Positions 1 through 64,000 of a DNA stretch of 64,000 nucleotides are shown here, piece after piece. The stretch covers positions 1-64,000 of the forward strand of contig NZ_JAERLY010000010.1 in the NCBI RefSeq assembly GCF_018256155.1, in the 5' to 3' direction. Numbering within the stretch: position 1 is the first letter of the stretch; the number at the start of each line of letters is the position of its first letter. The notes below the pieces were generated by a model, which was given only the letters and a program-made list of their open reading frames with translations, did not search any database and was not told the origin of the DNA. A program made the position numbers and the translations under genes. The DNA comes from Gluconobacter sp. Dm-62. Its GTDB lineage: Bacteria; Pseudomonadota; Alphaproteobacteria; Acetobacterales; Acetobacteraceae.

Positions 1-108
1 AGTGTTTCTTTTTTCAGCCTTTCCAATGGTTTGCCGCTCAATCCAGGTCAGAATCGTGCCCAGTTTTTCACGCAGCAAATAATTAGATATATGAGCGCAA
101 AACTTCAC
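1..108 (-). CDS. possible 5' part of an unrecognised gene, cut by the left edge
   Basis: Thirty-six open codons run from a GTG at 106-108 off the left edge, beginning five bases after the stop codon of the outer-membrane efflux gene and on the same strand. The peptide contains NYLLREKLGTILTWIER, a plausible helical segment, but I do not recognise a family. There is no clear Shine-Dalgarno sequence, so this may be non-coding; it could be a fourth gene of the efflux operon. Confidence 0.2.
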   Translation of the reverse strand, partial: MKFCAHISNYLLREKLGTILTWIERQTIGKAEKRNT

Positions 109-112
109 TCTT

Positions 113-1576
113 CTATTTTCCAGAAGGGTTAAGGACGAGGGATGTGGGTTCGGCGTACTGCCAGCCTCCTCCTAAGGCACGGTAAAGAGAAACAAGAGTT
201 TTTTCCGTCCGGATCTGACTGATGGACAGTGCGGATTGGCTGGACAGTAAGGAAGCCTGTGTTGCCACAACGTTCAGATAATCCGTCGCGCCCTGCTTAT
301 AGCGCTCCCGGGCAGCATTGAAGGCGGCCTGGTTCTGGAGAAAGGCCTGTTCTGTCAGGGCATGTGTTGATTGGCTTTTGGCATAGGCCGTCATGGCATC
401 ATCCACTTCGCGCCAAGCATTGAGCACAGTGCTTCGCCAGTTCAAAATGGCTTCACGTTGTGCGGCTTTGCGGAACTGAAGGGTAGAAATCAGCCTTCCC
501 CCTTCGAAAACAGGAACATTAAGCGTTGGACCAACGCTGAACTGCTTTGCTGGCAAAGAAAAGAAATCAGCAGCAGAAAAGGATTCCGTTCCCATGTTCC
601 CGGCGAGTGTAATGTCCGGGTAAAAGGCTGCGGTAGCGACCCCCACTTCGGCAGTTGCGGCATGCAGACGGGCCTCAGCCTGAAGCACGTCAGGACGTCG
701 GCGGATCAGCTCTGCGGGCAGGCCGACGGGGACGCTGTCGGGAAGGGGAGGCTGGATGGAAGGGAGTCGCAGCTCGGCCTCCAGGCCGCGTGGTGGTTCC
801 GCCAGTAGCAGGCCAATGCTGTTGATGAGTGCCGCTTCAGAATTCTCAAGATCCGGAAGGTCGGCGCTCATGCTTGCGAGCTGCGCCGAAGCCTGTGAGA
901 CGTCCAGATTTGTGGCGACGCCGTTGGTAAAGCGGTCCTGCACGAGTTTCAGATTTGTTTGGGCGAGATGGATGTTCGAGCGCAGAATGGCCTGCTGCTT
1001 CTGGATACCACGCAGCTCCATATAGCTGGTGGCGAGGTCGCTGATGGCGGCGAGCGCTGTGGCGCGGCGGGCAGCGAGCGTCGCTGCCTCATTGGCCCGT
1101 TGAGCTTCGACACTCCGCCGGATGGTGCCGAACAGGTCCAGATCCCAGCTGGTGCTGAGGACGTTTTCGTAAAGGTTAAAGTTCATGCTCGCACCGGGAC
1201 GCGGTTCGGCGAGTGAGAAAATGCCTTGCGTACTAAGCTGACGATAGGCGTAGGAGCCAGACCAGTTGGCTTGTGGCAATCCAGCAGATGCCGCGACCTT
1301 CATCTGCGAACGGGCTTCGCTGATACGTTCTGCGGCAATCTGCAGGTTGAGATTCTGTTTTCCGAGGCGGCTGACGAGGCTGGTCAGTTCGGGATCGCTA
1401 AAGCTGTTCCACCACTGTGTGTCGATGGCACCGGCGTAAGTCTGGCTGGCGCTCTGAGGTTCGGGTCCCCAGCTGGCAGGGGTGTCCATGGTAGGGCGGC
1501 GAAAATTCGGTCCTATGGTGCAGGCCGAAAGGACCAGACTTCCTGTCAAAAGCACGGAGAAAGAGGGCAACTTCAT
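113..1576 (-). CDS. efflux outer-membrane lipoprotein, NodT/OprM-like
   Basis: This is the outer-membrane channel of a tripartite efflux pump (487 aa, usual length for the family). It starts with a lipoprotein signal peptide whose lipobox is LSAC (lipidated Cys19), followed by the family's TIGPNFRRP-type start. Two outer-membrane-efflux repeats follow, with long helical stretches typical of the periplasmic barrel and the recognisable segment LIRRRPDVLQAEARL near residue 290. Its start overlaps the end of the adaptor gene by 4 bases (ATGA), so the two are translationally coupled. Together with the next two genes it would form a route from cytosol to outside for drug-like molecules; the substrate cannot be read from sequence. 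Confidence 0.93.
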   Translation of the reverse strand: MKLPSFSVLLTGSLVLSACTIGPNFRRPTMDTPASWGPEPQSASQTYAGAIDTQWWNSFSDPELTSLVSRLGKQNLNLQIAAERISEARSQMKVAASAGLPQANWSGSYAYRQLSTQGIFSLAEPRPGASMNFNLYENVLSTSWDLDLFGTIRRSVEAQRANEAATLAARRATALAAISDLATSYMELRGIQKQQAILRSNIHLAQTNLKLVQDRFTNGVATNLDVSQASAQLASMSADLPDLENSEAALINSIGLLLAEPPRGLEAELRLPSIQPPLPDSVPVGLPAELIRRRPDVLQAEARLHAATAEVGVATAAFYPDITLAGNMGTESFSAADFFSLPAKQFSVGPTLNVPVFEGGRLISTLQFRKAAQREAILNWRSTVLNAWREVDDAMTAYAKSQSTHALTEQAFLQNQAAFNAARERYKQGATDYLNVVATQASLLSSQSALSISQIRTEKTLVSLYRALGGGWQYAEPTSLVLNPSGK

Positions 1577-2742
1577 GGTGCGACATTCGAGGAAGACGAT
1601 GGCAGAGGAGCAGTAACTGTCATAGGGCTCTGGAGCTGTTCGGCCGTGACGTTATCGAGGTTGGTATCAACGGTAGTTTCCACGGAAAAGCCGAGGCGCA
1701 GCAGGCGAGCGAGTGGCTGGTTGGGAGCGAGGATGATCTTGACCGGGAGGCGTTGGACAATCTTGGTGAAGTTGCCGGTCGCGTTTTCTGGTGCGATGGG
1801 GGCGAATACGGCGCCTGAAGCGGGGGGAATGCTGTCCACGATCCCGTTCAGGGTCATGTCATAGGCGTCCACATGGATTTTGACGGACTGGCCGGGGCGC
1901 ATGTGGCGTAAGGCCAGTTCCCGGTAATTCGCGCGGATCCAGATCTGATCGAGCGGGACGAGCGCCATCAGCGCTGCACCGGGGGCAACGTAGTTTCCGG
2001 TCTGGACACTGCGTTCGCCGATCATGCCATCTTCCAGCGCACGGACCTTGGTATAGGACAGGTTCAGTTCGGCCTGATGGACATGGGCACGGTCCAGTTC
2101 CACCGTCGCCTGCGCGGATTTGTGCCGGGCCTGAAGGATGGGGATTTGGGCCCGGGCGGCTGCGATGCGTGCTTCGAGTGACTGGAGCATGGCCTCCATC
2201 TCTCGCAGGCTTGCCGTGGACTGCTGATGTTCCTGCGTGGAGCCTGCACCCGTACGGGCCAGGTTTGTATAGCGCTGGTCGTTCTGCCGGGCGAAAACGA
2301 GCTGGGCACGGATGCGGGCCGCTTCCCCGACATTCTCATCAATGATGGCAGGCTGGCGTGACACGCTGGCGGCGGCATCCTGCACGAGAGCCTCATCCCG
2401 GGCGAACGTTGCACGGCTCTGGTCCAGTGTGGTCTGATAATCGTGAGGGTCCAGCTCGACGAGGACCTGTCCGGCCCGCACGGGCTGATTGTCCGTCACG
2501 TCCACGGCAACGACCTGTCCGGCGATACGGGGCGCGACGACAGTGTAATGGGCTGTGACATAGGCGTCATCAGTCCAGACATGGCGGTTGGGCACGAAAA
2601 TAATGGCCAGAACGACGACGATGAAAATCAGGACAACGAGGCCACCTCCGATGAACAGCCAGCGGGTGATGGTACGGTGTTTGCGGTCCTGCTTTTCCTC
2701 CTTTTGGCGATCCTGGGGAGGCTTGTCGTTCTGATCCGCCAT
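1573..2742 (-). CDS. HlyD/EmrA-like membrane fusion protein
   Basis: Periplasmic adaptor of the efflux pump, 389 aa. The N-terminus is charged and cytosolic, followed by one membrane helix at about residues 27-50. The HlyD pattern follows: a lipoyl-like half (VVAPRIAGQVVAVDV), a long helical hairpin rich in Ala, Gln and Arg (about 110-215), the second lipoyl half (LSYTKVRALEDGMIG) and a beta-barrel domain ending in a Pro/Ser-rich tail. It lies between the EmrB-like pump and the NodT-like channel, the order seen in EmrAB-TolC-type and fusaric-acid-type systems. The family role, bridging pump and channel, is established; the substrate is unknown. Confidence 0.93.
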   Translation of the reverse strand: MADQNDKPPQDRQKEEKQDRKHRTITRWLFIGGGLVVLIFIVVVLAIIFVPNRHVWTDDAYVTAHYTVVAPRIAGQVVAVDVTDNQPVRAGQVLVELDPHDYQTTLDQSRATFARDEALVQDAAASVSRQPAIIDENVGEAARIRAQLVFARQNDQRYTNLARTGAGSTQEHQQSTASLREMEAMLQSLEARIAAARAQIPILQARHKSAQATVELDRAHVHQAELNLSYTKVRALEDGMIGERSVQTGNYVAPGAALMALVPLDQIWIRANYRELALRHMRPGQSVKIHVDAYDMTLNGIVDSIPPASGAVFAPIAPENATGNFTKIVQRLPVKIILAPNQPLARLLRLGFSVETTVDTNLDNVTAEQLQSPMTVTAPLPSSSSNVAP

Positions 2743-2793
2743 CCTGCGGCAATTCCTTTCTTTTCCTGCCAGATGGCGGGAAGGCTTCTGAGC

Positions 2794-4416
2794 TTATTTC
2801 GACTGAAACACGATACGGGGGGGATAGGTTCGAACAGGAAGCACACAGACCCAGATCATCAGGAACACCACGAGACTGCCGAGCACGACCCAGTCATCGC
2901 TGAATGTCAGCGTGGCGGTCTGTCGGCTCATCTGGGCGTGCAGTTCAGTCATGCTGCCGGGATAGGCAGGCTGTCCGGAGGGTGTGAGGGGAGAGGGACG
3001 TTGCAGCATGGGGTTTGTGCCTTGCACCAGGCTGTAGCGGACCTGACCAAGACGGTCGGCAATCCGGTCTGAATGAAGCGAGCCGCGTTCGCGGTGCATG
3101 AGCTGAAGCAGCCAGATGCCGACGGCTTCCGCAACCGCCCGGGGTGTGTTGACCATAGCGGAGGCGAACGGGCCCTCCGAAGGATCAAGCGTGTTGGTGG
3201 ACATCATCAGCAGAGGCATGACGATCATTGCGTCTCCGATGCCCTGCAATGCCTGCCACAGATAGAACTGGTCACGGTTCCAGTTGGAGGTGAGGAAGAA
3301 GTCACCGACGCAGGCGGTCAGGATGCAGCTCATGCCGATGAAGCTGACAATGCGGGAGTCCACCCAGGTTTTGTTGAGCACCACCGCCATCAGAGGAAGC
3401 ATCACAAGCTGTATGGCCGCGATTTCAAGGGTGACCGGGTAGATCTGTTCGGGACGGTAGCCCGCAGCGGATTGCAGAAATGAGGCCGGCAGCGCGGAAG
3501 AAGACAGTGAAATGACAACGAAGGTCAGCAGGGTACTCGAGCCATACGCAAAATTGCGTCGTCCCAGAAGCTGGAACTTGAACAGGGGAAGTGGATGGAA
3601 CCATTCGTTCAGAACAAAAAGCGGGATGCAAACAAGACTGGTCAGCCCCAGAACACAGATGAAGGGGCTGTTAAACCAGTCCATCCAGTCACCCATCTGG
3701 AGCATAATCGAGAAGGCGCCCATTCCGAAAACGATCAGGAGGAAGCCCTTCCAGTCGAATTTCCAGAACCGCTCATGTTTCGGCGGATCGACCGGCATCC
3801 CGTACCACAGCAGCAGGAAGGACAGGGTGCAGAGCGGGATCGACTGCCAGAAGACGAACCGCCAATCCACGAGATCAGTCCATAATCCGGCGAATGTCAT
3901 ACTGAGATTGGGAAAGAACGTGGCGGTCAGGGCATACGCGGCCAGACCGTAAAGCCGTATGGGCGGGGCCAGCACACGCAGGGCGATCGTCATCAGAAGG
4001 GGAACGGTAAATCCCCCAGCCAGCCCCTGAAAGACGCGCAGGATATAAAGCAGGGACAGGGTTGAAGTGAACGGGATGAGACTGGACGCCAGAACCGCGA
4101 GGATCGTCACGAAGAACGAGAACCGACGCAGGGTCAGGGTAATGGCCAGCCAGGGGGAAACCGACATTCCGATGATTTCCGCCGTCACATACAGGCAGGA
4201 AAACCAGCGTTGGGAGTCCATACTCAGGCCAAGGGCACCCGCAATATCGGGGAGTGCCTGAGCGGAGACCTGCTCGTTCATTTCTGTAGCGAAAGAGAGA
4301 GCGATGATGCCTGCCAGCCCGAACAGCGACCTTTGCTGGCTCGTCATGGAGAAGTCCGGACGGGGAGAGGGCGCATCATCCTGTGAATTATGCGGGTGCT
4401 GCAGGACGGCCTTCAA
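2794..4416 (-). CDS. DHA2-family MFS drug efflux pump, EmrB-like
   Basis: Proton-driven multidrug transporter of the 14-helix DHA2 group (540 aa from the TTG at 4416; an ATG at 4347 giving 517 aa is an equally possible start, as neither has a strong ribosome site). Early helices contain the conserved ALPDIAGALGLS segment and the loop ending in LRVFQGLAGG; hydrophobic segments continue to about residue 530 with a long periplasmic insert before the last helix. It is the first gene of the efflux operon, and inverted repeats in the divergent gap upstream are candidate operators. No dedicated regulator is adjacent in the window. Confidence 0.9.
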   Translation of the reverse strand: MKAVLQHPHNSQDDAPSPRPDFSMTSQQRSLFGLAGIIALSFATEMNEQVSAQALPDIAGALGLSMDSQRWFSCLYVTAEIIGMSVSPWLAITLTLRRFSFFVTILAVLASSLIPFTSTLSLLYILRVFQGLAGGFTVPLLMTIALRVLAPPIRLYGLAAYALTATFFPNLSMTFAGLWTDLVDWRFVFWQSIPLCTLSFLLLWYGMPVDPPKHERFWKFDWKGFLLIVFGMGAFSIMLQMGDWMDWFNSPFICVLGLTSLVCIPLFVLNEWFHPLPLFKFQLLGRRNFAYGSSTLLTFVVISLSSSALPASFLQSAAGYRPEQIYPVTLEIAAIQLVMLPLMAVVLNKTWVDSRIVSFIGMSCILTACVGDFFLTSNWNRDQFYLWQALQGIGDAMIVMPLLMMSTNTLDPSEGPFASAMVNTPRAVAEAVGIWLLQLMHRERGSLHSDRIADRLGQVRYSLVQGTNPMLQRPSPLTPSGQPAYPGSMTELHAQMSRQTATLTFSDDWVVLGSLVVFLMIWVCVLPVRTYPPRIVFQSK

Positions 4417-4443
4417 CCTTATTCGGGCCTTTTCAGAATAAGG
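4417..4443. promoter_or_regulatory. inverted repeat at the head of the efflux operon
   Basis: Perfect 8-base arms CCTTATTC (4417-4424) and GAATAAGG (4436-4443) are separated by 11 bases and lie immediately upstream of the pump's first possible start codon. The position suits a repressor operator or leader hairpin of the efflux genes; the binding protein is unknown. Confidence 0.4.
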
Positions 4444-4560
4444 AAAAATTTAGGGTTTTTCAGACAATCCAAGAGGGGAAGATGGGCGTTGAAGCCTGCT
4501 GCACCATTTTTGCGATGTCCATATTATCAGGTCGATGTCGCGCTTTGACGTCTCGTGTCG

Positions 4561-4584
4561 GCAGAAGATGCGTTCGTCTTCTGC
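4561..4584. promoter_or_regulatory. inverted repeat in the divergent efflux/dehydrogenase gap
   Basis: Perfect 8-base arms GCAGAAGA (4561-4568) and TCTTCTGC (4577-4584) flank an 8-base spacer, in the roughly 290-base divergent intergenic region. There is no T-run on either side, so an operator is likelier than a terminator. I see no other gene in this gap. Confidence 0.35.
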
Positions 4585-4707
4585 GAATTGTGCACGACAG
4601 CAGATCACCCATCAGAGACGTGAGGCAACACTTGGCTGCCCTGGCAGTTGAACATGGCAGACGTGTTTTCTCCGGAAAATACCAGACCCCTTTTGGAGTG
4701 GTGTTTC

Positions 4708-5568
4708 ATGCCTGATTATATTCTTCCGCAATCCCAGGATCATCAACCCGGCCTGGAAGGCCTGATGCAGCCCAAGGCCATTCACATCCGGCCTGACTAT
4801 CGTGGCAGCGGTAAGCTTGAGGGCAAAAAGGCTCTCATTAGCGGGGGTGACAGTGGGATCGGGCGTGCTGCGGCCATCCATTTTGCCCGTGAAGGCGCGG
4901 ATGTCGCGATCCTTTATCTGGAAGAGCACGAAGATGCACAGGAGACTGTGCGTCTCATTGAGCAGGAGGGCCGCAAGGGACTGGCCATTGCCGGTGATGT
5001 CTCTTCCAGTCAGGTCTGCAATGATGCCGTCGCCCGAGTAGTGGACGCGTTTGGAGGTCTGGATATTCTCGTTAACAACGCGGGTGTCCAGATTGTTGAG
5101 GAAGATGTTGAAGCCATATCCGACGAAGAATGGCAGCGTCATATGGACACCAACATCAACGGCTATTTCTATCTGGTCCGTGCCGCCCTTCCGCATTTTG
5201 GAAAGGGAAGTGCGGTCATCAATACGTCGTCCATCAATGCCTTTGCTGGAAACAAGGCACTTCTGGCGTATTCGACAACCAAAGCTGCAGAGATGGGGTT
5301 CACACGCGCTCTGGCGTTACAACTGGTTTCCAAGGGTATTCGCGTGAATGCCGTGGCTCCGGGCCCGGTCTGGACGCCGCTTCAGCCCGCAAGCTGGGGT
5401 GTTATTGATCCGCAGGCAGTGGCTGATCTCGGAAAAGATACGCCCATGGGACGGTGTGGTGATCCCGCGGAGCTCGGACCGGCTTATGTCTATCTGGCGA
5501 GCGAAGATGGATCTTTCGTGACCGGACAGACATTGCATGTGAATGGTGGGATGATCGTCAACGGCTGA
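4708..5568 (+). CDS. SDR-family oxidoreductase, YghA/general-stress type
   Basis: NAD(P)-dependent short-chain dehydrogenase of the branch with an N-terminal extension (286 aa). The start at 4708 is chosen because TTTTGGAG lies 9 bases upstream; an earlier in-frame ATG at 4648 has no ribosome site. Motifs: cofactor loop GGDSGIG near residue 46, NNAGVQ, catalytic Ser in INTSSINAF and the YSTTK catalytic Tyr-Lys pair, ending in a C-terminus with the usual TLHVNGGMIVNG. Relatives act on small alcohols, sugars or aldehydes and are often stress-induced; the real substrate is unknown. It is monocistronic and divergent from the efflux operon. Confidence 0.93.
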   Translation: MPDYILPQSQDHQPGLEGLMQPKAIHIRPDYRGSGKLEGKKALISGGDSGIGRAAAIHFAREGADVAILYLEEHEDAQETVRLIEQEGRKGLAIAGDVSSSQVCNDAVARVVDAFGGLDILVNNAGVQIVEEDVEAISDEEWQRHMDTNINGYFYLVRAALPHFGKGSAVINTSSINAFAGNKALLAYSTTKAAEMGFTRALALQLVSKGIRVNAVAPGPVWTPLQPASWGVIDPQAVADLGKDTPMGRCGDPAELGPAYVYLASEDGSFVTGQTLHVNGGMIVNG

Positions 5569-5580
5569 TTGCCTATGCTG

Positions 5581-5610
5581 TCTTCTTTGGTCCGGATGGA
5601 CCAAGGAAGA
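5581..5610. terminator. bidirectional hairpin between convergent genes
   Basis: A 13-base-pair stem with one G-U pair (arms 5581-5593 and 5598-5610, core TTGGTCC/GGACCAA) closes a GGAT loop. It sits in the 50-base gap between the convergent dehydrogenase and aldehyde oxidoreductase genes. There is no long T-run, so efficiency is uncertain. Confidence 0.6.
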
Positions 5611-5618
5611 TTCAGGGA

Positions 5619-7865
5619 TCAGCTGCCCGGCATAATGGGCAGATTGCGGTGACGCTGGCCTGTCGCATGGAAGATGGCGTTGGCGATGGCCGCGGCTGTT
5701 CCGCACATCCCGATTTCGCCTACGCCCTTGATCCCGAGCGGACTGACTTCCGGGTCCTTTTCCTCGACAAAGAGGATGTCCATGTCCGGAATGTCGGCAT
5801 GAGACGGGATGTGATACTCGGCGAAATTGTGGTTCATGAAGCGGCCGACGCGTTCGTCCATCAGGGATTCTTCGTGCAATGCCATGCCTGTTGCCATCAC
5901 CATGGCGCCGCGGACCTGACTGGCTGCGGTCTTGGGATTCATGATGCGCCCGGCGGCGACGGCATTGACCAGCCGTGTCACGCGAACGATGCCGAGTTCT
6001 TCATCCACGCGGACCTCGCAGAAGACCGCGCTATGGGTGAAGCGGGCTTTTCTCATCTGGCTGATGGTGCCGCGCAGGCCTGGCTTTGCGGTTTCCTCGA
6101 CTTCAAGCCTGTCCTGACCTGTCAGGGACAGGGCTTCGGAGAGGGACAGTCTGAGATTTTCGTCTGCGTTCTTATCCTGAAGGAATCCGTCCTGCAGGAC
6201 CGTGGTATTGTTCAACAGGCCTTCCGTCAGCCAGGCGGAGATGTTTCCGCTTTTGCCTACCGCCTTAAACAGCTTCTCGCGCAGGCTTTGGCAGGCGAGC
6301 CAGACAGCGGCCCCTGCGGAGGCGGCTGTCCATGAGCCGCCCTCTGTCGGGCATTCGGGAAGGGTTGAATCGCCCAGTTCAATATCGATCATCTCGATGG
6401 GGATGCCGAAGGCTTCCGAGGCGGTCTGGGCCAGGATTGTGTAGGTTCCGGTTCCGATGTCCGAGGCGGCGGTTGCGATATGCAGTCGTCCGTCTGCCGT
6501 CAGTGTGGCGCGGGCGGATGTGGGGGAAAACATCGCGTCCCAGATGCCTGTCGCCATGCCCCAGCCGACTAGTTCCTTGCCGTCACGCATGCTTTTCGGG
6601 GCCATCGGGCGGTTGTACCAGCCGAAACGCTCTGCACCCTCATGCATGGCCTCTTTCAGCGCTTTGCTGGTCAGCGGCATGTCATGCATGGCGTCAATGT
6701 CGGAATAGTTGTGCAGGCGAAAGTCCAGCGGGTCCATGTTGCAGGCATAGGCCATTTCATCGATGGCCATTTCAAACAGGTTGACGCCTGTGGCGGCTCC
6801 GGGAGCACGCATGTCGCTGGAAGTGTAGGTGTCACGCGGGGCGACTTTGTAATCAGCCGTGGCGTTGGGGCATTTGTAATTGATCAGGCCCCAGATCACG
6901 AGGTTTTCCATGTTGTGCTCAAAGCGCGACGTGTCCGTCACACCGTTGACGATCATGGACTGCAACGTGCCGTCCGGCTGGGCGCCGAGGGCGATGTCCA
7001 TGATGGCTTCCGGGCGGAAGACATGGGTGAACATCTGCTGGCGGGTCAGGGTGATCCGGACCGAGCGCTTCAGCATTTTTGCGCCAAGGGCTGCGAGGAA
7101 CACATTGTGCTGGGCGCGCAGCCCAGACCCGAACGCCCCACCCACATAGGGATTGCGCACGCGAACCTGATCTTTTGAAAGGGACAGGGCGCTTGTCAGG
7201 TAGGCCTGTACGGCCTGCGGCCCCTGTGTCTTGTCCCAGACCGTGAAGCTGCCGTCCTCTTCGGCGATGACGGTGGTTGCGTGCATCTCCATGGGATTGT
7301 GATGCTCGGGGGCGAGGTGATAGCGCCCTTCAATTTTGATCGGGCTGAGGGCATAGGCCTCGGCAGCATTCCCGCGTGATTTGGGTGGCACAAAATTGCT
7401 GCGGGTTTTGCCCGGCATGTATTTCTGGTGCAGGGACGCTTCGAAGTCCGCGTTATGCGGCCAGCGTTCGTAGTCCACTTCCAGAAGCATGGCGGCTTCA
7501 CGGGCGACTTCGAATGTCTCTGCCAAAATAACGGCGACGGGTTGGCCGTTGAAGCTGATTTCCGCGTCATGGAGTGGTCTGTAGGGAGAGCCGGGGACGC
7601 CCAGACCATCCATGTAGGATTTTTCAAAAAGCGCGCTGTGGGGGCGGTTGAGATGCGTCATGATTTCCACCACGCCCGGTATCGCACGGGCGGCCTCGTC
7701 CCGGATTGTCTCGATCTGGCCGCGGGCGATGGGGCTGTTGACGATGAAGCCGTACAGCATGCTGGCAGGGTGCGCTTCGGCGGCGTAGCGGGCCTGTCCC
7801 GTCACCTTGGCGAGGCCGTCGATCCGGGAGACGGGCTGTCCGATTTTCACTGAATGGAGGGTCAT
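5619..7865 (-). CDS. paoC: molybdenum-binding large subunit of aldehyde oxidoreductase (PaoC-like)
   Basis: Catalytic subunit of a heterotrimeric xanthine-oxidase-family aldehyde oxidoreductase (748 aa; E. coli PaoC is of similar length). The N-terminal domain starts IGQPVSRIDGLAKVTGQARY; molybdopterin-binding segments include VRNPYVGGAFGSG, and the C-terminal GIKGVGEIGMCGTAAA carries the expected catalytic Glu of the GVGE motif. It is third in the operon, 12 bases after the FAD subunit. Known function of the family: oxidation of aromatic and other aldehydes to acids, using molybdopterin cytosine dinucleotide. No PaoD-like maturation factor is seen next to it. Confidence 0.94.
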   Translation of the reverse strand: MTLHSVKIGQPVSRIDGLAKVTGQARYAAEAHPASMLYGFIVNSPIARGQIETIRDEAARAIPGVVEIMTHLNRPHSALFEKSYMDGLGVPGSPYRPLHDAEISFNGQPVAVILAETFEVAREAAMLLEVDYERWPHNADFEASLHQKYMPGKTRSNFVPPKSRGNAAEAYALSPIKIEGRYHLAPEHHNPMEMHATTVIAEEDGSFTVWDKTQGPQAVQAYLTSALSLSKDQVRVRNPYVGGAFGSGLRAQHNVFLAALGAKMLKRSVRITLTRQQMFTHVFRPEAIMDIALGAQPDGTLQSMIVNGVTDTSRFEHNMENLVIWGLINYKCPNATADYKVAPRDTYTSSDMRAPGAATGVNLFEMAIDEMAYACNMDPLDFRLHNYSDIDAMHDMPLTSKALKEAMHEGAERFGWYNRPMAPKSMRDGKELVGWGMATGIWDAMFSPTSARATLTADGRLHIATAASDIGTGTYTILAQTASEAFGIPIEMIDIELGDSTLPECPTEGGSWTAASAGAAVWLACQSLREKLFKAVGKSGNISAWLTEGLLNNTTVLQDGFLQDKNADENLRLSLSEALSLTGQDRLEVEETAKPGLRGTISQMRKARFTHSAVFCEVRVDEELGIVRVTRLVNAVAAGRIMNPKTAASQVRGAMVMATGMALHEESLMDERVGRFMNHNFAEYHIPSHADIPDMDILFVEEKDPEVSPLGIKGVGEIGMCGTAAAIANAIFHATGQRHRNLPIMPGS

Positions 7866-7877
7866 ACCCGGGTTCTT

Positions 7878-8885
7878 TCAGAAAATGGTCTTTTGCGTCT
7901 GGGACTGGGGCGTGCCCGCGGCGGCCTGTGACAGGGCGCGGATGATCACGCGGGGGGCCAGCTTCAGCTTTGCGGCGTTATCCCGGTCGGTGACGGCACC
8001 TTGCAGCAGGCATTCGGCAACGTCGCGGAATAGGGAGGGGGACGGCGCTTTCCCCTCAAGCAGGGCTTCGGCTTCCGGAACGCACCAGGGTTTCGTACCG
8101 ACGCCACCCATTGCGATGCAGGCCTTGCGGATTGTGTTGTTTTCGATTTGCAGCCCTGCTGCGATGGACACGATCGCGAAGGCGAAAGACAGGCGGTCGC
8201 GGATTTTGAGATACGTCTGATGAGGGCCAAAGGAGAGCGGCGGAAGGTCGATGGACGTGACGATTTCGCCACCCCGCAGCACGTTGTCCTGCCAGGGTGT
8301 ATCTTCCGGGAGGCGATGATAGTCACGCAGGGGAACAGAGCGCTCACCTTCGGGGCCTGTCAGGTTGACCGTCGCGTTTAGGGCGGCGAGGGCCACGCAC
8401 ATATCGGACGGGAACGTGGCGATACAGGCGTCGCTGGTGCCCAGGATGGCCATGATCCGGTTGCGGCCGCCTTTGGCGGAACATCCCGTACCGGGAGAGC
8501 GCTTGTTACAGGCCATGTCGGGGTCATAGAAATAGTGGCAGCGGGTGCGCTGGTTCAGGTTCCCACCATTTGTGGCCCTGTTGCGGATCTGGGGGCTGGC
8601 ACCGGCAAGGATGGCGGAGGCCAGAAGGGGGTAGCGCTCGCCGACGAGCGGGTGGGCGGCGGTATCGGCATTGGTGGCGAGGGCGCCGAGGCGCAGGCTA
8701 CCGTCCGGACGTTCCTCGATCTGGCTCATGGACAGGGCATTGAGATCGACAACATGTTCGGGGCGTTCGACGTCCGATTTCATGAGGTCGACGAGGTTCG
8801 TGCCGCCCGCGAGATAGCGCGTATGGTCCGGGATGTTACAGGCGGCATCGAGTGTGTCGGGGCGGGAATAGGAGAACTGTCTCAT
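7878..8885 (-). CDS. paoB: FAD-binding subunit of aldehyde oxidoreductase (PaoB-like)
   Basis: The medium subunit (335 aa) binds FAD and passes electrons from the 2Fe-2S subunit to the acceptor. It shows the CO-dehydrogenase flavoprotein fold: YLAGGTNLVDLMK near residue 25 and the ATNGGNLNQRTRC segment. The insert with NQRTRC, ACNKRSPGTGC and a following Cys matches the extra 4Fe-4S site that distinguishes PaoB-type subunits from ordinary xanthine dehydrogenase subunits. The start overlaps the end of the 2Fe-2S gene by 4 bases (ATGA). Confidence 0.93.
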   Translation of the reverse strand: MRQFSYSRPDTLDAACNIPDHTRYLAGGTNLVDLMKSDVERPEHVVDLNALSMSQIEERPDGSLRLGALATNADTAAHPLVGERYPLLASAILAGASPQIRNRATNGGNLNQRTRCHYFYDPDMACNKRSPGTGCSAKGGRNRIMAILGTSDACIATFPSDMCVALAALNATVNLTGPEGERSVPLRDYHRLPEDTPWQDNVLRGGEIVTSIDLPPLSFGPHQTYLKIRDRLSFAFAIVSIAAGLQIENNTIRKACIAMGGVGTKPWCVPEAEALLEGKAPSPSLFRDVAECLLQGAVTDRDNAAKLKLAPRVIIRALSQAAAGTPQSQTQKTIF

Positions 8886-9388
8886 GCAGCCTCTCCGGCC
8901 CGGTCCTGCTGATTTTGAGCAACGACCTGCTCGATGGCATCGATAATGCCGTTATAGGCGCCACACCGGCAGAGATTGCCGCTCATGAATTCGCGGATTT
9001 CCTCGCGGGTGTGAACATGCCCTTCTTCCAGAAGCGCGACCGCCGACATGATCTGTCCCGGGGTGCAGTATCCGCACTGAAAGGCGTCCCGGTCGATAAA
9101 CGCCTGTTGCATTGGATGTATGTGGCCGTCCTGCCCGATACCTTCGATCGTCGTCACCTCGGCATCAGGGATTGAGACAGCCAGAATAAGGCAGCTTTTG
9201 ACCCGTTTGCCGTCAACGAGAACGGTGCAGGCGCCACACTGACCGTGATCGCATCCTTTTTTGGTTCCGGTGAGGTCCAGACGTTCCCGCAGCAGGTCCA
9301 GCAGGGTGACGCTGGGCGGGATATCGATCGTGTATGGCTCTTCGTTGATTCGAAGGCGACAGGGGCTGGTGGCGGATACATCTGGCAT
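8882..9388 (-). CDS. paoA: 2Fe-2S subunit of aldehyde oxidoreductase (PaoA-like)
   Basis: Small electron-transfer subunit, 168 aa, with both 2Fe-2S clusters visible: the plant-ferredoxin set GCDHGQCGACTV with a downstream Cys (about residues 45-70), and the helical set FQCGYCTPGQ plus GNLCRCGAYNGI (about 100-145). E. coli PaoA carries a Tat signal; here the start at 9388 gives only about ten residues before the ferredoxin domain and no twin-arginine motif, so this enzyme is predicted to be cytosolic. It is first in the operon, with about 240 bases of leader shared with the divergent permease. Confidence 0.94.
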   Translation of the reverse strand: MPDVSATSPCRLRINEEPYTIDIPPSVTLLDLLRERLDLTGTKKGCDHGQCGACTVLVDGKRVKSCLILAVSIPDAEVTTIEGIGQDGHIHPMQQAFIDRDAFQCGYCTPGQIMSAVALLEEGHVHTREEIREFMSGNLCRCGAYNGIIDAIEQVVAQNQQDRAGEAA

Positions 9389-9588
9389 AGAAAAATCGCT
9401 CCGGTCAGCATCATTTTGTCAGGAATGTTGAGTTGTAAGAGCGGCAGCGAGTGCAAGTTTCACGCCGGGTCCGATAATTCCGGATACAGAGCTGGCATCA
9501 GTCGAACAAAGGCGCAGGCCATGGCGGAAAAGAATTTTCTTTGGGTATTTTCGTAACGCGACCGTGATCTGACCGTTCAATATTCAAG

Positions 9589-9611
9589 GGGCAGAGCTTC
9601 AGTCTCTGCCC
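9589..9611 (+). promoter_or_regulatory. leader hairpin before the MFS permease
   Basis: Perfect 8-base arms GGGCAGAG (9589-9596) and CTCTGCCC (9604-9611) with a 7-base loop end 19 bases before the permease start. It could be a leader structure or an operator; no T-run follows. Confidence 0.35.
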
Positions 9612-9630
9612 GGCTTCTGAAAAGATCTTG

Positions 9631-10860
9631 ATGGGACCCATAGTGATAGAAAACAGAGCGCAGTCCCGGCATCGGAAGGATGATTTTTCCCTCGACGGAT
9701 TGAGCTTTCTTCTCGCGGATGTTCAGGACAATCTGGGAAACTTCCTGACGGCATTTCTGACAATACAGAGCTGGCCTTCGAGCCGGATCGGAGCCGCTAT
9801 TGCCGCGGGTGGCCTTGGAGCCGTTCTGGCGCGGTTCATCGGGGGTTGGGCACTGGATATCATTGCGTGCCGCCGGCTGATGCTTGCTGTCTGTTGTGCG
9901 GTGACGGTTGTCTCCGTCGCGATGATGGCCTGGGTGCCGCTGTTCTATCCCATTGTTGTTGCGCATTTCCTTGCCGGTGGGGCCGGCGCTCTTTTCACAC
10001 CTATTCTGGCGGCCATCAGTCACCATACGGCAGGAGCCCGGGGCTATATCGAGCGCATGGGCCGCAATGAATCTTTCAACCATCTGGGCAATGCGTCTTC
10101 CGGTTTTCTGATGAGTCTTCTGGGCCGGATGATGGGGCCTGTAGCCCCCTTATGGGGCGTTGGAGGTCTTGCAGCGGTCAGTCTTGTGCTTGTTGGGGGA
10201 TTTTCGGCGCAGGCTGACGAACCTTCCGGACAGTCACGGGAGGCCGCTTCGATGCGGGAGACCCTGCGGGCGATCTGTACTCTGTTGTCTGAGCCGCGAC
10301 TGGCTGTTTTCCTTGCAACCTATCTGCTGTTCAATGTGGCGAATGGGGCAGTGGTCCCGCTCATGATCGAGCGGTATGCCTTTGCCCATCTCGGTGATCC
10401 CGCCGTTGTGACTGCCATCTGTATCGTCGTGGCCCAGATCACCATGGCGCCCGTTGCTTTTTTTGTTGGGAACAAGGCGATGCAATGGCCCCGGAAACCT
10501 CTGTTCATTCTTGCACTGGCCCTGCAGCCCGTCCGCGACAGTCTGGTCATTTTGAGCACGGGCTGGCCGATACTAACCCTTATTCAGGTTCTGGACGGTC
10601 TTTCGTCCGGCATTATCCTCGTCCTTTTTTACGCCATTCTTTCGGATATCGCGTCTGGGAGTGGACGACGTAATCTGCTGATCGGACTGGGACTGGCGCT
10701 AGGGACGATCGGGGCGCTTGTGTCCAATCTGGCTGGCGGTGCTCTGGCATCAGGGTACGGGTTTAATGCGACCTTCATCATTCTGGGCCTTACAGGTGCC
10801 GCCGTAACCTGCCTCTTTGCATTCGGCATGCCGGAAACCCGTCCGGCGGCTTCCAATTAG
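9631..10860 (+). CDS. MFS transporter
   Basis: Twelve-helix major facilitator permease, about 409 aa. The ATG at 9631 is preceded in frame by a TTG at 9628; no strong ribosome site marks either. Family signs: the GGLGAVLARFIGGWALD stretch between helices 2 and 3 with the following charged loop CRRLML, a cytosolic loop near residue 200, and a second six-helix half. The N-terminus (LADVQDNLGNFLTAFLT) resembles MFS proteins often encoded beside acid-stress or metal genes in alphaproteobacteria, but no substrate can be assigned. It is transcribed away from the paoABC operon. Confidence 0.85.
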   Translation: MGPIVIENRAQSRHRKDDFSLDGLSFLLADVQDNLGNFLTAFLTIQSWPSSRIGAAIAAGGLGAVLARFIGGWALDIIACRRLMLAVCCAVTVVSVAMMAWVPLFYPIVVAHFLAGGAGALFTPILAAISHHTAGARGYIERMGRNESFNHLGNASSGFLMSLLGRMMGPVAPLWGVGGLAAVSLVLVGGFSAQADEPSGQSREAASMRETLRAICTLLSEPRLAVFLATYLLFNVANGAVVPLMIERYAFAHLGDPAVVTAICIVVAQITMAPVAFFVGNKAMQWPRKPLFILALALQPVRDSLVILSTGWPILTLIQVLDGLSSGIILVLFYAILSDIASGSGRRNLLIGLGLALGTIGALVSNLAGGALASGYGFNATFIILGLTGAAVTCLFAFGMPETRPAASN

Positions 10861-10964
10861 GGTTTCCGCAAGGATGGCGGTGACGGAAACTTGTAGTCGG
10901 GAGGGGATCTCCGGGTGTCTGCCAAGCGTTTGTGTTTGCGGGTCGTGTGGAGAGATGCCTGGGC

Positions 10965-12101
10965 ATGCGAAAGCCGGATCAGAGTGAACCTGACAAGTAT
11001 CTCCATGCCTTTCAGGACAGGCTGAAGCATCTGTTCAAGGTCTGGAAGGCCCGACCTTTCACGTCTTCAGAAAAACACTTCCCTGCAGAGCTTCTGAACG
11101 CACTGCGAGAGATGGGTGCGTTGGATTTCCTGTTTCCTGTTGGGCAGGGAGGGTGTGGACTGTCCTGTTCGGCTGAAGGATGCAAAACGCTCCTGATGCT
11201 TCTGCGAAGGACGGGATATCTGAACCTGTCTCTGGGGCGATGCCTTGAAGGCCACGTCAATGTTCTCCGTCTTGTGGAGCTGTATGGCACGGCATCGCAG
11301 CATCAGGCTCTGGCGCGTGCTCTGCAACATGGGGTTCTGGCGGGCATATGGGTTACGGACGGTACCCCTCCGGTGACGATGCGAAGGCATGGAGAAGGGT
11401 ATGTGCTTTCCGGGATCAAGGGATTTGCGAGCGGTGTCAGTGAAGTAGGTCTGGCGTTGATAACGGCCACGAACGAGGAAGGCGTGTCTGTCATGGTTCT
11501 GGCTCCGACTAAGGACGCAGACCGCAGACGTCCCGGCCCGGGTACGCTCACAGGGATGCAGGCGAGCGGCACAGGCGCTTATGATTTCACAGATGTTTTC
11601 GTTACTGACGGGGATCTTGTAGGCGAGGGAGGAGACTACCTGCGCCAGCCCGAGTTTTCTGCGGGAGCATGGCGTGGGTCAGCCGTAGCGCTTGGCGGAA
11701 TGGACAGGCTGGTCGATCTGCTGAGAGAGGAGCTTCTCGGACGGGGGCGCGCTGAAAATCCGCATCAGCTTCACCGGATCGGAAAAGCAGTGATCCTTCA
11801 GAAGACCGCCGCCATGTGGGTTGAGCAGGCAGCTTCGGCCGTCTGTCATTCCTCGGACATGAGCCCTGAGGACGTCACGGCGACCGTCAATCTTGCAAGG
11901 ATTGCTGTGGAGGAGGCGGCCCTTGAATTGATTGTGCTGGTCCAGCGCGGTCTGGGGCTCTCGGCGTTCGTGCAGGGGCGAGCAGTTGAACAGGTTATGC
12001 GGGACCTTGCGACCTATCTGAGGCAGCCTGCTCCGGATGAGGTGCTGACGGAGGCCGCCGCATGGTTCATCAGGCATGACCGGCCGGAGGATCGCATATG
12101 A
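10965..12101 (+). CDS. acyl-CoA dehydrogenase-like protein
   Basis: Flavin-fold protein of the acyl-CoA dehydrogenase superfamily (378 aa). The ATG at 10965 is preferred because GGAGAG lies 10 bases upstream; a GTG at 10932 is possible. An N-terminal helical domain (LLNALREMGALDFLFP), a central beta domain (GIWVTDGTPP, LSGIKGFASGVSEV) and a C-terminal helical domain are recognisable, but the flavin signature motifs are divergent, so true acyl-CoA oxidation is not certain. Its stop overlaps the deacetylase start (ATGA), tying it to the next two genes; this gene combination recurs in proteobacteria, with unknown product. Confidence 0.85.
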   Translation: MRKPDQSEPDKYLHAFQDRLKHLFKVWKARPFTSSEKHFPAELLNALREMGALDFLFPVGQGGCGLSCSAEGCKTLLMLLRRTGYLNLSLGRCLEGHVNVLRLVELYGTASQHQALARALQHGVLAGIWVTDGTPPVTMRRHGEGYVLSGIKGFASGVSEVGLALITATNEEGVSVMVLAPTKDADRRRPGPGTLTGMQASGTGAYDFTDVFVTDGDLVGEGGDYLRQPEFSAGAWRGSAVALGGMDRLVDLLREELLGRGRAENPHQLHRIGKAVILQKTAAMWVEQAASAVCHSSDMSPEDVTATVNLARIAVEEAALELIVLVQRGLGLSAFVQGRAVEQVMRDLATYLRQPAPDEVLTEAAAWFIRHDRPEDRI

Positions 12102-12829
12102 AGGTTCGGGACATGCTTCGGCATTTTTCAGAGTTTCCGGTGAAATCCTTTGAGGCGATCATGCCTGGAACGGCATTCATCCTCTCCCCGCATCCGGACG
12201 ATGAAAGTCTGGGGTGTGGGGGATTTATCGCCTGTGCTGTGGAGAATGAGCAGCCCCCAGTGGTTGCGATCGTTTCCGACGGTTCAGCGTCCCATCCGGG
12301 GTCGGCGATATGGCCGCCCAAGAGGCTTGCACGGCTTCGTCAGGAAGAAAGCCGTGACGCTGCGGCGGTGCTCGGTCTTCCTTATGACCGGCTGCTGTTT
12401 CTGGGCTTGCAGGATGCAGCGGTTCCCACACAAGGCGACAGTTTTGATGCTGTCGTCCAGCACCTCTGTGAGGTTGTCGAACGCTATGGTTGCCAGACGG
12501 TTCTGGTTCCATGGCGATACGATCCTCACTGTGACCATGAGGCTGTCTGGATCATGGGGCAGAAACTGAAGGCTTTGTTGCCCCGGTTGACGCTGCTGGC
12601 GTACCCCGTATGGGGTCTCACGCTTCCGCCTGAAATGGAGATCGATGAGATGGCCCCGACAGGGGCGCGGCTTGATATACGCAAGTTTCTAAGCAGAAAA
12701 CGGGCTGCCATTCAGGCACATCGGAGCCAGAGGGGATTGATTGTAGATGATGATCCCAGCGGCTTCGTGCTTCCCGAGCATCTTCTGGAAAAGATGCTTT
12801 CACCCTATGAAATCTTCATCGCATCATGA
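12098..12829 (+). CDS. PIG-L-family deacetylase
   Basis: Zinc-dependent LmbE/PIG-L N-deacetylase, 243 aa. The zinc motif PHPDDESLGCGG is at about residues 31-42, and the second metal-site segment DPHCDHEAVW at about 143-152. Family members remove acetyl groups from N-acetylglucosaminyl or related conjugates. It is coupled at both ends by 4-base ATGA overlaps with the dehydrogenase-like and methyltransferase genes, so the three are made together. No export signal is visible, so it should act in the cytosol on a precursor. Confidence 0.93.
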   Translation: MKVRDMLRHFSEFPVKSFEAIMPGTAFILSPHPDDESLGCGGFIACAVENEQPPVVAIVSDGSASHPGSAIWPPKRLARLRQEESRDAAAVLGLPYDRLLFLGLQDAAVPTQGDSFDAVVQHLCEVVERYGCQTVLVPWRYDPHCDHEAVWIMGQKLKALLPRLTLLAYPVWGLTLPPEMEIDEMAPTGARLDIRKFLSRKRAAIQAHRSQRGLIVDDDPSGFVLPEHLLEKMLSPYEIFIAS

Positions 12830-13458
12830 TTGGTGGGACATGGAAGCCGGATGTCTTTGAGCGTCTGTTTCAGGATAATCCGGACCCGTGGGACTTTGAA
12901 AAAAGTCCGTATGAGCAGAAGAAGCTGGCGCGGGTTCTGGCTTGTCTTCCTGTTGCCCCGGTCTCGTTCCTGGTGGAACTCGGCTGCGCGATAGGTGTCA
13001 GTACGTTGGCGCTTTCAGAGCACTGCGAATGTCTGCTCGCAGTCGATGCATCGGAAAATGCGCTTGTGATCGCAAGGAGGCGATGCCAGGGACGGAAACA
13101 TATCAGTTTTCTCAAGGCTTTCCTGCCAACTTACTATCCTGTTGCTGAGGCTTCAGGATGTGATCTTGTCGTTATTTCCGAGCTTCTTTACTTCCTGACG
13201 CCCGCAGACATCACGCTGCTTGCGGATATGGTCATGAAGAGCCTGAAACCGGACGGGCACATCCTGCTCGTAAACTGGACAGGACAGACCGACACGCCGT
13301 GCACGGGGGACGACGCGGCCGAGTGCTTTATCAGGGCCTGTCGCGAAAGGCGCTGGATCCCTGATCTGTCAGAGCGGGGTGAGGGATATCGTATTGATCG
13401 ACTATCGTCCTCTGAAAATTTTCAGGAGAACTCTGTTTCATCCTGCGAAGAAGGCTGA
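12826..13458 (+). CDS. SAM-dependent methyltransferase, NodS-like
   Basis: Class I methyltransferase (210 aa), with the SAM-binding motif FLVELGCAIGVSTLALSEHC at about residues 46-65, acidic residue LLAVDASENAL and motif IV SGCDLVVISELLYFL. The core ends near GYRIDRLSS, where NodS-type proteins normally stop. NodS methylates a deacetylated glucosaminyl nitrogen on Nod factors, so sitting directly after a deacetylase fits sequential deacetylation then N-methylation; this is inference. Its last 128 bases overlap the convergent glycosyltransferase gene. Confidence 0.9.
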   Translation: MIGGTWKPDVFERLFQDNPDPWDFEKSPYEQKKLARVLACLPVAPVSFLVELGCAIGVSTLALSEHCECLLAVDASENALVIARRRCQGRKHISFLKAFLPTYYPVAEASGCDLVVISELLYFLTPADITLLADMVMKSLKPDGHILLVNWTGQTDTPCTGDDAAECFIRACRERRWIPDLSERGEGYRIDRLSSSENFQENSVSSCEEG

Positions 13459-14527
13459 GCACGCGCAGGGCCCGATCATGATGCCGGTGTAGTTCGTTAC
13501 GGCTGATGGGAATGGATGGAAATTCCGGATAGGGGGGCTTTGTGCGCGAAGACCGGCTTCCCTGACAGTATGCCAGTTCTCTGCGAATGCGCAGCATGCG
13601 TCTGGAGACGGGTTCGAAGGCATCATCGATATATTCGTCCGGGGCGATCAGCCGCCGGGCCAGTGTCTCTGCCATTCCTCCCCGGGCACGCCCCTGAAGG
13701 CGCGCAGACACATATACCGTAACTTCCGGGGCGTGGCGGACTGGAATTCCCTTCCGTCGTAACGCGCGATAAAATTCCCGATCTTCGCCGGATGGAATGT
13801 TCGGAATTCCACCCACCTTGCGCCAGGCCTGATGTGTAACGGCGATGCTTGCCCCTGAGTGTTCCAGATGCCGCGGCCAGGGGTCATGGGGTTCGGGGCT
13901 GAGCAGCAGCCGGATTTGATCGAGAACGGCGCCATAAGCCTGTTCCGTCTTTTCGTCTTCATGAAGACGAAAAGGAATTTTCGCATGGTCTTCAGGGGAA
14001 AGAAGTACCCGGCCAAACACTGCTTCGACAGGATACCGGATAAAGGATGCGAGAATACTGTCGATCCAGTCACGGGAGACTTCGCTATCGGCGTCTGTCG
14101 TCAGGAGGATCGCGTCCGGCGAGGCAGTTTTGGCAGCGTGCGCCATGGCATCCCGCCGAGCTACTCCTGCACTCGCTTTCGTCTCGTCATAAGTGACCGA
14201 TACAGTTTTCAGTTCGAATGGCAGCCGATCAGTCAGAGCGGTAGCCTGGTTAACGGTATCGTCCGTCGTGTTGTTGATCCAGAGCACAACCTTGTCCGGC
14301 AGGCACGTCTGAGCCGCGAGAGCGAGCAGACAGGGAATAATATGCTCAGCCTCATTACACACGGGGATTGCGACAATCCTCTGCTTTTTCCGGAACAGGA
14401 TTGATCTTGGCAATAATACGGACGCTGATCTGTTCGCGGGAAGCAGGCATTCTTCCGGTTGAGCCCGGTGCTTGGCCTCATAAAGAAGAGTGGCTGGGGT
14501 TGCCCAGTCCGCGTGTGCATTCCGCAT
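13331..14527 (-). CDS. family 2 glycosyltransferase
   Basis: GT-A-fold transferase (398 aa) with the nucleotide-binding start IVAIPVCNEAEHI at about residue 50, the metal motif TTDADSE near residue 150, and the SGEDREFYRALRRKG acceptor/catalytic segment near 260. There are no membrane helices, so it acts at the cytosolic face. It is convergent with the methyltransferase and overlaps its 3' end by 128 bases; the overlap falls in poorly conserved tails of both proteins. Context suggests it adds a sugar in the same unknown pathway as the dehydrogenase-like, deacetylase and methyltransferase genes. Confidence 0.88.
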   Translation of the reverse strand: MRNAHADWATPATLLYEAKHRAQPEECLLPANRSASVLLPRSILFRKKQRIVAIPVCNEAEHIIPCLLALAAQTCLPDKVVLWINNTTDDTVNQATALTDRLPFELKTVSVTYDETKASAGVARRDAMAHAAKTASPDAILLTTDADSEVSRDWIDSILASFIRYPVEAVFGRVLLSPEDHAKIPFRLHEDEKTEQAYGAVLDQIRLLLSPEPHDPWPRHLEHSGASIAVTHQAWRKVGGIPNIPSGEDREFYRALRRKGIPVRHAPEVTVYVSARLQGRARGGMAETLARRLIAPDEYIDDAFEPVSRRMLRIRRELAYCQGSRSSRTKPPYPEFPSIPISRNELHRHHDRALRVLSLLRRMKQSSPENFQRTIVDQYDIPHPALTDQGSSAFRDRP

Positions 14528-14530
14528 ATT

Positions 14531-14758
14531 TTAGACGCCTGCCATCATATCCAGTGGAGATGTGGTCTCGATCCGGTTTGTTGGGTTTTCCGGCACATTG
14601 GGAAGAACCGGCGTTTCATCCCGCTGCGGAGCGTCATCTTCAGGAGGCTCGTCCGTGATTGGACTTTTGTCAGGATAAGGATCGAAGCGTTCCCGCTCAT
14701 CTGGAGCGCCGGGGGCTTTTGTAGGATTTATGGGAAGGGGATGATTGGAAAAAGGCAT
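14531..14758 (-). CDS. small proline-rich hypothetical protein
   Basis: A 75-aa protein starting at 14758, where GGAGG lies 5 bases before the ATG; the longer reading frame from 14770 would bury that ribosome site. It is rich in Pro, Asp and Glu (PDERERFDPYPDKSP), has no signal peptide or membrane helix, and is probably disordered. It ends three bases upstream of the glycosyltransferase start on the same strand, so the two may be cotranscribed. I do not recognise a family. Confidence 0.6.
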   Translation of the reverse strand: MPFSNHPLPINPTKAPGAPDERERFDPYPDKSPITDEPPEDDAPQRDETPVLPNVPENPTNRIETTSPLDMMAGV

Positions 14759-14890
14759 GTTCGCCTCCATTGATGAGACAGATCAATGGTTGAGATGAAC
14801 GAGAGTTCTGATCACTTAAACAGGATGTGCTTCGTCCGTTCCCATGTTCTCCGCAAATTATACTCTGCAGGGTTCATATGGGTGAATTGC

Positions 14891-16381
14891 TCAGTCTGCT
14901 TTGCCTGAGATTTCTGCACCGAGAGTCCTGGGCATTGCCCAGAAGCCTGATGTGCCGATCAGGACAGTGATCGCCGTCAGCAGAAAAACAATATGAAGCT
15001 CGCTCAGGCTGATGGAAACATGTCCATACAGATTGGTCAGAACAGCCAGGGCAAAGGCGGTGATGGCAACACCGACAGTGGAGCCGGTCTGTCCCAGGAT
15101 GGACAGGACAGCGGCGCCTCTGCTGCGCTCGCTATGGCTGACATCGGCAAAGGCCATTGTAGAGAGACTGGTGAGCTGAAGCGAACGGCATATTCCCGCA
15201 ATGGCGAGGGAGAGGGCCAGAAGGACAGGAGATGTCCGTGCGCTCAGGAGAGTAAAGGGAAGCAGGGAGAGTGCTACAAGAAAGCCATTGAAGAACAATA
15301 TGTTCCGGAAGCCGCCCCAGCGGATGATGGCGGATGTCCAGGGCTTGATGCCCAGATTGGCGCAGAAATAGGCCAGCAACCATGTTCCGGCTCGCACAGG
15401 GGAGAAGCCAAGGCCAAGTTGCAGGAACAGCGGCAACAGAAAAGGTGCTGATGAAAAGACGGCACGGAAGATCATGCCGGGATAAAGGGATGCGTATCGA
15501 AGGCTGGGGCGCCTGAGAGGTTCGAGGGACAGAATGGGCGTGGGATGCGTCTGAAGATGGCGGATGGCCAGTACGCTGGTGATGGCCCCCACGACCATGA
15601 GGCTGAGCGCGATGATCTGTTCCATTCCGGTCTCGGATATTCGCTGAAGGCCGGACAGCAGGCAGGTCAGACCTACGGCACACAGGGCAAAGCCCTTGAG
15701 GTCCAGTTTGCTGGCGCCTTCAGGTGGTTCGGAAGGAATCACGCGCAGTATGGTCAGGACTGCAAAAATGCCAATTGGCAGGTTGAGCCAGAAGTTCCAG
15801 CGCCATCCGACTGTCTGGGTCAGATATCCGCCAAGGACCGGACCGATGATGGGGGCGGACAGGGCTGGCCAGACGGTGACGGACTGGGCTTTCATCAGGT
15901 CACCTTTGGGCGTGTGGCGCAGGATGATGGACATGCCCACCGGCATCATGACGGCGCCCGCCAGCCCCTGCCCAATCCGGGCACACACAAATATTGGCAG
16001 TGTGTGAGCCATGCCGCACACAAAGGACGAGAGTGTAAAAAGCGCCACAGCCAGACACATGACGCGCTTTTCGCCGTATTTCATGGCAAGCCAGGCCGAA
16101 ATTGGCGAGATGGCTGCGGAAGCCAGAAGATAGGCTGTAACGCCCGCAGACAAATCGAGCGTCTTTACCCTGAAGGATCGTGCCATGGCGGGAAGGGACG
16201 TGTTGATAATGGCGCCATCAAGGTTCTGCATGAATGTGGCGATGGCCATGATCAGCGCAATGAGTGGAGAGTAGTGCTGGACTTCGCCGGAAGATAACGG
16301 CTGAGAGGATGCCGTTGTTTTCTGAGGGGTCTCTGGCAAAACTATCTCCGGTTGCGGTGCTTGGTTAACGATTGAGAACAC
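14891..16381 (-). CDS. DHA2-family MFS efflux pump
   Basis: Fourteen-helix drug:proton antiporter (496 aa). The first helix ends with MQNLDGAIINTSLPAMARSF, the D1-type motif of EmrB/QacA relatives, and motif C appears as SAPIIGPVLGGYLTQ followed by GWRWNFWLNLPIG. A 40-residue polar N-terminus precedes the first helix. It lacks an adjacent adaptor or outer-membrane partner, unlike the operon at 113-4416, so it probably works alone in the inner membrane. Confidence 0.92.
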   Translation of the reverse strand: MFSIVNQAPQPEIVLPETPQKTTASSQPLSSGEVQHYSPLIALIMAIATFMQNLDGAIINTSLPAMARSFRVKTLDLSAGVTAYLLASAAISPISAWLAMKYGEKRVMCLAVALFTLSSFVCGMAHTLPIFVCARIGQGLAGAVMMPVGMSIILRHTPKGDLMKAQSVTVWPALSAPIIGPVLGGYLTQTVGWRWNFWLNLPIGIFAVLTILRVIPSEPPEGASKLDLKGFALCAVGLTCLLSGLQRISETGMEQIIALSLMVVGAITSVLAIRHLQTHPTPILSLEPLRRPSLRYASLYPGMIFRAVFSSAPFLLPLFLQLGLGFSPVRAGTWLLAYFCANLGIKPWTSAIIRWGGFRNILFFNGFLVALSLLPFTLLSARTSPVLLALSLAIAGICRSLQLTSLSTMAFADVSHSERSRGAAVLSILGQTGSTVGVAITAFALAVLTNLYGHVSISLSELHIVFLLTAITVLIGTSGFWAMPRTLGAEISGKAD

Positions 16382-16439
16382 AAAACTCGGATCACGAATG
16401 AAGCGATTTTATGAAATATCCCGTTAAAGGGACAGAGGC

Positions 16440-16465
16440 GACCGCCGCTGCATGAGCCGGCGGTC
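16440..16465. terminator. hairpin between flavin reductase and DHA2 pump
   Basis: Perfect 8-base arms GACCGCCG and CGGCGGTC close a 10-base loop just past the stop codon of the siderophore-interacting gene. No T-run follows on either strand, so it may be a weak terminator or an operator of the downstream pump. Confidence 0.35.
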
Positions 16466-16494
16466 CTGATACTTTGGTTTGTCAGCGTATTCTG

Positions 16495-17271
16495 TCAGGC
16501 ACCTGCTCCAACATCCTTGACGGAGGCATCTGACACTCCTTTGACCCAGTATCCGGATGCCTTGATCCACTGGGCCGGAATATGTCTTTCCTGCAGGAAA
16601 TACTGCTTGATCGCTTTTGCAACGCCCGCTTCTGCGGCGACCCAGATGAAAGTGTTTTCAGGCATTTCAAGGTTCTCCAGTCGTGCGAGAATGCCGCATG
16701 CATCATCGGCATGTTCCAGAGAACGGTGAATCCAGTGGGCGATGTGGTGAGACAGCGTTTCAAAGTTCTGCTCATCTTCCGGCCCCGGAACAGCCACAAC
16801 TGTTGTCACAGGAGTGTCGGGTGAAAGCTCCTCCACGCGCCGACCGATGGCGGGGAGGGCCGTCTCGTCCCCGATCAGAAGCCAGTGGCCGATTGCGCCA
16901 GTGATGACCTGTGAGCCCTTCGGGCCGCCGATGTTCAGTCTGTCACCGGGTCTTACGGTCTGCGCCCAGCTGGCCGCCGGGCCACCGGGATGATCCACGA
17001 AATCCAGAAGAAGCTCGCCAGCCTGCGTGTCATAGCGGCGCGGTGTATAATCACGCCGCGCTATCGATCCGTCAGCATCAGGGACGAAAATCTTGATGTG
17101 GTCATCGGGCGATGCGCTGGTGAAGTCAGCGAGGTCCGTACCAGTCAGAGTGATGCGGATCATGTGCGGGGTCAGGCGGCTGACTGTCCTGACGTCGAGG
17201 CTGCGCCGCCGAAGCTCATGGCGGACCCGCTGGATTACAGGGAAATCTGTCTGTGCGGGATCACTGTTCAT
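16495..17271 (-). CDS. siderophore-interacting protein (ViuB-like ferric reductase)
   Basis: FAD/NAD(P)H-dependent ferric-siderophore reductase of the SIP family (258 aa). The start at 17271 is chosen because AAGGA lies 7 bases upstream; a longer frame from 17325 has none. The flavin-binding domain carries the family motif RRDYTPRRYD near residue 78 and HPGGPAASWAQTVRPGD; the C-terminal reductase domain contains LLIGDETALPAIGRR and ends with the helical ASGYWVKGV segment. It releases iron from imported siderophores in the cytosol. No Fur box is evident, but the TonB-dependent receptor lies within 10 kb. Confidence 0.93.
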   Translation of the reverse strand: MNSDPAQTDFPVIQRVRHELRRRSLDVRTVSRLTPHMIRITLTGTDLADFTSASPDDHIKIFVPDADGSIARRDYTPRRYDTQAGELLLDFVDHPGGPAASWAQTVRPGDRLNIGGPKGSQVITGAIGHWLLIGDETALPAIGRRVEELSPDTPVTTVVAVPGPEDEQNFETLSHHIAHWIHRSLEHADDACGILARLENLEMPENTFIWVAAEAGVAKAIKQYFLQERHIPAQWIKASGYWVKGVSDASVKDVGAGA

Positions 17272-17383
17272 CTGTCTGTCCTTCGTAAGTCGCGGGCAGA
17301 CGGCTGCATAAAGACACAGACGCACAGCCCGCCAGCAGGAATGCTGTCAGGTTCTGTGCGTTGTTTCACGTTAACGCATACGA

Positions 17384-17410
17384 AAGCGGGATTTCAGGAA
17401 ATACCCGCTT
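17384..17410. promoter_or_regulatory. 27-base near-perfect palindrome in divergent promoter
   Basis: Arms AAGCGGGATTTC and GAAATACCCGCTT flank only two bases and differ by one inserted T. It lies in the 314-base gap between the flavin reductase (minus) and the IclR regulator (plus). A second, 6-base inverted repeat (TGCGTT/AACGCA) is just to its left. A repressor operator is the best guess; I see nothing else in this gap. Confidence 0.4.
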
Positions 17411-17585
17411 ACACATTCATAACAGCCAGCCATGGGCCGCCCTGTCAAGAAAAACAGTGAGTTGTGCTCACTGGGCGATGTGCTGTGGCCGGAGATTTCT
17501 ATTGCTGACAACGGGTCTGCCATTCTTCCCGCATTCATGTGTGGTATGACGCCTCTCTCTGAGCCGATTGAACAGGATTTTCTTG

Positions 17586-18332
17586 ATGCAGGGCAGCGGT
17601 GTGGGCGTTCTGGACAAATGCATGGAACTGACAAACAGTCTTTCCATGTCATCGGGGGGGCTGACCGCACTCGAGCTGGCCCGTCGGACGGGAATGGACC
17701 GTGGCACCGTGCATCGTTTGCTGAAAGCCATGGTTTACTGGAAGCAGGTTGAGACTGCGGATGGCACATATCGTCTGGGCGCGGGGGCGCTTTTGTCAGC
17801 CAGTTCATATCTGACACGTCTGCCCCTGCGGCGCGTGGCATTGCCATATGCCATTGATCTGCAGAATGTGATTTCGGATCGTCCAGCCATTGTTTCTGTT
17901 GCGCTGCCGGTCGGGGATCAGATTGTCCTGATTGACCGGATGTGGACGGCCACGACGCCCTTTAATGTCATTGCCGATCTTGAGGACCGCTTTGACATGG
18001 ACAGCTGCACCAGCGGACGTGCTGTCCTCGCGACATTCACGCCCGGCGCGGCCGCCGGGCTCCTGGGTGAAGAACGATATCTGGCGGTAGCACCCCGTCT
18101 GGAGAAAATCAGGGAAACCGGCGGCTACTCATTCGGGCATAGCGAGCAGCGCAAAGGGTTGTCGTCAATGGGATATCCTGTCCGGCATGGAGACGGGTCT
18201 GCCATTGGCGCACTGGTCGTCGCTGGGCTTGAGATGGAGACGGATATGCGGGCGTCTTCTTCTTTGGCGCATCACATGCAGCGCGCCTGTGCAGGGATTG
18301 CCGAGCGTCTGTTCAACTCTTCTGCGGTTTGA
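17586..18332 (+). CDS. IclR-family transcriptional regulator
   Basis: Regulator of 248 aa with an N-terminal winged helix (LTALELARRTGMDRGTVHRL, about residues 25-45) and an IclR effector domain with the conserved SCTSGRAVLA and FGHSEQRKGLSSMGYPV segments. The ATG at 17586 has AGGA eight bases upstream. Its 3' end overlaps the convergent CoA ligase gene by 20 bases. IclR proteins usually control neighbouring catabolic genes in response to a small organic acid; the paired palindromes at 20858-20892 are the likely targets. Confidence 0.93.
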   Translation: MQGSGVGVLDKCMELTNSLSMSSGGLTALELARRTGMDRGTVHRLLKAMVYWKQVETADGTYRLGAGALLSASSYLTRLPLRRVALPYAIDLQNVISDRPAIVSVALPVGDQIVLIDRMWTATTPFNVIADLEDRFDMDSCTSGRAVLATFTPGAAAGLLGEERYLAVAPRLEKIRETGGYSFGHSEQRKGLSSMGYPVRHGDGSAIGALVVAGLEMETDMRASSSLAHHMQRACAGIAERLFNSSAV

Positions 18333-19809
18333 CGTCAGTTTTCAGGATTTCCAGGAGTTTGCCCTGCTGTACCTTGCCGTAATGGGAGCGGGGAAGGTGG
18401 GAGACAAACTGGATCTGTTTTGGAACCTTGTGCCGCGAGAGGACAGTTTTGCAGTACTCAACCAGTTGCTCGGCTGAAACTGATTGTCCGGAATGCAGGA
18501 CCACAACGGCACAGATGCGTTCGCCCCATTCCGGATCGGGTAAGCCAAAGACGTGGGCGTCCTGAACAGCCGTATGGTCCAGCAATGTTTCGGCAACTTC
18601 TGACGGCTGTACCGACATGCCCCCTGTGCGGATGATCTCCTTGCGGCGTCCGACAATACGCAGCAGTTCCTGAGGATCCAGCTCTCCCAGATCGCCCGTT
18701 CTGAGCCAGCCGTTCTGAAGAGTGGCCGCCGTGAGATCAGGCCGTTTCCAGTAACCGGCCATCAGATGAGGCCCGCTGATCTCGACTTCTCCAGCGCCGG
18801 AGAGTGTGTCCGGATCTGTCAACCGGCCCTTTACGGTTTCGAGGGCAAAGCCCACGGCTCCGGCAGATCTTTCTGTTTGACGGAGAGCGGCGAGAACCGG
18901 AGCTGGAAGGTAGAAGCTCCAGGGAGCCTCGGTCATGCCATAAAGGATGCTGAGACGCGGCCCCAGAAGAGACGTGGCTTTATCCAGAATCTCTGATGAG
19001 AGAGCAGCAGCACCGACATCAAGGGATCGGAAATGCGGCAGGGCTTTGGGAGCGGAGGGTGTTTCACTTTCATGGTGGATGAGGCGACTGATCTGGGTTG
19101 GGACGAGGGAGCTGAAGGTTGCTGCTGTCCGTTCCAGCGTTGAGAGAAAAGTCGCAGGATTGAAGCGGCCGCCAAGGACGATGGTCCCACCGCTGCACAG
19201 ATGAGCCAGAACTGAAACCGATGCGATTGGCCACAGTGGACGAACATTGAGGAGCACGTCCTGCGGAGATGTCGGGCGAGCAAGGCTGATATTGGTGACA
19301 ACTGCGGAAAGGCTGCCCTGTGTATGCATGACCGCCTTTGGTTGACCGGTGGTACCCCCCGTATAGTTCAGTGAGGCCAGATCATCGCCTGTAGGCAAAG
19401 GCAGCGGTGGTGCGGTTTCATCCCAGCTATTGGGGAGGGGAAGGCACGGGGCATTCGTCAGATCCTGCGCCTGTATTGCGGCAGTGCTTCCGTAAAGCAG
19501 AAGCGCAATCCCGGCATCGGCTATCTGGCTCTTTAGCTCCAGAGGGGAGAGGGACGGATCGAGCGGGACGCGGACATAGCCGTTTGCCATCGCACCGTAG
19601 TCGGCGATGAGATAGGGGATGCTGGCATCGGCGAGGATACCGATCCGGGCGCCCTGAGGAATGGAGCGGTTCACGAGAAACGCTCCGAACCCCGCCAGGG
19701 CCTTTCCGACTTCGGCGAAGGTCAGGCGCTGGCCTGATGTCAGGTCCTGCATGGCCGTAGCGTCCGGCCACTGTGTAGAAGCACGGGAAAAGAAAGCGCC
19801 CAGCGTCAT
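18313..19809 (-). CDS. AMP-dependent acyl-CoA synthetase/ligase
   Basis: ANL-superfamily CoA ligase (498 aa). The AMP-binding signature is LNYTGGTTGQPKAVMH near residue 150, with YGMTEA near 292, RTGDLGELD near 374, the hinge GRRKEIIRTGG, and the C-terminal catalytic Lys in HYGKVQQGKL. It activates a carboxylic acid to its CoA thioester in the cytosol; sequence alone does not tell fatty from aromatic substrates. It follows the alcohol dehydrogenase by 4 bases and is likely in one operon with it, divergent from the crotonase operon. Confidence 0.92.
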   Translation of the reverse strand: MTLGAFFSRASTQWPDATAMQDLTSGQRLTFAEVGKALAGFGAFLVNRSIPQGARIGILADASIPYLIADYGAMANGYVRVPLDPSLSPLELKSQIADAGIALLLYGSTAAIQAQDLTNAPCLPLPNSWDETAPPLPLPTGDDLASLNYTGGTTGQPKAVMHTQGSLSAVVTNISLARPTSPQDVLLNVRPLWPIASVSVLAHLCSGGTIVLGGRFNPATFLSTLERTAATFSSLVPTQISRLIHHESETPSAPKALPHFRSLDVGAAALSSEILDKATSLLGPRLSILYGMTEAPWSFYLPAPVLAALRQTERSAGAVGFALETVKGRLTDPDTLSGAGEVEISGPHLMAGYWKRPDLTAATLQNGWLRTGDLGELDPQELLRIVGRRKEIIRTGGMSVQPSEVAETLLDHTAVQDAHVFGLPDPEWGERICAVVVLHSGQSVSAEQLVEYCKTVLSRHKVPKQIQFVSHLPRSHYGKVQQGKLLEILKTDVKPQKS

Positions 19810-19813
19810 GATG

Positions 19814-20836
19814 TTACCACCCGCTCAGAATGATGCGTCCGTCTACCTGTCTGGCTTCCAGCAGTTCATGGGCACGGGCAGCTTCGGGGAATGGCAGAAT
19901 GCGATCGATCTGTGGTTTGACGATGCCGGTGGAAATCATGGCAAGGGACTGCCTGACTTCGTCGAGTGTGGCGCTGCCGGAACCCTGGACCCTGAGGCGG
20001 CGGCCGATCAGGAGACCCGGTGAGACAGCCACGTCTGCGGGAGAGACGTTCCCAAGAACGACGACCCGTCCACCCATCCCCATGGACCGCAGAGTTTGTG
20101 GTAGCGTAAAGCCCAGATTTTCCATGGCAACGTCCACGCCCTGTTTGGCCGTGGCGGCCCAGACGTCCCGGCTGTATGTGCCGTCGGAGACGAGCACAGT
20201 TCCTGCACCAAGCTTTTTCAGAAAATCGACTTTGCGCTCACTGCCGGTGATGGCGATCACATGGGCGCCCAGTGCTCTCGCAATCTGGATCTGGTGGACA
20301 CCCAGCCCACCACTGGCGCCGTTGATGAGAACTGTATCTCCGGCCTGGACTCCCGCCTGCGAAACCAGGGCTCTCATGGCCGTACCAATCGGGCAAGAGG
20401 CCAGAGCCGCTTCGGGATAGGGTACGTTATCGGGAATCCGGATGGCAGAGATCGCAGGCAGGCGGATATATTCCGCATATGCGCCTTCGGTATCGATGGC
20501 TGGCAGGGAGAGGGAGCGGCAGAGATCCTGCCGTCCGCGAAGGCAGTCCCGACACGTGCCGCAGAACCGACGCTGGTATCCCACCACCCTGTCACCCACC
20601 GTCAGGGCGGTAACGGACGCGCCGGTCTGGACGATTTCTCCGGAAACTTCATGACCCAGAATAACGCCTGAGGGGGCGCCGGGAAGTTTTCCGGCGCGAT
20701 GCAGAAGGTCGTGGTGGCAGATCCCAGCCGATTCGACACGGACCAGAACGTCATCCGGGCCGGGTTCAGGGGTAGGAACCTCTCTGAGTACCAACTGGTC
20801 CGGGCCGCCGAAGTCCTTGAGAAAAATGGCTTTCAT
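19814..20836 (-). CDS. zinc-dependent alcohol dehydrogenase
   Basis: Medium-chain dehydrogenase (340 aa). The start at 20836 has AGGAAG seven bases upstream; a longer frame to 20875 would run through operator-like repeats. Catalytic-zinc ligands appear in GICHHDLLH and GHEVSGE, the structural-zinc loop as CGTCRDCLRGRQDLC, and the nucleotide loop as GASGGLG near residue 160. It should interconvert an alcohol and an aldehyde or ketone. It is first in the minus-strand operon with the CoA ligase, an arrangement that would turn an alcohol or aldehyde into a CoA ester with one further oxidation step. Confidence 0.92.
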   Translation of the reverse strand: MKAIFLKDFGGPDQLVLREVPTPEPGPDDVLVRVESAGICHHDLLHRAGKLPGAPSGVILGHEVSGEIVQTGASVTALTVGDRVVGYQRRFCGTCRDCLRGRQDLCRSLSLPAIDTEGAYAEYIRLPAISAIRIPDNVPYPEAALASCPIGTAMRALVSQAGVQAGDTVLINGASGGLGVHQIQIARALGAHVIAITGSERKVDFLKKLGAGTVLVSDGTYSRDVWAATAKQGVDVAMENLGFTLPQTLRSMGMGGRVVVLGNVSPADVAVSPGLLIGRRLRVQGSGSATLDEVRQSLAMISTGIVKPQIDRILPFPEAARAHELLEARQVDGRIILSGW

Positions 20837-20857
20837 GGTGTCGCTTCCTGCAAACAT

Positions 20858-20892
20858 GTTCGAATTATGAACCATAAGATCGAACTGTGAAC
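20858..20892. promoter_or_regulatory. two direct-repeated IclR-type operator sites
   Basis: Two 15-base sites, GTTCGAATTATGAAC (20858-20872) and GATCGAACTGTGAAC (20878-20892), match at 12 of 15 positions and start exactly 20 bases apart, two helical turns. Each has GTTC/GAAC-like half sites, the layout known for IclR-family regulators such as PcaR, PcaU and PobR. They lie between the divergent alcohol dehydrogenase and crotonase operons, so one tetramer could control both. The regulator is inferred to be the IclR protein encoded at 17586. Confidence 0.6.
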
Positions 20893-20968
20893 TTTTTTAT
20901 ATTCCACCTCGATTTCCGTTGCTATGGTAATTCAACGATCCGGTCAGATGAGTCATCAGGAAAACACA

Positions 20969-21667
20969 ATGATAAAGAGTGATATATCTGAAGGTGTTCT
21001 GACGCTCACTCTTGATCGTCCCGAGCGCCTGAACGCTTTGGACAGTGCCGGCAAGGCTGCCCTGGGGCAGGCGTGGCATGATGCTTTGCGTAATCCCGAG
21101 GTTCGGGCCGTTGTTCTGCAGGGCGCGGGAGAGCGGGCCTTTTGTGCTGGTTCGGATCTGAAGGAGATAGGCGCCACCGGGCAGGTCGCGAGTACGGAAA
21201 TTCTTGCATCCTGCCTGCCGGGCGTTGCCGAGGATTTTACCAAGCCGGTTGTGGCGGCGCTTCATGGACATGTGATCGGGCTGGGGATCAGCATCGCCAT
21301 GTATTGTGATTTCAGGATTGCCTCTCCGACAGCACGTTTCCGTTTTCCCGAAGTTGAGCACAACATGCTTTCCGGATTCAGCGCCATTGAACTGCCCTCG
21401 CTCATCGGTGAGGCAGCGGCTCTGGACATCATGCTGACGGGGCGCGCCTTTGACGCTGTTGAAGCGCAGAAGCTGGGACTTGTTTCCAGTATCGAAGCAG
21501 ATCCCCACACAGCCGCCCAGGCATTTACTTCCCGGCTGGCGGGGCTCCCCGTCTCCGCCATGGGCTGGAGCAAGCGCCTGCTGCTGGCGGAACGTCGGAC
21601 GCGTATCGAGAGACATATGGCGCTGGTGGACCAGGCGCGCAGGGAGGTGGGGGAGCATGAGCGCTGA
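20969..21667 (+). CDS. enoyl-CoA hydratase/isomerase family protein
   Basis: Crotonase-fold enzyme of 232 aa; the ATG at 20969 has AGGA seven bases upstream, unlike in-frame ATGs at 20924 and 20948. Oxyanion-hole segments are FCAGSDLKEI and GHVIGLGISIAMYCDF. Compared with rat enoyl-CoA hydratase, the catalytic Glu of FPEVEHNM (E164 position) is present, but the E144 position is a Ser in GISIAMYC, so it may be an isomerase, lyase or hydrolase instead of a classical hydratase. First of a plus-strand operon with permease and monooxygenase, whose starts overlap in series. Confidence 0.9.
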   Translation: MIKSDISEGVLTLTLDRPERLNALDSAGKAALGQAWHDALRNPEVRAVVLQGAGERAFCAGSDLKEIGATGQVASTEILASCLPGVAEDFTKPVVAALHGHVIGLGISIAMYCDFRIASPTARFRFPEVEHNMLSGFSAIELPSLIGEAAALDIMLTGRAFDAVEAQKLGLVSSIEADPHTAAQAFTSRLAGLPVSAMGWSKRLLLAERRTRIERHMALVDQARREVGEHER

Positions 21668-22994
21668 CAGCCTGTCCGCCCCGGCACAGGAACAGAAGGA
21701 GGTCTTCCGGCATATAGCCTGGCGTCTGATGCCGTTTCTTTTTGCGTGTCTGGTCTTTAACTGGCTGGATCGTGTGTCGATCAGTTTTGCGCATCTGCAG
21801 TTTCGCAAGGATCTGGGAATTACCGACACCGTTTTTGGTTTATCGGTCGGGCTTTTCTCTGCGGGCTACCTGCTGTGCGAAATCCCAAGCAATCTGGTGC
21901 TGGAACGCTTCGGAGCGCGGCGGACGCTCGCCCGTATCATGATCATCTGGGGGTTTGTCACAATCGGCATGGCGTTCGTGCAGGGGCCTTACAGTCTCTA
22001 CGTCACGCGTACGCTGCTGGGCATGGCGGAGGCCGGCTTTTTTCCTGGCGTAATCCTTTATCTGACATACTGGTTTCCCGACGCCTATCGTGCACGGATT
22101 ACGTCACGTTTCATTATGGCTATTGCGGTTTGTGGCATTGTGGGTGGCCCGGTTTCGACCTGGATCATGACGCATCTTGCCGGGGTCGGCGGCTGGCATG
22201 GCTGGCAGTGGCTTTTTGTTCTGGATGGCCTGCCGCCTGTGATGGCAGGGCTTGTGGCCTATCGCTGGCTGTCCGACCGCCCGGCGGATGCCGCGTGGCT
22301 GAGTCTGGAACAGCGCGAGATCGTCCGGCAGGCTCTCGGGCAGCAGACCGGGCAAGGCGAGGTCTCGGAAAAACGGCCGCTTCGAGATGCGTTCCGGAAC
22401 CGGACGCTCTGGTTTCTGTCCCTGAGCTACTGTCTGACAATCATGTGCACCGGGAATGTCGTCAATTTCTGGGTGCCGTCCATTCTTCGGGCTTCAGGAG
22501 TGCATGATCTCCAGAGGCTGGGAAATCTAAGTGCGCTTCCACACATCATCGGGATCGTCGCGATGCTGATGGCATGCCAGAGCTCCGACCGGAATCACGA
22601 GAGGCGCTGGCATTTCGCAGCAGGAGGCGGGCTGGCCGTGGTGGGAATGCTTCTTCTTCCCTGGTCGTTGCATCATGTCGTTCTGACCATGTTGCTGCTG
22701 ACGCTGATGGTCTGCGGATACCTGATTGCCACTGCGATTTTCTGGAGCATCCCGGCCAGCCTTCTGCCTCGTCAGGACAGGGCTTTGGGCCTCGCTTTCA
22801 TCAACTGCTGCGGTCAGATCAGCAGCATGCTCACGCCCGTGATGATCGGTTTTCTCAGGAGCCGCCTGGGTGGGTTTGAAGCAGCACTGACTGTGGTGAG
22901 TGTTCTGGTGGCGCTGGGCGTCCTGATCCTGCTGCGCTGTACGACGCCTGCTTCCGTGACCCGTTCTTCTTCCATACTGGAACCAAGCTCATGA
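21657..22994 (+). CDS. MFS transporter, anion:cation symporter type
   Basis: Permease of 445 aa in the ACS branch that carries organic acids such as phthalate, hydroxybenzoate or hexuronates. The start at 21657 sits behind GGGGGAG and overlaps the crotonase stop by 11 bases; the longer open frame upstream is crotonase antisense-of-frame only. Typical marks are NWLDRVSISFAH in helix 1, FGLSVGLFSAGYLLCEIPSN, and the conserved TRTLLGMAEAGFFPGVILYL. It probably imports the acid that the CoA ligase activates. Confidence 0.92.
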   Translation: MSADSLSAPAQEQKEVFRHIAWRLMPFLFACLVFNWLDRVSISFAHLQFRKDLGITDTVFGLSVGLFSAGYLLCEIPSNLVLERFGARRTLARIMIIWGFVTIGMAFVQGPYSLYVTRTLLGMAEAGFFPGVILYLTYWFPDAYRARITSRFIMAIAVCGIVGGPVSTWIMTHLAGVGGWHGWQWLFVLDGLPPVMAGLVAYRWLSDRPADAAWLSLEQREIVRQALGQQTGQGEVSEKRPLRDAFRNRTLWFLSLSYCLTIMCTGNVVNFWVPSILRASGVHDLQRLGNLSALPHIIGIVAMLMACQSSDRNHERRWHFAAGGGLAVVGMLLLPWSLHHVVLTMLLLTLMVCGYLIATAIFWSIPASLLPRQDRALGLAFINCCGQISSMLTPVMIGFLRSRLGGFEAALTVVSVLVALGVLILLRCTTPASVTRSSSILEPSS

Positions 22995-24187
22995 CTGATT
23001 ACGCCGATCTTGCCAGACAACTTGCTCCTGCAATTGCGGTTTCAGCATGCGAGCGGGATGCCCAGCGTATTCTGCCTTTCGATGTGTTCGACAGCATCCG
23101 GAAATCGGGGCTGGGCGCGGCGCGTGTCCAGAAGGAACTGGGGGGCGGTGACGTCAGCCAGAGTGTGGTTGCTGACATCTTTATGACGCTTGGCAAAGCC
23201 GACCCGAATGTGGCCCAGGGACTGTTTCCCCACTTCATGAACATCGAGCAGCTGCGACTGATGGCTACGCCTGAAATGCAGGGCCTTTACCTTGCAAAAA
23301 TCGGCGAAGGCCAGCTCAGTTCCGGTGCTGTGGCCGAGCGGGGTGGTGGATTTCGCGGAGAGATCCATACCCATGTCGCAGAGACCGGGGGGCAGAAAAA
23401 GCTGTTGGGAAGCAAGTTCTACAGCACGGGATGCCTGTTTGCGGATTTCATCAAAGTGCAGGCCGTCGATGCGAAGAAGCGTGGTCTGTATGTGATGTTG
23501 CCCAAGGGTACGGACGGCCTGGTGCTGAAGGACGACTGGGATGGTATGGGGCAGCGCGTGACGGCCAGCGGCACGACCGAGTTTCATGATATTGCCCTGT
23601 CGGACGAACAGATTATTCCGATCCATCAATGGTCTGGCAAGAGAAGCTATGTGGGCGCCTCTGCTCAGTTAATTCACTGTGCCATTGATGTCGGCATCGG
23701 GCTCGCTGTGCTGGAAGACGCCATATACTGGGCGAAAAACCATACCCGCCCCTTGCGAGAAAGCGGCGTCACCAGCGCCAGCGAGGATCCCTATATTCTG
23801 TATGCGATCGGCGAAATGTCTACCCGTGTTCGCGGGGCAGAAGCGCTGGTTCGCAGGGCTGCGGAGGCTGTTGAACTGGCCTGCCGGGCTCAGCTTGAAG
23901 ACGCAAGACAGGGGTGTTTTGCTACAGAAGAGACCGAGCGGCGGCTGGTCGAATCCTCCATTCGTACGGCTGAAGCCAAGATCGCCTCTACCGACGCGGC
24001 GCTTTACGTCTCCCAGCGGATGTATGACGTAGGCGGTGCAGCGACCACCCAGAAACGGTTCAACTATGACCGGCACTGGCGGAACGCCCGGACGCACACC
24101 ACCCATGACAGCGTCGCTTACAAGTACAAGGCGATTGGGAACTATCTGCTGAACGATACACCTCCTCCCGTTACGTTTACGTACTAA
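22991..24187 (+). CDS. SfnB/DszC-like flavin monooxygenase of the acyl-CoA dehydrogenase fold
   Basis: Protein of 398 aa, coupled to the permease by an ATGA overlap. It has the acyl-CoA dehydrogenase fold but the C-terminus reads RHWRNARTHTTHDSVAYKYK followed by IGNYLLNDTPP, the hallmark of the DszC/SfnB group of reduced-flavin monooxygenases rather than true acyl-CoA dehydrogenases. Such enzymes oxygenate sulfur compounds or aromatic nitrogen/carbon centres with FMNH2 from a separate reductase, which is not adjacent here. A hydroxylation or desulfurisation step in the locus is inferred. Confidence 0.88.
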   Translation: MTDYADLARQLAPAIAVSACERDAQRILPFDVFDSIRKSGLGAARVQKELGGGDVSQSVVADIFMTLGKADPNVAQGLFPHFMNIEQLRLMATPEMQGLYLAKIGEGQLSSGAVAERGGGFRGEIHTHVAETGGQKKLLGSKFYSTGCLFADFIKVQAVDAKKRGLYVMLPKGTDGLVLKDDWDGMGQRVTASGTTEFHDIALSDEQIIPIHQWSGKRSYVGASAQLIHCAIDVGIGLAVLEDAIYWAKNHTRPLRESGVTSASEDPYILYAIGEMSTRVRGAEALVRRAAEAVELACRAQLEDARQGCFATEETERRLVESSIRTAEAKIASTDAALYVSQRMYDVGGAATTQKRFNYDRHWRNARTHTTHDSVAYKYKAIGNYLLNDTPPPVTFTY

Positions 24188-24228
24188 AAAACAAGACTTC
24201 CTGTGCTCCAGAGCATAATTTTCTTCCT

Positions 24229-24253
24229 ATAAAACTATAATATATAGTTTTAT
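24229..24253. promoter_or_regulatory. AT-only inverted repeat before the TonB receptor
   Basis: Perfect 10-base arms ATAAAACTAT and ATAGTTTTAT with a 5-base spacer, extendable by one pair, end 19 bases before the receptor's start codon. It does not match a classical Fur box closely. An operator or a leader hairpin are both possible. Confidence 0.45.
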
Positions 24254-24272
24254 ATAAAAAGGTCACTTTGCT

Positions 24273-26843
24273 ATGGTTGTTAAAGAGCTTTCGGCAAAGA
24301 AATACATTTCATTGCTGGTTTTTGTATCGATCCTTCCGTCGTCGGCTCTTGCCGCCGGTGGAGACCTAACGAAAAAGGAGAGCGGCGAAACGCTGAAAGC
24401 CAGTGTTTCCCACCGCCATGCCGCACCGTCCCGAGCGCACGTTCAGTCGAAGGGGGCACACGCGACTAAAACGCAGGCCCCCCGGCCCGTACTGGAAAAC
24501 ATTTCGGTGGTGGGACGGCAGGATGATCCTGTGCTGTCTCCGTCCACACGACGTCACAGTACCGTCAATGTTCAGGTTGTAAGTTCTGAAGAAATCGTAA
24601 GGACGGGCCAGAGTAATGCCATGGGGGCGCTTGAACAGCTTATACCTTCGGTCAGCTCTCCGTCATTCAGTGGGGTTGGGTCCAACCGCTTCATTCGAAC
24701 CATGCAGTTGCGCAACCTGTCTGCCGATCACACCCTGATCCTTGTGAATGGAAAACGCCGGCATCTGACAGCCAATTTCAATGCCAACGCCGGTCCGAAC
24801 TCCGGAACCGAGCCCGCGGATCTTTCGCTTATTCCACTCAGTGCGATTGATCATATTGAGGTTATTACCGAAGGTGCGTCCGCACTTTATGGACAGGACG
24901 CCATCGCGGGTGCCGTGAATATTGTTCTCAAGCACAATACCAGTGGAGGCTCGATCAACTTCGTTGATAGCGGGTATTATGCTGGCGACGGTGTAGGGGT
25001 GAATGGATACGGGGACTACGCGTTCAAACTTGGGAAAAGCGGTGGATATCTGGATCTTGCCGCCCAGATTTCGAACCAGTTGCCCACCAACCGTTCCGGC
25101 CCCTACACCGGGAGCATGTATTTCCCGCTGGCCGATGGCAGCGTTGATCCGCGGCAGACGAAGGCCGGTCGTGATTATAACCGGCTTGAGGGGCTGGGAC
25201 ACACGACCATGGAAACGGTTTCTGCAAATGGCGCAGTTCCGCTAACGGATCGTATCCGGGCTTACATGACTGCGACCTATGCGCATCGGACTGTTGAAAA
25301 CCAGGTCACCTTCAGAAACCAGTCTAATAACAACACGGTCCGGGCGCTGTATCCGGATGGCTTTATTCCTTTGATGGGAATGAGTGAGGATGACTTTCAG
25401 GTCAATGGTGGCGTGCAGGGAACAACTGCCGGCTGGAACTGGGATGGATATGTTACGTTTGGCCGTGACGACGAAAGCTATACTACACTCAATTCCGACA
25501 ATCCGACCTTTGGCCTGAATAGCAAAACGAATTTTTATGATGGATCGGATATTGCAACGCAACTTGTTACGGGCTTCAAGGCATCCCGCAACTTTCATCC
25601 ATCCTTTCTGTCAGGCCCACTTCTGGTGGAATTCGGGGGGGAATACAGGCACGATACGTTTCAGCTGACGGCTGGTGAGTATCAGTCATGGGCGGATGGT
25701 GGAGTTACAGTGCTTGATGGCCCCAGTGCGGGTGCGCTCGCGACGCCAGGGGCATCCGGGCATATTGGTGCATCGCCCGATACAGCAAGCAATACGGCCC
25801 GTGACGTTTTTGATGGCCACGTCAATCTTTCGTTCCATATTCTTCCGAAGTGGGAATGGACACTTGGTGGCCATGCGGTGAATTATTCCAATCTGGTCAC
25901 CACTGAGACGGGATCAGTTGGCACGCGATATGACTTTAACAAGCACTGGGCAATCAGGGCCAATTTCAATACGGGCTACCGGCCCCCGACGCTGGGACAG
26001 GAAAACTATTTCTACACATCGACTTTCCCGACCTACACTTTTGCCCAGCTGCCAACGACGAGTACTGCTTCAAAAGCGCTGGGTGGTGGAAATCTGAAAG
26101 GGGAGTATTCCCGGAGCTACAGTATCGGGATTGATGCCCATCCAATTGATAATCTTACCGTCACGGCCAACCTTTATCGGATTGCGATTAATGACCGCAT
26201 GGCAAACTCAACGCAGTTTGGCGGGACATCTGTGGAAAGCCTGCTGAGTAGTCTGGGGCTGAATGGTATACGCTACGTTCAGTATTATACGAACCCGGTT
26301 AATACAGTCACGAATGGCGGAGACGTCAATGTATCGTATGACGCTGATTTCCATAATTACGGAAAGTGGTTGTTTGCAGTAGGTGTGAATTTTGCGGATA
26401 CCGAAATCAGTCACTTTAACAATGCACCGGCACAGCTTGTTGCACTGAATCAGTCATATTTCGACGCATACGCTCAGAACACGCTCCTTCACTCGGCACC
26501 CAAGAACCGTGAAACGCTTGGCATTACCTGGGCACTCAAGAAATGGACCGTTGCCTTTCAGGAACAGCGTTATGGATCACTGACTTATATCGCCAATCCC
26601 AGCCTTGCTTCGAAAGACTGGACTGTTGTGAAGCCGGGCTACATCACAAACCTGACTGTCGATTATGACATTAATCCACGATGGTCCGTGAGTGTTGGAG
26701 CGCAAAATCTGTTTAATAAATATCCCGGACAGGTTTCCAAGGTCGCTCAGGCTTCTTCAAGCGGGGCTTTCAAATACCCTTATTATTCGGCTTATGGATT
26801 TATGGGCGGATATTACTTCGCGAAAGTCAGCTTTCATCTTTAG
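24273..26843 (+). CDS. TonB-dependent outer-membrane receptor
   Basis: Receptor of 856 aa with a signal peptide (about residues 1-29, ending SSALAAGG), a His/Ala/Lys-rich linker, a plug domain (ISVVGRQDD, VVSSEEIVRTG, ALYGQDAIAGAVNIVL) and a 22-strand barrel ending in an aromatic C-terminus, YYFAKVSFHL. The LILVNGKRRH and ITEGASALYGQDA pieces are typical of receptors for large organic ligands. It is 85 bases downstream of the monooxygenase, same strand, so it may deliver the substrate of the catabolic locus rather than iron; a siderophore ligand is the alternative. Confidence 0.93.
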   Translation: MVVKELSAKKYISLLVFVSILPSSALAAGGDLTKKESGETLKASVSHRHAAPSRAHVQSKGAHATKTQAPRPVLENISVVGRQDDPVLSPSTRRHSTVNVQVVSSEEIVRTGQSNAMGALEQLIPSVSSPSFSGVGSNRFIRTMQLRNLSADHTLILVNGKRRHLTANFNANAGPNSGTEPADLSLIPLSAIDHIEVITEGASALYGQDAIAGAVNIVLKHNTSGGSINFVDSGYYAGDGVGVNGYGDYAFKLGKSGGYLDLAAQISNQLPTNRSGPYTGSMYFPLADGSVDPRQTKAGRDYNRLEGLGHTTMETVSANGAVPLTDRIRAYMTATYAHRTVENQVTFRNQSNNNTVRALYPDGFIPLMGMSEDDFQVNGGVQGTTAGWNWDGYVTFGRDDESYTTLNSDNPTFGLNSKTNFYDGSDIATQLVTGFKASRNFHPSFLSGPLLVEFGGEYRHDTFQLTAGEYQSWADGGVTVLDGPSAGALATPGASGHIGASPDTASNTARDVFDGHVNLSFHILPKWEWTLGGHAVNYSNLVTTETGSVGTRYDFNKHWAIRANFNTGYRPPTLGQENYFYTSTFPTYTFAQLPTTSTASKALGGGNLKGEYSRSYSIGIDAHPIDNLTVTANLYRIAINDRMANSTQFGGTSVESLLSSLGLNGIRYVQYYTNPVNTVTNGGDVNVSYDADFHNYGKWLFAVGVNFADTEISHFNNAPAQLVALNQSYFDAYAQNTLLHSAPKNRETLGITWALKKWTVAFQEQRYGSLTYIANPSLASKDWTVVKPGYITNLTVDYDINPRWSVSVGAQNLFNKYPGQVSKVAQASSSGAFKYPYYSAYGFMGGYYFAKVSFHL

Positions 26844-26860
26844 AAGACTTTAAGAAAGGA

Positions 26861-26881
26861 GGGGCAGCCGTAAGCTGCTCT
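26861..26881 (+). terminator. hairpin after the TonB receptor
   Basis: GGGGCAGC (26861-26868) pairs with GCTGCTCT with one G-U pair across a 5-base loop, beginning 18 bases after the receptor stop. Only a short pyrimidine run (TCTT) follows, so it is a modest intrinsic terminator between convergent genes. Confidence 0.5.
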
Positions 26882-26944
26882 CTTATAGGGTGTGTCGGCG
26901 AACTGGCGCGGAGATGCAGGTACGGTGCGAGGTCGTCTTACAGA

Positions 26945-29761
26945 TCAGGATACTGGGACAACCTGAGCCGGAATATCCTGCGGCAGAAGACCAAATTGGT
27001 GTTCAAGCATGGCACGGTACCGTTTCTGTCGGGAAATCTGAGTTTCAGGAAGTGCCAGTCGACTGGCAATCAGACGATGCATGTAAGAAATTTCTTCGAT
27101 ATGGTTACGTCGATTGAGAGTATGCGTTGCTGAATCGGCATGGCGGCGATGAACGTTCAGGGGTTTTGCGATGTAGAGGACTTCCGTATTCTTCTGGAGC
27201 AGGAGTTCTACATAGATGCGCCAGTCACCAGCAACACGCAGGCTACTTAGATCTTTCTGGCATGTATTGATGGCGGTCAGCAAAGGCTCTTTTCTGAAGA
27301 GGGCGCTGCTGACATTGAGCACAAGGTTACGTTCTGACAGGCATCCCCGAAGAAAGCTTTCCCCGGTGAAATGACTGTCATTTTCCAGAAGCAAACCGGC
27401 GCTTTCAGAATAATATGTTCGGTAGGAGGGCGATATGGGAGAACCATTTTCGTCAACAGCCCGACTGTCGGTAAACGCCATGACGATAGCCGGATTTTTT
27501 CGAACCCCAGCCAGAATACGCTCCAGAAAATCCGGCTCGCAGAAATCATCCGCCTCGGCAATCCAGATCCAGTCACCCTGTGCGATATCGAGAGCTTTGT
27601 GCCACTGTCGAAATACGGAACCGGACGGTGTGGCGTTCTCGATGCAGACGATGTCCCGGTTCCAGTCTTTTGCTGTCTGACGGGCTATATCCATACTGTT
27701 ATCGGTTGATGCGTCATCAAGGACGATGATTTCAAAGATCGGTACGGTCTGAGCAAAAATCGACGAGAGCCGACTGCTCATGTAACGGGCGTAGTTATGG
27801 GAAGGAATGACGACGGAAATTCTCGGTAGACCCGGGGCGGCAAGGCGAAGAATTTCCTCAGCATATTTTCTGAAATTGAAGGTGCTCGCTGCTTTGCGTG
27901 CGGCTTTCTGACGATCTCTGTTCGGGCGCTGCACAGACCATGCGGCAAGTTCTTTCGCAGTTCGGGCCATCGCCGCAACGTCCGCAAAAGGGACTACCCG
28001 GCCCAGAAAATGTTTGTCGTTGCTGGTCTGCCTGAGCAGGTCGGGAATTCCTCCTGTTTCGTCAAAAGTCACGCAAGGCAGGCCTGATGCAAGAGCTTCA
28101 AGAATAACGGAAGGATAGGGATCTTCGCGGGATGGCAGGACAAAAACGTCTGCGGATGCCAACCAGGCCGGCACATCTTCAACTCTGCCAGGCATATGGA
28201 ATGTCCCGCTGGCGAGCGCATTTGCCAGCTCGATATGCAGACTGTTTTTCAGAGAAGCATCAATGTCGCCCAGCCAGACGCAATGCACTTTTCCAGACAT
28301 CTTGCGCCACAGCTGGAGAAACAGATCAAATCCTTTCCGCAGGTCCGCATAGCCGGCCCCCATCACAACCAGATCTGTGGGGGCGACGTTCAGCTGCTTT
28401 CGGACCGTCTGTCGTGTTCGGGTAGAGAAAGGGGCGGTGGCGTAAAGGCCCTGTGGCAGAACCGTCAGATTGTCCGAACTCTCGAGATCAAGTTTCTCGG
28501 CTATTGTCCGGGCTGGAACAATGACGCTGCGGGCAAGGATGGAGGCTTCTTTCATCGGGCCCCAAAGGTTTCGGCTTCGAAGAAGGGCCGGCAATTCGTG
28601 AATAAGAAGCAGGAAGCCTATGTCCGCTTCAGCAAGCTGTACTGCAATGGATGATGTCGCAGCGCTATTGACGATAGCGGACTGAAAACCCTGTCTGCGC
28701 AGAAAATTCAGGCGGGAGGTCGTGTCTTTTGATCCTGCAACCAGTATTTCGGTCGGCGCGACGGTACGATAATCGTCGAGGAGAGCGCCCCCCTCAAGGA
28801 GGATAAACTGTATTTCGGTGCCAAAGCATCGTTTCAGGGTACGTCCAATTTCCAGAAGCAGCCGTTGTGCTCCCGCTGGAAATGCATCGTGGCCAATCAG
28901 AAGAAGTCCCGATCGTGAACGGTTTTTCCCAAAACCCGTGCAGGCGCGGGCTGTAGCATTCAGATACGCACTTCCGAAATGCTGGTCCGGTTCTAGATAG
29001 GCACCTTCAGCCCATTCGTTCCAGGCATTGATACAGACAACTGGATCACCAAAAAAAGTCTGTGACTGGGCCTGTTCAATAAGGCCACCGAGCCAGCGCT
29101 CATACAGATCGGGCGTTGATCCGTGCAGGACCAGCCCCTTGCCCTGTCTGCGGGCATCGTTGTCCCATGACGGGGCTGCTGTTCTTATGAGCGGAAATGA
29201 AGTCGCAGGTTGAGCGAGAGCTGTATCGACGACTTCACTATAGTCATAGACCTGACCACTGAATTCATTATCGAACAGCTTGATTTCGTCATTCATGAGG
29301 TTGCAGCCTGAAACAACCTTATGGGGTGGAAATTCAATGGCGCCGTCCAGACCGAAGAGATCCGGGTTTTCGTCTCCGAACGCCTGTCCCATAACAAAAA
29401 GCGGATCCAGTCCATGCCGGCTCCGAAACATGGAACGCCATCGGACAAAGGCCGTAGGAGCATCAGGGATCGTTCCCGGGCGATAGACCATGAGGACCGG
29501 GCGCCCGTCGAAATGAATATAGCGCGGATCGCGCAGATAGCGGGCAAAACAGTCTACAAGGGCTTCGTCATCCTCGGGACGATAGTCCTGTGCAATCAGA
29601 AGATCATCATCCGACCCGTCCCAGCGTCGGCTCCAGTTTTCATTCGCCCACATAAGACAGAACGGAAGGTCGATCTGCGGGTTGGTCAGAAGGATTTCCA
29701 GCGGCTGGTCCAGCAGGCGTTTCCTGTTGAACCAAAAGCGATAAGCGTTGATTTTATTGGG
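26945..29761 (-). pseudogene. three-domain glycosyltransferase (WbsX/GH99-like + GT4 + GT2), 5'-truncated
   Basis: The open frame carries a WbsX-type GH99-like domain (WANENWSRRWDG, INAWNEWAEGAYLEPD), then a GT4 domain (DVFVLPSREDPYPSVILEA, about 490-510 counted from the internal ATG at 29653), then a GT2 domain (ISVVIPSHNYARYMSS, about 625 onward) to a total near 902 aa. Family homology clearly continues upstream of that ATG (WFNRKRLLDQPLEIL) but an in-frame TAA at 29762-29764 cuts it, and no frame further upstream carries the missing part that normally begins the domain. The ATG at 29653 lies in the conserved core, so the start is lost. The GT4 and GT2 parts are intact and could still be made. 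Confidence 0.75.
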
Positions 29762-29868
29762 TTATTTTCCGCTGTGTTGCGTTGGTTTTTCTAGTTGATT
29801 GGAAGCCGCGTAGAAAAAATGAGGGCGTTTTCTTACCTGTGCAACTGAGGTAAAAGACCTCGCAGGTT

Positions 29869-29946
29869 GCGCCTGTAGCTCAATTGGTTAGAGCCGTCCG
29901 CTCATAACGGATTGGTTGGGGGGTTCAAGTCCCTCCGGGCGCACCA
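29869..29946 (+). tRNA. tRNA with CAT anticodon (Ile2 or Met), prophage attachment site
   Basis: A full cloverleaf of 78 bases: acceptor GCGCCTG paired with CGGGCGC, D arm GCTC/GAGC, anticodon stem GTCCG/CGGAT around loop CTCATAA (anticodon CAT), T arm GGGGG/CCCTC around TTCAAGT, and encoded ACCA end. CAT reads Met, or Ile after lysidine modification; the TTGGTTG stretch after the anticodon stem resembles tRNA-Ile2 more than elongator Met, but isotype is not certain. Prophage sequence begins right after its 3' end, so the T arm and acceptor are the likely left attachment core. Confidence 0.95.
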
Positions 29947-29970
29947 TCACGTCATTTGTCGATCAGTTTT

Positions 29971-30591
29971 TTAACACCAAAACCGTTAGTGTTAGAAAAA
30001 CGGCGTTTCTCTAACATCAAACCGGCAACCTGTAAGCGATCCTTACAAGTTGAACTGTCAAGGAATCCTTGACGACTGAACTCTCCGGAAATTCCGGATG
30101 GTTGAACCATTGGGAAATTTCCAAAAGTTCAACCATTGAGCAACCCTCAATAGTTCGTACAAAACCGCCAGAATCTCTGCTGATCTGGCGAGTCGGCAGA
30201 AATGCAGATGGCAGTCGAATTTGTGCCCGTACGGAATGGCATGTGATTGCGGATGCACAATCATGTGGAGGTGACGAAAGTCACCGTGAATATTCACCTA
30301 TTAATATTTAAATGTTCCTGCTTTGTGCAAAAAAGACTCGACTCAACATTTTGAGTACGCGAAATACATTTCAGCACCAGTGCATTAATGGATGGTGAAC
30401 CGGGTTGCACCCCGGCTCACCGTTTAGCACTGACTCGCAAGCATAACGAGTTTGGTACACAGAGGAGCGTTTCGTTTGGAAACACCTTGCAGAACAGAAC
30501 ATTGCTTTGAAGTGTCCGAGTGTCAATGCATCATTGACCGAAAGGGCCATATAAGTGGCTTCGACACAACCGAGGGGGAACGTTCCTCCTC
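29971..30591. ncRNA. candidate large structured RNA: dense array of distinct hairpins
   Basis: About 600 bases after the tRNA hold roughly twenty different inverted repeats, one about every 30 bases. Examples: 12-pair stem with one mismatch at 29990-30016; GTCAAGGA/TCCTTGAC at 30057-30073; TCCGGAA/TTCCGGA at 30084-30098; nested ATGGTTGAAC/GTTCAACCAT at 30098-30136; ATTGAG/CTCAAT at 30135-30151; CGCCAGA/TCTGGCG at 30166-30190; GGTGAC-GAAA-GTCACC at 30270-30285; GTGAATATTCAC at 30286-30297; ACTCAA/TTGAGT at 30341-30356; 10-pair stem at 30394-30421; GTCAATG/CATTGAC at 30522-30538; a 20-base palindrome at 30572-30591. Up to about 30550 I see no credible protein. Location beside a tRNA in a prophage recalls GOLLD and ROOL RNAs. 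G-U evidence for strand is mixed. Confidence 0.45.
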
Positions 30592-30731
30592 ATGAGATCG
30601 CTGTCATCATGCAGCGTATCAAGGCCGGAGAGCACCTCCACCTTATTGCTCGTGACTACTTCCAAAATCAGGGCAGGCTATCTGAGCTGAAAAATGGGAA
30701 ACGCGAGACCTTCAAGGATCGCAGACCATAA
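30555..30731 (+). CDS. 58-aa HTH-like phage protein
   Basis: A short frame from GTG at 30555 (AAAGGG eight bases upstream) to TAA at 30729-30731. The segment IKAGEHLHLIARDYFQNQGR followed by LSELKNGKR has the look of a helix-turn-helix with a recognition helix of the 'NQGRxSExKNGKR' kind seen in small DNA-binding phage and plasmid proteins. An internal ATG at 30609 gives 40 aa and is the alternative start. Its first codons overlap the last palindrome of the hairpin array. A strong intrinsic terminator follows 9 bases after the stop, so this is probably the last gene of a plus-strand unit that includes the array. Confidence 0.55.
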   Translation: MASTQPRGNVPPHEIAVIMQRIKAGEHLHLIARDYFQNQGRLSELKNGKRETFKDRRP

Positions 30732-30739
30732 CATTGCAG

Positions 30740-30768
30740 AATGGCGGGGCTCCGGCTCCGCCATTTTT
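30740..30768 (+). terminator. intrinsic terminator
   Basis: Stem AATGGCGG (30740-30747) with CCGCCATT (30758-30765), a 10-base loop and a five-T run. It closes the plus-strand unit of hairpin array and HTH gene, and separates it from the minus-strand late operon ending at 30845. Confidence 0.8.
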
Positions 30769-30844
30769 ACTTCCCCGCCAAACTCGCCCGCACCTGATCC
30801 CACAGGGCGACATAATACCCGATCCAGCGAACGATTTGGGTCAG

Positions 30845-31450
30845 TCACGAAGCCCGATGTGCTCCAACGAACGGCCGCACCTTACCACCCGCACATATCC
30901 CACCATAACCCGAGATTAGCAGCCCAACATGCGCGGCCAATGCTACCCGATCCGCCTCAATCCGAGCTGCAACCTCCTGCCGCGCGGTATCGTTCTGCCC
31001 GAGCAGTGCTCCTGCATAGCCGACCTGCCGCCCGGCCTCGGCATCAGCCAGGGCGGAGAGCGGCACGAACTGGACCGGGACATGCAGGGTCTGGCCTTTC
31101 GTCCGGCTGGCATCGGCCTGCAAACCAAAAACAGGGGTAAAACTTGAGGCCGATACGGAAAACGAGCCCGACTGACTGAACGTCCCTGACAGATCCATCG
31201 TTACCGGTCCGGCAATCATGGCCACGACCGGGTCAGACGTGCGCTGCGCGCACTGGAGCGCGCGAACGTTGGCGTCGAACCGGGCGGTCTGATCGGCCGT
31301 CCAATGCTGCACGCCCGAGACACTGACGACACCGGCCTGTGTCAGGTCCGATTGCACGCCTGCAATCGCCTGACTGATCGTGACGGGCGCGACGGATCCG
31401 GCCGAACAGGCCGACAGAGCCAGCAGGCCGCAAAGAGTCAGAGCCTTCAT
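30845..31450 (-). CDS. phage lipoprotein of unknown function
   Basis: 201 aa beginning with a short lipoprotein signal (MKALTLCGLLALSACS; lipobox LSAC). The remainder is Ala/Ser/Val-rich with no recognised domain. It is the last gene of the late operon, overlapping the peptidase gene by 4 bases (ATGA). Position at the end of the lysis cassette makes an outer-membrane spanin-like or superinfection role conceivable, but it is longer than usual o-spanins and I cannot assign it. Confidence 0.8.
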   Translation of the reverse strand: MKALTLCGLLALSACSAGSVAPVTISQAIAGVQSDLTQAGVVSVSGVQHWTADQTARFDANVRALQCAQRTSDPVVAMIAGPVTMDLSGTFSQSGSFSVSASSFTPVFGLQADASRTKGQTLHVPVQFVPLSALADAEAGRQVGYAGALLGQNDTARQEVAARIEADRVALAAHVGLLISGYGGICAGGKVRPFVGAHRAS

Positions 31451-32214
31451 GCGGCCCTCACTTCAGCCAGAAGGGCGTCGAAAGTTTCTCCGGTCGGTGC
31501 CGTGCCAGGAACGCCCAGCCAGTTCTCCCGCGACAGCAGGCCGTAGGCTTCGTCCGCGATCCGCGTGAAGGTGTCCCAAGGCATGAAGGTACGCGCGCCC
31601 CAGGTGTTGAAGAACACGCCTTCCGGATTGTAGCCGACAAGCGCGATCGCATGACCGCCCGCAGGCGTATGGTCGGTGATGGCATCCCAGTCCCAGGTCT
31701 CGCCAAGCCCCAGATCAAGGAAGCCGCGTGGCACCTGCACGCCGGCCAGCACGCCGCCCAGATAAGCGATGGCGCGGCGGATGCCGACCACGTCCGTGGG
31801 CACGATCGAGCCATAGGCCGTGAGGTAATCGCGCGTCTGCCCAGGGCGCAGAAGGCCGTCGCGGCGCCAGGCGTTCAGTTCGTCCAGCAGGACAGTGCCG
31901 TCATCATTGGCCCCGGTCGCAGGGTCGAAGCCCGTGAGCGCGGCATAATTCGCCAGCACGGTTTCGGTCGAGAGCATGACCAGACCCTGTGCGGCCTTCG
32001 TCCAGGTGGCCACCAGGGCGGCGTGAGCGGCGAACGCACAGCAGCCGAAGCGGTCATTGCCCCACATCTGATAGGGCACAGTCTGCGACCAGTCGCGTTC
32101 AGCCGGCACGGCTGGCAGACAGACCGCCAGTGCCCGGCCGAGGCGATAGGTGCGCGGATCGTGTTTCGGGGCGCGCTTGCCCAGGCAGCGTCCGCCGACA
32201 AAAGGTGCACTCAT
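31447..32214 (-). CDS. papain-like (C1-type) cysteine peptidase
   Basis: 255 aa from the ATG at 32214, which has GGAG nine bases upstream; the longer frame to 32334 crosses a terminator. The catalytic triad is visible: Cys in GNDRFGCCAFAAH (about residue 58-59), His in AGGHAIALVGYN (about 187), and Asn in FFNTWGARTF (about 205). There is no signal peptide or propeptide. C1-type peptidases are recurrent in phage genomes beside lysis or tail genes, but their target is not established; it could act on a host protein or in particle maturation. Confidence 0.85.
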   Translation of the reverse strand: MSAPFVGGRCLGKRAPKHDPRTYRLGRALAVCLPAVPAERDWSQTVPYQMWGNDRFGCCAFAAHAALVATWTKAAQGLVMLSTETVLANYAALTGFDPATGANDDGTVLLDELNAWRRDGLLRPGQTRDYLTAYGSIVPTDVVGIRRAIAYLGGVLAGVQVPRGFLDLGLGETWDWDAITDHTPAGGHAIALVGYNPEGVFFNTWGARTFMPWDTFTRIADEAYGLLSRENWLGVPGTAPTGETFDALLAEVRAA

Positions 32215-32233
32215 GTGCGAGATCTCCGGAAAC

Positions 32234-32266
32234 AAAAAAAGAGGGGAGCAGCCGAAGCCGCTCCCC
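32234..32266 (-). terminator. intrinsic terminator just before the peptidase gene
   Basis: On the minus strand a 10-pair GC-rich stem (positions 32266-32257 with 32252-32243) closes a TTCG tetraloop and is followed by seven Ts at 32240-32234. It ends only 20 bases before the peptidase start codon, so most upstream transcripts should stop here unless antiterminated. Confidence 0.85.
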
Positions 32267-32272
32267 CTGTCG

Positions 32273-32350
32273 TCAGGCGCAAAACCAGAACATGCCGGCC
32301 AGCAGCCAGATGGCCGCACCCACAATCGCGGCACGGCAGAGACCCGTCAT
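32273..32350 (-). CDS. 25-aa single-helix membrane peptide
   Basis: A tiny frame whose ATG (32350-32348) shares its first base with the TGA of the preceding lipoprotein gene, a coupling arrangement repeated through this operon. The peptide, from MTGLCRAAIVGAAIWLLAG to its end FWFCA, is one hydrophobic helix with one Arg, the pattern of small holin or toxin-like peptides. An intrinsic terminator follows 7 bases after its stop. Coding status rests on position and hydrophobicity alone. Confidence 0.45.
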   Translation of the reverse strand: MTGLCRAAIVGAAIWLLAGMFWFCA

Positions 32351-32850
32351 CAGACGCCCTGATAGATCCGGGCGCGGATCAGCTCGGGCGACTGAACAGG
32401 CGCGGCATAGGGTGCGGCCGTGACACCAGCCAGCGCTTCGACCAGCGGAATCATCGCCTGCACGGTCTGCATGTAGGTGGCAGCCGACGGCGAATAGACC
32501 TTCACGATCGGGGTCGCGATCGCCAGCAGGGTTTCCAGATCCGTGCCGAGTGACTTGGCCCAGTCCTTGCCGGTCGCCACCGTGATGGAGCCATTCGAAT
32601 TGGCCGCGACCTGCGCCGTCACACTGCGGATCTGCGCGACCAGGTTATCGAACTTCGCCTTGTCCGCAGCAGACAGGTGGCTTTCCAGATCGGGAATGCC
32701 CTCGATCGCCTGGACGGCGTAGGCGATGGCCGTGGCATCATTGTTGAGCGCGGCTGTGTTGAAGGTGGCCGTGCTCGCCGTCGTGGTGCAGGCGGCCGTG
32801 GAGCCGAGAAGAAGGGCACCGAGGCTGAGGGCGAGAAAGCGATTGCGCAT
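32350..32850 (-). CDS. phage lipoprotein, hypothetical
   Basis: 166 aa from the ATG at 32850, where GGAG lies 5 bases upstream; an earlier ATG at 32865 would place that site inside the gene. The N-terminus is a lipoprotein signal with the lipobox at TAAC (LGSTAACTTT). The rest is helical, Ala-rich (AIAYAVQAIEGIPDLESHL), perhaps a periplasmic helical bundle. No family recognised; lysis cassette position suggests a cell-envelope role. Confidence 0.8.
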   Translation of the reverse strand: MRNRFLALSLGALLLGSTAACTTTASTATFNTAALNNDATAIAYAVQAIEGIPDLESHLSAADKAKFDNLVAQIRSVTAQVAANSNGSITVATGKDWAKSLGTDLETLLAIATPIVKVYSPSAATYMQTVQAMIPLVEALAGVTAAPYAAPVQSPELIRARIYQGV

Positions 32851-32865
32851 GAAGTCTCCAGACAT

Positions 32866-32889
32866 AAAAAAACCGCCTCAAAGGGCGGT
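32866..32889 (-). terminator. intrinsic terminator just before the lipoprotein gene
   Basis: Minus-strand stem ACCGCC/GGCGGT (32889-32884 and 32877-32872) with a 6-base loop, then a run of seven Ts. It ends 15 bases before the lipoprotein start codon and thus separates it from the holin-like gene. Confidence 0.85.
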
Positions 32890-32933
32890 GGAAGAAAGAG
32901 CGGTCTGACAGGCGGGAGCCTGTCTCCTTCGGG

Positions 32934-33269
32934 TCAGGCGGTGGGTTTGGGGGGCTCGCCAGACTTCGGATGGGTGGAAGCCGGATCGAGGCCCAGCTTT
33001 GCTGCCTCAATCGTGCGGCTGGCATCGGCCGGGATCATCAGCGCCTTGGCATCGGGCTGATAAGCATTCGTGTTCCAGCCCTTCGACTGCGCCAGTGCAG
33101 CAACAGCATTGTAGAGCAGCGCCAGCCTGCTGCCGGCAGAAGGAGGCTTCCAGAAACGCATCGCCAGAGCGGCGGCCGCGATCAGGAATGTGAGGATCGA
33201 GACGAGATCGCCCGCGTACTGCGCAGGCAGATACGGCAGGACCGTCTGGAACAGGGATGTCCAGTCCAT
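32934..33269 (-). CDS. holin-like membrane protein
   Basis: 111 aa from 33269 (GGAG six bases upstream). A hydrophobic helix, LVSILTFLIAAAALAMRFW, spans about residues 22-40, followed by a soluble Ala-rich tail ending in a Pro/Lys-rich stretch. It sits directly downstream of the endolysin-like gene, so a role in membrane permeabilisation is likely, but one helix and a long tail do not match a well-known holin class. Confidence 0.65.
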   Translation of the reverse strand: MDWTSLFQTVLPYLPAQYAGDLVSILTFLIAAAALAMRFWKPPSAGSRLALLYNAVAALAQSKGWNTNAYQPDAKALMIPADASRTIEAAKLGLDPASTHPKSGEPPKPTA

Positions 33270-33304
33270 AGTGTTCTCCAGAATGTAGGGTTCAATGCGA
33301 CCGA

Positions 33305-33787
33305 TCACGCCGCGATGGCGGCCTGAAACAGGGCCATATGATTGTCGTCCACCGCTCCCGCACCGCTCGCGGTGTTGTAATGGGCCTTCCAGTACGAGCA
33401 GAGCCCCTCGGTATCATCGGCGGCGGGCAGAGGCTCACTCACGCGCTGATACCGGACCCGGGCCATGCCGGCTGCATACTTCAGGTTCCAGACCAGGAGG
33501 CTGGCCGATGGGTTCAGATACCCGATCATCTGCCGCAGCGCTGTGGCCTGCCGGGACCGTCCGGGGGCACAGAGCCAGTTATCCCAGCAGTCGTCATGGG
33601 TGGCCGGCTCCATCTGCCACAGGCCGAGGGCCGGGCCGCCGCCGACCTGCTGGAGCCAGACCCCGCCGCTTTCGACCATGAGGGTTCCGAGCAGAAGGTT
33701 CTCTGCGGCCGCAGACCACAGACCAAGCGCCTGAAGAGCCGGGCGGACGATCAGAAGCCGGACCTGCGAAAGGTTCAGGCCGGCCAT
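33305..33787 (-). CDS. lysozyme/transglycosylase-like endolysin
   Basis: 160 aa; the ATG at 33787 shares its A with the stop of the XhlA-like gene (TGATG). The N-terminal part has the transglycosylase pattern ENLLLGTLMVESGG (catalytic Glu about residue 39) followed by GPALGLWQMEPAT. Such proteins cleave peptidoglycan at host lysis. No signal peptide is seen, so release would depend on a holin; the neighbours on both sides are membrane proteins. Confidence 0.8.
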   Translation of the reverse strand: MAGLNLSQVRLLIVRPALQALGLWSAAAENLLLGTLMVESGGVWLQQVGGGPALGLWQMEPATHDDCWDNWLCAPGRSRQATALRQMIGYLNPSASLLVWNLKYAAGMARVRYQRVSEPLPAADDTEGLCSYWKAHYNTASGAGAVDDNHMALFQAAIAA

Positions 33788-34056
33788 CACAGGTGCCAAA
33801 TCAGGCGGGCGAGAGAATAAAGCCCCACGGCAACGCCGCCTCCCACGCCAGATCCTCCGGCGATCACCATGGCGCGGCGGCTGTTGAGCGAGTCCATCTT
33901 GGCACTGAGCGCGGCAAACCCGCTTTTCACCGTGTCCTCAAGAGTGGCGACACGATCCGAAAGGGACTGTGTCGTGTCCTCCTGATGCTCTTGCTTCGTC
34001 TCGAGCCGGACGACGCGCTCAAGTAGATCGGTCGTACCGGCAGTTTCATCGGGCAT
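33787..34056 (-). CDS. XhlA-like coiled-coil membrane protein
   Basis: 89 aa with a heptad-rich coiled coil (LLERVVRLETKQEHQEDTTQ and on to about residue 58) and a C-terminal membrane helix (AMVIAGGSGVGGGVAVGLYS, about 62-85). This is the layout of haemolysin XhlA of PBSX-like phages, which helps cell lysis at the membrane. GGAGG lies 6 bases before the start. It opens the lysis cassette. Confidence 0.75.
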   Translation of the reverse strand: MPDETAGTTDLLERVVRLETKQEHQEDTTQSLSDRVATLEDTVKSGFAALSAKMDSLNSRRAMVIAGGSGVGGGVAVGLYSLARLIWHL

Positions 34057-34170
34057 GCGGCCCTCCAGATAATGGGAATGGGAACAGTGTCAGGCTTATG
34101 CGCGTTGGCATGGCCCGGGCGTCTCGAAGAGCGCTCTTACGTCGCAGGCAAACCTTGAAGGAGCCGCAAC

Positions 34171-34374
34171 ATGTCAGTCACACGCAAAGTCATGCATGAC
34201 GCAGACGAACTGGAACTGGAGCAGGGATCAGCCGCCGTTGGTGAGGCAACCGAACTGGCAGCGCAGGCCCGCGATCAGTCCATGGATGCCATGGAACGGC
34301 ACTGGGTCATGGTAGGCGATGTCCTGCGCAAGCGGCTGAAACCTACGCAGGACGAAAACTGGCAGACTTACTGA
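34171..34374 (+). CDS. small plus-strand accessory protein
   Basis: 67 aa, with an excellent ribosome site (AAGGAG seven bases before the ATG). It is acidic and helical (DADELELEQGSAAVGEATEL) and ends KPTQDENWQTY; no family recognised. It lies against the direction of the late genes between lysis and tailspike genes, with its own upstream gap of 114 bases and a hairpin after it, the arrangement of a 'moron' expressed from the prophage. Confidence 0.65.
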   Translation: MSVTRKVMHDADELELEQGSAAVGEATELAAQARDQSMDAMERHWVMVGDVLRKRLKPTQDENWQTY

Positions 34375-34383
34375 CGGTTCCAG

Positions 34384-34409
34384 GCGCTTCTCTTGCGAAG
34401 GAGCGCTTT
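34384..34409 (+). terminator. weak hairpin terminator after the accessory gene
   Basis: GCGCT (34384-34388) pairs with AGCGC (34402-34406), with a few inner pairs, followed by TTT. It lies between the convergent accessory gene and the tailspike gene. Confidence 0.35.
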
Positions 34410-34431
34410 CTCATGACACGCCGCAGGACCG

Positions 34432-36984
34432 TCACGGCGCTGGCGGATGGTATTCGGCGTAAATTGTGTGGTTATAGTTCGACACGGTTGTGAGTTTGAC
34501 GGATGCATAGGCTGGCAGGACAATTGGGGTGCCAGCAGCTTTCCCAATAAATGCCCACTGCCCATTGATGGGATAAACGTTCAGAGTGTGCGAACTGCCA
34601 TTGGCAATCGTGTGTGATGTTCCTTCGTTGCCCATTTCAGTACCGACTTTAGCGCCCTGTGCGTCTGCTCCAACTGAGACAACGATAAACGGTCCATCAA
34701 CAACCGTTGCATCGTCGATTGTCGAGCCAGCAGCAGATGGCGTAGTGTGGGGCGTAACCTGCGACCCATCGTCCATGACGCCGAACGCTGTCGATGTCCC
34801 GGACTTGTAGGTCATCCCTAAGCCGTTCTGGTACGAAAGCGTGTGCTGGTTACGCCCAGCCAGCGTGTTGTTGCTCGTGAAGTCCACGACCGTCTGCCCT
34901 GCTGCTGCACGAATAACAGCGGCGGTCGGGCCGAGGGGATTGTTTCCGGCATCTACCCATGCGCCGTTGATAGACAACCCGGTGCCACCCATTGCAACAT
35001 CCACGGCATCACCTGAACCTCCCGTCAGCCAGAGAACCGAACCGATTGTCTGGTTGAAACGCTCACCAAACTGCCAGACAGCCGTGCCATCAGTCATGCG
35101 CGGGGCAATAAAAACACCTTCGGCACTGAACGCTGCCTCTCCGCCATCCCCATCATCCAGCGCAATCTGGTAGGTTCCGGCACCGCCAGCCGTTCCCGTC
35201 AACTGTTTGACGATCTGAAAGGGGTGAACTGGCATTGCTGCCGTGACATAATCGCCGATAGAGATCGTTCCCGAGACAACAGACGAGATCGTCAGGGTTG
35301 TTGTGCCGTCATACGAAGCAACAGCTTCAGTAGGTGCGGGAAAATTTGGCTGTGTGCCGCCTGTGGTGCCAGCTTTCTGCGCATACCACAGCCATAACGT
35401 GCCGTTCACGCCTACCATGATGCGAGTGGATTCCGGTCGATCATACTGGCCTGTAGACCACGCAGTGACGCCCTGATTGGCCTGCCAGTAGTTGGCTGCC
35501 CCTAGGCTGCTCATGCTCAGATAGAACATGGAGCGGTGGCCTGATTGCGGTTTGCCGTAGCTGGGGTCAAATGTAGGAATGTCATCGCCATTGGCCCAGA
35601 GGTCAAATTCGTTCCAGGCTCCAAAAGCCCCTGGAGATTTTCCGGAGAAATCCTGAATGTCATCGACAATTCCCCAGACCGAGTTCTGTCCCATTTTCTT
35701 TACGAACAGGTTCAGCCCAACGTCATAATTCGACGAGGGTCCGGTACCATAGCTATCAAGTTCCGCATTGATGGCAGAAGTATTGCCAGATGAAGTCGGA
35801 CCACTGATCGCCAAAGCCCCCAAGGCCGGCATCTGAGCATAATTGGAACAGTAAGGCCCGCAGAAGCCCGGGTTCATGTTCCAGAAGAACGCACTGGCGG
35901 GCGTATTGAAGTGCTTTGAGGCTTTCGAAACGGCCCCGGCATAAAAGCCGCTGTTCAAGGTAATGTTGACATCACCGTCGCCGCCAGGAGATGGATAGTA
36001 TCCGCCGATATGACCATCGAAGAGCCACGTCACATATTTATTCGGGTCAGGATTTGCAAGTTTCCCGTCCCATTGAGATCCTTTGGGAACTTCGACTAAA
36101 CTGTTGTTGGGCAGAGCGTCATAAATCGACTGGATGGTCGCAGCATCAGATGCGGACCCATCCAGTTTAGCCCCAAGATCAGCCAGATTGTAGCGATCAC
36201 CCCATTTCTGAGACAGCGTCCTCGGGACAGAGCCACCATACGCCGCCTGTGCCGACGCCGCGCTCGCGTTGGCCGTCACGGGCTGCTGCGCCAGATTGAC
36301 CGGACCTGTCTGAACCTGCGCCAGAACGGAAGCCGCGACACCGCCCGCAAGCGAACTGGCAGGGGCCGTCACACCCGGTGCAGCCGTATAGCCCCATCCA
36401 GGCAACTGGACACTCGCGCCTGCCAGTCCCCATCCCAGAGTAAACTGTGGCGGTGTGCAGCCGCTCGTGCTGGATGTCAGGGTTACCGGATTGGCCGGAA
36501 CATCTGCCGCAGATGCAGCCGTCCCGCCGACCGAGACGGTGACGACGGAGCCGGACAGGCCGTTGCCGTCCGAGACGATGACCTTCGTGCCTGTGCTCGC
36601 GAGTGTGAAGACACTGGAGGCCGGACAGGCATTGCCCGCAGCCACCACGGTCGCAGAGGTCACGGTATAGCCCGTCGGCACCAGCTGGGCCGTCTGCCCC
36701 AGGGCATTGCCGGCAACGGTGAGCGTGAGAGGAAGATCAACCGGGGCATAAGCGCCCGGGCTGGTCACGGTCGCTGCAGAGACAAAGCCTGAATAGAGCG
36801 CCACGGGAGACATATTGCCCGTAGGGCGTCCCGAGCCATCGAACAGCGGCTGCCCCGACGGTGTCTTGGACTTTGCGTCAAGCACGCCGTTACCGCCCGG
36901 GACAAACCCTCTCATCAGGGCGGGATCTGCATGCGCCACACCAAAAGCGCCGCAGCAGATCAGGGAGAGAAGGATCTTCTTCAT
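34432..36984 (-). CDS. tailspike/receptor-binding protein with a signal-peptide-like N-terminus
   Basis: 850 aa. The first 20 residues (MKKILLSLICCGAFGVAHAD) look like a cleavable Sec signal, which is odd for a virion protein. A Gly/Ala/Val-rich region (about 30-230) leads to the segment RTLSQKWGDRYNLADLGAKL ending in DGSASDAATIQSIYDAL, typical of the neck of right-handed beta-helix tailspikes. The C-terminal half is rich in short beta-strands and Gly turns. It is the last tail gene, after the tip proteins, so it likely recognises or degrades a surface polysaccharide. The start overlaps the previous gene by 4 bases. Confidence 0.8.
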   Translation of the reverse strand: MKKILLSLICCGAFGVAHADPALMRGFVPGGNGVLDAKSKTPSGQPLFDGSGRPTGNMSPVALYSGFVSAATVTSPGAYAPVDLPLTLTVAGNALGQTAQLVPTGYTVTSATVVAAGNACPASSVFTLASTGTKVIVSDGNGLSGSVVTVSVGGTAASAADVPANPVTLTSSTSGCTPPQFTLGWGLAGASVQLPGWGYTAAPGVTAPASSLAGGVAASVLAQVQTGPVNLAQQPVTANASAASAQAAYGGSVPRTLSQKWGDRYNLADLGAKLDGSASDAATIQSIYDALPNNSLVEVPKGSQWDGKLANPDPNKYVTWLFDGHIGGYYPSPGGDGDVNITLNSGFYAGAVSKASKHFNTPASAFFWNMNPGFCGPYCSNYAQMPALGALAISGPTSSGNTSAINAELDSYGTGPSSNYDVGLNLFVKKMGQNSVWGIVDDIQDFSGKSPGAFGAWNEFDLWANGDDIPTFDPSYGKPQSGHRSMFYLSMSSLGAANYWQANQGVTAWSTGQYDRPESTRIMVGVNGTLWLWYAQKAGTTGGTQPNFPAPTEAVASYDGTTTLTISSVVSGTISIGDYVTAAMPVHPFQIVKQLTGTAGGAGTYQIALDDGDGGEAAFSAEGVFIAPRMTDGTAVWQFGERFNQTIGSVLWLTGGSGDAVDVAMGGTGLSINGAWVDAGNNPLGPTAAVIRAAAGQTVVDFTSNNTLAGRNQHTLSYQNGLGMTYKSGTSTAFGVMDDGSQVTPHTTPSAAGSTIDDATVVDGPFIVVSVGADAQGAKVGTEMGNEGTSHTIANGSSHTLNVYPINGQWAFIGKAAGTPIVLPAYASVKLTTVSNYNHTIYAEYHPPAP

Positions 36985-37391
36985 GGGCTCAAAACACTTT
37001 CGGTTGCGACGCCGTTGTTATTCCAGAATGTGCCAGGGCCTGTTCCGGGGTCTGATGTCGGCAGGGAGGCAACCCATGCCGCGTAGGATTTCTGCATGGC
37101 GGCCTGCGTCAGGATCGCGCCGCTTTCTGTGCCGGTGACAGGACTATAGGAAATCGCATCGGCATTGAGGAACAGGCCGCCATTCTCAGGCGCCGTTGCT
37201 GGCAGAGTGGGCGCAATAGCCAGCAGTCCCATCGCCGTGATGGAGAGCGCGAAATCAGAAGCCTTGATGTTGCAGGGCTGGAAGCCTGTCACCGTGCCCT
37301 GATCGTCTGTCACGGGCCGAAGAAAGACGAGCAGATCCGTCGCCTGCACGCTGGTCTGCGTGAGTGCGGGGTCAGATGCGAGTTGGGACAT
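36981..37391 (-). CDS. phage tail-tip protein, hypothetical
   Basis: 136 aa between the tail fibre-region genes and the tailspike. It contains a beta-rich N-terminal half (ATDLLVFLRPVTDDQGTV) and a low-complexity Gly/Thr/Pro end; I recognise no domain. The operon position suggests a connector or chaperone for the tailspike. It is joined to the tailspike by an ATGA overlap. Confidence 0.75.
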   Translation of the reverse strand: MSQLASDPALTQTSVQATDLLVFLRPVTDDQGTVTGFQPCNIKASDFALSITAMGLLAIAPTLPATAPENGGLFLNADAISYSPVTGTESGAILTQAAMQKSYAAWVASLPTSDPGTGPGTFWNNNGVATESVLSP

Positions 37392-37395
37392 GAGT

Positions 37396-37845
37396 TCACC
37401 CGAAAATCAGGGGGTTTCCATAGGCATCAGGCACAATGGCCGGGCCGAGGAGAAATGCGTTTGGCGCGTAAGGCGGCAGCTCAGGAGGTATCAGGGAGGG
37501 TATGGGCTGCACGGCAATGCCGACGGAGACCGTCAGAACCTGGCCACTGCTCGTGCGGACCGTGGCCACGACTGTCTGAGGGCCGGGGGCAAACCATACG
37601 ATCCACGCCGTCGCAAGCGTCCCGAAGACCGAAGACCAGGCGATCTGACCACCGCCGGTGATGAACTCGACCTCGACAATCCTGTCACCGCAACAGAGAA
37701 GCGCGCCGAAATCGATGCTGTAATCAGAGGAGCCGTTCAGCGTAGTGTCAGGCCAGCATATGACCGCGCTGGCTTCAATTCCCCGGATGCGGAAAGCGAG
37801 AGGAATATCGGCGCGCACGACGCGCTGGCAAGGCACCCACGTCAT
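37396..37845 (-). CDS. phage tail-region protein, hypothetical
   Basis: 149 aa, beta-rich, with paired-strand stretches such as FRIRGIEASAVICWPD and VVATVRTSSGQVLTVSVGI that look like an immunoglobulin-like fold. No catalytic motif is seen. Its start overlaps the end of the 58-aa gene upstream (ATGA). Confidence 0.75.
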   Translation of the reverse strand: MTWVPCQRVVRADIPLAFRIRGIEASAVICWPDTTLNGSSDYSIDFGALLCCGDRIVEVEFITGGGQIAWSSVFGTLATAWIVWFAPGPQTVVATVRTSSGQVLTVSVGIAVQPIPSLIPPELPPYAPNAFLLGPAIVPDAYGNPLIFG

Positions 37846-38018
37846 GATCCCCCCCGGATCTGGGCGATCAGGGAATTAAACTCGTCCTGAGTGATAAAGG
37901 TCTGGTTGGTGGCTAACTTCAGAGCCGGCACAGCCCCCGCTGGAGCGCCGGATGCATCAGAAACCGACTGAACGGACACGAGATTGCCGTTGGCATCCAC
38001 CGTCTTGATGTACTGCAT
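37842..38018 (-). CDS. 58-aa tail-region protein
   Basis: Small frame starting at 38018, where the ATG shares its A with the stop of the previous gene, and ending in an ATGA overlap with the next. The peptide starts MQYIKTVDANGNLVSVQSV and ends with FITQDEFNSLIAQIRGG; it looks like a small fibre-associated or chaperone protein. The couplings at both ends and the sensible composition make it a real gene. Confidence 0.7.
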   Translation of the reverse strand: MQYIKTVDANGNLVSVQSVSDASGAPAGAVPALKLATNQTFITQDEFNSLIAQIRGGS

Positions 38019-38959
38019 CAGTACCCCGCAGGCGTGAAAGTGTATGTGATTGTCTGCCCCACAGACGCGAACGTGCTGCTGGAGGAGGGGAGGTTGTAGG
38101 ATGCAACAATCGTGATGTTGTCGCCCTTCTTGACGCGCATCAGGCCAGAGCCCGACATTGGGAACAGCGTCGTATCAGACCAGACTGTTGAGCCGGTGCT
38201 AGGCTGGTAGCTGCTGCCTTCGATCTGGATCAAACCCTGACACTGCGACGGCTGAATGTTCGACACATTGAAGCTGGCTGACGCATAGACGAGGCCGTCA
38301 TAGGGAGCCGTGAACGTCAGATCGACAATATGCGTTGTTGTCTGGCTGCTGTTTGGCGTCGGCGTGTAATAGACCTGTGAGGCCTGCCCAAACACAGATT
38401 GAGACGGCATGACATCAGCCTTGAGCGCAAATGTGCCCGCGTCTGTTCCGTCAACACCAAGGCCGAGGCCGCTCCCGTCTGTACGCCAGCCGATATAGAT
38501 CAGGTTATTACCGAAGTCCGAGAAGCCCCACCCTTGCTTGACGAACTGGTTCCAGCCGAACTTTTGCCACGCCGCTCCTGAGGCGCCCGGTACGGTTGTG
38601 TTCGCATCGGCCGTGGAGACCCAGAAGAGGCCAGCCGTGCTTGCGTCTGCGACGATGGCGTTCTGGGGGTAGCCGCCAATCGAATTGGCGAAGCTCTGCG
38701 AAAAAAGCGGGATTACCCCGGCCTCATAATTCTGTGCCGATACGGAAAGGGTCTTGAGCGCTCCGTTCCAGTCCGCTCCCCACGGATACACGCCCCCCGC
38801 AGCCGGAGGGGTGAAATTGACAGCCGGGAACCCCGAAGCAATCGATGCCCGCCCGGTCGCAAGGGCAGTGCCGGACAGCAGCGGATACTGAACCGTTGTC
38901 GTCGTGCCGCCCGACGCCCACAGCACCGGAAACTGAGGCGAAAAGTCAGAAATTTTCAT
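38018..38959 (-). CDS. phage tail fibre/tip protein
   Basis: 313 aa from the ATG at 38959 (MKISDFSPQFPVLWASGG), which overlaps the DUF2612 stop; the frame open to 39058 is only extension. The middle and end are rich in Ser, Thr, Gly and aromatic residues with beta-strand periodicity (VVDLTFTAPYDGLVYASASF-like segment near 230). The C-terminus resembles a jelly-roll sugar-binding head. Likely the fibre or collar protein next to the baseplate. Confidence 0.7.
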   Translation of the reverse strand: MKISDFSPQFPVLWASGGTTTTVQYPLLSGTALATGRASIASGFPAVNFTPPAAGGVYPWGADWNGALKTLSVSAQNYEAGVIPLFSQSFANSIGGYPQNAIVADASTAGLFWVSTADANTTVPGASGAAWQKFGWNQFVKQGWGFSDFGNNLIYIGWRTDGSGLGLGVDGTDAGTFALKADVMPSQSVFGQASQVYYTPTPNSSQTTTHIVDLTFTAPYDGLVYASASFNVSNIQPSQCQGLIQIEGSSYQPSTGSTVWSDTTLFPMSGSGLMRVKKGDNITIVASYNLPSSSSTFASVGQTITYTFTPAGY

Positions 38960-39537
38960 GAGATAGACGCCTTCGCATAAGCCAGTGTCACGGTGCTGGG
39001 GCGCGGCAAGACGCCGGACTGCTCGATGATGGCCGCTTCGACAGGAGTCAGCGTCCAATCATGGTTGATTGTCAGGATTGTTTCCGACGTTTCGGAGACC
39101 CAGATCTTTCCGCTCGTCGAAAACAGCCGCATCAGAATGTCATTGATTGCTGCGATTGACCCGCCACAGAGGTTAGCAGCAGCCTTCGCAAAAATGAGGG
39201 TCCGGAAGGCGTCATCAGTCAGGGCAAAGTTACTGGTCGATCCTTGCCCGCCATAGAAAATACCGTATCCGAAGCCCCCTATGACGCTTGTCCCGTCATC
39301 AGCTTCATGAAAGCCGATATATCCGGTTTCAGCCACGTTCAGCACACGACCCACGCCTACAATCCGGCCCCAAACATCCAACCCCCAGCCGACGGCTGTG
39401 TTAGGATTGAAAACCTGATCGTAGAACAGATCGATCTGAACCGCCGGATCAATGGCCTGGTTGAACCCCGCAATGATAGTCAGGAGGCTTGGGCTGTTGG
39501 CGTACTGGGCGAGGATCGTCTCGTTGACGTTCTCCAT
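38956..39537 (-). CDS. DUF2612 baseplate/tail protein
   Basis: 193 aa. The segments YANSPSLLTIIAGFNQAIDP, YDQVFNPNTAVGWGLDVWGR and TLTPVEAAIIEQSGVLPRP match DUF2612, a family placed like P2 gpI between baseplate J and the tail fibre. The protein probably caps the baseplate wedge and anchors the fibre. No catalytic site is expected. Confidence 0.85.
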   Translation of the reverse strand: MENVNETILAQYANSPSLLTIIAGFNQAIDPAVQIDLFYDQVFNPNTAVGWGLDVWGRIVGVGRVLNVAETGYIGFHEADDGTSVIGGFGYGIFYGGQGSTSNFALTDDAFRTLIFAKAAANLCGGSIAAINDILMRLFSTSGKIWVSETSETILTINHDWTLTPVEAAIIEQSGVLPRPSTVTLAYAKASIS

Positions 39538-39544
39538 ATGCCGC

Positions 39545-40504
39545 CTACACCAGATTTAGAGTAATATCGTCAGCGGAGATCACGGGGCGTTGCGCTATGC
39601 TCATCTGGGCCGTGAAACCTACAGGGCTTGCTGATGTGCCAATCGTGATTTCCACAATCCGGGCCCATGCTCCCAGGGAAGCGATACCGGCATAGAACCG
39701 GCTGGCGAACAGTTCCGCACCGATCCGAGCGCGGCCGCCGCCGTCTGAGCCGTTGAAGGCCGCGATGACCGCCGTCTGAATATCTGACAGGGCCGTAGAC
39801 GGCACTGCTGTCGAGTTAGCGATCGTGACAGCGATATAGACCGGCGTATCGGCGGCGACCGTGTAATTGAATGTGTAGGAGGGGCCGTTGCCGCCATAGG
39901 CTGCGTTCGGGTCCTGCACCGTGACGGAGGACGAGCCGCTCGTCATCGAGCACGGGTTTTTCTTTTGCAGAATGGCGAGGCCGATATCTGCTGCGCTTCC
40001 ACCTGAGACGGAAATGAACAGAGCGCGGGCAGGGACTGTAACGCCGCCGATTGTCGCGTCACTATCAGAGGGGTTGTCCACGACATAGGCGTCATTGACG
40101 TTCGCCAGGTTCAGCAGGGCGCCAAGGATAGAAGCGTTTGTCCCGTTACTGTTGGCCTCTACTGTCGCCTCACGTCGCGCCTCAAAGTCCGCCTGACCTT
40201 CACCGGTATTCCGGGTCATGAAATAGATGTAGCCGAGCGCATCCTGCATCCGACCCATGGCATTGCGGGGATCAAAGCCGTTGAACAGCGCCAAGATCTG
40301 GTCGTTGCAGTCGCCAATGATGGCCGTTTCGCTCGTTGCAAGCTGGCCCTGCGGCGTTCTCAGGTCAGGATTTACATCACCGCCAAGAGCCGCATTGATA
40401 TCGGCCTGAACGCCTGCGAGGATGTCCGGCTCTGATGGGGCAACAAAGCCCGCAGCCGTCATGGAGCAGGCGGGGACAGACGTGGTGGCGTCAGAACTGG
40501 ACAC
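39545..40504 (-). CDS. baseplate J-like protein
   Basis: 319 aa with the N-terminal helical part (ILAGVQADINAALGGDVNPD, LRTPQGQLATSETAIIGDCN) typical of baseplate J / Mu gp47-type wedge proteins, then a beta-rich middle (YVVDNPSDSDATIGGVTVPA) and the C-terminal PSTALSDIQTAVIAAFNG segment. It forms the baseplate rim together with the gp46-like protein. Its start overlaps that gene's end by 14 bases. Confidence 0.9.
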   Translation of the reverse strand: MSSSDATTSVPACSMTAAGFVAPSEPDILAGVQADINAALGGDVNPDLRTPQGQLATSETAIIGDCNDQILALFNGFDPRNAMGRMQDALGYIYFMTRNTGEGQADFEARREATVEANSNGTNASILGALLNLANVNDAYVVDNPSDSDATIGGVTVPARALFISVSGGSAADIGLAILQKKNPCSMTSGSSSVTVQDPNAAYGGNGPSYTFNYTVAADTPVYIAVTIANSTAVPSTALSDIQTAVIAAFNGSDGGGRARIGAELFASRFYAGIASLGAWARIVEITIGTSASPVGFTAQMSIAQRPVISADDITLNLV

Positions 40505-40844
40505 TCTGCGTCTCTCCTGTTGTGAGGGTTATGGCAATCACGCCACCGACTGACCGATCAGCGCGCGGACCGATCAGGGCACATTGCGCTGCCGCCACAC
40601 CTGGCACGGTCATTGCGGCCTGTTCGGCCTGGGCGCGAAGAAGGGGAATGGACGATGCGCCGTTGAAAATGCCGCTATCGTAAGGAAGGCCGAGGCTGGT
40701 GTCGTACCAGCACTCTCCAAGCCATGTCCGGACGGCACATGCCACATCCTGAATGACGGAATACGGCTCTGTGCAGACGGCAAGATTTTTATTCGCGTCG
40801 AGGACAAGGCCCCACGTCGAGCGGTCGAGAAGCAGCGATTTCAT
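40491..40844 (-). CDS. baseplate wedge protein, gpW/gp46-like
   Basis: 117 aa. It starts with LLLDRSTWGLVLDANKNLAV and contains VACAVRTWLGECWYDTSLGL and a final beta pair, the pattern of small baseplate proteins placed between V and J (P2 W, Mu gp46, T4 gp25-like function). Function is assigned from both composition and gene order. Confidence 0.8.
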   Translation of the reverse strand: MKSLLLDRSTWGLVLDANKNLAVCTEPYSVIQDVACAVRTWLGECWYDTSLGLPYDSGIFNGASSIPLLRAQAEQAAMTVPGVAAAQCALIGPRADRSVGGVIAITLTTGETQSVQF

Positions 40845-40916
40845 GGGGTATCCCGCGCGGCGCGCTCGTCTGGGGATTTATCTGGACAGTAGTTCGTTCT
40901 GGCGCCAAGTACAAGG

Positions 40917-41555
40917 CTATTCCGGGGCGGAAGTCTTACCCGATCCGGACTGAACGCCGCCGTGGACGTGGCTTTCAAGCGACACGGAGCCAGCCTGCAC
41001 ATCGCCAGTTGCTTTGATCGTGCCTGCCACATTCAGATTACAGTTCACATCCATTTCGGATGCCTGAACTGTGACCTTGCCAGTCGTGACGATACGGACG
41101 CCATCCGCGGTGATCTGGATATAGTGCGCCGGAGCCGCGTTCAGGAACCCGCCCACATAAACGCAATCGGCCATGGAGTGCTGGCGGAAGCTGCCGGGGA
41201 GGGCAGGAGCGCGGGTCGCAACCGCGTTCGACTGATCGCGGCCGGAAATGATGATGTAGCCAATGTCACCGAGCACCGGGTCCACGATGACAGCACAGGC
41301 CCCGCCCTGAATGCGCAGGTACGGCACGCCATAGATCGTGCCATGCGGAACTGCAGCCCCATCGCTCGTCTGCTGATGAACCATGGGCGTGACGTCCACA
41401 GTGCCGACAATGCCGTTGCCAGCGTGTACGCCGGCCACCTGAACGAGGACGTTTGTGCCCATGTCGGACAGGTTGCGCCTGACGGCCGCGTCGATCGCGC
41501 TCCCGTCAGTATTTCCTTGCGTGATTCCGACGAACGAAGATGTGGAGCCGGACAT
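40917..41555 (-). CDS. baseplate assembly protein V / spike-like
   Basis: 212 aa from 41555, where the ATG shares its A with the hub stop (TGATG). The N-terminal OB-like domain (FVGITQGNTDG to GYIIISGRDQS) is followed by a short-repeat beta-helix (ITADGVRIVTTGKVTVQASE, MDVNCNLNVAGTIKATGDV) and a SHVHGGVQSGSG tip, where HxH commonly binds the iron of the membrane-piercing spike. The SHVHGG motif supports a spike at the tail tip. Confidence 0.88.
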   Translation of the reverse strand: MSGSTSSFVGITQGNTDGSAIDAAVRRNLSDMGTNVLVQVAGVHAGNGIVGTVDVTPMVHQQTSDGAAVPHGTIYGVPYLRIQGGACAVIVDPVLGDIGYIIISGRDQSNAVATRAPALPGSFRQHSMADCVYVGGFLNAAPAHYIQITADGVRIVTTGKVTVQASEMDVNCNLNVAGTIKATGDVQAGSVSLESHVHGGVQSGSGKTSAPE

Positions 41556-42553
41556 CAGACTACCTTTGCTTGGGGAACATCGGCGCGGATCGCCGTCATC
41601 TGTGTGAACCAAGGCCCGTTTGGCATCTCGGAGGCGAGGTCATGCGTCACCATCGTGGGCTTCCACAGGCCCGAAGATGGCATCTGCGGGATGCTCTGGC
41701 CCATCTGGTTGTTGACCCACCCTTCCGGCAGGTACTCGCTCACAAGCTGGAACGGGATCATGTACTGAAGCGCGGGGTTGAAAAACGCCGTCACGCCGAT
41801 GCCGTTCTGATTGTAGGCAGCGTATCCGACAAGACCGGTCGCCTTGCTGAGTTTGACTGTCGTCTTGCTCTGCGTGCCGTCATCTGATCGCCCCCAGACA
41901 TGCAGCATCTTCGTGACTGTATCGACGCGATAGACCGCATGGATGCTGTGCGCCAGCTTGTCGATCTGCTTCATGAGATCGCCAGCCTCATAGAACGAAT
42001 TGATCGTCTGTTTCACACCGTGGTTTGCAAAGGTCAGGCCAGCCTTGGCCGCCAGTTCGCTGAAGATCGTCGCGGCCGGGGTCGGCTGGCTATAACTGGT
42101 CGGGATGGCCGTTGTGACTTTGAGGCCGAGGGTATCATAGGCCAGAACTTGGAAGGCCACAGACGGCGCGCCTGAAAAGTCTACAAAGGCTTCCGCAATG
42201 TCACCAATAAACACAGTCGAAAGTGTACCGCCCGCGTCGCCCGCCTGCACCTGAACCGTCGCGCCGGAAAAGCGCGTGTTCGTTTGGTTACTGGTGTTCG
42301 TCATTGCCATGACCACCGAAAGCCGGTTCATCATGGCGAGCGTCATTCCCTCAACGCGGAGGGAGAGCTGAGACCCTGTGAACATCCCCGCGTTCGTCAC
42401 GGTCGCCCGCACACGAAGGCCCGAAAGCGTCACCTTGTCCGCAGTGCTGCCCGGACCAATGGCCCCGGTTGGAACAGTAAAGGACACGTCGATCTGCTTC
42501 TTGGTGAAACTCGGCTTGCGGCGCGATGCAGTGACCGTGGTTGTTCCGCTCAT
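41555..42553 (-). CDS. baseplate hub protein
   Basis: 332 aa; order just before the spike protein and the LAAKAGLTFANHGVKQTINS segment fit the hub (Mu gp44, P2 D type), which holds the spike and receives the tail tube. The start has AGGA eight bases upstream. It lies 21 bases after an intrinsic terminator and is the first late gene after the accessory block that splits the baseplate operon. Confidence 0.8.
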   Translation of the reverse strand: MSGTTTVTASRRKPSFTKKQIDVSFTVPTGAIGPGSTADKVTLSGLRVRATVTNAGMFTGSQLSLRVEGMTLAMMNRLSVVMAMTNTSNQTNTRFSGATVQVQAGDAGGTLSTVFIGDIAEAFVDFSGAPSVAFQVLAYDTLGLKVTTAIPTSYSQPTPAATIFSELAAKAGLTFANHGVKQTINSFYEAGDLMKQIDKLAHSIHAVYRVDTVTKMLHVWGRSDDGTQSKTTVKLSKATGLVGYAAYNQNGIGVTAFFNPALQYMIPFQLVSEYLPEGWVNNQMGQSIPQMPSSGLWKPTMVTHDLASEMPNGPWFTQMTAIRADVPQAKVV

Positions 42554-42574
42554 GCGACGATCCTTTCAGGCAAT

Positions 42575-42600
42575 AAAAAAGCCGCCTGGTGAGGGGCGGC
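42575..42600 (-). terminator. intrinsic terminator just before the hub gene
   Basis: Minus-strand stem GCCGCC/GGCGGC (42600-42595 with 42586-42581), 8-base loop and a run of six Ts (42580-42575). The run ends 21 bases before the hub start codon, so transcripts coming from the accessory block would stop here. Confidence 0.85.
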
Positions 42601-42712
42601 GGAACAATGTGCTTGATCATGCGAATCTACTTACGCGTGCAGCGCGCGAAGTCGCAGGACTCTCATCCAAAGATGAGCATTAAATGCTTGACTCGAATCC
42701 AAGCAATTGGCG

Positions 42713-42735
42713 CCTCCTAAGAATTAAATAGGAGG
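42713..42735 (+). promoter_or_regulatory. hairpin that hides the ribosome site of the 198-aa gene
   Basis: CCTCCTA (42713-42719) is the exact complement of TAGGAGG (42729-42735), which contains the Shine-Dalgarno sequence five bases before the ATG at 42741. A 9-base A/T-rich loop joins them. Just upstream are further small hairpins: CTCATC/GATGAG with a CAAA loop, AGCATT/AATGCT, and CCAA-GCAA-TTGG. Translation should be low unless the stem opens. Confidence 0.6.
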
Positions 42736-42740
42736 ATAAT

Positions 42741-43337
42741 ATGGAAATAGAACCATCAGAGTACTGCTTTTGCGTCATTGATGCGAGAGAAAGCCTGAAG
42801 AGGCTTGAAAATAATTTTTATACAGCACTAAGTCTTTTTACTCATTTCAGGTCAAAAATGGGTCTTGTAATTCCTAGTGACCCTAAGTCAAACTACCAAT
42901 TTTCTGAAGTTGCGGCGCGGGATGCAATATCTACCATCTATTACTTTAGAAACAGCCTCACCCAATTGGCGAATAATGTTCCGAAATGCCCTGAGACGAA
43001 AGATACAGTCAATCTTGGTTTAATTTATAAAGCGCAAGAGCTGTATAATAACTATTTCCCAGAAGCGCCCTCGGCACGTCACGGTATAGCACATGCAAGT
43101 CAAGCTATGGCTAGGCCCGAGAACGCTAGAACAACATCACTACCAGACGCTGAAGATAACGCCGTCGGAGCGCCCCCAAAGGTGATTAGAAGATCAGGAT
43201 TTCAGGGACATTTAATAACAGTCACCCACCAAGGAAAGGAGTGGAGTGCTGATATCAGTGAGGGCACTCTCAAAAAGCTGCAGGAGATCAGGAAACTTAC
43301 TGTCGATGCCTTTGGCTTTGACGTTCACATCTGTTGA
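42741..43337 (+). CDS. accessory prophage protein, hypothetical
   Basis: 198 aa, clearly lower in GC than the surrounding late genes, with AGGAGG before the start. The N-terminal half is helical (DARESLKRLENNFYTALSLF), followed by a polar linker (about 125-150) and a short beta/alpha C-terminal domain (GFQGHLITVTHQGKEWSADI). There is no membrane helix. It opens the accessory block and is convergent with, and overlaps by 41 bases, the 73-aa gene. No family recognised. Confidence 0.75.
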   Translation: MEIEPSEYCFCVIDARESLKRLENNFYTALSLFTHFRSKMGLVIPSDPKSNYQFSEVAARDAISTIYYFRNSLTQLANNVPKCPETKDTVNLGLIYKAQELYNNYFPEAPSARHGIAHASQAMARPENARTTSLPDAEDNAVGAPPKVIRRSGFQGHLITVTHQGKEWSADISEGTLKKLQEIRKLTVDAFGFDVHIC

Positions 43338-43518
43338 GACCAAGTTTTTCTTTAATGTATCTGGCGGCCTTCTCTAAGTCATAAAGCGAATCTATGACGC
43401 AACCGCATTTAGGGCCCCAGATTCCATCTTTGTCTTGGGAGTACAGGCTATCAAAAAGCACCTGCGCTACCTCTTCGTCAGACCAATGCCTCTTCTCGTC
43501 GGTCGCGCCATCAACCAT
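43297..43518 (-). CDS. small accessory protein, hypothetical
   Basis: 73 aa from the ATG at 43518 (GGAG six bases upstream); the frame open to 43713 overlaps the neighbouring gene and is not credible as coding. It contains WSDEEVAQVLFDSLYSQDKD and GPKCGCVIDSLYDLEKAARY, two helical segments with two Cys. Unknown function. Confidence 0.6.
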   Translation of the reverse strand: MVDGATDEKRHWSDEEVAQVLFDSLYSQDKDGIWGPKCGCVIDSLYDLEKAARYIKEKLGLNRCERQSQRHRQ

Positions 43519-43606
43519 CGTACTCTCCATTACTATCTCAGTGTACTGTGCTGGCATGAGCCAAGCAATTGCTGCTGAGGAACCGCCCCGAAGGGCGGCT
43601 CCGTAG

Positions 43607-44041
43607 TCAGGCAGCTTCGACCTGCCGCGTTTTCTTCTTGCTGAGTGCATCGGCCATCTGGCGCAGTCCGATCGCATAATTTCCGGCCAGCCGAGTGGAG
43701 AGCGTCTCTCCATTTAGCAGCCCACTGTCATAGACCTTGAATGCCCCGACAACAGGCCCGAGGCAGATTTCTTCAAAGCTTTCGAGAGTAAGGCTCTGAG
43801 GCTCGGCACCAGCGCTTTGACTGATGACCAGCATTTTGCCCTTCGACTGCACTCGGAAAATGGCCATGTGTTCACCGATGGTCCGAAGCGCATACTGGCC
43901 ATCCCCAATATATTTGGGCATGTCGGACCGGTAGACTGCTCGGTCATGAGGCAGAAAGTCCGGGGCCATGTTCCGGTCCATGATACTCACCCAAGCCAGA
44001 TAGGACGGCATCACCCCCTCTCGTGACACCAGCGCACTCAT
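43607..44041 (-). CDS. S24-like fold protein lacking catalytic residues
   Basis: 144 aa starting at 44041 with an ATGA overlap to the Rha gene. The segment SIMDRNMAPDFLPHDRAVYR followed by GDGQYALRTIGEHMAIFRV and GKMLVISQS aligns by eye with the LexA/CI C-terminal domain (GDSMxPxxxxGDxVxxD, then lxxxGxxxVKRL). The nucleophilic Ser position is Asn, and no Lys stands at the general base position, so it should not self-cleave. There is no DNA-binding domain; it may work as a partner of the Rha protein. Confidence 0.6.
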   Translation of the reverse strand: MSALVSREGVMPSYLAWVSIMDRNMAPDFLPHDRAVYRSDMPKYIGDGQYALRTIGEHMAIFRVQSKGKMLVISQSAGAEPQSLTLESFEEICLGPVVGAFKVYDSGLLNGETLSTRLAGNYAIGLRQMADALSKKKTRQVEAA

Positions 44042-44859
44042 GACACCGGCTCCGGCTTCTTGGCGAAAGGGGGCGCCTCGGTGGCAGTTGCGAGGTGGAG
44101 GCGGAGAACGTCGAGGATGGAGGGAAGCCACTGATAGGTCGGTACTGCCCCGTCAGAATGCTCCTTGCCCACATCGCAAAGACGCGCGAACGGCATACCT
44201 GTTTCTGTTGGCGTCCAGACCTTCTTGTTGCGCTTGTTTCGCTTAAACGTCTGGAGGCCTGCCGCTTCCATTAAGTTGTTGCCCGCCATCCCAGGCTGTT
44301 TGCCCGGCAAGTTGAGGGCCTGCGCAATATCCGTCGCAGTCATGGTCCGCTGCTGCGTCGGGGCCTCAAGGTAGGTCAGGCCCATATCCGGCAGCGGGTT
44401 TTCGCCACACTTCTTTTCACAAGCCCGACCAGCAGCAATGGCCGATTGGTTGTCGTCCAGACCAATTAGGCGAGCGATTGCGAAACGGGATTTGAAAATA
44501 GCTGTGACGGAGGGTTTCCGGGTGCGCTTGGCTTTCGGGGCAGGCTCAGCCGAAGTCTCAAGCTCCATCCAGCGACGGACCACTTTCAGGCGGAGAACTG
44601 GATCGTATCCAAGAACAAGATTGTAAGTCAGGTCTTGAGTAAGAGCATATTCCTGTTGATCGCGCCCGTGGCGATCTTGGTAGATGCGCGCAAACTTGCG
44701 CTCATCTTCTTCGACCTTTCCCAACATCACACGGATGTCGCGCATTACGTCGCGATGACGCTTTCCTGTCAGTTCCGCAATCTCGCGGGAGGACATGGTG
44801 GGAGCGCTGCCGGAGAGAGCGCTGGAAATCGTGATGGCTTGCGTGCTATCGTGGCTCAT
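44038..44859 (-). CDS. Rha-family phage regulatory protein
   Basis: 273 aa from the ATG at 44859 (AAGGA eight bases upstream). The Rha domain is in the N-terminal part: MSSREIAELTGKRHRDVMRD, then QEYALTQDLTYNLVLGYDPV LRLKVVRRWMELE. A second winged-helix-like part follows (TATDIAQALNLPGKQPG). Rha proteins interfere with phage growth in IHF-defective hosts and occur widely in temperate phages. Its place within the baseplate region, not an early operon, is unusual. Confidence 0.85.
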   Translation of the reverse strand: MSHDSTQAITISSALSGSAPTMSSREIAELTGKRHRDVMRDIRVMLGKVEEDERKFARIYQDRHGRDQQEYALTQDLTYNLVLGYDPVLRLKVVRRWMELETSAEPAPKAKRTRKPSVTAIFKSRFAIARLIGLDDNQSAIAAGRACEKKCGENPLPDMGLTYLEAPTQQRTMTATDIAQALNLPGKQPGMAGNNLMEAAGLQTFKRNKRNKKVWTPTETGMPFARLCDVGKEHSDGAVPTYQWLPSILDVLRLHLATATEAPPFAKKPEPVS

Positions 44860-44873
44860 GGCCATTTCCTTTT

Positions 44874-45107
44874 TCAGAGGGTGGTGGTTGAGGCGTCGGG
44901 GGTGGTCTGCAAACTGGCCCCTGATGCCTTCTCTGTTTCCAAGCCTATCCTGACAAGACGTCGAAACGCTGCTGCTCTGGATGGCATCCCTGCGTCTATT
45001 CCCCAATTATCAATTAAGTTGATTTCATCATTGGGCATCTCAACAATGAGGCGTTTGAAAGAACCCGGGGGTCTTTTGCGTGGATATTTCGGAACTTGTC
45101 GAGGCAT
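44874..45107 (-). CDS. small ribbon-helix-helix-like regulator
   Basis: 77 aa from the ATG at 45107 (GGAG five bases upstream). The part SFKRLIVEMPNDEINLIDNW and GMPSRAAAFRRLVRIGLETE has the beta-strand, helix, helix spacing of Arc/CopG-like DNA-binding proteins. It begins the minus-strand unit leading into Rha and faces a second RHH-like gene across a short promoter region with a palindrome, so autoregulation is likely. Confidence 0.65.
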   Translation of the reverse strand: MPRQVPKYPRKRPPGSFKRLIVEMPNDEINLIDNWGIDAGMPSRAAAFRRLVRIGLETEKASGASLQTTPDASTTTL

Positions 45108-45127
45108 GAGCACTCCGGAAAGCGTAT

Positions 45128-45144
45128 ATGCACTGATTGTGCAT
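45128..45144. promoter_or_regulatory. operator palindrome between two RHH-like genes
   Basis: Perfect arms ATGCAC and GTGCAT with a 5-base centre, in the 137-base divergent gap. The rest of the gap holds related TGCG/GCAT-rich pieces (TGCGTTTATGCGC, GCATTACGCAC). Expected target of one or both flanking regulators. Confidence 0.5.
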
Positions 45145-45244
45145 TGCGTTTATGCGCCAAGGCATTACGCACCGTCAAGCATGATTTGCATGTAAAATGC
45201 TGTGCGTCTAATTACCGTCGAAATTGCAGATTCGAGGATATATC

Positions 45245-45799
45245 GTGGCCATCCAGCGAACTCAGAAGAAGGCGGGAAAGTCGGAAAGCCTGACAATCCG
45301 CCTTGATCCTAAAATGCGCTTTGCGCTGGAGTTTGTCGCGCGGCTGAATGGGCAGACGATTACGAAAGTCATCGAGAGGGCGGTGACGGAAGCTGCCGAT
45401 CGCACCAAAGTAGACGACGGAAGGAATAGCTACGATGCGGCGAATTGGCGCGCTTACTGGGATGTGAGCGAGGGTGTTAGAGCAATTAAACTAGCAATGG
45501 ATGAAAATACTCATCCAACATTCGAAGAAGAAGAGATGCTGGAGTTCGTGCGAACTCATTGGAGAATCTTCGCGCAAGACCAAAGCTTAAAATATCTGCG
45601 TCGGGAAAATATCGAAATTATTTGGCCAATAATGCCCAAAATTCTCGACATATGGAGAGAAACGAAAGCTTCTCCTGATCGCTCGAAGGCCGCGAGCATA
45701 ATGCAAGACGCCCTCATAAAAGCAGGAGTGAGTGGTAAAATTTGGGCAATTCCTGAAAAAAGCCCTCCTGAGCTAGATGACGATCTACCGCCATTCTGA
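45245..45799 (+). CDS. RHH-like accessory protein
   Basis: 184 aa. The GTG at 45245 follows GAGGA at suitable distance; a TTG at 45224 is the alternative. The N-terminus SESLTIRLDPKMRFALEFVA followed by LNGQTITKVIERAV is a ribbon-helix-helix signature, and the rest is a helical, Trp-rich domain. It is divergent from the 77-aa regulator. Function beyond DNA binding is unknown. Confidence 0.7.
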   Translation: MAIQRTQKKAGKSESLTIRLDPKMRFALEFVARLNGQTITKVIERAVTEAADRTKVDDGRNSYDAANWRAYWDVSEGVRAIKLAMDENTHPTFEEEEMLEFVRTHWRIFAQDQSLKYLRRENIEIIWPIMPKILDIWRETKASPDRSKAASIMQDALIKAGVSGKIWAIPEKSPPELDDDLPPF

Positions 45800-45889
45800 A
45801 CCCTCCATCGACCCGACTCCGCTCTGCCGGGGAGGGCATTCCCCTCCACCCCAAACTCCGGCATGTTACGGAGTGTGAATGGAGGTGAC

Positions 45890-46837
45890 ATGCAAAAATA
45901 TTTGATGCTCCCTATGTTGTTGCTCGTGTGCTCCTGCACAGACGAGCAATCAGCCGCAGTAAGTAGTACGCTTGGTTATTCGCTTCATCCAGAATTGCAA
46001 AACTGGGAGCCTTCAGGTTTCAGTTATCATGACGCGTCCCAGTTTTCTTCCGCAGGCATCTCCATAGAAGACGCGCAAAAATGGAAAAAATCTGGCTTCA
46101 ATTCAGATGCCTCTAAACTATGGGCATCGAAAGGCTACACATCGACGCAAGCGCGGGAGGCCCTTGAAGATGGTGTAAAGGCGCCCGGAGATGTAACCGG
46201 ATGGTCCAACGCATTGGCGGCCATTTTGCATGAAGATTCGGTACCTTCTGCGCTTGCTATTTCATACGCCAACGCAAGCGCAGTCAGCGGATTTACACGC
46301 TCGGACGTTCAATCAGTGCTGGCGGGGACCGACCTGGATGTGAACGACGAGCGCTCAGTAATCATGGCTGCCGAGAAATTCCACAAAGGAATCTCTTTAA
46401 CGCAAATCAGAACAGATATTCAGGCTGGGCGCGCTGCGGTTGCGCAAGCTCAAGCACGCGAGGCTGCAAACGCACAGGCTGCAGAACTCTATCGTTTGAA
46501 TAAGGCTTACGGGACCGACGTTATTAACGCATGTCACGGATCGCCGGAAAACGATCTTATGACGCTACAAAATATCACAAACCCTTATTCGGTAGCAGGG
46601 AAGTGTTTCACTATCCATATTGGTTGGCTATCAACCCCTCAGTGGCTAAATGCTAACCAAGCGCTCTTTATCTCTAATGTTCCATCCTTGCCTACTGTTT
46701 TGATTTCTGGAGATGAGCCACTTAAAGTCGGCGCGGCCGCCGTTGTCATGGGGCAAACTCCTCAACAATATACAAGCGCAATAGGGGCATTAGAAACGCC
46801 TATTACCGTCCGGGTTTTGAAATACTTCAACGACTAG
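45890..46837 (+). CDS. accessory lipoprotein with W-G-A repeats
   Basis: 315 aa from 45890 (GGAGG four bases upstream). A lipoprotein signal ends in LVCSC. Residues about 38-95 contain four degenerate 12-14-residue repeats of the kind W..SGF...DA: WEPSGFSYHDA, FSSAGISIEDA, WKKSGFNSDA, WASKGYTSTQA. A helical middle leads to a C-terminal domain with two Cys (INACHG, AGKCFTIHIG). Such repeats suggest a small helical array on the envelope surface. A prophage-encoded lipoprotein at this place could block superinfection; this is inference. Confidence 0.75.
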   Translation: MQKYLMLPMLLLVCSCTDEQSAAVSSTLGYSLHPELQNWEPSGFSYHDASQFSSAGISIEDAQKWKKSGFNSDASKLWASKGYTSTQAREALEDGVKAPGDVTGWSNALAAILHEDSVPSALAISYANASAVSGFTRSDVQSVLAGTDLDVNDERSVIMAAEKFHKGISLTQIRTDIQAGRAAVAQAQAREAANAQAAELYRLNKAYGTDVINACHGSPENDLMTLQNITNPYSVAGKCFTIHIGWLSTPQWLNANQALFISNVPSLPTVLISGDEPLKVGAAAVVMGQTPQQYTSAIGALETPITVRVLKYFND

Positions 46838-46894
46838 CTATTTCTCAAATCCCATCTCCCCAAGTTTGACCGGGCTCCGGGGCGGATGGTGTGG

Positions 46895-47200
46895 TCAGGT
46901 TCCGGTCGCCACAAAAGTCAGCACATACCGCCCACCCAGCCCGTCATACGTCGGGTCATCGCTGCCCTGCGTATCCGCGAACACGAAATCACCCCCAAGA
47001 CCCAGATAGTCCGCATGAACCACAGGATTCAGGTTCTGGCAGATGGCTCCGGCTACGACCTGCACGTCATTCAGCCAGACGTTCATGTAGAGGCCGGTGG
47101 AGCGCTGATAGACGTCCAGCCGGACAAGCTGCTGGTTCAGGACGACGTTGAGGGTCTGGCTCGCTGTGGCGGCGAGGGGAATTTGCGCGATGGTGCTCAT
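46895..47200 (-). CDS. baseplate plug-like protein
   Basis: 101 aa, almost all beta: MSTIAQIPLAATASQTLNVV, LDVYQRSTGLYMNVWLNDVQ, then the GGDFVFADTQGSDDPTYDGL end with LGGRYVLTFV. This matches the small baseplate plug proteins that close the tube before the hub. It overlaps the previous gene by 4 bases. In related phages the hub gene follows directly; here the accessory block lies between. Confidence 0.8.
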   Translation of the reverse strand: MSTIAQIPLAATASQTLNVVLNQQLVRLDVYQRSTGLYMNVWLNDVQVVAGAICQNLNPVVHADYLGLGGDFVFADTQGSDDPTYDGLGGRYVLTFVATGT

Positions 47201-47919
47201 GCCATCACCCCTGCTACAGCATCATTCACGGCCGTTGACGGCGTAGTGGTCTGGACCGTTCCGTTCTGGACGGCCTGCTCACCCTGGGGCTGGGCCGTGT
47301 TGGTGTAGGCTGCCGTCCCGGTATTGCGGATCTGCCGGATCATGATTTCCGCCATAAGCATGGTCACGCCGCTTCGGCTTTCTCGCCGCCAGCGGTACCC
47401 GAGGATGTTGGCGTTCACCGCCGTGAACTCTGGCGTCACTACGGAATAGAGGTTCGTGTCCGCGCAAACGCTTTCGAGCGTGGACAGGAAAGATGTCCTG
47501 ACATGCTGCCCGGTCTTGCCTGACAGATTGGGGATCAGCTTGGTAATGGCAGACAGAAGGCCGTCCGAGCCGGTCTCTGACCCGTCACACACCATGATGA
47601 CCCGCGCGTTATACGGCACCTTCACCTTGTTGTAGGATGCGAAAGCGCCGCCTTCCAATGGGGCATCCGAGACCATGTAGCTGTTCTCGTACTCAATCCC
47701 CATCACGCGCCCGGATGTCAGAAGCTGCGTGTTCGTGGAATCGAATATCCCCCACTGCTTCGCGGCCTGCGAGGTGATGTAATTCTCCGCCACACCTGCA
47801 AGCGCGGTAGAGGCCGAGGCATCCACGCCCGCGCTGATGGACTGGCCCAGAAGGGCAGGGACACCAACGGCGGCCGGGATATCCCAGACCGACGGCATCG
47901 TGACGTTCGGGAATGCCAT
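47197..47919 (-). CDS. tail/baseplate protein after the tape measure
   Basis: 240 aa. The segment MVSDAPLEGGAFASYNKVKV PYNARVIMVCDGSE (about 78-115) resembles phage tail proteins with LysM-like or hub-initiator roles that follow the tape measure. It has no enzymatic motif. It shares one base with the tape measure stop and an ATGA with the plug gene. Confidence 0.75.
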   Translation of the reverse strand: MAFPNVTMPSVWDIPAAVGVPALLGQSISAGVDASASTALAGVAENYITSQAAKQWGIFDSTNTQLLTSGRVMGIEYENSYMVSDAPLEGGAFASYNKVKVPYNARVIMVCDGSETGSDGLLSAITKLIPNLSGKTGQHVRTSFLSTLESVCADTNLYSVVTPEFTAVNANILGYRWRRESRSGVTMLMAEIMIRQIRNTGTAAYTNTAQPQGEQAVQNGTVQTTTPSTAVNDAVAGVMA

Positions 47920-49739
47920 CAGGTCTGTCCTTGTGCGTTAACGAGCGGGAGGGTGCGGCGAAGTTCCTGGTGGAAGTCGCGCGCAAGCTGCTGCGGGTTG
48001 TCCGTGTTCGCGTGGATATGGACGTCACCTACATGGACTTCCGTGGTGTGCGTGGTCGTTGCAGAAGGTGCGACCGACTGCGCCGCCTGCTGCGCCAGGA
48101 AATACCGATAGCCGTCTTCCATGCCGTTTTTGTTGGCTGGTCGCTCATCGTATGCTCGCACAACATGGGTAGCGTCTGCGGCACTGATGCTCGGGTCTTC
48201 TAACAGCCGCCCCGCTTTTCGAGCCCCTGCATCATGTCCATGCTTGAGTTCCCATGCATAAGCCCGCACCTGATCTTCAAAAGAGGCATTCTGCACGTCA
48301 ATGCCGGTTCCTTTCAGAATGTCCTCAACGCGGTCAGAATGCCATTGACCCAGGCCGTAAGCGCTTCCTCCATCCCCGCGCGCGTTAGGATCAAATCGGC
48401 TTTCCTGTGCAATATTCCCGACGATGCCGAGGGCCGCGTTTCGGCTATAATCCATGCCTCGCAAAATACTCATCGCCTTGGCGGCATTTCCTCGCTGGTG
48501 ATCGCCAAAAAACCACCTCGTTTTATCGTTGTCTCCAAAGCGCAGCTGAGCCCATTGCTCAACAGGCCCTCCTGCATTTGTGGCTTTCCCAGCCAACAGC
48601 CCTGCAAACATAGCGGCTGCCGTTCCTGCTATCGGAAGCGCCAAAGGCGCAGCCGTCCTGATAAGGGATTTTGAACCGCTCGCATCCCGACCTTCCTCAA
48701 GATAAGAGCCACTCTCAGCGACTTTTTGGGCTTCTTTTTTTGCCGCCCCAGCACCTTCTACCCCACCTTTGCATTCACACCCGCAGGCCGCGCTCCGAAG
48801 CGCTTCGATATTGGCGCCACCCATGAGCAGGGCTTTGACACCACGGATTGCCATGATGCCGGTGACGGCAGTTCCAATACCTCCGATTGCCGTGGCGAGA
48901 GCCGCCACTCCAATCGTTGCGCCCGCGACGTATTCTCCCCAACCGGATTTTTCGAGGGCTATGATTCCCTTGGCGGCAGCATCCAGCGCTGGGGTCAGGT
49001 CGCCGAGGATCGCGCGCCCAAGGCCTTCCGTCGCAGTGGTGAGTGCAATCCAATCTTCCAGCAGTTTTTCGCTATCTTTGATCTGCTTGTCTGTGGGTCC
49101 GGCACCCTTGAATTTGTCCTGCAGTTCATCAAAAGCGGCTGTCGTCTTGTCGATCAGGTTGATCTCGCCCTGCCCAATGCCGAGCTGGGACAAAAGGCTG
49201 TTCTTGACGCCCTGATCCATGCCCTGTGTGGAGCGGTTCAGGCGCTTGAGAATATCTTCCCGAATATGGCCGTGTGAATCGGCATAATCCGTTACGCCAA
49301 GCTGGGCCATGGTGCGCTGGAGGTTGCCAGCCTGAGCCGGGTCCACCATCATTTGCTGCATCGCCTGAAAGGATGCGCCAACCTCTTGCGCTGATCCGCC
49401 CACGGCCATGACGGCGCGCTGCATCTGGTAGAGCTTGCGCGGGTCCATATCGAGCCGCTGCGCCATGTAGCCAAGCTCGGCATTGGACCGGGTGATTTCG
49501 GACGTGAAAGCCTTGAGTGTCCGGCCGCCGGTGAAAACGGCCAGCAGGGCGAGGGCTTCCGTGCGGGCGCGGGAGAACCCATCCGCCGCCGCCTTGCCAC
49601 TGTCTGCCAACGCCCCTTGCGTCTTGCTGGCGCTGCGCTCGACCTGATCGAGGCTCTTGGAAGCCTGCTGCGCGCCTTTGGCGACCCCGCGCCCATCTAG
49701 GCCAAGCTGAATGACCAGACTGTCTATGACGTTCGCCAT
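47919..49739 (-). CDS. tape measure protein with tail lysozyme domain
   Basis: 606 aa. Residues 1-130 are helical (LGLDGRGVAKGAQQASKSLD), two hydrophobic helices sit at about 280-310 and 375-395, and the C-terminal part from about 415 has the phage tail lysozyme signature MDYSRNAALGIVGNIAQESR and GSAYGLGQWHSDR (catalytic Glu in AQESRF). The length sets the tail at a short myovirus size. The lysozyme would open the wall during DNA entry. The internal AACGCECKGG cluster of Cys is odd for a tape measure. Confidence 0.9.
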   Translation of the reverse strand: MANVIDSLVIQLGLDGRGVAKGAQQASKSLDQVERSASKTQGALADSGKAAADGFSRARTEALALLAVFTGGRTLKAFTSEITRSNAELGYMAQRLDMDPRKLYQMQRAVMAVGGSAQEVGASFQAMQQMMVDPAQAGNLQRTMAQLGVTDYADSHGHIREDILKRLNRSTQGMDQGVKNSLLSQLGIGQGEINLIDKTTAAFDELQDKFKGAGPTDKQIKDSEKLLEDWIALTTATEGLGRAILGDLTPALDAAAKGIIALEKSGWGEYVAGATIGVAALATAIGGIGTAVTGIMAIRGVKALLMGGANIEALRSAACGCECKGGVEGAGAAKKEAQKVAESGSYLEEGRDASGSKSLIRTAAPLALPIAGTAAAMFAGLLAGKATNAGGPVEQWAQLRFGDNDKTRWFFGDHQRGNAAKAMSILRGMDYSRNAALGIVGNIAQESRFDPNARGDGGSAYGLGQWHSDRVEDILKGTGIDVQNASFEDQVRAYAWELKHGHDAGARKAGRLLEDPSISAADATHVVRAYDERPANKNGMEDGYRYFLAQQAAQSVAPSATTTHTTEVHVGDVHIHANTDNPQQLARDFHQELRRTLPLVNAQGQT

Positions 49740-49746
49740 GCTGGCC

Positions 49747-50357
49747 CTAACCCTTGTTGTACGCTGTGACCATGGCCGCTTCCCACATCAGGAGCATGTC
49801 TTCGCTGTCGTAGACGGTCATCAGTTCGTGGAGTGTCGCCAGCCGCTCCCCTATGACCGTCGCCATGATCCGCGAAAGGTTTACGGGGACGGCGCGCTTG
49901 CGGGGCTGACTGCCCGGATCAGGGATGCCGCGAGCGGGGAACTCTGGAAGATCGCGGCCTTGAAAAAACCCACATGGAGATTGAACGCCTCCGAACGCAG
50001 GTCTGTCAGGGTTTGGGGATCGTCTATATCCCCATCGAGCAGGGCGCGTGGGGTCTTGGATTTGCCTCGCCTGATCTGGACGCACTGAAGCAGGGCGTCG
50101 AACGCCTTGTCACAGGCCTCGTCATCAATGTTGGCGAAGATGGTCATGGACATGGAGGCAATGCCAAGAATGCCTTCCTCCATCGCACGCCGGACAGCCT
50201 GGTCCAGCATGGCTTCAGACATCTTGTTCGTGCTCTGGACCACTGCCTTGGACAGATGCCTCGCCCATTTGTCAGCCGCGAAGGCCGACATGCGGGTGAT
50301 GACGAACTCCTTGCCCGCATCCTCACCAGACGCGGGGCTCCATTCGATCGACTTCAT
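49747..50357 (-). CDS. tail assembly chaperone, long -1 frameshift product (GT type)
   Basis: Reading shifts -1 at T TTT TTC (49968-49962) after codon 132 of the short protein and continues for about 71 residues through FFQGRDLPEFPARGIPDPG and VYDSEDMLLMWEAAMVTAY to the stop at 49747, giving about 203 aa. A second, shifted reading frame placed between the tube and tape measure genes is the known G/GT arrangement of lambda and many myophages. The second frame lacks a convincing ribosome site of its own. Confidence 0.75.
49881..50357 (-). CDS. tail assembly chaperone, short product (G type)
   Basis: 158 aa from the ATG at 50357. It begins MKSIEWSPASGEDAGKEFVI and has a helical body (AMLDQAVRRAMEEGILGIAS). 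Gene order tube, chaperone, tape measure is diagnostic. The zero-frame end (FFKAAIFQSSPLAASLIRAV) begins at the slippery site, so the short and long forms share the first 132 residues. It binds the tape measure during tail building. Confidence 0.85.
   Translation of the reverse strand: MKSIEWSPASGEDAGKEFVITRMSAFAADKWARHLSKAVVQSTNKMSEAMLDQAVRRAMEEGILGIASMSMTIFANIDDEACDKAFDALLQCVQIRRGKSKTPRALLDGDIDDPQTLTDLRSEAFNLHVGFFKAAIFQSSPLAASLIRAVSPASAPSP
49962..49968 (-). promoter_or_regulatory. slippery heptamer for -1 frameshifting
   Basis: The minus strand reads T TTT TTC in the correct phase of the chaperone gene (codons GGT TTT TTC), which allows both tRNAs to re-pair one base back. GC-rich sequence follows that could form a stimulatory structure. 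Confidence 0.75.
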
Positions 50358-50358
50358 G

Positions 50359-50796
50359 TCAGATACCTGCCGGGAAGACTTTTTCCCACTGGAAGGTGAA
50401 GGTCCGGGCCTCAAGAACGGTCCCGCCGTTCGGAGCAACGGAACCGGTCATCATGCATCCGTTCGTGAAGGTGTATTTCCGGCCGGTGGACTTGAGCGTC
50501 AGTTCGCCACCGAGGGACAGAAGGGTCCGGGTAAGCTGCTGCTCCGTGATGATCGCTTCCATGTAGGCAATCGACCCCGAAGCCGCAGAGAAGTTCAGCG
50601 TCTGGTTAACGGCGCGCGGAATCCAGCCCCGGTTCAACTTGCCGTCAATGGACATCTGGGCTTCAGCCATTTCCACGGCCTCCTGCTCCCATGCCCGGTC
50701 CGATCCCCAGTTCTCAAGGGTGATCGGGGCATTGAACAGGTCCGAAATGGTCAGCGTGAAGATGGCATCAGCCGAGGTGATGATATTGTTGGCCAT
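50359..50796 (-). CDS. tail tube protein (DUF3277)
   Basis: 145 aa, nearly all beta. NGCMMTGSVAPNGGTVLEAR, WGSDRAWEQEAVEMAEAQMS and GWIPRAVNQTLNFSAASGSI match the DUF3277 tube family found next to DUF3383 sheaths. The start shares its A with the sheath stop. It forms the inner tube of the contractile tail. Confidence 0.88.
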   Translation of the reverse strand: MANNIITSADAIFTLTISDLFNAPITLENWGSDRAWEQEAVEMAEAQMSIDGKLNRGWIPRAVNQTLNFSAASGSIAYMEAIITEQQLTRTLLSLGGELTLKSTGRKYTFTNGCMMTGSVAPNGGTVLEARTFTFQWEKVFPAGI

Positions 50797-51938
50797 TACT
50801 GAACCTCAACGGAAGCGAGATTGATGGACTGCACGGACTGGCCGTCGGTGTACCAGAACTTGCAGGGGGGAGAGGTTCGGGCCGCGCGGTCTGTGGCGGG
50901 CGCCGTCGAAGCGTTGGGCTGGAAGTACCATCCGCGCGTCTGAAGCGTGTCGGAGATCGTCAGGCCTGCCGCATTGTTGACTTCCTGCGCTTCGGCAGTC
51001 GTGAGCGTGACGCCTGCACGGATCGCCCCGAAGGCAAGTGCCTGGTTAATCGTGTCCTGAGCCGCTGCCGAGATCAGCGCATCGCCCTGCGTGTTGTAGG
51101 GAATGTTCCCGGCAGAAAGCAGGAGCGTCAGCATGTCCGACTGGAAGGAAGCGTTCATCCAGATCTGGTTGATATAGCTGTCGGCCCACTTGAACTGACC
51201 TGACACCATGCCGCCCCGGAGGAAGGTAAAGCGGCCCAGACCGTTTGCGTGCATCCCGTAGAAGGAATAGCCGTTGGCTGCGAGAACGCTTGCCGTCGTA
51301 CCATCTGTGACCGTAGCCGTGACACCGGAGAACTGGCAGCCGAACAGGTTCTTCCGGCCGCCTGTAGCGTCGAACTCCAGCGAAGCCATCCAGCCAAGCG
51401 CGCCAGCGGCGGCGAGCGGATCTTTATAGAACACGCTGGTGCCGTCGAGGCTCTGAGCAGTCAGCCAGACACCAAAGGCCGTTTCGCTGTTTTGCGTTGT
51501 GGCCTGCGCGTCAGTGTCCCAAGCCGCATACCAGAACCGGTCAGCCTGCTCGCTTACCCATGTGGCAATCGCCTGCTTGTCAGTTAGCGACGGTTCGAAA
51601 GCCGTCGTGAAGCCCGCGAAATCCTGAGATGTCCCGATCAGAGCGTTCAGGTAATCCGGGAAGGCGGTTCCCGTCGTAAAGCCTGCGAAGTAGATCTTGC
51701 TCGGGGTCTCTGTCGCACCGGTGTAGCCGCTGAAATAGACAGCGGCCATCTGCGCTTCCGTGGAGGTTGCGCCGAACGCCGTCGAAACGGCCGCCGCCGT
51801 CGTGTACTCGACCACCGTTCCTGCCGGAACGACTGCGTTCTCGGTGATGATCAAGCCATTGATGAACGCCACGCCACCAGCCGCAGTCAGCGCGCTCGGG
51901 GTGACACTCACAACTTGAGAAATAGGGATGCCAGCCAC
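50796..51938 (-). CDS. tail sheath protein (DUF3383)
   Basis: 380 aa. The start ISQVVSVTPSALTAAGGVAF, the YFSGYTGATETPSKIYFAGF region and the C-terminal DTLQTRGWYFQPNASTAP match DUF3383 sheaths of myophages. It contracts to drive the tube through the envelope. Placement directly before the tube gene supports this. Confidence 0.9.
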   Translation of the reverse strand: MAGIPISQVVSVTPSALTAAGGVAFINGLIITENAVVPAGTVVEYTTAAAVSTAFGATSTEAQMAAVYFSGYTGATETPSKIYFAGFTTGTAFPDYLNALIGTSQDFAGFTTAFEPSLTDKQAIATWVSEQADRFWYAAWDTDAQATTQNSETAFGVWLTAQSLDGTSVFYKDPLAAAGALGWMASLEFDATGGRKNLFGCQFSGVTATVTDGTTASVLAANGYSFYGMHANGLGRFTFLRGGMVSGQFKWADSYINQIWMNASFQSDMLTLLLSAGNIPYNTQGDALISAAAQDTINQALAFGAIRAGVTLTTAEAQEVNNAAGLTISDTLQTRGWYFQPNASTAPATDRAARTSPPCKFWYTDGQSVQSINLASVEVQ

Positions 51939-51944
51939 GGGCTG

Positions 51945-52523
51945 TTACTCCTGCGTAGGGGGAAGGTCGGCCGGGATGGTCGTGACCTTGATCTGATCAG
52001 CAGATTGCTGCGGGATGGTGCGCTGGTAGTTGACCTGCATCTTCAGATCGACAGACCAGGCGTCTTCGTACTGGTTCTCCGAGTTGGAGAAGCCAAGCTG
52101 GCGGGGGTCAGCCGCCGTCAGCGGGGACAGGATCGGACCGTTCGCCCGAAACCAGTCGGTTGTGTAGAAATCACGCCACAGCCCGCAGACCTGTTTGAGC
52201 GCGTCACCCGCACCTGCGCCGAATGCGCTGACCTGCACTGTGACTTCGCGCATTTCCGTAATGACGCGGGATGCGTCCGTGTAGGACCAGCCGTTTGTCG
52301 CCAGAAGGCGCGTCGTGATGAGCTGCATCACGCAGTACGGGCCGACCGGGGATGGCGTTCTGTTCTGCTGGCCCTGCCGGAGGCGGAAAGGCGAGGGGAG
52401 AACCGTCTTGAGGTACTCACCCAGTGCCAGATAGAGCTCGCTGTCCGTGGGGGTGAAAGTTATTCCTGAGCTGGCGACGTCTGGCGCGTCACCACAAGTT
52501 TGGACCATCGTCCGTATCCCCAT
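51945..52523 (-). CDS. tail terminator/completion-like protein
   Basis: 192 aa (an ATG at 52508 is an alternative start). The core LYLALGEYLKTVLPSPFRLR, PYCVMQLITTRLLATNGWSY and REVTVQVSAFGAGAGDALKQ looks like the tail-completion family with an N-terminal helix and a beta sheet. It precedes the sheath, the normal place of the tail terminator. The start overlaps the previous gene by 64 bases. Confidence 0.75.
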   Translation of the reverse strand: MGIRTMVQTCGDAPDVASSGITFTPTDSELYLALGEYLKTVLPSPFRLRQGQQNRTPSPVGPYCVMQLITTRLLATNGWSYTDASRVITEMREVTVQVSAFGAGAGDALKQVCGLWRDFYTTDWFRANGPILSPLTAADPRQLGFSNSENQYEDAWSVDLKMQVNYQRTIPQQSADQIKVTTIPADLPPTQE

Positions 52524-52846
52524 TCTTCAAGAACCTGCGTGACCAGCCAGTCCGAACCGTAGAAGTTCAGCACGTCTCCGCCTGTCTGAAGCGCCCGGTT
52601 CAGCCCCTTGATGCCGCCCGCGATGTAGACGGCCCTCATGTCGGACTGCTGGGTGATGTTCTGGATGCGCTGCAGGTCCGACGTGCTCAGGGCCTGCACC
52701 TTGATCGTGCAGAGCAGATCCGTGGTCTTCGGTGTGACGCTGAAATCCGGATTGACCGTCTCACCATCCGAGACCCTTAGGATGGCCTGAATGGGCGGAT
52801 TGACCGCGTTCGTCGCGGCATTGGCGATGGCGAAGACGTTAATCAT
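52460..52846 (-). CDS. neck/tail-completion protein, hypothetical
   Basis: 128 aa between the minor tail protein and the terminator. It includes TIKVQALSTSDLQRIQNITQ and the C-terminal DWLVTQVLEEWGYGRWSKLV, as in head-tail connector proteins of DUF3383-sheath phages. There is no motif to assign a precise job. Confidence 0.75.
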   Translation of the reverse strand: MINVFAIANAATNAVNPPIQAILRVSDGETVNPDFSVTPKTTDLLCTIKVQALSTSDLQRIQNITQQSDMRAVYIAGGIKGLNRALQTGGDVLNFYGSDWLVTQVLEEWGYGRWSKLVVTRQTSPAQE

Positions 52847-53333
52847 TCACCACCTCGTAGCCGACACTGTTCAGCATGTGGCCAGTGTCGATCAGGGGCT
52901 TGTCGAAGCCCTTGGCCTTGATCGTGGACGGAGCAAGCGGCGGAGACTGAAGCGTTCTGATCTCTTCTTGGATCTGGGCCACGATACGCTCAGCAGCCAT
53001 GTCCAGCGCCTTTTCGAGATCTCCGCCTGATTGCTTGAGGCATGCCGCCAGAAGTCTCGGCCATTGATCCTGATTTTTGGCGATCGTTTCACGCATGAAA
53101 GGGCGCGAGGGCATGCGAGATGTGCCGAACTCGTTCCAGTAGGCCACGGCAGCAACAGGCGTTCCATCAGGGTATGAAGCCCCCTCCAGAAAGCCCGCGT
53201 TGAGATGCATCTGCGCACCCCGTCTCAGCACCCGATCCAGCAGCCGAGCCATCCAGTTCTTCTGCACACCCTGAACCTTGCCGTTCAGTGTTGCCTGAAG
53301 CCGGGCCATGCCCTTGATTGCGGTCTTTGCCAT
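52839..53333 (-). CDS. HK97 gp10-like minor tail/neck protein
   Basis: 164 aa from the ATG at 53333, which shares its A with the previous stop (TGATG). The segment VAYWNEFGTSRMPSRPFMRE is the typical core of gp10-like proteins, with the final PLIDTGHMLNSVGYEVV. It probably links neck and tail. Confidence 0.85.
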   Translation of the reverse strand: MAKTAIKGMARLQATLNGKVQGVQKNWMARLLDRVLRRGAQMHLNAGFLEGASYPDGTPVAAVAYWNEFGTSRMPSRPFMRETIAKNQDQWPRLLAACLKQSGGDLEKALDMAAERIVAQIQEEIRTLQSPPLAPSTIKAKGFDKPLIDTGHMLNSVGYEVVND

Positions 53334-53779
53334 CAGGGCCAGATCCTTGCTCTGGGCGACCGGCCGGGAACGAAGCGCATCTGTCGGAGATACGCCGTCA
53401 TCTGCCAGAAGGTCGCGCCGTACTGGGTTTGCATGAACCACGCTGACGACTGACTGGACGGACCCATGTCGAGAGACATTGAAGTCGATCCTTCAGCCGC
53501 GCTCGCCACGCGCCCGACCGCCCCCGCGCCATTCCCCCCGGCATCAGCCGGAAGGTTGAGCTGCGCAATATGGGCGGTCAGCAGATTGAGCAGGCGCGCC
53601 CTTCTGCCGAGGTTCTGGACCGGGCTGCGGGGCGTGTTGTTCAGGATGTCGCAAGCTTGAGCAAAGTAATCCTCCGCCTGCACCTGGTTTGTGCTGGGCG
53701 CAAGTGCCGGATAGAGGGCCGACCACGTCGAATAATCGAACGTGACGACGCCCGGTTGCGACGTGACCGACCCGCTCAT
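53333..53779 (-). CDS. DUF4054-like head-tail connector
   Basis: 148 aa. FDYSTWSALYPALAPSTNQV, AEDYFAQACDILNNTPRSPV and LLTAHIAQLN correspond to DUF4054 connectors, which sit under the portal. The C-terminus includes WFMQTQYGATFWQMTAYLRQ. It shares a base with each neighbour. Confidence 0.82.
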   Translation of the reverse strand: MSGSVTSQPGVVTFDYSTWSALYPALAPSTNQVQAEDYFAQACDILNNTPRSPVQNLGRRARLLNLLTAHIAQLNLPADAGGNGAGAVGRVASAAEGSTSMSLDMGPSSQSSAWFMQTQYGATFWQMTAYLRQMRFVPGRSPRARIWP

Positions 53780-54222
53780 CAGGCCGCGACCCGGGCTCGC
53801 GCCGCTTCTTCAGCAGCAGCGAGGCCCTTGCGCTTGATTTCCTCGGGGTCGAGGGGTTCAAAGCCGGTCTTCTCGGTCTTGAACTCGTCCGCCCGGGCAT
53901 TCGCGCGGGCATCCGTCTGCTCTGCGAAGACGCACTTGTTCTTCACCAGATCGCTGTCTGCGTTCTGCTTGACCCATGCTTCCCAGAACGCCTTGTCGAC
54001 CGTGGTACGGCCGACGCGACCGAGAAGCACGTTGTCCTTCGGGTGGTAATCTGGCGCACGGTTTGCGCCCTTGATCTCGACTTCCTTGACGTAACCGACC
54101 GGGCTCAGGTCAGGGCGCTTTTCCTCGCTCAGCTTGGCGCGGCGCTCTGCGTCTCCCTCGAGGGAGAGGCGCAGACGCAGGCCGTGAGGCATACGGCAAA
54201 GTACGGTGACGGTATCAGCCAT
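53779..54222 (-). CDS. head-associated protein, hypothetical
   Basis: 147 aa, placed directly after the major capsid gene. The N-terminal part is beta (VTVLCRMPHGLRLRLSLEGD), the C-terminal third is charged and helical (PLDPEEIKRKGLAAAEEAAR). FWEAWVKQNADSDLVKNKCV is the most distinctive stretch. Probably a neck or head-completion protein. Confidence 0.75.
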   Translation of the reverse strand: MADTVTVLCRMPHGLRLRLSLEGDAERRAKLSEEKRPDLSPVGYVKEVEIKGANRAPDYHPKDNVLLGRVGRTTVDKAFWEAWVKQNADSDLVKNKCVFAEQTDARANARADEFKTEKTGFEPLDPEEIKRKGLAAAEEAARARVAA

Positions 54223-54225
54223 GTC

Positions 54226-55269
54226 TTAGATCCCCACCATCTGTGCGACAGCCATCGGACGTTTCCAGATCGTACCCCAGCCACCACGCGACATCTTCTG
54301 GCGCGCATTGGTGGAATACTGCTCAAGGCGGTGCATGGTCAGGCGCTCAGTAAACGCCGTGGTGACGGTCTCGACCCCATCGACTTCCGGCACGAACATC
54401 TGCATGACGTTGGCGCTGGTATAGCCGCCCGACATGGTGACGCCAGCCTCCGGAAGGAAGACGATCTCCATGTTCGGCCACGCCTTCTTCAGCATGTCCT
54501 CCAGAGTGATCCCGTACTGATTGGTATAGGCCATCACCTGCGAAAGTTCAGACGGGAGGACCAACTTCAGGCGCGTCTGATTGGTGATGTTGCCCATCAT
54601 CGCCTTGTTCAGCGCGGCGAACAGGGTCACGATGTCCGGATAAATCAGGTTCGGATCGCTGGTGCTGCTCCACGAGGTTGCAGTCCCGGCCTTCACGGAC
54701 GCCGTGATGGCAGCCGGGAGGGCCGGATCGTTCAGGGCGCCGTAGTTCTCAAGGCCAGTGAGGCCGAACAGGTTCAGCAGGTTCTGCTGCTTTTCAAGAA
54801 CCGACGAACCGGCCGTGCGCTGCTCGGCAACCCAATCGATGCTACCCATGCCCATCATCTCGGATTCCAGATCGCCATATTTGGCCCAGGTCTGGAACGT
54901 GAATGACTGGCGGTTGACCCAGTTGGCGTTTGCCGAACTATCACCAGCCTGCTCAAAGTCACCATAGGCCACGGCATAGCCGGACGCCTCGATGACCGGG
55001 AACATGACCGTCTTGATCCGCCAATCGCCCTTCTTCTGGGAACCGTAGGCCTCTTCAGACTTGGTCGGCGTGACAAGCTGACGGATCAACTGCGGATCGA
55101 CCATCGTGTTGATGACGGCCGGGATACCGCTGTTCGGGGCCGTGACCGTGCCGAAGGCCGGGGCCGCATCATAGGCGTTCCCGCGCTCGCCAACGTAATG
55201 CGTTACGCCGGGGAGATTGATACCCCAGTCCTGCGCAAGGCGGGTCGCGTCTTTCTGAAACGAAGCCAT
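54226..55269 (-). CDS. major capsid protein (DUF2184)
   Basis: 347 aa. The segments GITLEDMLKKAWPNMEIVFL, KLVLPSELSQVMAYTNQYG and FVPEVDGVETVTTAFTERL match DUF2184, the shell protein of this phage group. It has the HK97 pattern of an N-terminal arm and long spine helix. It follows the decoration protein by one base. Confidence 0.9.
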   Translation of the reverse strand: MASFQKDATRLAQDWGINLPGVTHYVGERGNAYDAAPAFGTVTAPNSGIPAVINTMVDPQLIRQLVTPTKSEEAYGSQKKGDWRIKTVMFPVIEASGYAVAYGDFEQAGDSSANANWVNRQSFTFQTWAKYGDLESEMMGMGSIDWVAEQRTAGSSVLEKQQNLLNLFGLTGLENYGALNDPALPAAITASVKAGTATSWSSTSDPNLIYPDIVTLFAALNKAMMGNITNQTRLKLVLPSELSQVMAYTNQYGITLEDMLKKAWPNMEIVFLPEAGVTMSGGYTSANVMQMFVPEVDGVETVTTAFTERLTMHRLEQYSTNARQKMSRGGWGTIWKRPMAVAQMVGI

Positions 55270-55782
55270 TTACTCGTTGCTCCCGGCAATCGGCGCAACT
55301 GCACCGGAAATGATGATGGTGGAACCGGCCGCGCCGCCCTGGGTCACGATAAAGCCGGTTGCGACCGTGCCTTCAGGAACTGTGCCTACTGCACCAGTCT
55401 GGAGTGTGCCATCCGTCGTGGAGGCGTAGACGGCCTGTCCGGGGGTGGCAGCCGTTGACGCGACCGCAAAGTAATCGCCGCCCGTCATGAGCTGCACATT
55501 GAAACCGCTCGGCAGCAGCATCGTGCTCTCACCCAGATAGGCCGTAATCAGGCCCGTCTGGTCACGCAGGACGAAGCCGGTCGGGGCTTCGGATGCGATT
55601 GGCTTGTTCAGGACGGTCACGCCGTCGGCCTGCACCCAGCCGAACGCAGCAACGGCGACGCCAGCAGTGCCAGCGATGAAGCCCATCGGTCCGGGAATGG
55701 CAGAACGACGCGGGTTTGCCGAAGCGATGCCGCCCGGAAAGCCCTTGGCCCAGGTGTAATTGATCTTGGTAGGGAAACCCAT
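55270..55782 (-). CDS. capsid decoration/structural cement protein
   Basis: 170 aa, Gly/Ala/Thr-rich beta protein. GFPGGIASANPRRSAIPGPM near the start and QAVYASTTDGTLQTGAVGTV later resemble cement proteins (gp24-like) encoded just before the DUF2184 capsid. It would bind the outside of the shell. Confidence 0.82.
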   Translation of the reverse strand: MGFPTKINYTWAKGFPGGIASANPRRSAIPGPMGFIAGTAGVAVAAFGWVQADGVTVLNKPIASEAPTGFVLRDQTGLITAYLGESTMLLPSGFNVQLMTGGDYFAVASTAATPGQAVYASTTDGTLQTGAVGTVPEGTVATGFIVTQGGAAGSTIIISGAVAPIAGSNE

Positions 55783-55794
55783 CGGGGCCGCTCC

Positions 55795-57006
55795 TTACGC
55801 TTTGCGGCGAGCAGAAACGCCCGCCAGAGGGGAATCACTGTCGATGGCGCTGTCAGCCGCGAGACGGGCCGGACGCTCGGGACGCTTGGCGTTGATCGCC
55901 ATGCTGACGAGGGCGGGGAGGGCGCTGTCATGAACGCCGGCAGCATCATGGCCGGTCTGCTTCAGGGCGTAGCGGTAAATGTCGCCCGCGCTGTCCATAC
56001 CGATCACATCACCGACGAGAGGACGAACCGCTTCACGGGCGTCCTGTGCCAGTTTGCTGCGGCGGCGCTCCTTGGAGACGGCAGCCTCAATCAGACGAGA
56101 GACAGAAGCGGCATCCATGCCCTTCTTGTCATCCTTTTTCTCGTCGTCTTCGTCATCAGCCTGCTCGTCGTCTTTGTCCGCGTCGCGGGCCTTCTTGTCG
56201 CCAGCCTTCTTCTCCTCACGACGCTCGCCTTCGAGGACTTCATTGGCTTTACGGCCACCTTCCTCGTCGTCGCGCTCGCGTTCTTCTTCGGACTCGTCCT
56301 CGGCCTTCTTCTTGTCGTCCTCGGTTTCGTCCTCGTCCATGCACTTCTTGACGTCTTCTTCAGACGCATCCATGGCAAGGCGGCCGGATTTGAGAGCGGC
56401 TGCAACCTTCGCCGCAGCAGACATGGGCTTGTGGGCAGCCATGCTCGTTTCCTTCGTGATGTTAGGTGGTGCGCTATCGCCGATGATGGCGGTCTTCACG
56501 CGGGGCTCTTCCACCAGGGCAAGGTGGTTGAAGCGGATATTGACCATCTTCAGCGTGTAGCGCTGACCGTTGATCTCACCGGTCTCAGGGACGGTTTCGT
56601 AGGCGTATCCAGCCGACACGCACCGCTTGGAACCGTCCTGAATTCGTTTGATGGCGTCGCCGTCCCAGATCGACAGTTCACCGATGAGGTCGGGTGCCTG
56701 AAACGTGGCGTTGTTGACCGATCCGACCGTGATCTCGCGAGGATGATCCTCGGCGCTGACAGGCTGGTGGATCTCGATCAGGGGCTTGCCGTTCATGCTC
56801 GATGCGGCTTCCCGCAAGGCATCGGCGTCCCGATACATCCAGTAGATCGTGTCCGGATCCAGTCCCAGACGCTCGGCACCATTGATCTCACGTCCGTAAT
56901 AGGGCGAGACTACCGCCGCGCTGAGCACACAACGCTCAACGTGCAGATGCCCGTCCGCATCGATGCGTCGCACCGACCGGTCAAGGGCCATGATTGTGTC
57001 TGTCAT
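55795..57006 (-). CDS. DUF2213 prohead protease/scaffold protein
   Basis: 403 aa from the ATG at 57006; the open frame further up to 57207 is antisense to a plus-strand gene and not part of it. The N-terminal DUF2213 domain (SAAVVSPYYGREINGAERLG, GKPLIEIHQPVSAEDHPREI, AGYAYETVPETGEINGQRY) is thought to be the maturation protease. The middle (about 215-300) is a very charged Asp/Glu/Lys tract typical of scaffolds, followed by a helical C-terminal domain. Fusion of protease and scaffold is usual for the family. Confidence 0.87.
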   Translation of the reverse strand: MTDTIMALDRSVRRIDADGHLHVERCVLSAAVVSPYYGREINGAERLGLDPDTIYWMYRDADALREAASSMNGKPLIEIHQPVSAEDHPREITVGSVNNATFQAPDLIGELSIWDGDAIKRIQDGSKRCVSAGYAYETVPETGEINGQRYTLKMVNIRFNHLALVEEPRVKTAIIGDSAPPNITKETSMAAHKPMSAAAKVAAALKSGRLAMDASEEDVKKCMDEDETEDDKKKAEDESEEERERDDEEGGRKANEVLEGERREEKKAGDKKARDADKDDEQADDEDDEKKDDKKGMDAASVSRLIEAAVSKERRRSKLAQDAREAVRPLVGDVIGMDSAGDIYRYALKQTGHDAAGVHDSALPALVSMAINAKRPERPARLAADSAIDSDSPLAGVSARRKA

Positions 57007-57021
57007 TTTAGGAGAGCCGTT

Positions 57022-57219
57022 GTGAAAGAAAACGAACGAGAGCTGTTGCTTAACTTGGCTGCCGGCTTTCAAGGCGCTACCAATATTATCAGAGAACTTG
57101 TTAACGGAACCGCTGATCCAGTCAGGGTTAATTTCGCCCTCAATAGCCTTTTGAATCAGGCTAAAACCGTTGCCGCACTTCGACAGAGCGTTCTCTCTAC
57201 TGATCAAACCCCGGAATAA
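57022..57219 (+). CDS. 65-aa plus-strand accessory protein
   Basis: Starts at GTG 57022 behind AGGAGA and ends at 57219, overlapping the 3' end of the head morphogenesis gene by 23 bases. The peptide (KENERELLLNLAAGFQGATN, then NQAKTVAALRQSVLSTDQTP) is a coherent helical protein with lower GC than neighbours. It is inserted between two head genes on the other strand, with no obvious own promoter. Unknown function; accessory gene character. Confidence 0.6.
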   Translation: MKENERELLLNLAAGFQGATNIIRELVNGTADPVRVNFALNSLLNQAKTVAALRQSVLSTDQTPE

Positions 57220-58009
57220 TCACCTGAGACGTGCACCGGCAGTTCGGCTCTTCACCAGGAAAGATCAGCTTGCCGTTGCCGTCCACGTCCGCGCCTTTGC
57301 GGATGTCGTAGCGAAGCCGCTTCCGGCCTGCCTCGACGTGCTTGGGCCGTGGGTGCTTCCCCGCGCTTGAGTGGCACCAGATCGCCTCGGTCAGCCCCAT
57401 CTCGATCTGTCGGGTCCGCGTGATGAAGGACGTGGCCTTATTGTTCTGGTCCCGGGCGATGAAAGCGGCGCGGCGTTGCGTGATGCCGTATCGCTCTTTC
57501 AAATCCTGCGTCAGAGTGGACAGGTCGCGCCCGGCCATCACTGAGCGCTGAACCATCCCCGACACTTCCGTCAGGTGATGTTCGGCAATGCTCTTGATGA
57601 GGCCGACGTTCTCATTGACCAGGCCGTCCAGCGTGTCGGTCACAGCCTTGGATGGCCGGAACCTCACCGCAAAACCAGCCTGCTTCAGCCGATCCATCAG
57701 CGACACATCGGAATGCCGTTGCCAGCGCTTGGATTGCATCTCTGCCATCTTCCGCGCCCGATCATCGAACAGCCCGCGCCACCGGGCCGTGAGCTTGTTC
57801 ATGACCTTCTGAAGTTCGTCCGCCACGCTGTCCTGCGCGATGGTGGCTTCATGCTTCCGGTAATTGGCCTTGAGCCAGTAGGTCAGGCTGTCGTCCATCT
57901 CCCGGACGAGACGCATCAGGTCACGGTAGTAAGCCGCCTCAAGCGCAGCACTGGCGCGGGTTGGCTTAAGAGCTTTCCCGGTCGCAGAAGTGCAGCGGAG
58001 CTGGGTCAC
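57197..58009 (-). CDS. head morphogenesis protein (SPP1 gp7-like)
   Basis: 270 aa. The C-terminal signature is complete: RRAAFIARDQNNKATSFITR, then AIWCHSSAGKHPRPKHVEAG and PGEEPNCRCTSQVIIPGF. The N-terminal two thirds are helical. The family binds the portal and one or a few copies enter the head. It overlaps the portal gene by 4 bases (ATGA). Confidence 0.93.
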   Translation of the reverse strand: MTQLRCTSATGKALKPTRASAALEAAYYRDLMRLVREMDDSLTYWLKANYRKHEATIAQDSVADELQKVMNKLTARWRGLFDDRARKMAEMQSKRWQRHSDVSLMDRLKQAGFAVRFRPSKAVTDTLDGLVNENVGLIKSIAEHHLTEVSGMVQRSVMAGRDLSTLTQDLKERYGITQRRAAFIARDQNNKATSFITRTRQIEMGLTEAIWCHSSAGKHPRPKHVEAGRKRLRYDIRKGADVDGNGKLIFPGEEPNCRCTSQVIIPGFDQ

Positions 58010-59628
58010 TCGTCACTTTCCTCGCCTCGCTTCAGCAGGCTTTCCATGTCCGGCATCTGTTCGGGCTCTGGTGGCTCAGGGGGAGGGCCGGTCAGATCAA
58101 CGCCCTTGAAGATGGAATGATCGTCAGTCGCCTCACGCTCTCGGCACTCTTCCGGCGAGACGATGCCCGCCGTGGACAGCACGGCCATGAGGTCGGCCTT
58201 GATCTTCTCGATTTCGGCCAGCTGCTTCTCGTCCATCTGCCAGAGCGGGACGAAGTTGAAGGATAGGCCTTCGTCTATCTCGCCCCACAGATGAATCTGC
58301 ACGGCTTCGAAGATCCGTTGGAGCGACGGCCGGATGTTTGCTTCCTGAAATGCGGAAATCTCGTCGTAGAAGACGCGAATTTCGCCATCAGACGAGGCGT
58401 TCAGTCCCTGCGGCTGGATGCCGAACAGCTTGACCAGCGGGATACCGGGGATCGAGGCCATTGCCTCCATCGACTGAGCCTGAAGACTGTCGAGCCCAGA
58501 CAATGGCGTGGCGATGATCGAAGCATCCTCACGCTCCTTGTCCACCACGATCGTGCCCTGGCCTTCGGACACGTCCTGCATGTAGGCGGCGCGGCCCTGC
58601 ACAGAGGCCATATCCACATCGTCATAGGGCATCGGCTGGGCGTCCATACCCGCCCCCATGTCCGTCTGCATGTTCCCCGTCATGTCCGTTTTCAGGACCA
58701 GCTTGGAGAAGTTGCGGACGATGGTGGCTGTGCTGTTACGCGTGGCCAGATAGTTGTGAACGTAGGCGCGCAGAAGCTGCGTGAGCGACTGGCCACCGAA
58801 GTTGAAGGCCGGCGCCAGGATCTGGCTGACAGGGTAGGGGATCGTGGTCAGCAGACGGGAGCTGTCCACCATCGTTCCGAGAACCCACCAGTTGTCTGGC
58901 CTGTAGAAATTCGGGGCGAGGGGGTTGTTCGCGTTGTAGCTGTTCGGCGTGGTCCAGATCGGCTCGATATTGGCAAGGCGCTCCAGTGAGCCTTTCGGCA
59001 TGCCGTTCTTGCCGATCACGAGCGGCTGAGATTGAGCCGTCGTATTCAGCGCCGCTCCTTTGATGCCGATCCAGATATGGCCGAGACCGAACGTCAGACC
59101 GTGCAGGACGTGGGTCTGCATGATCCGCCGCACATTCAGGCGCTCGAACTCGCGCTCGACTTCCTGAATACGCTGCGCGGCTTCCTCGTTCTCTTCCGTG
59201 TCGCCGCCCTGCTTGTCGGATCGGAACTCGATCCACTCACGGGTCGCTTCACGCGCAATGACCTCACACGGCTTGCGGAATTCGGCCCGCTGCGCCATCT
59301 GGGCAAGCTGCGGGTAGCCAAGAAAGGCCAGACCGTCCTCGAAATAGTCACGCAGGATAGGAGCTGCCGTTGCGGCCCATTCTCCTATATCCCCGACGGC
59401 TTCAAGGCTTCCGCTGTCCATCGCCAGCGTGTCTGGAGCTTCACCCCGCACGCCTTCGGGGGGCTTGTAGGCGTCGAACGCAAGGCGCGGATCGCTCGGC
59501 AGCCCACCTGATCTATGCCCACGAAATGATCGCAGGTTCAGGCGTCGGTCAGAGCGTGAAAGGACAGGCTCGCGCCGCTCGGGCAACGGCTTGCGCTCCC
59601 GGTTGCGGCTGAACCAGTGTTTCATCAA
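58006..59628 (-). CDS. portal protein (DUF1073)
   Basis: 540 aa. The DUF1073 portal family pattern is clear: FEDGLAFLGYPQLAQMAQRA, FRKPCEVIAREATREWIEF, VLHGLTFGLGHIWIGIKG, GIPLVKLFGIQPQGLNASSD and a Pro/Glu-rich end. It forms the dodecameric DNA channel. Automatic pipelines sometimes name this family 'anti-CBASS Acb1', which I regard as a wrong transfer here because gene order and length fit a portal. Confidence 0.92.
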   Translation of the reverse strand: MMKHWFSRNRERKPLPERREPVLSRSDRRLNLRSFRGHRSGGLPSDPRLAFDAYKPPEGVRGEAPDTLAMDSGSLEAVGDIGEWAATAAPILRDYFEDGLAFLGYPQLAQMAQRAEFRKPCEVIAREATREWIEFRSDKQGGDTEENEEAAQRIQEVEREFERLNVRRIMQTHVLHGLTFGLGHIWIGIKGAALNTTAQSQPLVIGKNGMPKGSLERLANIEPIWTTPNSYNANNPLAPNFYRPDNWWVLGTMVDSSRLLTTIPYPVSQILAPAFNFGGQSLTQLLRAYVHNYLATRNSTATIVRNFSKLVLKTDMTGNMQTDMGAGMDAQPMPYDDVDMASVQGRAAYMQDVSEGQGTIVVDKEREDASIIATPLSGLDSLQAQSMEAMASIPGIPLVKLFGIQPQGLNASSDGEIRVFYDEISAFQEANIRPSLQRIFEAVQIHLWGEIDEGLSFNFVPLWQMDEKQLAEIEKIKADLMAVLSTAGIVSPEECREREATDDHSIFKGVDLTGPPPEPPEPEQMPDMESLLKRGEESDE

Positions 59629-60839
59629 CGTGTCCTTGATTTGTAGCCCGCGAAGGAGGGCATCTTGCGGCGGTTCTGAATGATGCCGTTCAGCGCATAG
59701 CGCAGCGCATCAATGCCGTGGTTCCACTTGTCTTCGATCTTAGGGAGGATATCCCCAGTGTGCTTGTCCACCTTGTAGGCGTACATGCGAAACTCTTTGG
59801 CGACATTCGGGCAACGCGGATGAACCACGATTTTAGTAAATGCCTTCAGCCGCTCGACGCCGTCTTCAACGCTGCCAGGCCATTTATCCGCACCCGATAT
59901 GCGGAACCTGTGCCGGTTGGCCATGTAGCTGATCGTTTCAGGGCGAGCGCAATCCGCAAGAATAGGCCAGTCACGAGACTGAGGGACCCGGTCAAACATG
60001 GCCGGAAGCTCGTCCAGTTCGACACCACGCCCGAACGCTTCGTAGTCGATGTAGAGCGCGCCATCCTGTATAAAACACCGGACCAACGCGGTAGGATCTT
60101 GTGAAAAACCCCAGTCGGCTCCGAAGTAAAGGCGCGCATCGTCAGGCGTATCAAACGCCTCGAAAACCACGCGGCTGCGGAAGATAACCGCCTCGCTGAT
60201 CGTCCGGCACTCACCACCCCAGATATGTTCGTAGGCTTCCGGGTCCGTTTTGAGTAAGCGCAGCCGCTCGGCGTTCAGTTCATCAGGAAACCACGGATTG
60301 TCCTGCCAGTTCACTTTGCGAACAAGGGCATCTGCATCGCTTTCGAGCGAATGCATCAGCTTATGAACCGGGTCATCATCGTTCTGGGGGTTATAGGTAA
60401 ACCAGAGTTCTGACCCCGCCTTTCGGATTGTCGGGATCAGCAACTCAAGAGACATCTGGCTTGTGGTCTGGGCCTCTTCAACCCAGCAAATGTCTATACC
60501 CTCAGTGGACTTGATACCCTGCACATTGCGGGCAAGCCCCTTGAACAGGAACTCAGAGCCGACCCGTGAACGAATGGATGTATCTGTGATCGTAAACCAC
60601 GGAGACAACCCCATACTTTCGATCTGGTCCGCCAAAAGCTTCTTGGCACTATCCGCAATAGAGTTCTGGAACTCACGGCAGCATAGGACCCGGATCGGAC
60701 GAGCCGCAGCCAGGGCCACAAGCACGCGCGCAATTGTCCAGGACTTCGAAGACCCACGGCCGCCATACCAGATCCGGTACCGTTTAGGCTGAGAGAAATC
60801 GCCAAATGCTGGCGGGATCTCAATCAGCGTCCTCGTCAC
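59625..60839 (-). CDS. terL: terminase large subunit (PBSX type)
   Basis: 404 aa. Walker A is YGGRGSSKSW at residues 25-34, Walker B IDICWVEEAQ near 115, the coupling motif WFTYNPQND, and the nuclease part contains ADWGFSQDPTALVRCF (first metal Asp) and EDKWNHGIDALRYAL (last metal Asp). It packages DNA into the prohead. Its start overlaps the small subunit by 20 bases. Confidence 0.95.
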   Translation of the reverse strand: MTRTLIEIPPAFGDFSQPKRYRIWYGGRGSSKSWTIARVLVALAAARPIRVLCCREFQNSIADSAKKLLADQIESMGLSPWFTITDTSIRSRVGSEFLFKGLARNVQGIKSTEGIDICWVEEAQTTSQMSLELLIPTIRKAGSELWFTYNPQNDDDPVHKLMHSLESDADALVRKVNWQDNPWFPDELNAERLRLLKTDPEAYEHIWGGECRTISEAVIFRSRVVFEAFDTPDDARLYFGADWGFSQDPTALVRCFIQDGALYIDYEAFGRGVELDELPAMFDRVPQSRDWPILADCARPETISYMANRHRFRISGADKWPGSVEDGVERLKAFTKIVVHPRCPNVAKEFRMYAYKVDKHTGDILPKIEDKWNHGIDALRYALNGIIQNRRKMPSFAGYKSRTR

Positions 60840-61287
60840 GTTTCGGAGCTTCCGTGGTCTGGAATATCAACGTTGGCGGGGCAAGGGACTGGCCATCAGC
60901 GCCGGTGTGTTCCTGTGTGATCTTGTCGCCATACTTCTTCGGCGCACGCCTGGACATGGCCCAACGGATAATGTCGGCTCGGACTTTTATCGCACTGGCG
61001 TTTTCAGCGTTGGCGGTCCTCGCATCTGCTAGGATCTCCGCCTCCATTGCATCGGTCGCTTCCTCCCGCGCGCGCCTGTACTGTGACGATAACGTTTCGT
61101 CATTCCTGATCCATCGCCTGATCGTATCCCACGCAGGCATGTCGACCATCGCCGCAATATCGCGGATCGTCTGTCCTTCCTCGATCAAGCAGAGGACACG
61201 GTCCCAAAGCTCTTGCGTGAAGATGGAAGGCCGCCCGGCGGGGCGTGGAGCAGGGACCGGAATAACTTCCGCCTTCTTCCTCGCCAT
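60820..61287 (-). CDS. terS: terminase small subunit
   Basis: 155 aa with an N-terminal helix-turn-helix (FTQELWDRVLCLIEEGQTIR, DIAAMVDMPAWDTIRRWIRN), a helical oligomerisation core (SQYRRAREEATDAMEAEILA) and a disordered acidic tail. It selects phage DNA for TerL. A basic AT-hook-like start (RKKAEVIPVPAPRPAGRPS) precedes the HTH. Confidence 0.92.
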   Translation of the reverse strand: MARKKAEVIPVPAPRPAGRPSIFTQELWDRVLCLIEEGQTIRDIAAMVDMPAWDTIRRWIRNDETLSSQYRRAREEATDAMEAEILADARTANAENASAIKVRADIIRWAMSRRAPKKYGDKITQEHTGADGQSLAPPTLIFQTTEAPKRDEDAD

Positions 61288-61289
61288 GA

Positions 61290-61634
61290 CTACCTCACCA
61301 GATATTTCGGGCGCCCAGCCTCAACGCGACGTGTGTCCAGTTCCCGCCCGATTGCGCGTTGAACGCGGGACACAAGGGCAGGAGACAAAGCCCCGTCTTT
61401 CGTCAATTTGTGCGCATTATGAAACACGAACGGCTTGCACCGGATCAGGGCACCATCAACAACGCCGAGATAAAGCGTGTCAGGAAACTCGATCAGGATA
61501 TCTGCACGATGCCTGACTGTGCTGGTCGGCAGGACAGGACACAAAGCCGCACGGCCTGATTGCATTGCTGCAATCACATGGAGCGATCCGCGCCACCTTA
61601 CCACATCACCGGCTGTGATTGTGGTTGCGGCCAT
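61290..61634 (-). CDS. phage hypothetical protein, SH3-like
   Basis: 114 aa just upstream of TerS. The N-terminal half (TAGDVVRWRGSLHVIAAMQS, GRAALCPVLP) has the pattern of a small SH3-like barrel as in PemK/MazF-type proteins, but no catalytic residues or partner antitoxin are evident, so I do not call it a toxin. The C-terminal third is helical and basic (SPALVSRVQRAIGRELDTRR). Confidence 0.7.
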   Translation of the reverse strand: MAATTITAGDVVRWRGSLHVIAAMQSGRAALCPVLPTSTVRHRADILIEFPDTLYLGVVDGALIRCKPFVFHNAHKLTKDGALSPALVSRVQRAIGRELDTRRVEAGRPKYLVR

Positions 61635-61696
61635 CGCTGATTGTCCGGGCTATTTCTGGCGCTACGGGCGCAATTCTTCAGTGTTGCCCAACCGTA

Positions 61697-62317
61697 TCAG
61701 GCGCTGGCGCCAAGTACAAGCGCTTTGTTCCGCTCGATCCTGTCCCGGATTTCCTTTCGAACCCCAGCATAGGCACCGGAGAGCTGCTCCAGGATGAAGG
61801 CACATTGCCCGGAGATGATCTTCCGTCCATCCCTCGGCTTCCCTGCCATCAAAGCTTCGGCCATCGCCGAGAAAGACAGTTCCCGCGCAAGCATCATTTC
61901 CAGCCGAAGATGAGCGCAAAACCCAAGCCGGTCGCGGATCATGCCAATCCGTTCGGCCGCGTTACCCCGAGAGATTGCGAAAGTGTGCACGTCGCCCTTC
62001 ACGTAATCGGAGGGCAGCACCTCACTTAGAATGTCCAGATACCCATGGTTTGCGAACACATAATCGCAGATCCACCATTTCGCAGCCGTGACGGCGTCGC
62101 CGTTGATGTCACCCGCCATGTGTAAAGCGTTCACGGTATTCAGCTTGATCCGCTTCTTGCCCTGCCACTCATAATCCCCCTTCGCCATCCGCTCCGGCGT
62201 CGGAGAATTATCCTCCACCTTGGCTGGGATGAATGCCGTTTTTCGTACCGTCTTCGGCGTCGAAAAGTGGCGAAGCGTGTCGCCGAGTCCGGCGCGGGAT
62301 TTCTGGGCTGCTGGCAT
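61697..62317 (-). CDS. phage hypothetical protein upstream of the terminase
   Basis: 206 aa. RMAKGDYEWQGKKRIKLNTV, AAKWWICDYVFANHGYLDIL and IGMIRDRLGFCAHLRLEMML are the distinctive stretches; the whole is helical, with a basic N-terminal tail. Similar proteins occur before terminase genes in alphaproteobacterial prophages; role unknown, perhaps late regulation. The divergent gap upstream contains a strong palindrome. Confidence 0.75.
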   Translation of the reverse strand: MPAAQKSRAGLGDTLRHFSTPKTVRKTAFIPAKVEDNSPTPERMAKGDYEWQGKKRIKLNTVNALHMAGDINGDAVTAAKWWICDYVFANHGYLDILSEVLPSDYVKGDVHTFAISRGNAAERIGMIRDRLGFCAHLRLEMMLARELSFSAMAEALMAGKPRDGRKIISGQCAFILEQLSGAYAGVRKEIRDRIERNKALVLGASA

Positions 62318-62329
62318 GCCGGAATGTTA

Positions 62330-62351
62330 GTACAGGGGAAGGTTCCTGTAC
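62330..62351. promoter_or_regulatory. operator palindrome at a divergent promoter
   Basis: Perfect arms GTACAGG and CCTGTAC with an 8-base spacer, 12 bases upstream of the 206-aa gene and about 60 before the plus-strand 117-aa gene. It has the opposite half-site orientation to LexA (CTGT..ACAG), so it is likely the site of a phage regulator. Confidence 0.45.
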
Positions 62352-62411
62352 AAGGCGAAAAGTGCTGTAATCTAGGGCTGTTAATTATAATTGTACTAAA
62401 AAGGATTTGTG

Positions 62412-62765
62412 ATGTCTGAGGATATTTTTAAGTTACCAGGCATAATGAAAAAGTGGAATCACAAAGCTCGCTATGCGATAGATGCTGCCCACAAGTATGA
62501 GGGCTCTCCTTGGCTTGTAAATATATTCTCAAGCGAAAAATCCAGTGCAGCGGAAGCCGCCAACACTCTCGCTAAACGATTTGGTTGTGTGCGGCTGTAT
62601 GAGTGGGGAACCTACATCACCGAAAAAGGAAATGTCTCTGCACCTTGCTGGATAGCCTATTGGTGGAATGACGTTGAATATGTTGGCGATAAACCAACTG
62701 GTTCAGGTTATGGAATTCCTGATGGAAACCTCCAGCCGGTTCCCTACAATCCCGCCAATCCGTAA
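62412..62765 (+). CDS. accessory prophage protein, hypothetical
   Basis: 117 aa from the ATG at 62412, six bases after AAGGA. It is low in GC and aromatic-rich (YEGSPWLVNIFSSEKSSAAE, APCWIAYWWNDVEYVGD) with a Pro-rich end. No signal peptide or recognised domain. It stands alone on the plus strand, so it is probably an accessory gene expressed in the lysogen. Confidence 0.7.
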   Translation: MSEDIFKLPGIMKKWNHKARYAIDAAHKYEGSPWLVNIFSSEKSSAAEAANTLAKRFGCVRLYEWGTYITEKGNVSAPCWIAYWWNDVEYVGDKPTGSGYGIPDGNLQPVPYNPANP

Positions 62766-62817
62766 CTTTAGAATTCCATCGGTAGATTCTCGACTCAATA
62801 TCCCAGACTACGCCGGG

Positions 62818-63048
62818 TCATCGCTTCCACTCCCGCGCAGGCGTCAAACGTCCGGGCATTGGTGGAGGCGGCTCCCATTGCTCCAGCTCCGCAACGCGCG
62901 TCTTGAGCCGCTCGATTTCCCGTTTCAGGCTGTCAGTGTGCCGCATGAAACCAGCATACCGCTCTGCATCGTAATCGTTCTCACTGAGCAACTGGGCGCG
63001 CAACCGCTGCACTTCGGCCCAAGGGTTCAGGTACCAGGGGAGGGTCAT
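62818..63048 (-). CDS. small coiled-coil phage protein
   Basis: 76 aa. GGAG lies five bases before the start. It has two helices with heptad pattern (LNPWAEVQRLRAQLLSEND, HTDSLKREIERLKTRVAELE) and a Pro-rich end. Unknown function; small proteins of this type are common near terminase genes. Confidence 0.65.
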   Translation of the reverse strand: MTLPWYLNPWAEVQRLRAQLLSENDYDAERYAGFMRHTDSLKREIERLKTRVAELEQWEPPPPMPGRLTPAREWKR

Positions 63049-63132
63049 AGCGGCTCCAAAATTGTAACCATATCTATCAAAAAGATTGAGAATGTATCAT
63101 ATTACGCGGAAAGGTATTAACGGGAGGCCAAC

Positions 63133-63471
63133 TTGAAGCAGTTCTTATTGTTGATTTTTTTGATGGCAATGCCAAATATTTCTTGCGCGTCTCAAGTGGC
63201 AACTGAAGCGAAGAAGATTGAAAATCCCGAGCCTTACTACCCATTTGAGTTAGTAGAAAATAATATATCAGGAAGTGTCGATATTGTTTTTGATATCGAC
63301 AAATCAGGACATCCGATCAACTGCAAAGCGGTATCTTTCACTAATCGTGGCTTTATTAAAAGCGCTCTGGATTATTGTGCTCGCCAAAAATATAGTCCTA
63401 AGCTTGTCAAGGGAATCCCTGAGGTAGACCACGCGCGCACTGAAAAAGTCAGGTATGCAACTGCTGAATAA
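63133..63471 (+). CDS. secreted protein with TonB C-terminal-like domain
   Basis: 112 aa starting at a TTG (63133) with GGGAGG five bases before it. A signal peptide (FLLLIFLMAMPNISCAS; the ISCAS region could be a lipobox) precedes a domain with the TonB-C pattern: YYPFELVENNISGSVDIVFD, IDKSGHPINCKAVSF, FIKSALDYCARQKYSPKLVK. It lacks the membrane anchor and Pro-rich span of TonB. Such a free domain in the periplasm could occupy TonB boxes of outer-membrane receptors; this is inference. Confidence 0.7.
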   Translation: MKQFLLLIFLMAMPNISCASQVATEAKKIENPEPYYPFELVENNISGSVDIVFDIDKSGHPINCKAVSFTNRGFIKSALDYCARQKYSPKLVKGIPEVDHARTEKVRYATAE

Positions 63472-63493
63472 TTCTTAATTCGGGTGCTCTTGC

Positions 63494-63545
63494 AGGGCGA
63501 GATGCTAGCTCGCCCTAACGGTATCGCCGCTCTTCGGCGCCTTTT
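63494..63545 (+). terminator. two hairpins after the TonB-C gene
   Basis: AGGGCGAG/CTCGCCCT (63494-63501 and 63509-63516) is followed by CGCCG/CGGCG (63525-63529 and 63535-63539) and CCTTTT. The second is the likelier intrinsic terminator of the plus-strand gene. Confidence 0.55.
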
Positions 63546-63548
63546 GCC

Positions 63549-63737
63549 TCACTCCACACTCAACCCCAGATCGCCCTCGGTGTTTATTGTTCCACTATTA
63601 TCGAGCAAAGCCGTAGAGGCATCGCCATCGCTTCCAGACGTTTCCACCCCATCGTGCGTCTGACATTCCGTACCGCACTCAGCGGCCAACGTCGCTACCT
63701 CTCCGGGCATGTCTGCGATGATGTCGCGCCGCATCAT
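63549..63737 (-). CDS. small acidic phage protein
   Basis: 62 aa, coupled to the preceding gene by ATGA. It begins MMRRDIIADMPGEVATLAAE and ends in a Gly/Thr/Asp-rich tail that looks disordered. No family recognised; support rests on the overlap and strand. Confidence 0.55.
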   Translation of the reverse strand: MMRRDIIADMPGEVATLAAECGTECQTHDGVETSGSDGDASTALLDNSGTINTEGDLGLSVE

Positions 63738-64000
63738 ACCCGGTTCTCCGTTTCGCCGCCTGCTGCAAGCAGTTCGCGGATCACGGCGTCAGCCAGAGCG
63801 CCGGCCCGGGCCAGCTCCGAAGCATTCGGCCGCTTGCGTTCCGGCTCTCGCGGCGTTTCCGCCATGGCGAGGATTTCCCGCAAGCCAGTCACTTCGGCCC
63901 GGATCTGCTCGGCAAAGGGTCGGAGGTGGGCGTACAACTCGCCCGGTGCAGGCCAGCGCGATCCAACAGGATAGCCGTTCCGGTCGGCCTGCCGGGTCCA
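63734..64000 (-). CDS. phage protein, 5' part beyond the right edge
   Basis: The frame is open to the edge (88 codons in the window). A TTG at 63937 could be a start, but the upstream codons (RNGYPVGSRWPAPGELYAHL) read like protein, so the true start is probably outside. The visible part is helical and charged (EPERKRPNASELARAGALAD). Unknown function. Confidence 0.6.
   Translation of the reverse strand, partial: WTRQADRNGYPVGSRWPAPGELYAHLRPFAEQIRAEVTGLREILAMAETPREPERKRPNASELARAGALADAVIRELLAAGGETENRV

Follow-up and report, generated by a model that had tools for sequence, protein, structure and literature searches.

The hairpin-rich stretch at positions 29,971 to 30,591 of the window (the whole 64,000-nucleotide stretch of DNA that was analysed) is a composite of two differently built parts, the first of which is an array of five short palindromes set in an exact 26-nt register. 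Genes of the rhuM family (PF13310) contain palindromes of this type, whose variable core corresponds to the predicted recognition helix of the encoded protein; several array cores are identical to rhuM cores, and such arrays are spread among phages. The units of these arrays are very probably RhuM-type sites, a conclusion drawn from sequence comparison that we hold somewhat less firmly for units C and D of the window. We lean towards the view that the array is a DNA decoy of several specificities directed at RhuM proteins, that is, a means of counter-defence.

Two differently built parts beside a tRNA gene

The sequence-only reading had described the stretch as a candidate large structured phage RNA beside an attachment tRNA. 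Its phage association is borne out by terminase, portal, protease and major head genes on the minus strand, and the tRNA by a tRNA-Met (CAT) gene at 29,869–29,946 on the plus strand, identified by both ARAGORN and Rfam. The attachment role stands only as likely, with no second copy of the tRNA 3′ end found, at up to three mismatches, within the window or from there to the contig end. Close to the tRNA is an att-proximal hairpin element (29,954–30,021, no strand assigned) that matches Acetobacter phage phiAP1 at 76.5% over 68 nt (blastn). In phiAP1 approximately 350 nt separate this element (L032, 1308–1375) from the 3′ end of a tRNA-Val-like sequence, which looks like the attP of that phage.

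The inverted repeats themselves sit where that reading had placed them, as is evident from direct reading of the sequence (the repeat search and palindrome scan list only the longer inverted repeats of the stretch); its list of example hairpins lacks the units that we call E and D. The comparison of folding energy with dinucleotide shuffles came out as it had anticipated, the real stretch being far lower on both strands: the minimum free energy z-scores are −10.06 on the plus strand and −7.25 on the minus strand for 29,947–30,775 (20 shuffles each), −5.61 and −6.49 for 29,955–30,159 (200 shuffles), and −4.30 and −5.04 for 30,160–30,554 (100 shuffles).

Is the stretch a large RNA? GOLLD and ROOL RNAs occur in phages, lie beside tRNAs and contain many hairpins, and a structured RNA of this or of a new kind spanning the whole 600 nt would be consistent with the plus-strand z-score of −10.06, with a GAAA-looped hairpin and with a terminator-like hairpin at the end of the stretch. 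We nevertheless consider this improbable. The Rfam covariance-model search of the window matched the tRNA alone at gathering score, and the suggested kinship with GOLLD and ROOL thus finds no match; of the eight matches at E≤5, four lie on the tRNA itself and four are weak matches elsewhere (E 0.22 to 4), all except the tRNA being under their gathering scores. Mismatches read on the plus strand of the window show no wobble bias for either strand (G.T 3, A.C 5, other 2). Furthermore, the array differs from GOLLD and ROOL in being made of short units in register, the number and order of these units vary among its relatives, and the first part of the stretch is explained at the level of DNA. Phage hairpins in series are also seen in the HK022 put RNA, which is described as lying downstream of early promoters and forming two bulged stems in approximately 70 nt (PMC9378689); the array units are near-perfect 25-nt palindromes, and the put RNA was rejected as a counterpart on shape and on these described features. 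A CRISPR array was rejected as well, in agreement with the sequence-only reading, with zero direct-repeat families in 29,500–31,000.

The second part (30,160–30,554, plus strand) comprises several even-looped hairpins, one of them with a GAAA loop. It is followed by a 58-aa ORF (30,555–30,731, plus strand; GEHLHLIARDYFQNQGRLSELKNGKR) and by the terminator-like hairpin, whose place near 30,740 had been read correctly and which has a T run (30,738–30,767, plus strand, by reading and palindrome scan). The ORF is HTH-like by eye, has no Pfam match, and has relatives in 8 of 199 other genomes of the family. The only homologue found for the second part is in one genome of the same genus (L003, 82% across 697 query nt), where the copy of the ORF has an ATG start and changes that are, by eye, mostly synonymous. 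We suggest that 30,160–30,554 may be a structured leader RNA of the 58-aa ORF that ends at the terminator.

The hairpins had been described as differing from each other. This is true of their cores; it is not true of the ends and spacing of five of them. Positions 30,027–30,155 hold five 25-nt palindromes with five different cores, separated by one-base gaps that set the 26-nt register. The units have the form AACY-core6-N5-core6′-RGTT, with the exception of unit A, which ends instead in GACT, and the cores are perfect in E, A, and D and imperfect in B and C. Unit E (30,027–30,051) has the core TGTAAG, which is present in the rhuM set and belongs to the RhuM type with a PQNIT-like helix. Unit A (30,053–30,077) has the core GTCAAG, of the RhuM type KQNVS. 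In unit B (30,079–30,103) the left half is CTCCGG and the right half reads ATCCGG, of the RhuM type VRTIN. The left half of unit C (30,105–30,129) is ATTGGG and the core of unit D (30,131–30,155) is ATTGAG. None of the five is assigned a strand. Perfect 6+5+6 cores starting in 29,941–30,780 number four, compared to 0.16 expected from mononucleotide shuffles. Another perfect palindrome, GTCAAT-GCATC-ATTGAC (30,522–30,538, no strand assigned), has no AAC and GTT ends and is possibly a stray unit.

Palindromes inside rhuM genes and their relation to the encoded helix

Unit B, used as the query against 84,980 species genomes, yielded 100 stretches that span many bacterial phyla and include some archaea. 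Of these, at least 66 fall within a reading frame resembling rhuM, typically ATIRKFRIVQ.EG; this is a lower bound in a set selected for B, as matches in the opposite orientation are not read by the rule. We therefore assembled a rhuM set not selected on B, using family searches and a viral search whose peptide patterns were taken from other parts of the protein (of 109 viral matches the best 80 were used; the genome-search loci are among the matches listed, at most 30 per search). Its 144 HMM matches include 135 with both anchor columns, and these give 127 distinct segments; in an earlier, smaller set the motif was located in only part of 30 loci. A palindrome with a score of at least 8 follows the HTH in 115 of the 127 genes, compared to 5 of 505 equal downstream windows of the same genes and 558 of 7,620 synonymous-codon resamplings, and in 77 of the 127 the real score was reached by none of 60 resamplings. 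The position is fixed: the palindrome center is nucleotide 56 after the HTH histidine codon at both the 5th and the 95th percentile. The remaining 12 genes have no palindrome of this score, which counts against the decoy reading. Perfect 6-bp cores, of 23 kinds, are found in 93 of the 127 genes.

A different account is that the palindrome is a selfish short element, akin to REP and Rickettsia palindromic elements, whose spread has taken it in frame into rhuM genes and also between the genes of phages, with no binding by RhuM. The presence of one 25-bp unit both in coding and in non-coding DNA, and across distant hosts, is what such an element would produce, but a selfish element explains neither the fixed position within rhuM nor the 26-bp register of the arrays. 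In addition, none of the 93 loci has a second perfect copy of the palindrome near rhuM, and the core follows the recognition helix, as described below. We regard a selfish element as quite unlikely.

What determines the core? Among the 93 genes with perfect cores, and with the palindrome-encoded columns excluded, normalised mutual information with the core peaks at columns 50, 45, 49, 46, and 47. To judge from the sequence pattern, these columns are in the recognition-helix region of the RhuM HTH; a search for a solved RhuM structure returned none at E≤1. For example, Lys at the first helix position goes with GT (35 of 35), and the corresponding pairs for the other residues are Val with AT (20 of 23), Pro with TG (9 of 9), and Arg with TG (11 of 12). 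Similarly, the helix motif RTE is paired with CCGG (10 of 10), STR with TGCA (9 of 9), and QNL with CAAG (16 of 17), while QN occurs mostly with xAAG, and ST followed by Glu with TCGG.

The core can also be predicted from the helix in the same 93 genes. With homologues of at least 60% identity barred, the gene with the nearest helix gives the correct core in 57.9 of 93 cases, compared to 13.0 for the rest of the protein and 4.9 by chance, and with homologues of at least 50% barred the corresponding numbers are 25.9, 2.3, and 2.1. At 45% the prediction fails (helix 2.2, rest 1.6, chance 0.5 of 93), which we attribute to the few helix relatives that remain. The identity bar refers to the protein outside the helix, and the prediction test removes the relatedness of the genes only in part.

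Because the variable core follows the protein's own recognition helix, RhuM probably binds the palindrome of its own gene at the level of DNA, and we consider the evidence for this to be strong. The mismatches in the rhuM palindromes (G.T 7, A.C 9, other 18) are not biased towards wobble pairs on the mRNA strand. A DNA-level reading is consequently the better one for 30,027–30,155: palindromes of the same kind are conserved in rhuM coding sequence, wobble bias is absent, and the core varies with a DNA-binding helix.

Core identities and the spread of related arrays

Comparison of the window units with the rhuM cores shows that E and A are exact matches and that B matches in its right half only. 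The 17-nt center of unit A is identical to that of two Acetobacteraceae rhuM palindromes (L262 and L265). The nearest rhuM core to unit C is ATTGGA (L329), and no exact rhuM owner of C and no owner of D was found: a viral scan returned six contigs (L365–L370) with single perfect or near-perfect sites, none of them seen in a rhuM gene, and a scan of 299 genomes matched the window itself alone. More generally, perfect palindromic cores lie 26 nt from unit-B sites at 59 of 346 positions, positions that were not selected, and eight control offsets per B site gave three perfect cores in all; many of the 59 come from related phages. The three core kinds found at this distance (TGTAAG, GTTCGG, and GTCAAG) each occur in the set of 23 rhuM cores (P = 1.8e-7).

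Related arrays occur in other Acetobacteraceae and in phages or genomes of Morganella, Providencia, and Vibrio. Relatives within the family (L003–L008, L016, and L020) contain largely the same unit kinds in other numbers and orders. In IMG/VR, unit B with its joints identified 72 contigs, 70 of them with a GC fraction of 0.34–0.52, and a second palindromic core (at most one mismatch) is exactly 26 nt from B in 60 of the 72; it was not seen in the other 12, and this too counts against the decoy reading. The main array scans were selected on unit B, and the scan for unit A with its joints identified two contigs only. Similar stretches are present in annotated Providencia, Morganella, Proteus, and Vibrio phages. 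The scan rule calls clusters in the phages of Providencia and Morganella and in one of the two Vibrio phages; it calls none in the second Vibrio phage or in that of Proteus. In the Proteus phage, vB_PmiP_Brookers, the similar stretch (L123, 3189–3354) is 40 nt from a phage tRNA-Met gene, and a tRNA-Met gene adjoins the array in the window as well. Outside the rhuM sample there are 66 distinct clusters, and 85 of the 101 gaps among the twelve commonest spacings are exactly 26; block-shuffled sequence gave one cluster in 2.64 Mb, and the real list still contains some chance clusters in coding DNA. A Taylorbacteria contig (L129, 3048–3233) has six distinct palindromes, perhaps seven, between two convergent ORFs; its two adjacent clusters are made of TGTGCA (imperfect), TCCGG, and TGTAAG types and of GTTTCC, AGTAAG, and GTTGCA types. 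Searching 20,395 E. coli genome records with one array (L055) gave no match at E≤1e-3. Finally, 44 nt of the array region (positions 77–120 of the query) match two Neisseria gonorrhoeae records at 86%, in an unannotated place (L127, 4001–4042).

Repetition of unit types within an array was flagged in 5 of 56 typed arrays, and in 2 of 17 distinct combinations compared to 6.7 expected. By eye, the flagged repeats are an artefact of the typing rule, which forces ATTCGG to ATCCGG and GTAAAG to GTCAAG, and we make no strong claim on this point.

The neighbors of the arrays vary, and include the 3′ end of an adenine methylase gene, a DUF2303 gene, the Q region, and the att side. Might the units be arm-type sites of a phage integrase–att complex? 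The array is near a tRNA or tRNA-like 3′ end in the window and in four Acetobacteraceae relatives (L005–L008), and the vB_PmiP_Brookers match has its nearby tRNA-Met gene, but the Providencia, Morganella, and Vibrio units are near methylase or DUF2303 genes, and arm-type sites would leave the identity of the cores with those of rhuM unaccounted for. We consider arm-type sites very improbable.

RhuM and the proposed decoy

We suspect that RhuM is antiviral, as a candidate only: the best PADLOC models of four RhuM proteins are PDC-S05 (three) and PDC-S23 (one, Fic-fused). No RhuM was found in the window's genome at the cut-offs used. In the family, RhuM is present in only 13 of 249 sampled genomes. 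Of 7 array-bearing genomes, 3 have RhuM. The RhuM types in these three genomes are E, B, and E, and the array of each genome contains the matching type, at least in imperfect form; B was selected for in this comparison and E was not, and in-frame stops interrupt one of the three genes. Among 101 matching plasmid records, we inspected three regions (L375–L377), two of which were chosen because hsdM was already visible. In all three, rhuM lies between hsdM and hsdS and contains the palindrome. One of these plasmids also has a Shedu nuclease gene.

From these observations we infer a mechanism in which RhuM would dimerize, bind, and regulate its own gene, and would have an antiviral role that the phage sites counter. 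First, rhuM genes have, in fixed codons, a palindrome whose 6-bp core is matched to the recognition helix of the encoded protein. Second, a RhuM dimer would most likely bind this palindrome and thereby control its own gene and the downstream hsd genes of a shared operon. Third, the phages have one copy each of several such sites in the 26-bp register, and as phage DNA multiplied in an infected cell these would become available to whichever RhuM the host has. RhuM would then be drawn off its normal site or target. If RhuM were purely self-repressing, titration would raise its level and not disarm it; either bound RhuM is the active form, or RhuM has other targets. Also counted against a decoy are units C and D, which have no rhuM owner in the searched sets, the imperfect B and C of the window, the absence of RhuM from the window's genome at the cut-offs used and its rarity in the family, the 4 of 7 array-bearing genomes that lack RhuM, the failure of the helix prediction at the 45% bar, the selection of the main array scans on unit B, and the status of PDC-S05 as a candidate.

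The main rival is that the sites act as sensors or roadblocks, bound RhuM altering phage transcription or quieting the prophage, with each unit serving a different resident RhuM. The evidence for the sites themselves (the rhuM palindromes, the match between helix and core, and the 26-nt cores) is shared by both readings. For 70 of the 72 IMG/VR loci, the placement of the unit-B sites is in keeping with an effect on transcription in that 68 are not within an ORF of at least 100 aa and most are between ORFs of the same direction (29 '--' and 18 '++'); likewise, the window array is upstream of a plus-strand ORF. The varied neighboring genes, however, are better suited to an action that does not depend on position. 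We consider a sensor or roadblock unlikely, and we retain the decoy as our working proposal.

How would such a decoy compare with known systems? Several array cores are equal to palindromes inside the genes of RhuM systems (PDC-S05 and PDC-S23), but the array has no protein gene and instead lines up several rhuM-type sites one after another in non-coding DNA of a phage. Phage copies of CRISPR repeats are known as RNA anti-CRISPRs. By analogy, the phage would here hold a copy of a defense system's own recognition element; unlike RNA anti-CRISPRs, the decoy would consist of DNA palindromes of several specificities directed at a helix-turn-helix protein. In the open-access literature searched we found no description of RhuM palindromes or of phage copies of them, and no occurrence of the exact palindrome strings.

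An unexplained prophage hairpin array is now linked to rhuM, a very widespread and itself unexplained gene family, which gains concrete biochemistry in the form of a predicted intragenic binding site with a recognition code. The arrays suggest a protein-free counter-defense in which a panel of DNA sites alone would suffice. We see an even chance that the broader picture holds, namely that decoy panels in phages of distant hosts are copied from the self-recognition palindromes of a pan-prokaryotic candidate immune gene, that the helix-to-DNA code is readable, and that the panels show which specificities matter. Such a code would allow the specificity of a RhuM protein to be predicted from its helix, and the arrays could be searched for in phage genomes. 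Finally, we note that rhuM-like genes are themselves found in phages and satellite phages, with 40 records at E≤1e-20, including Wolbachia phage WO (H30).
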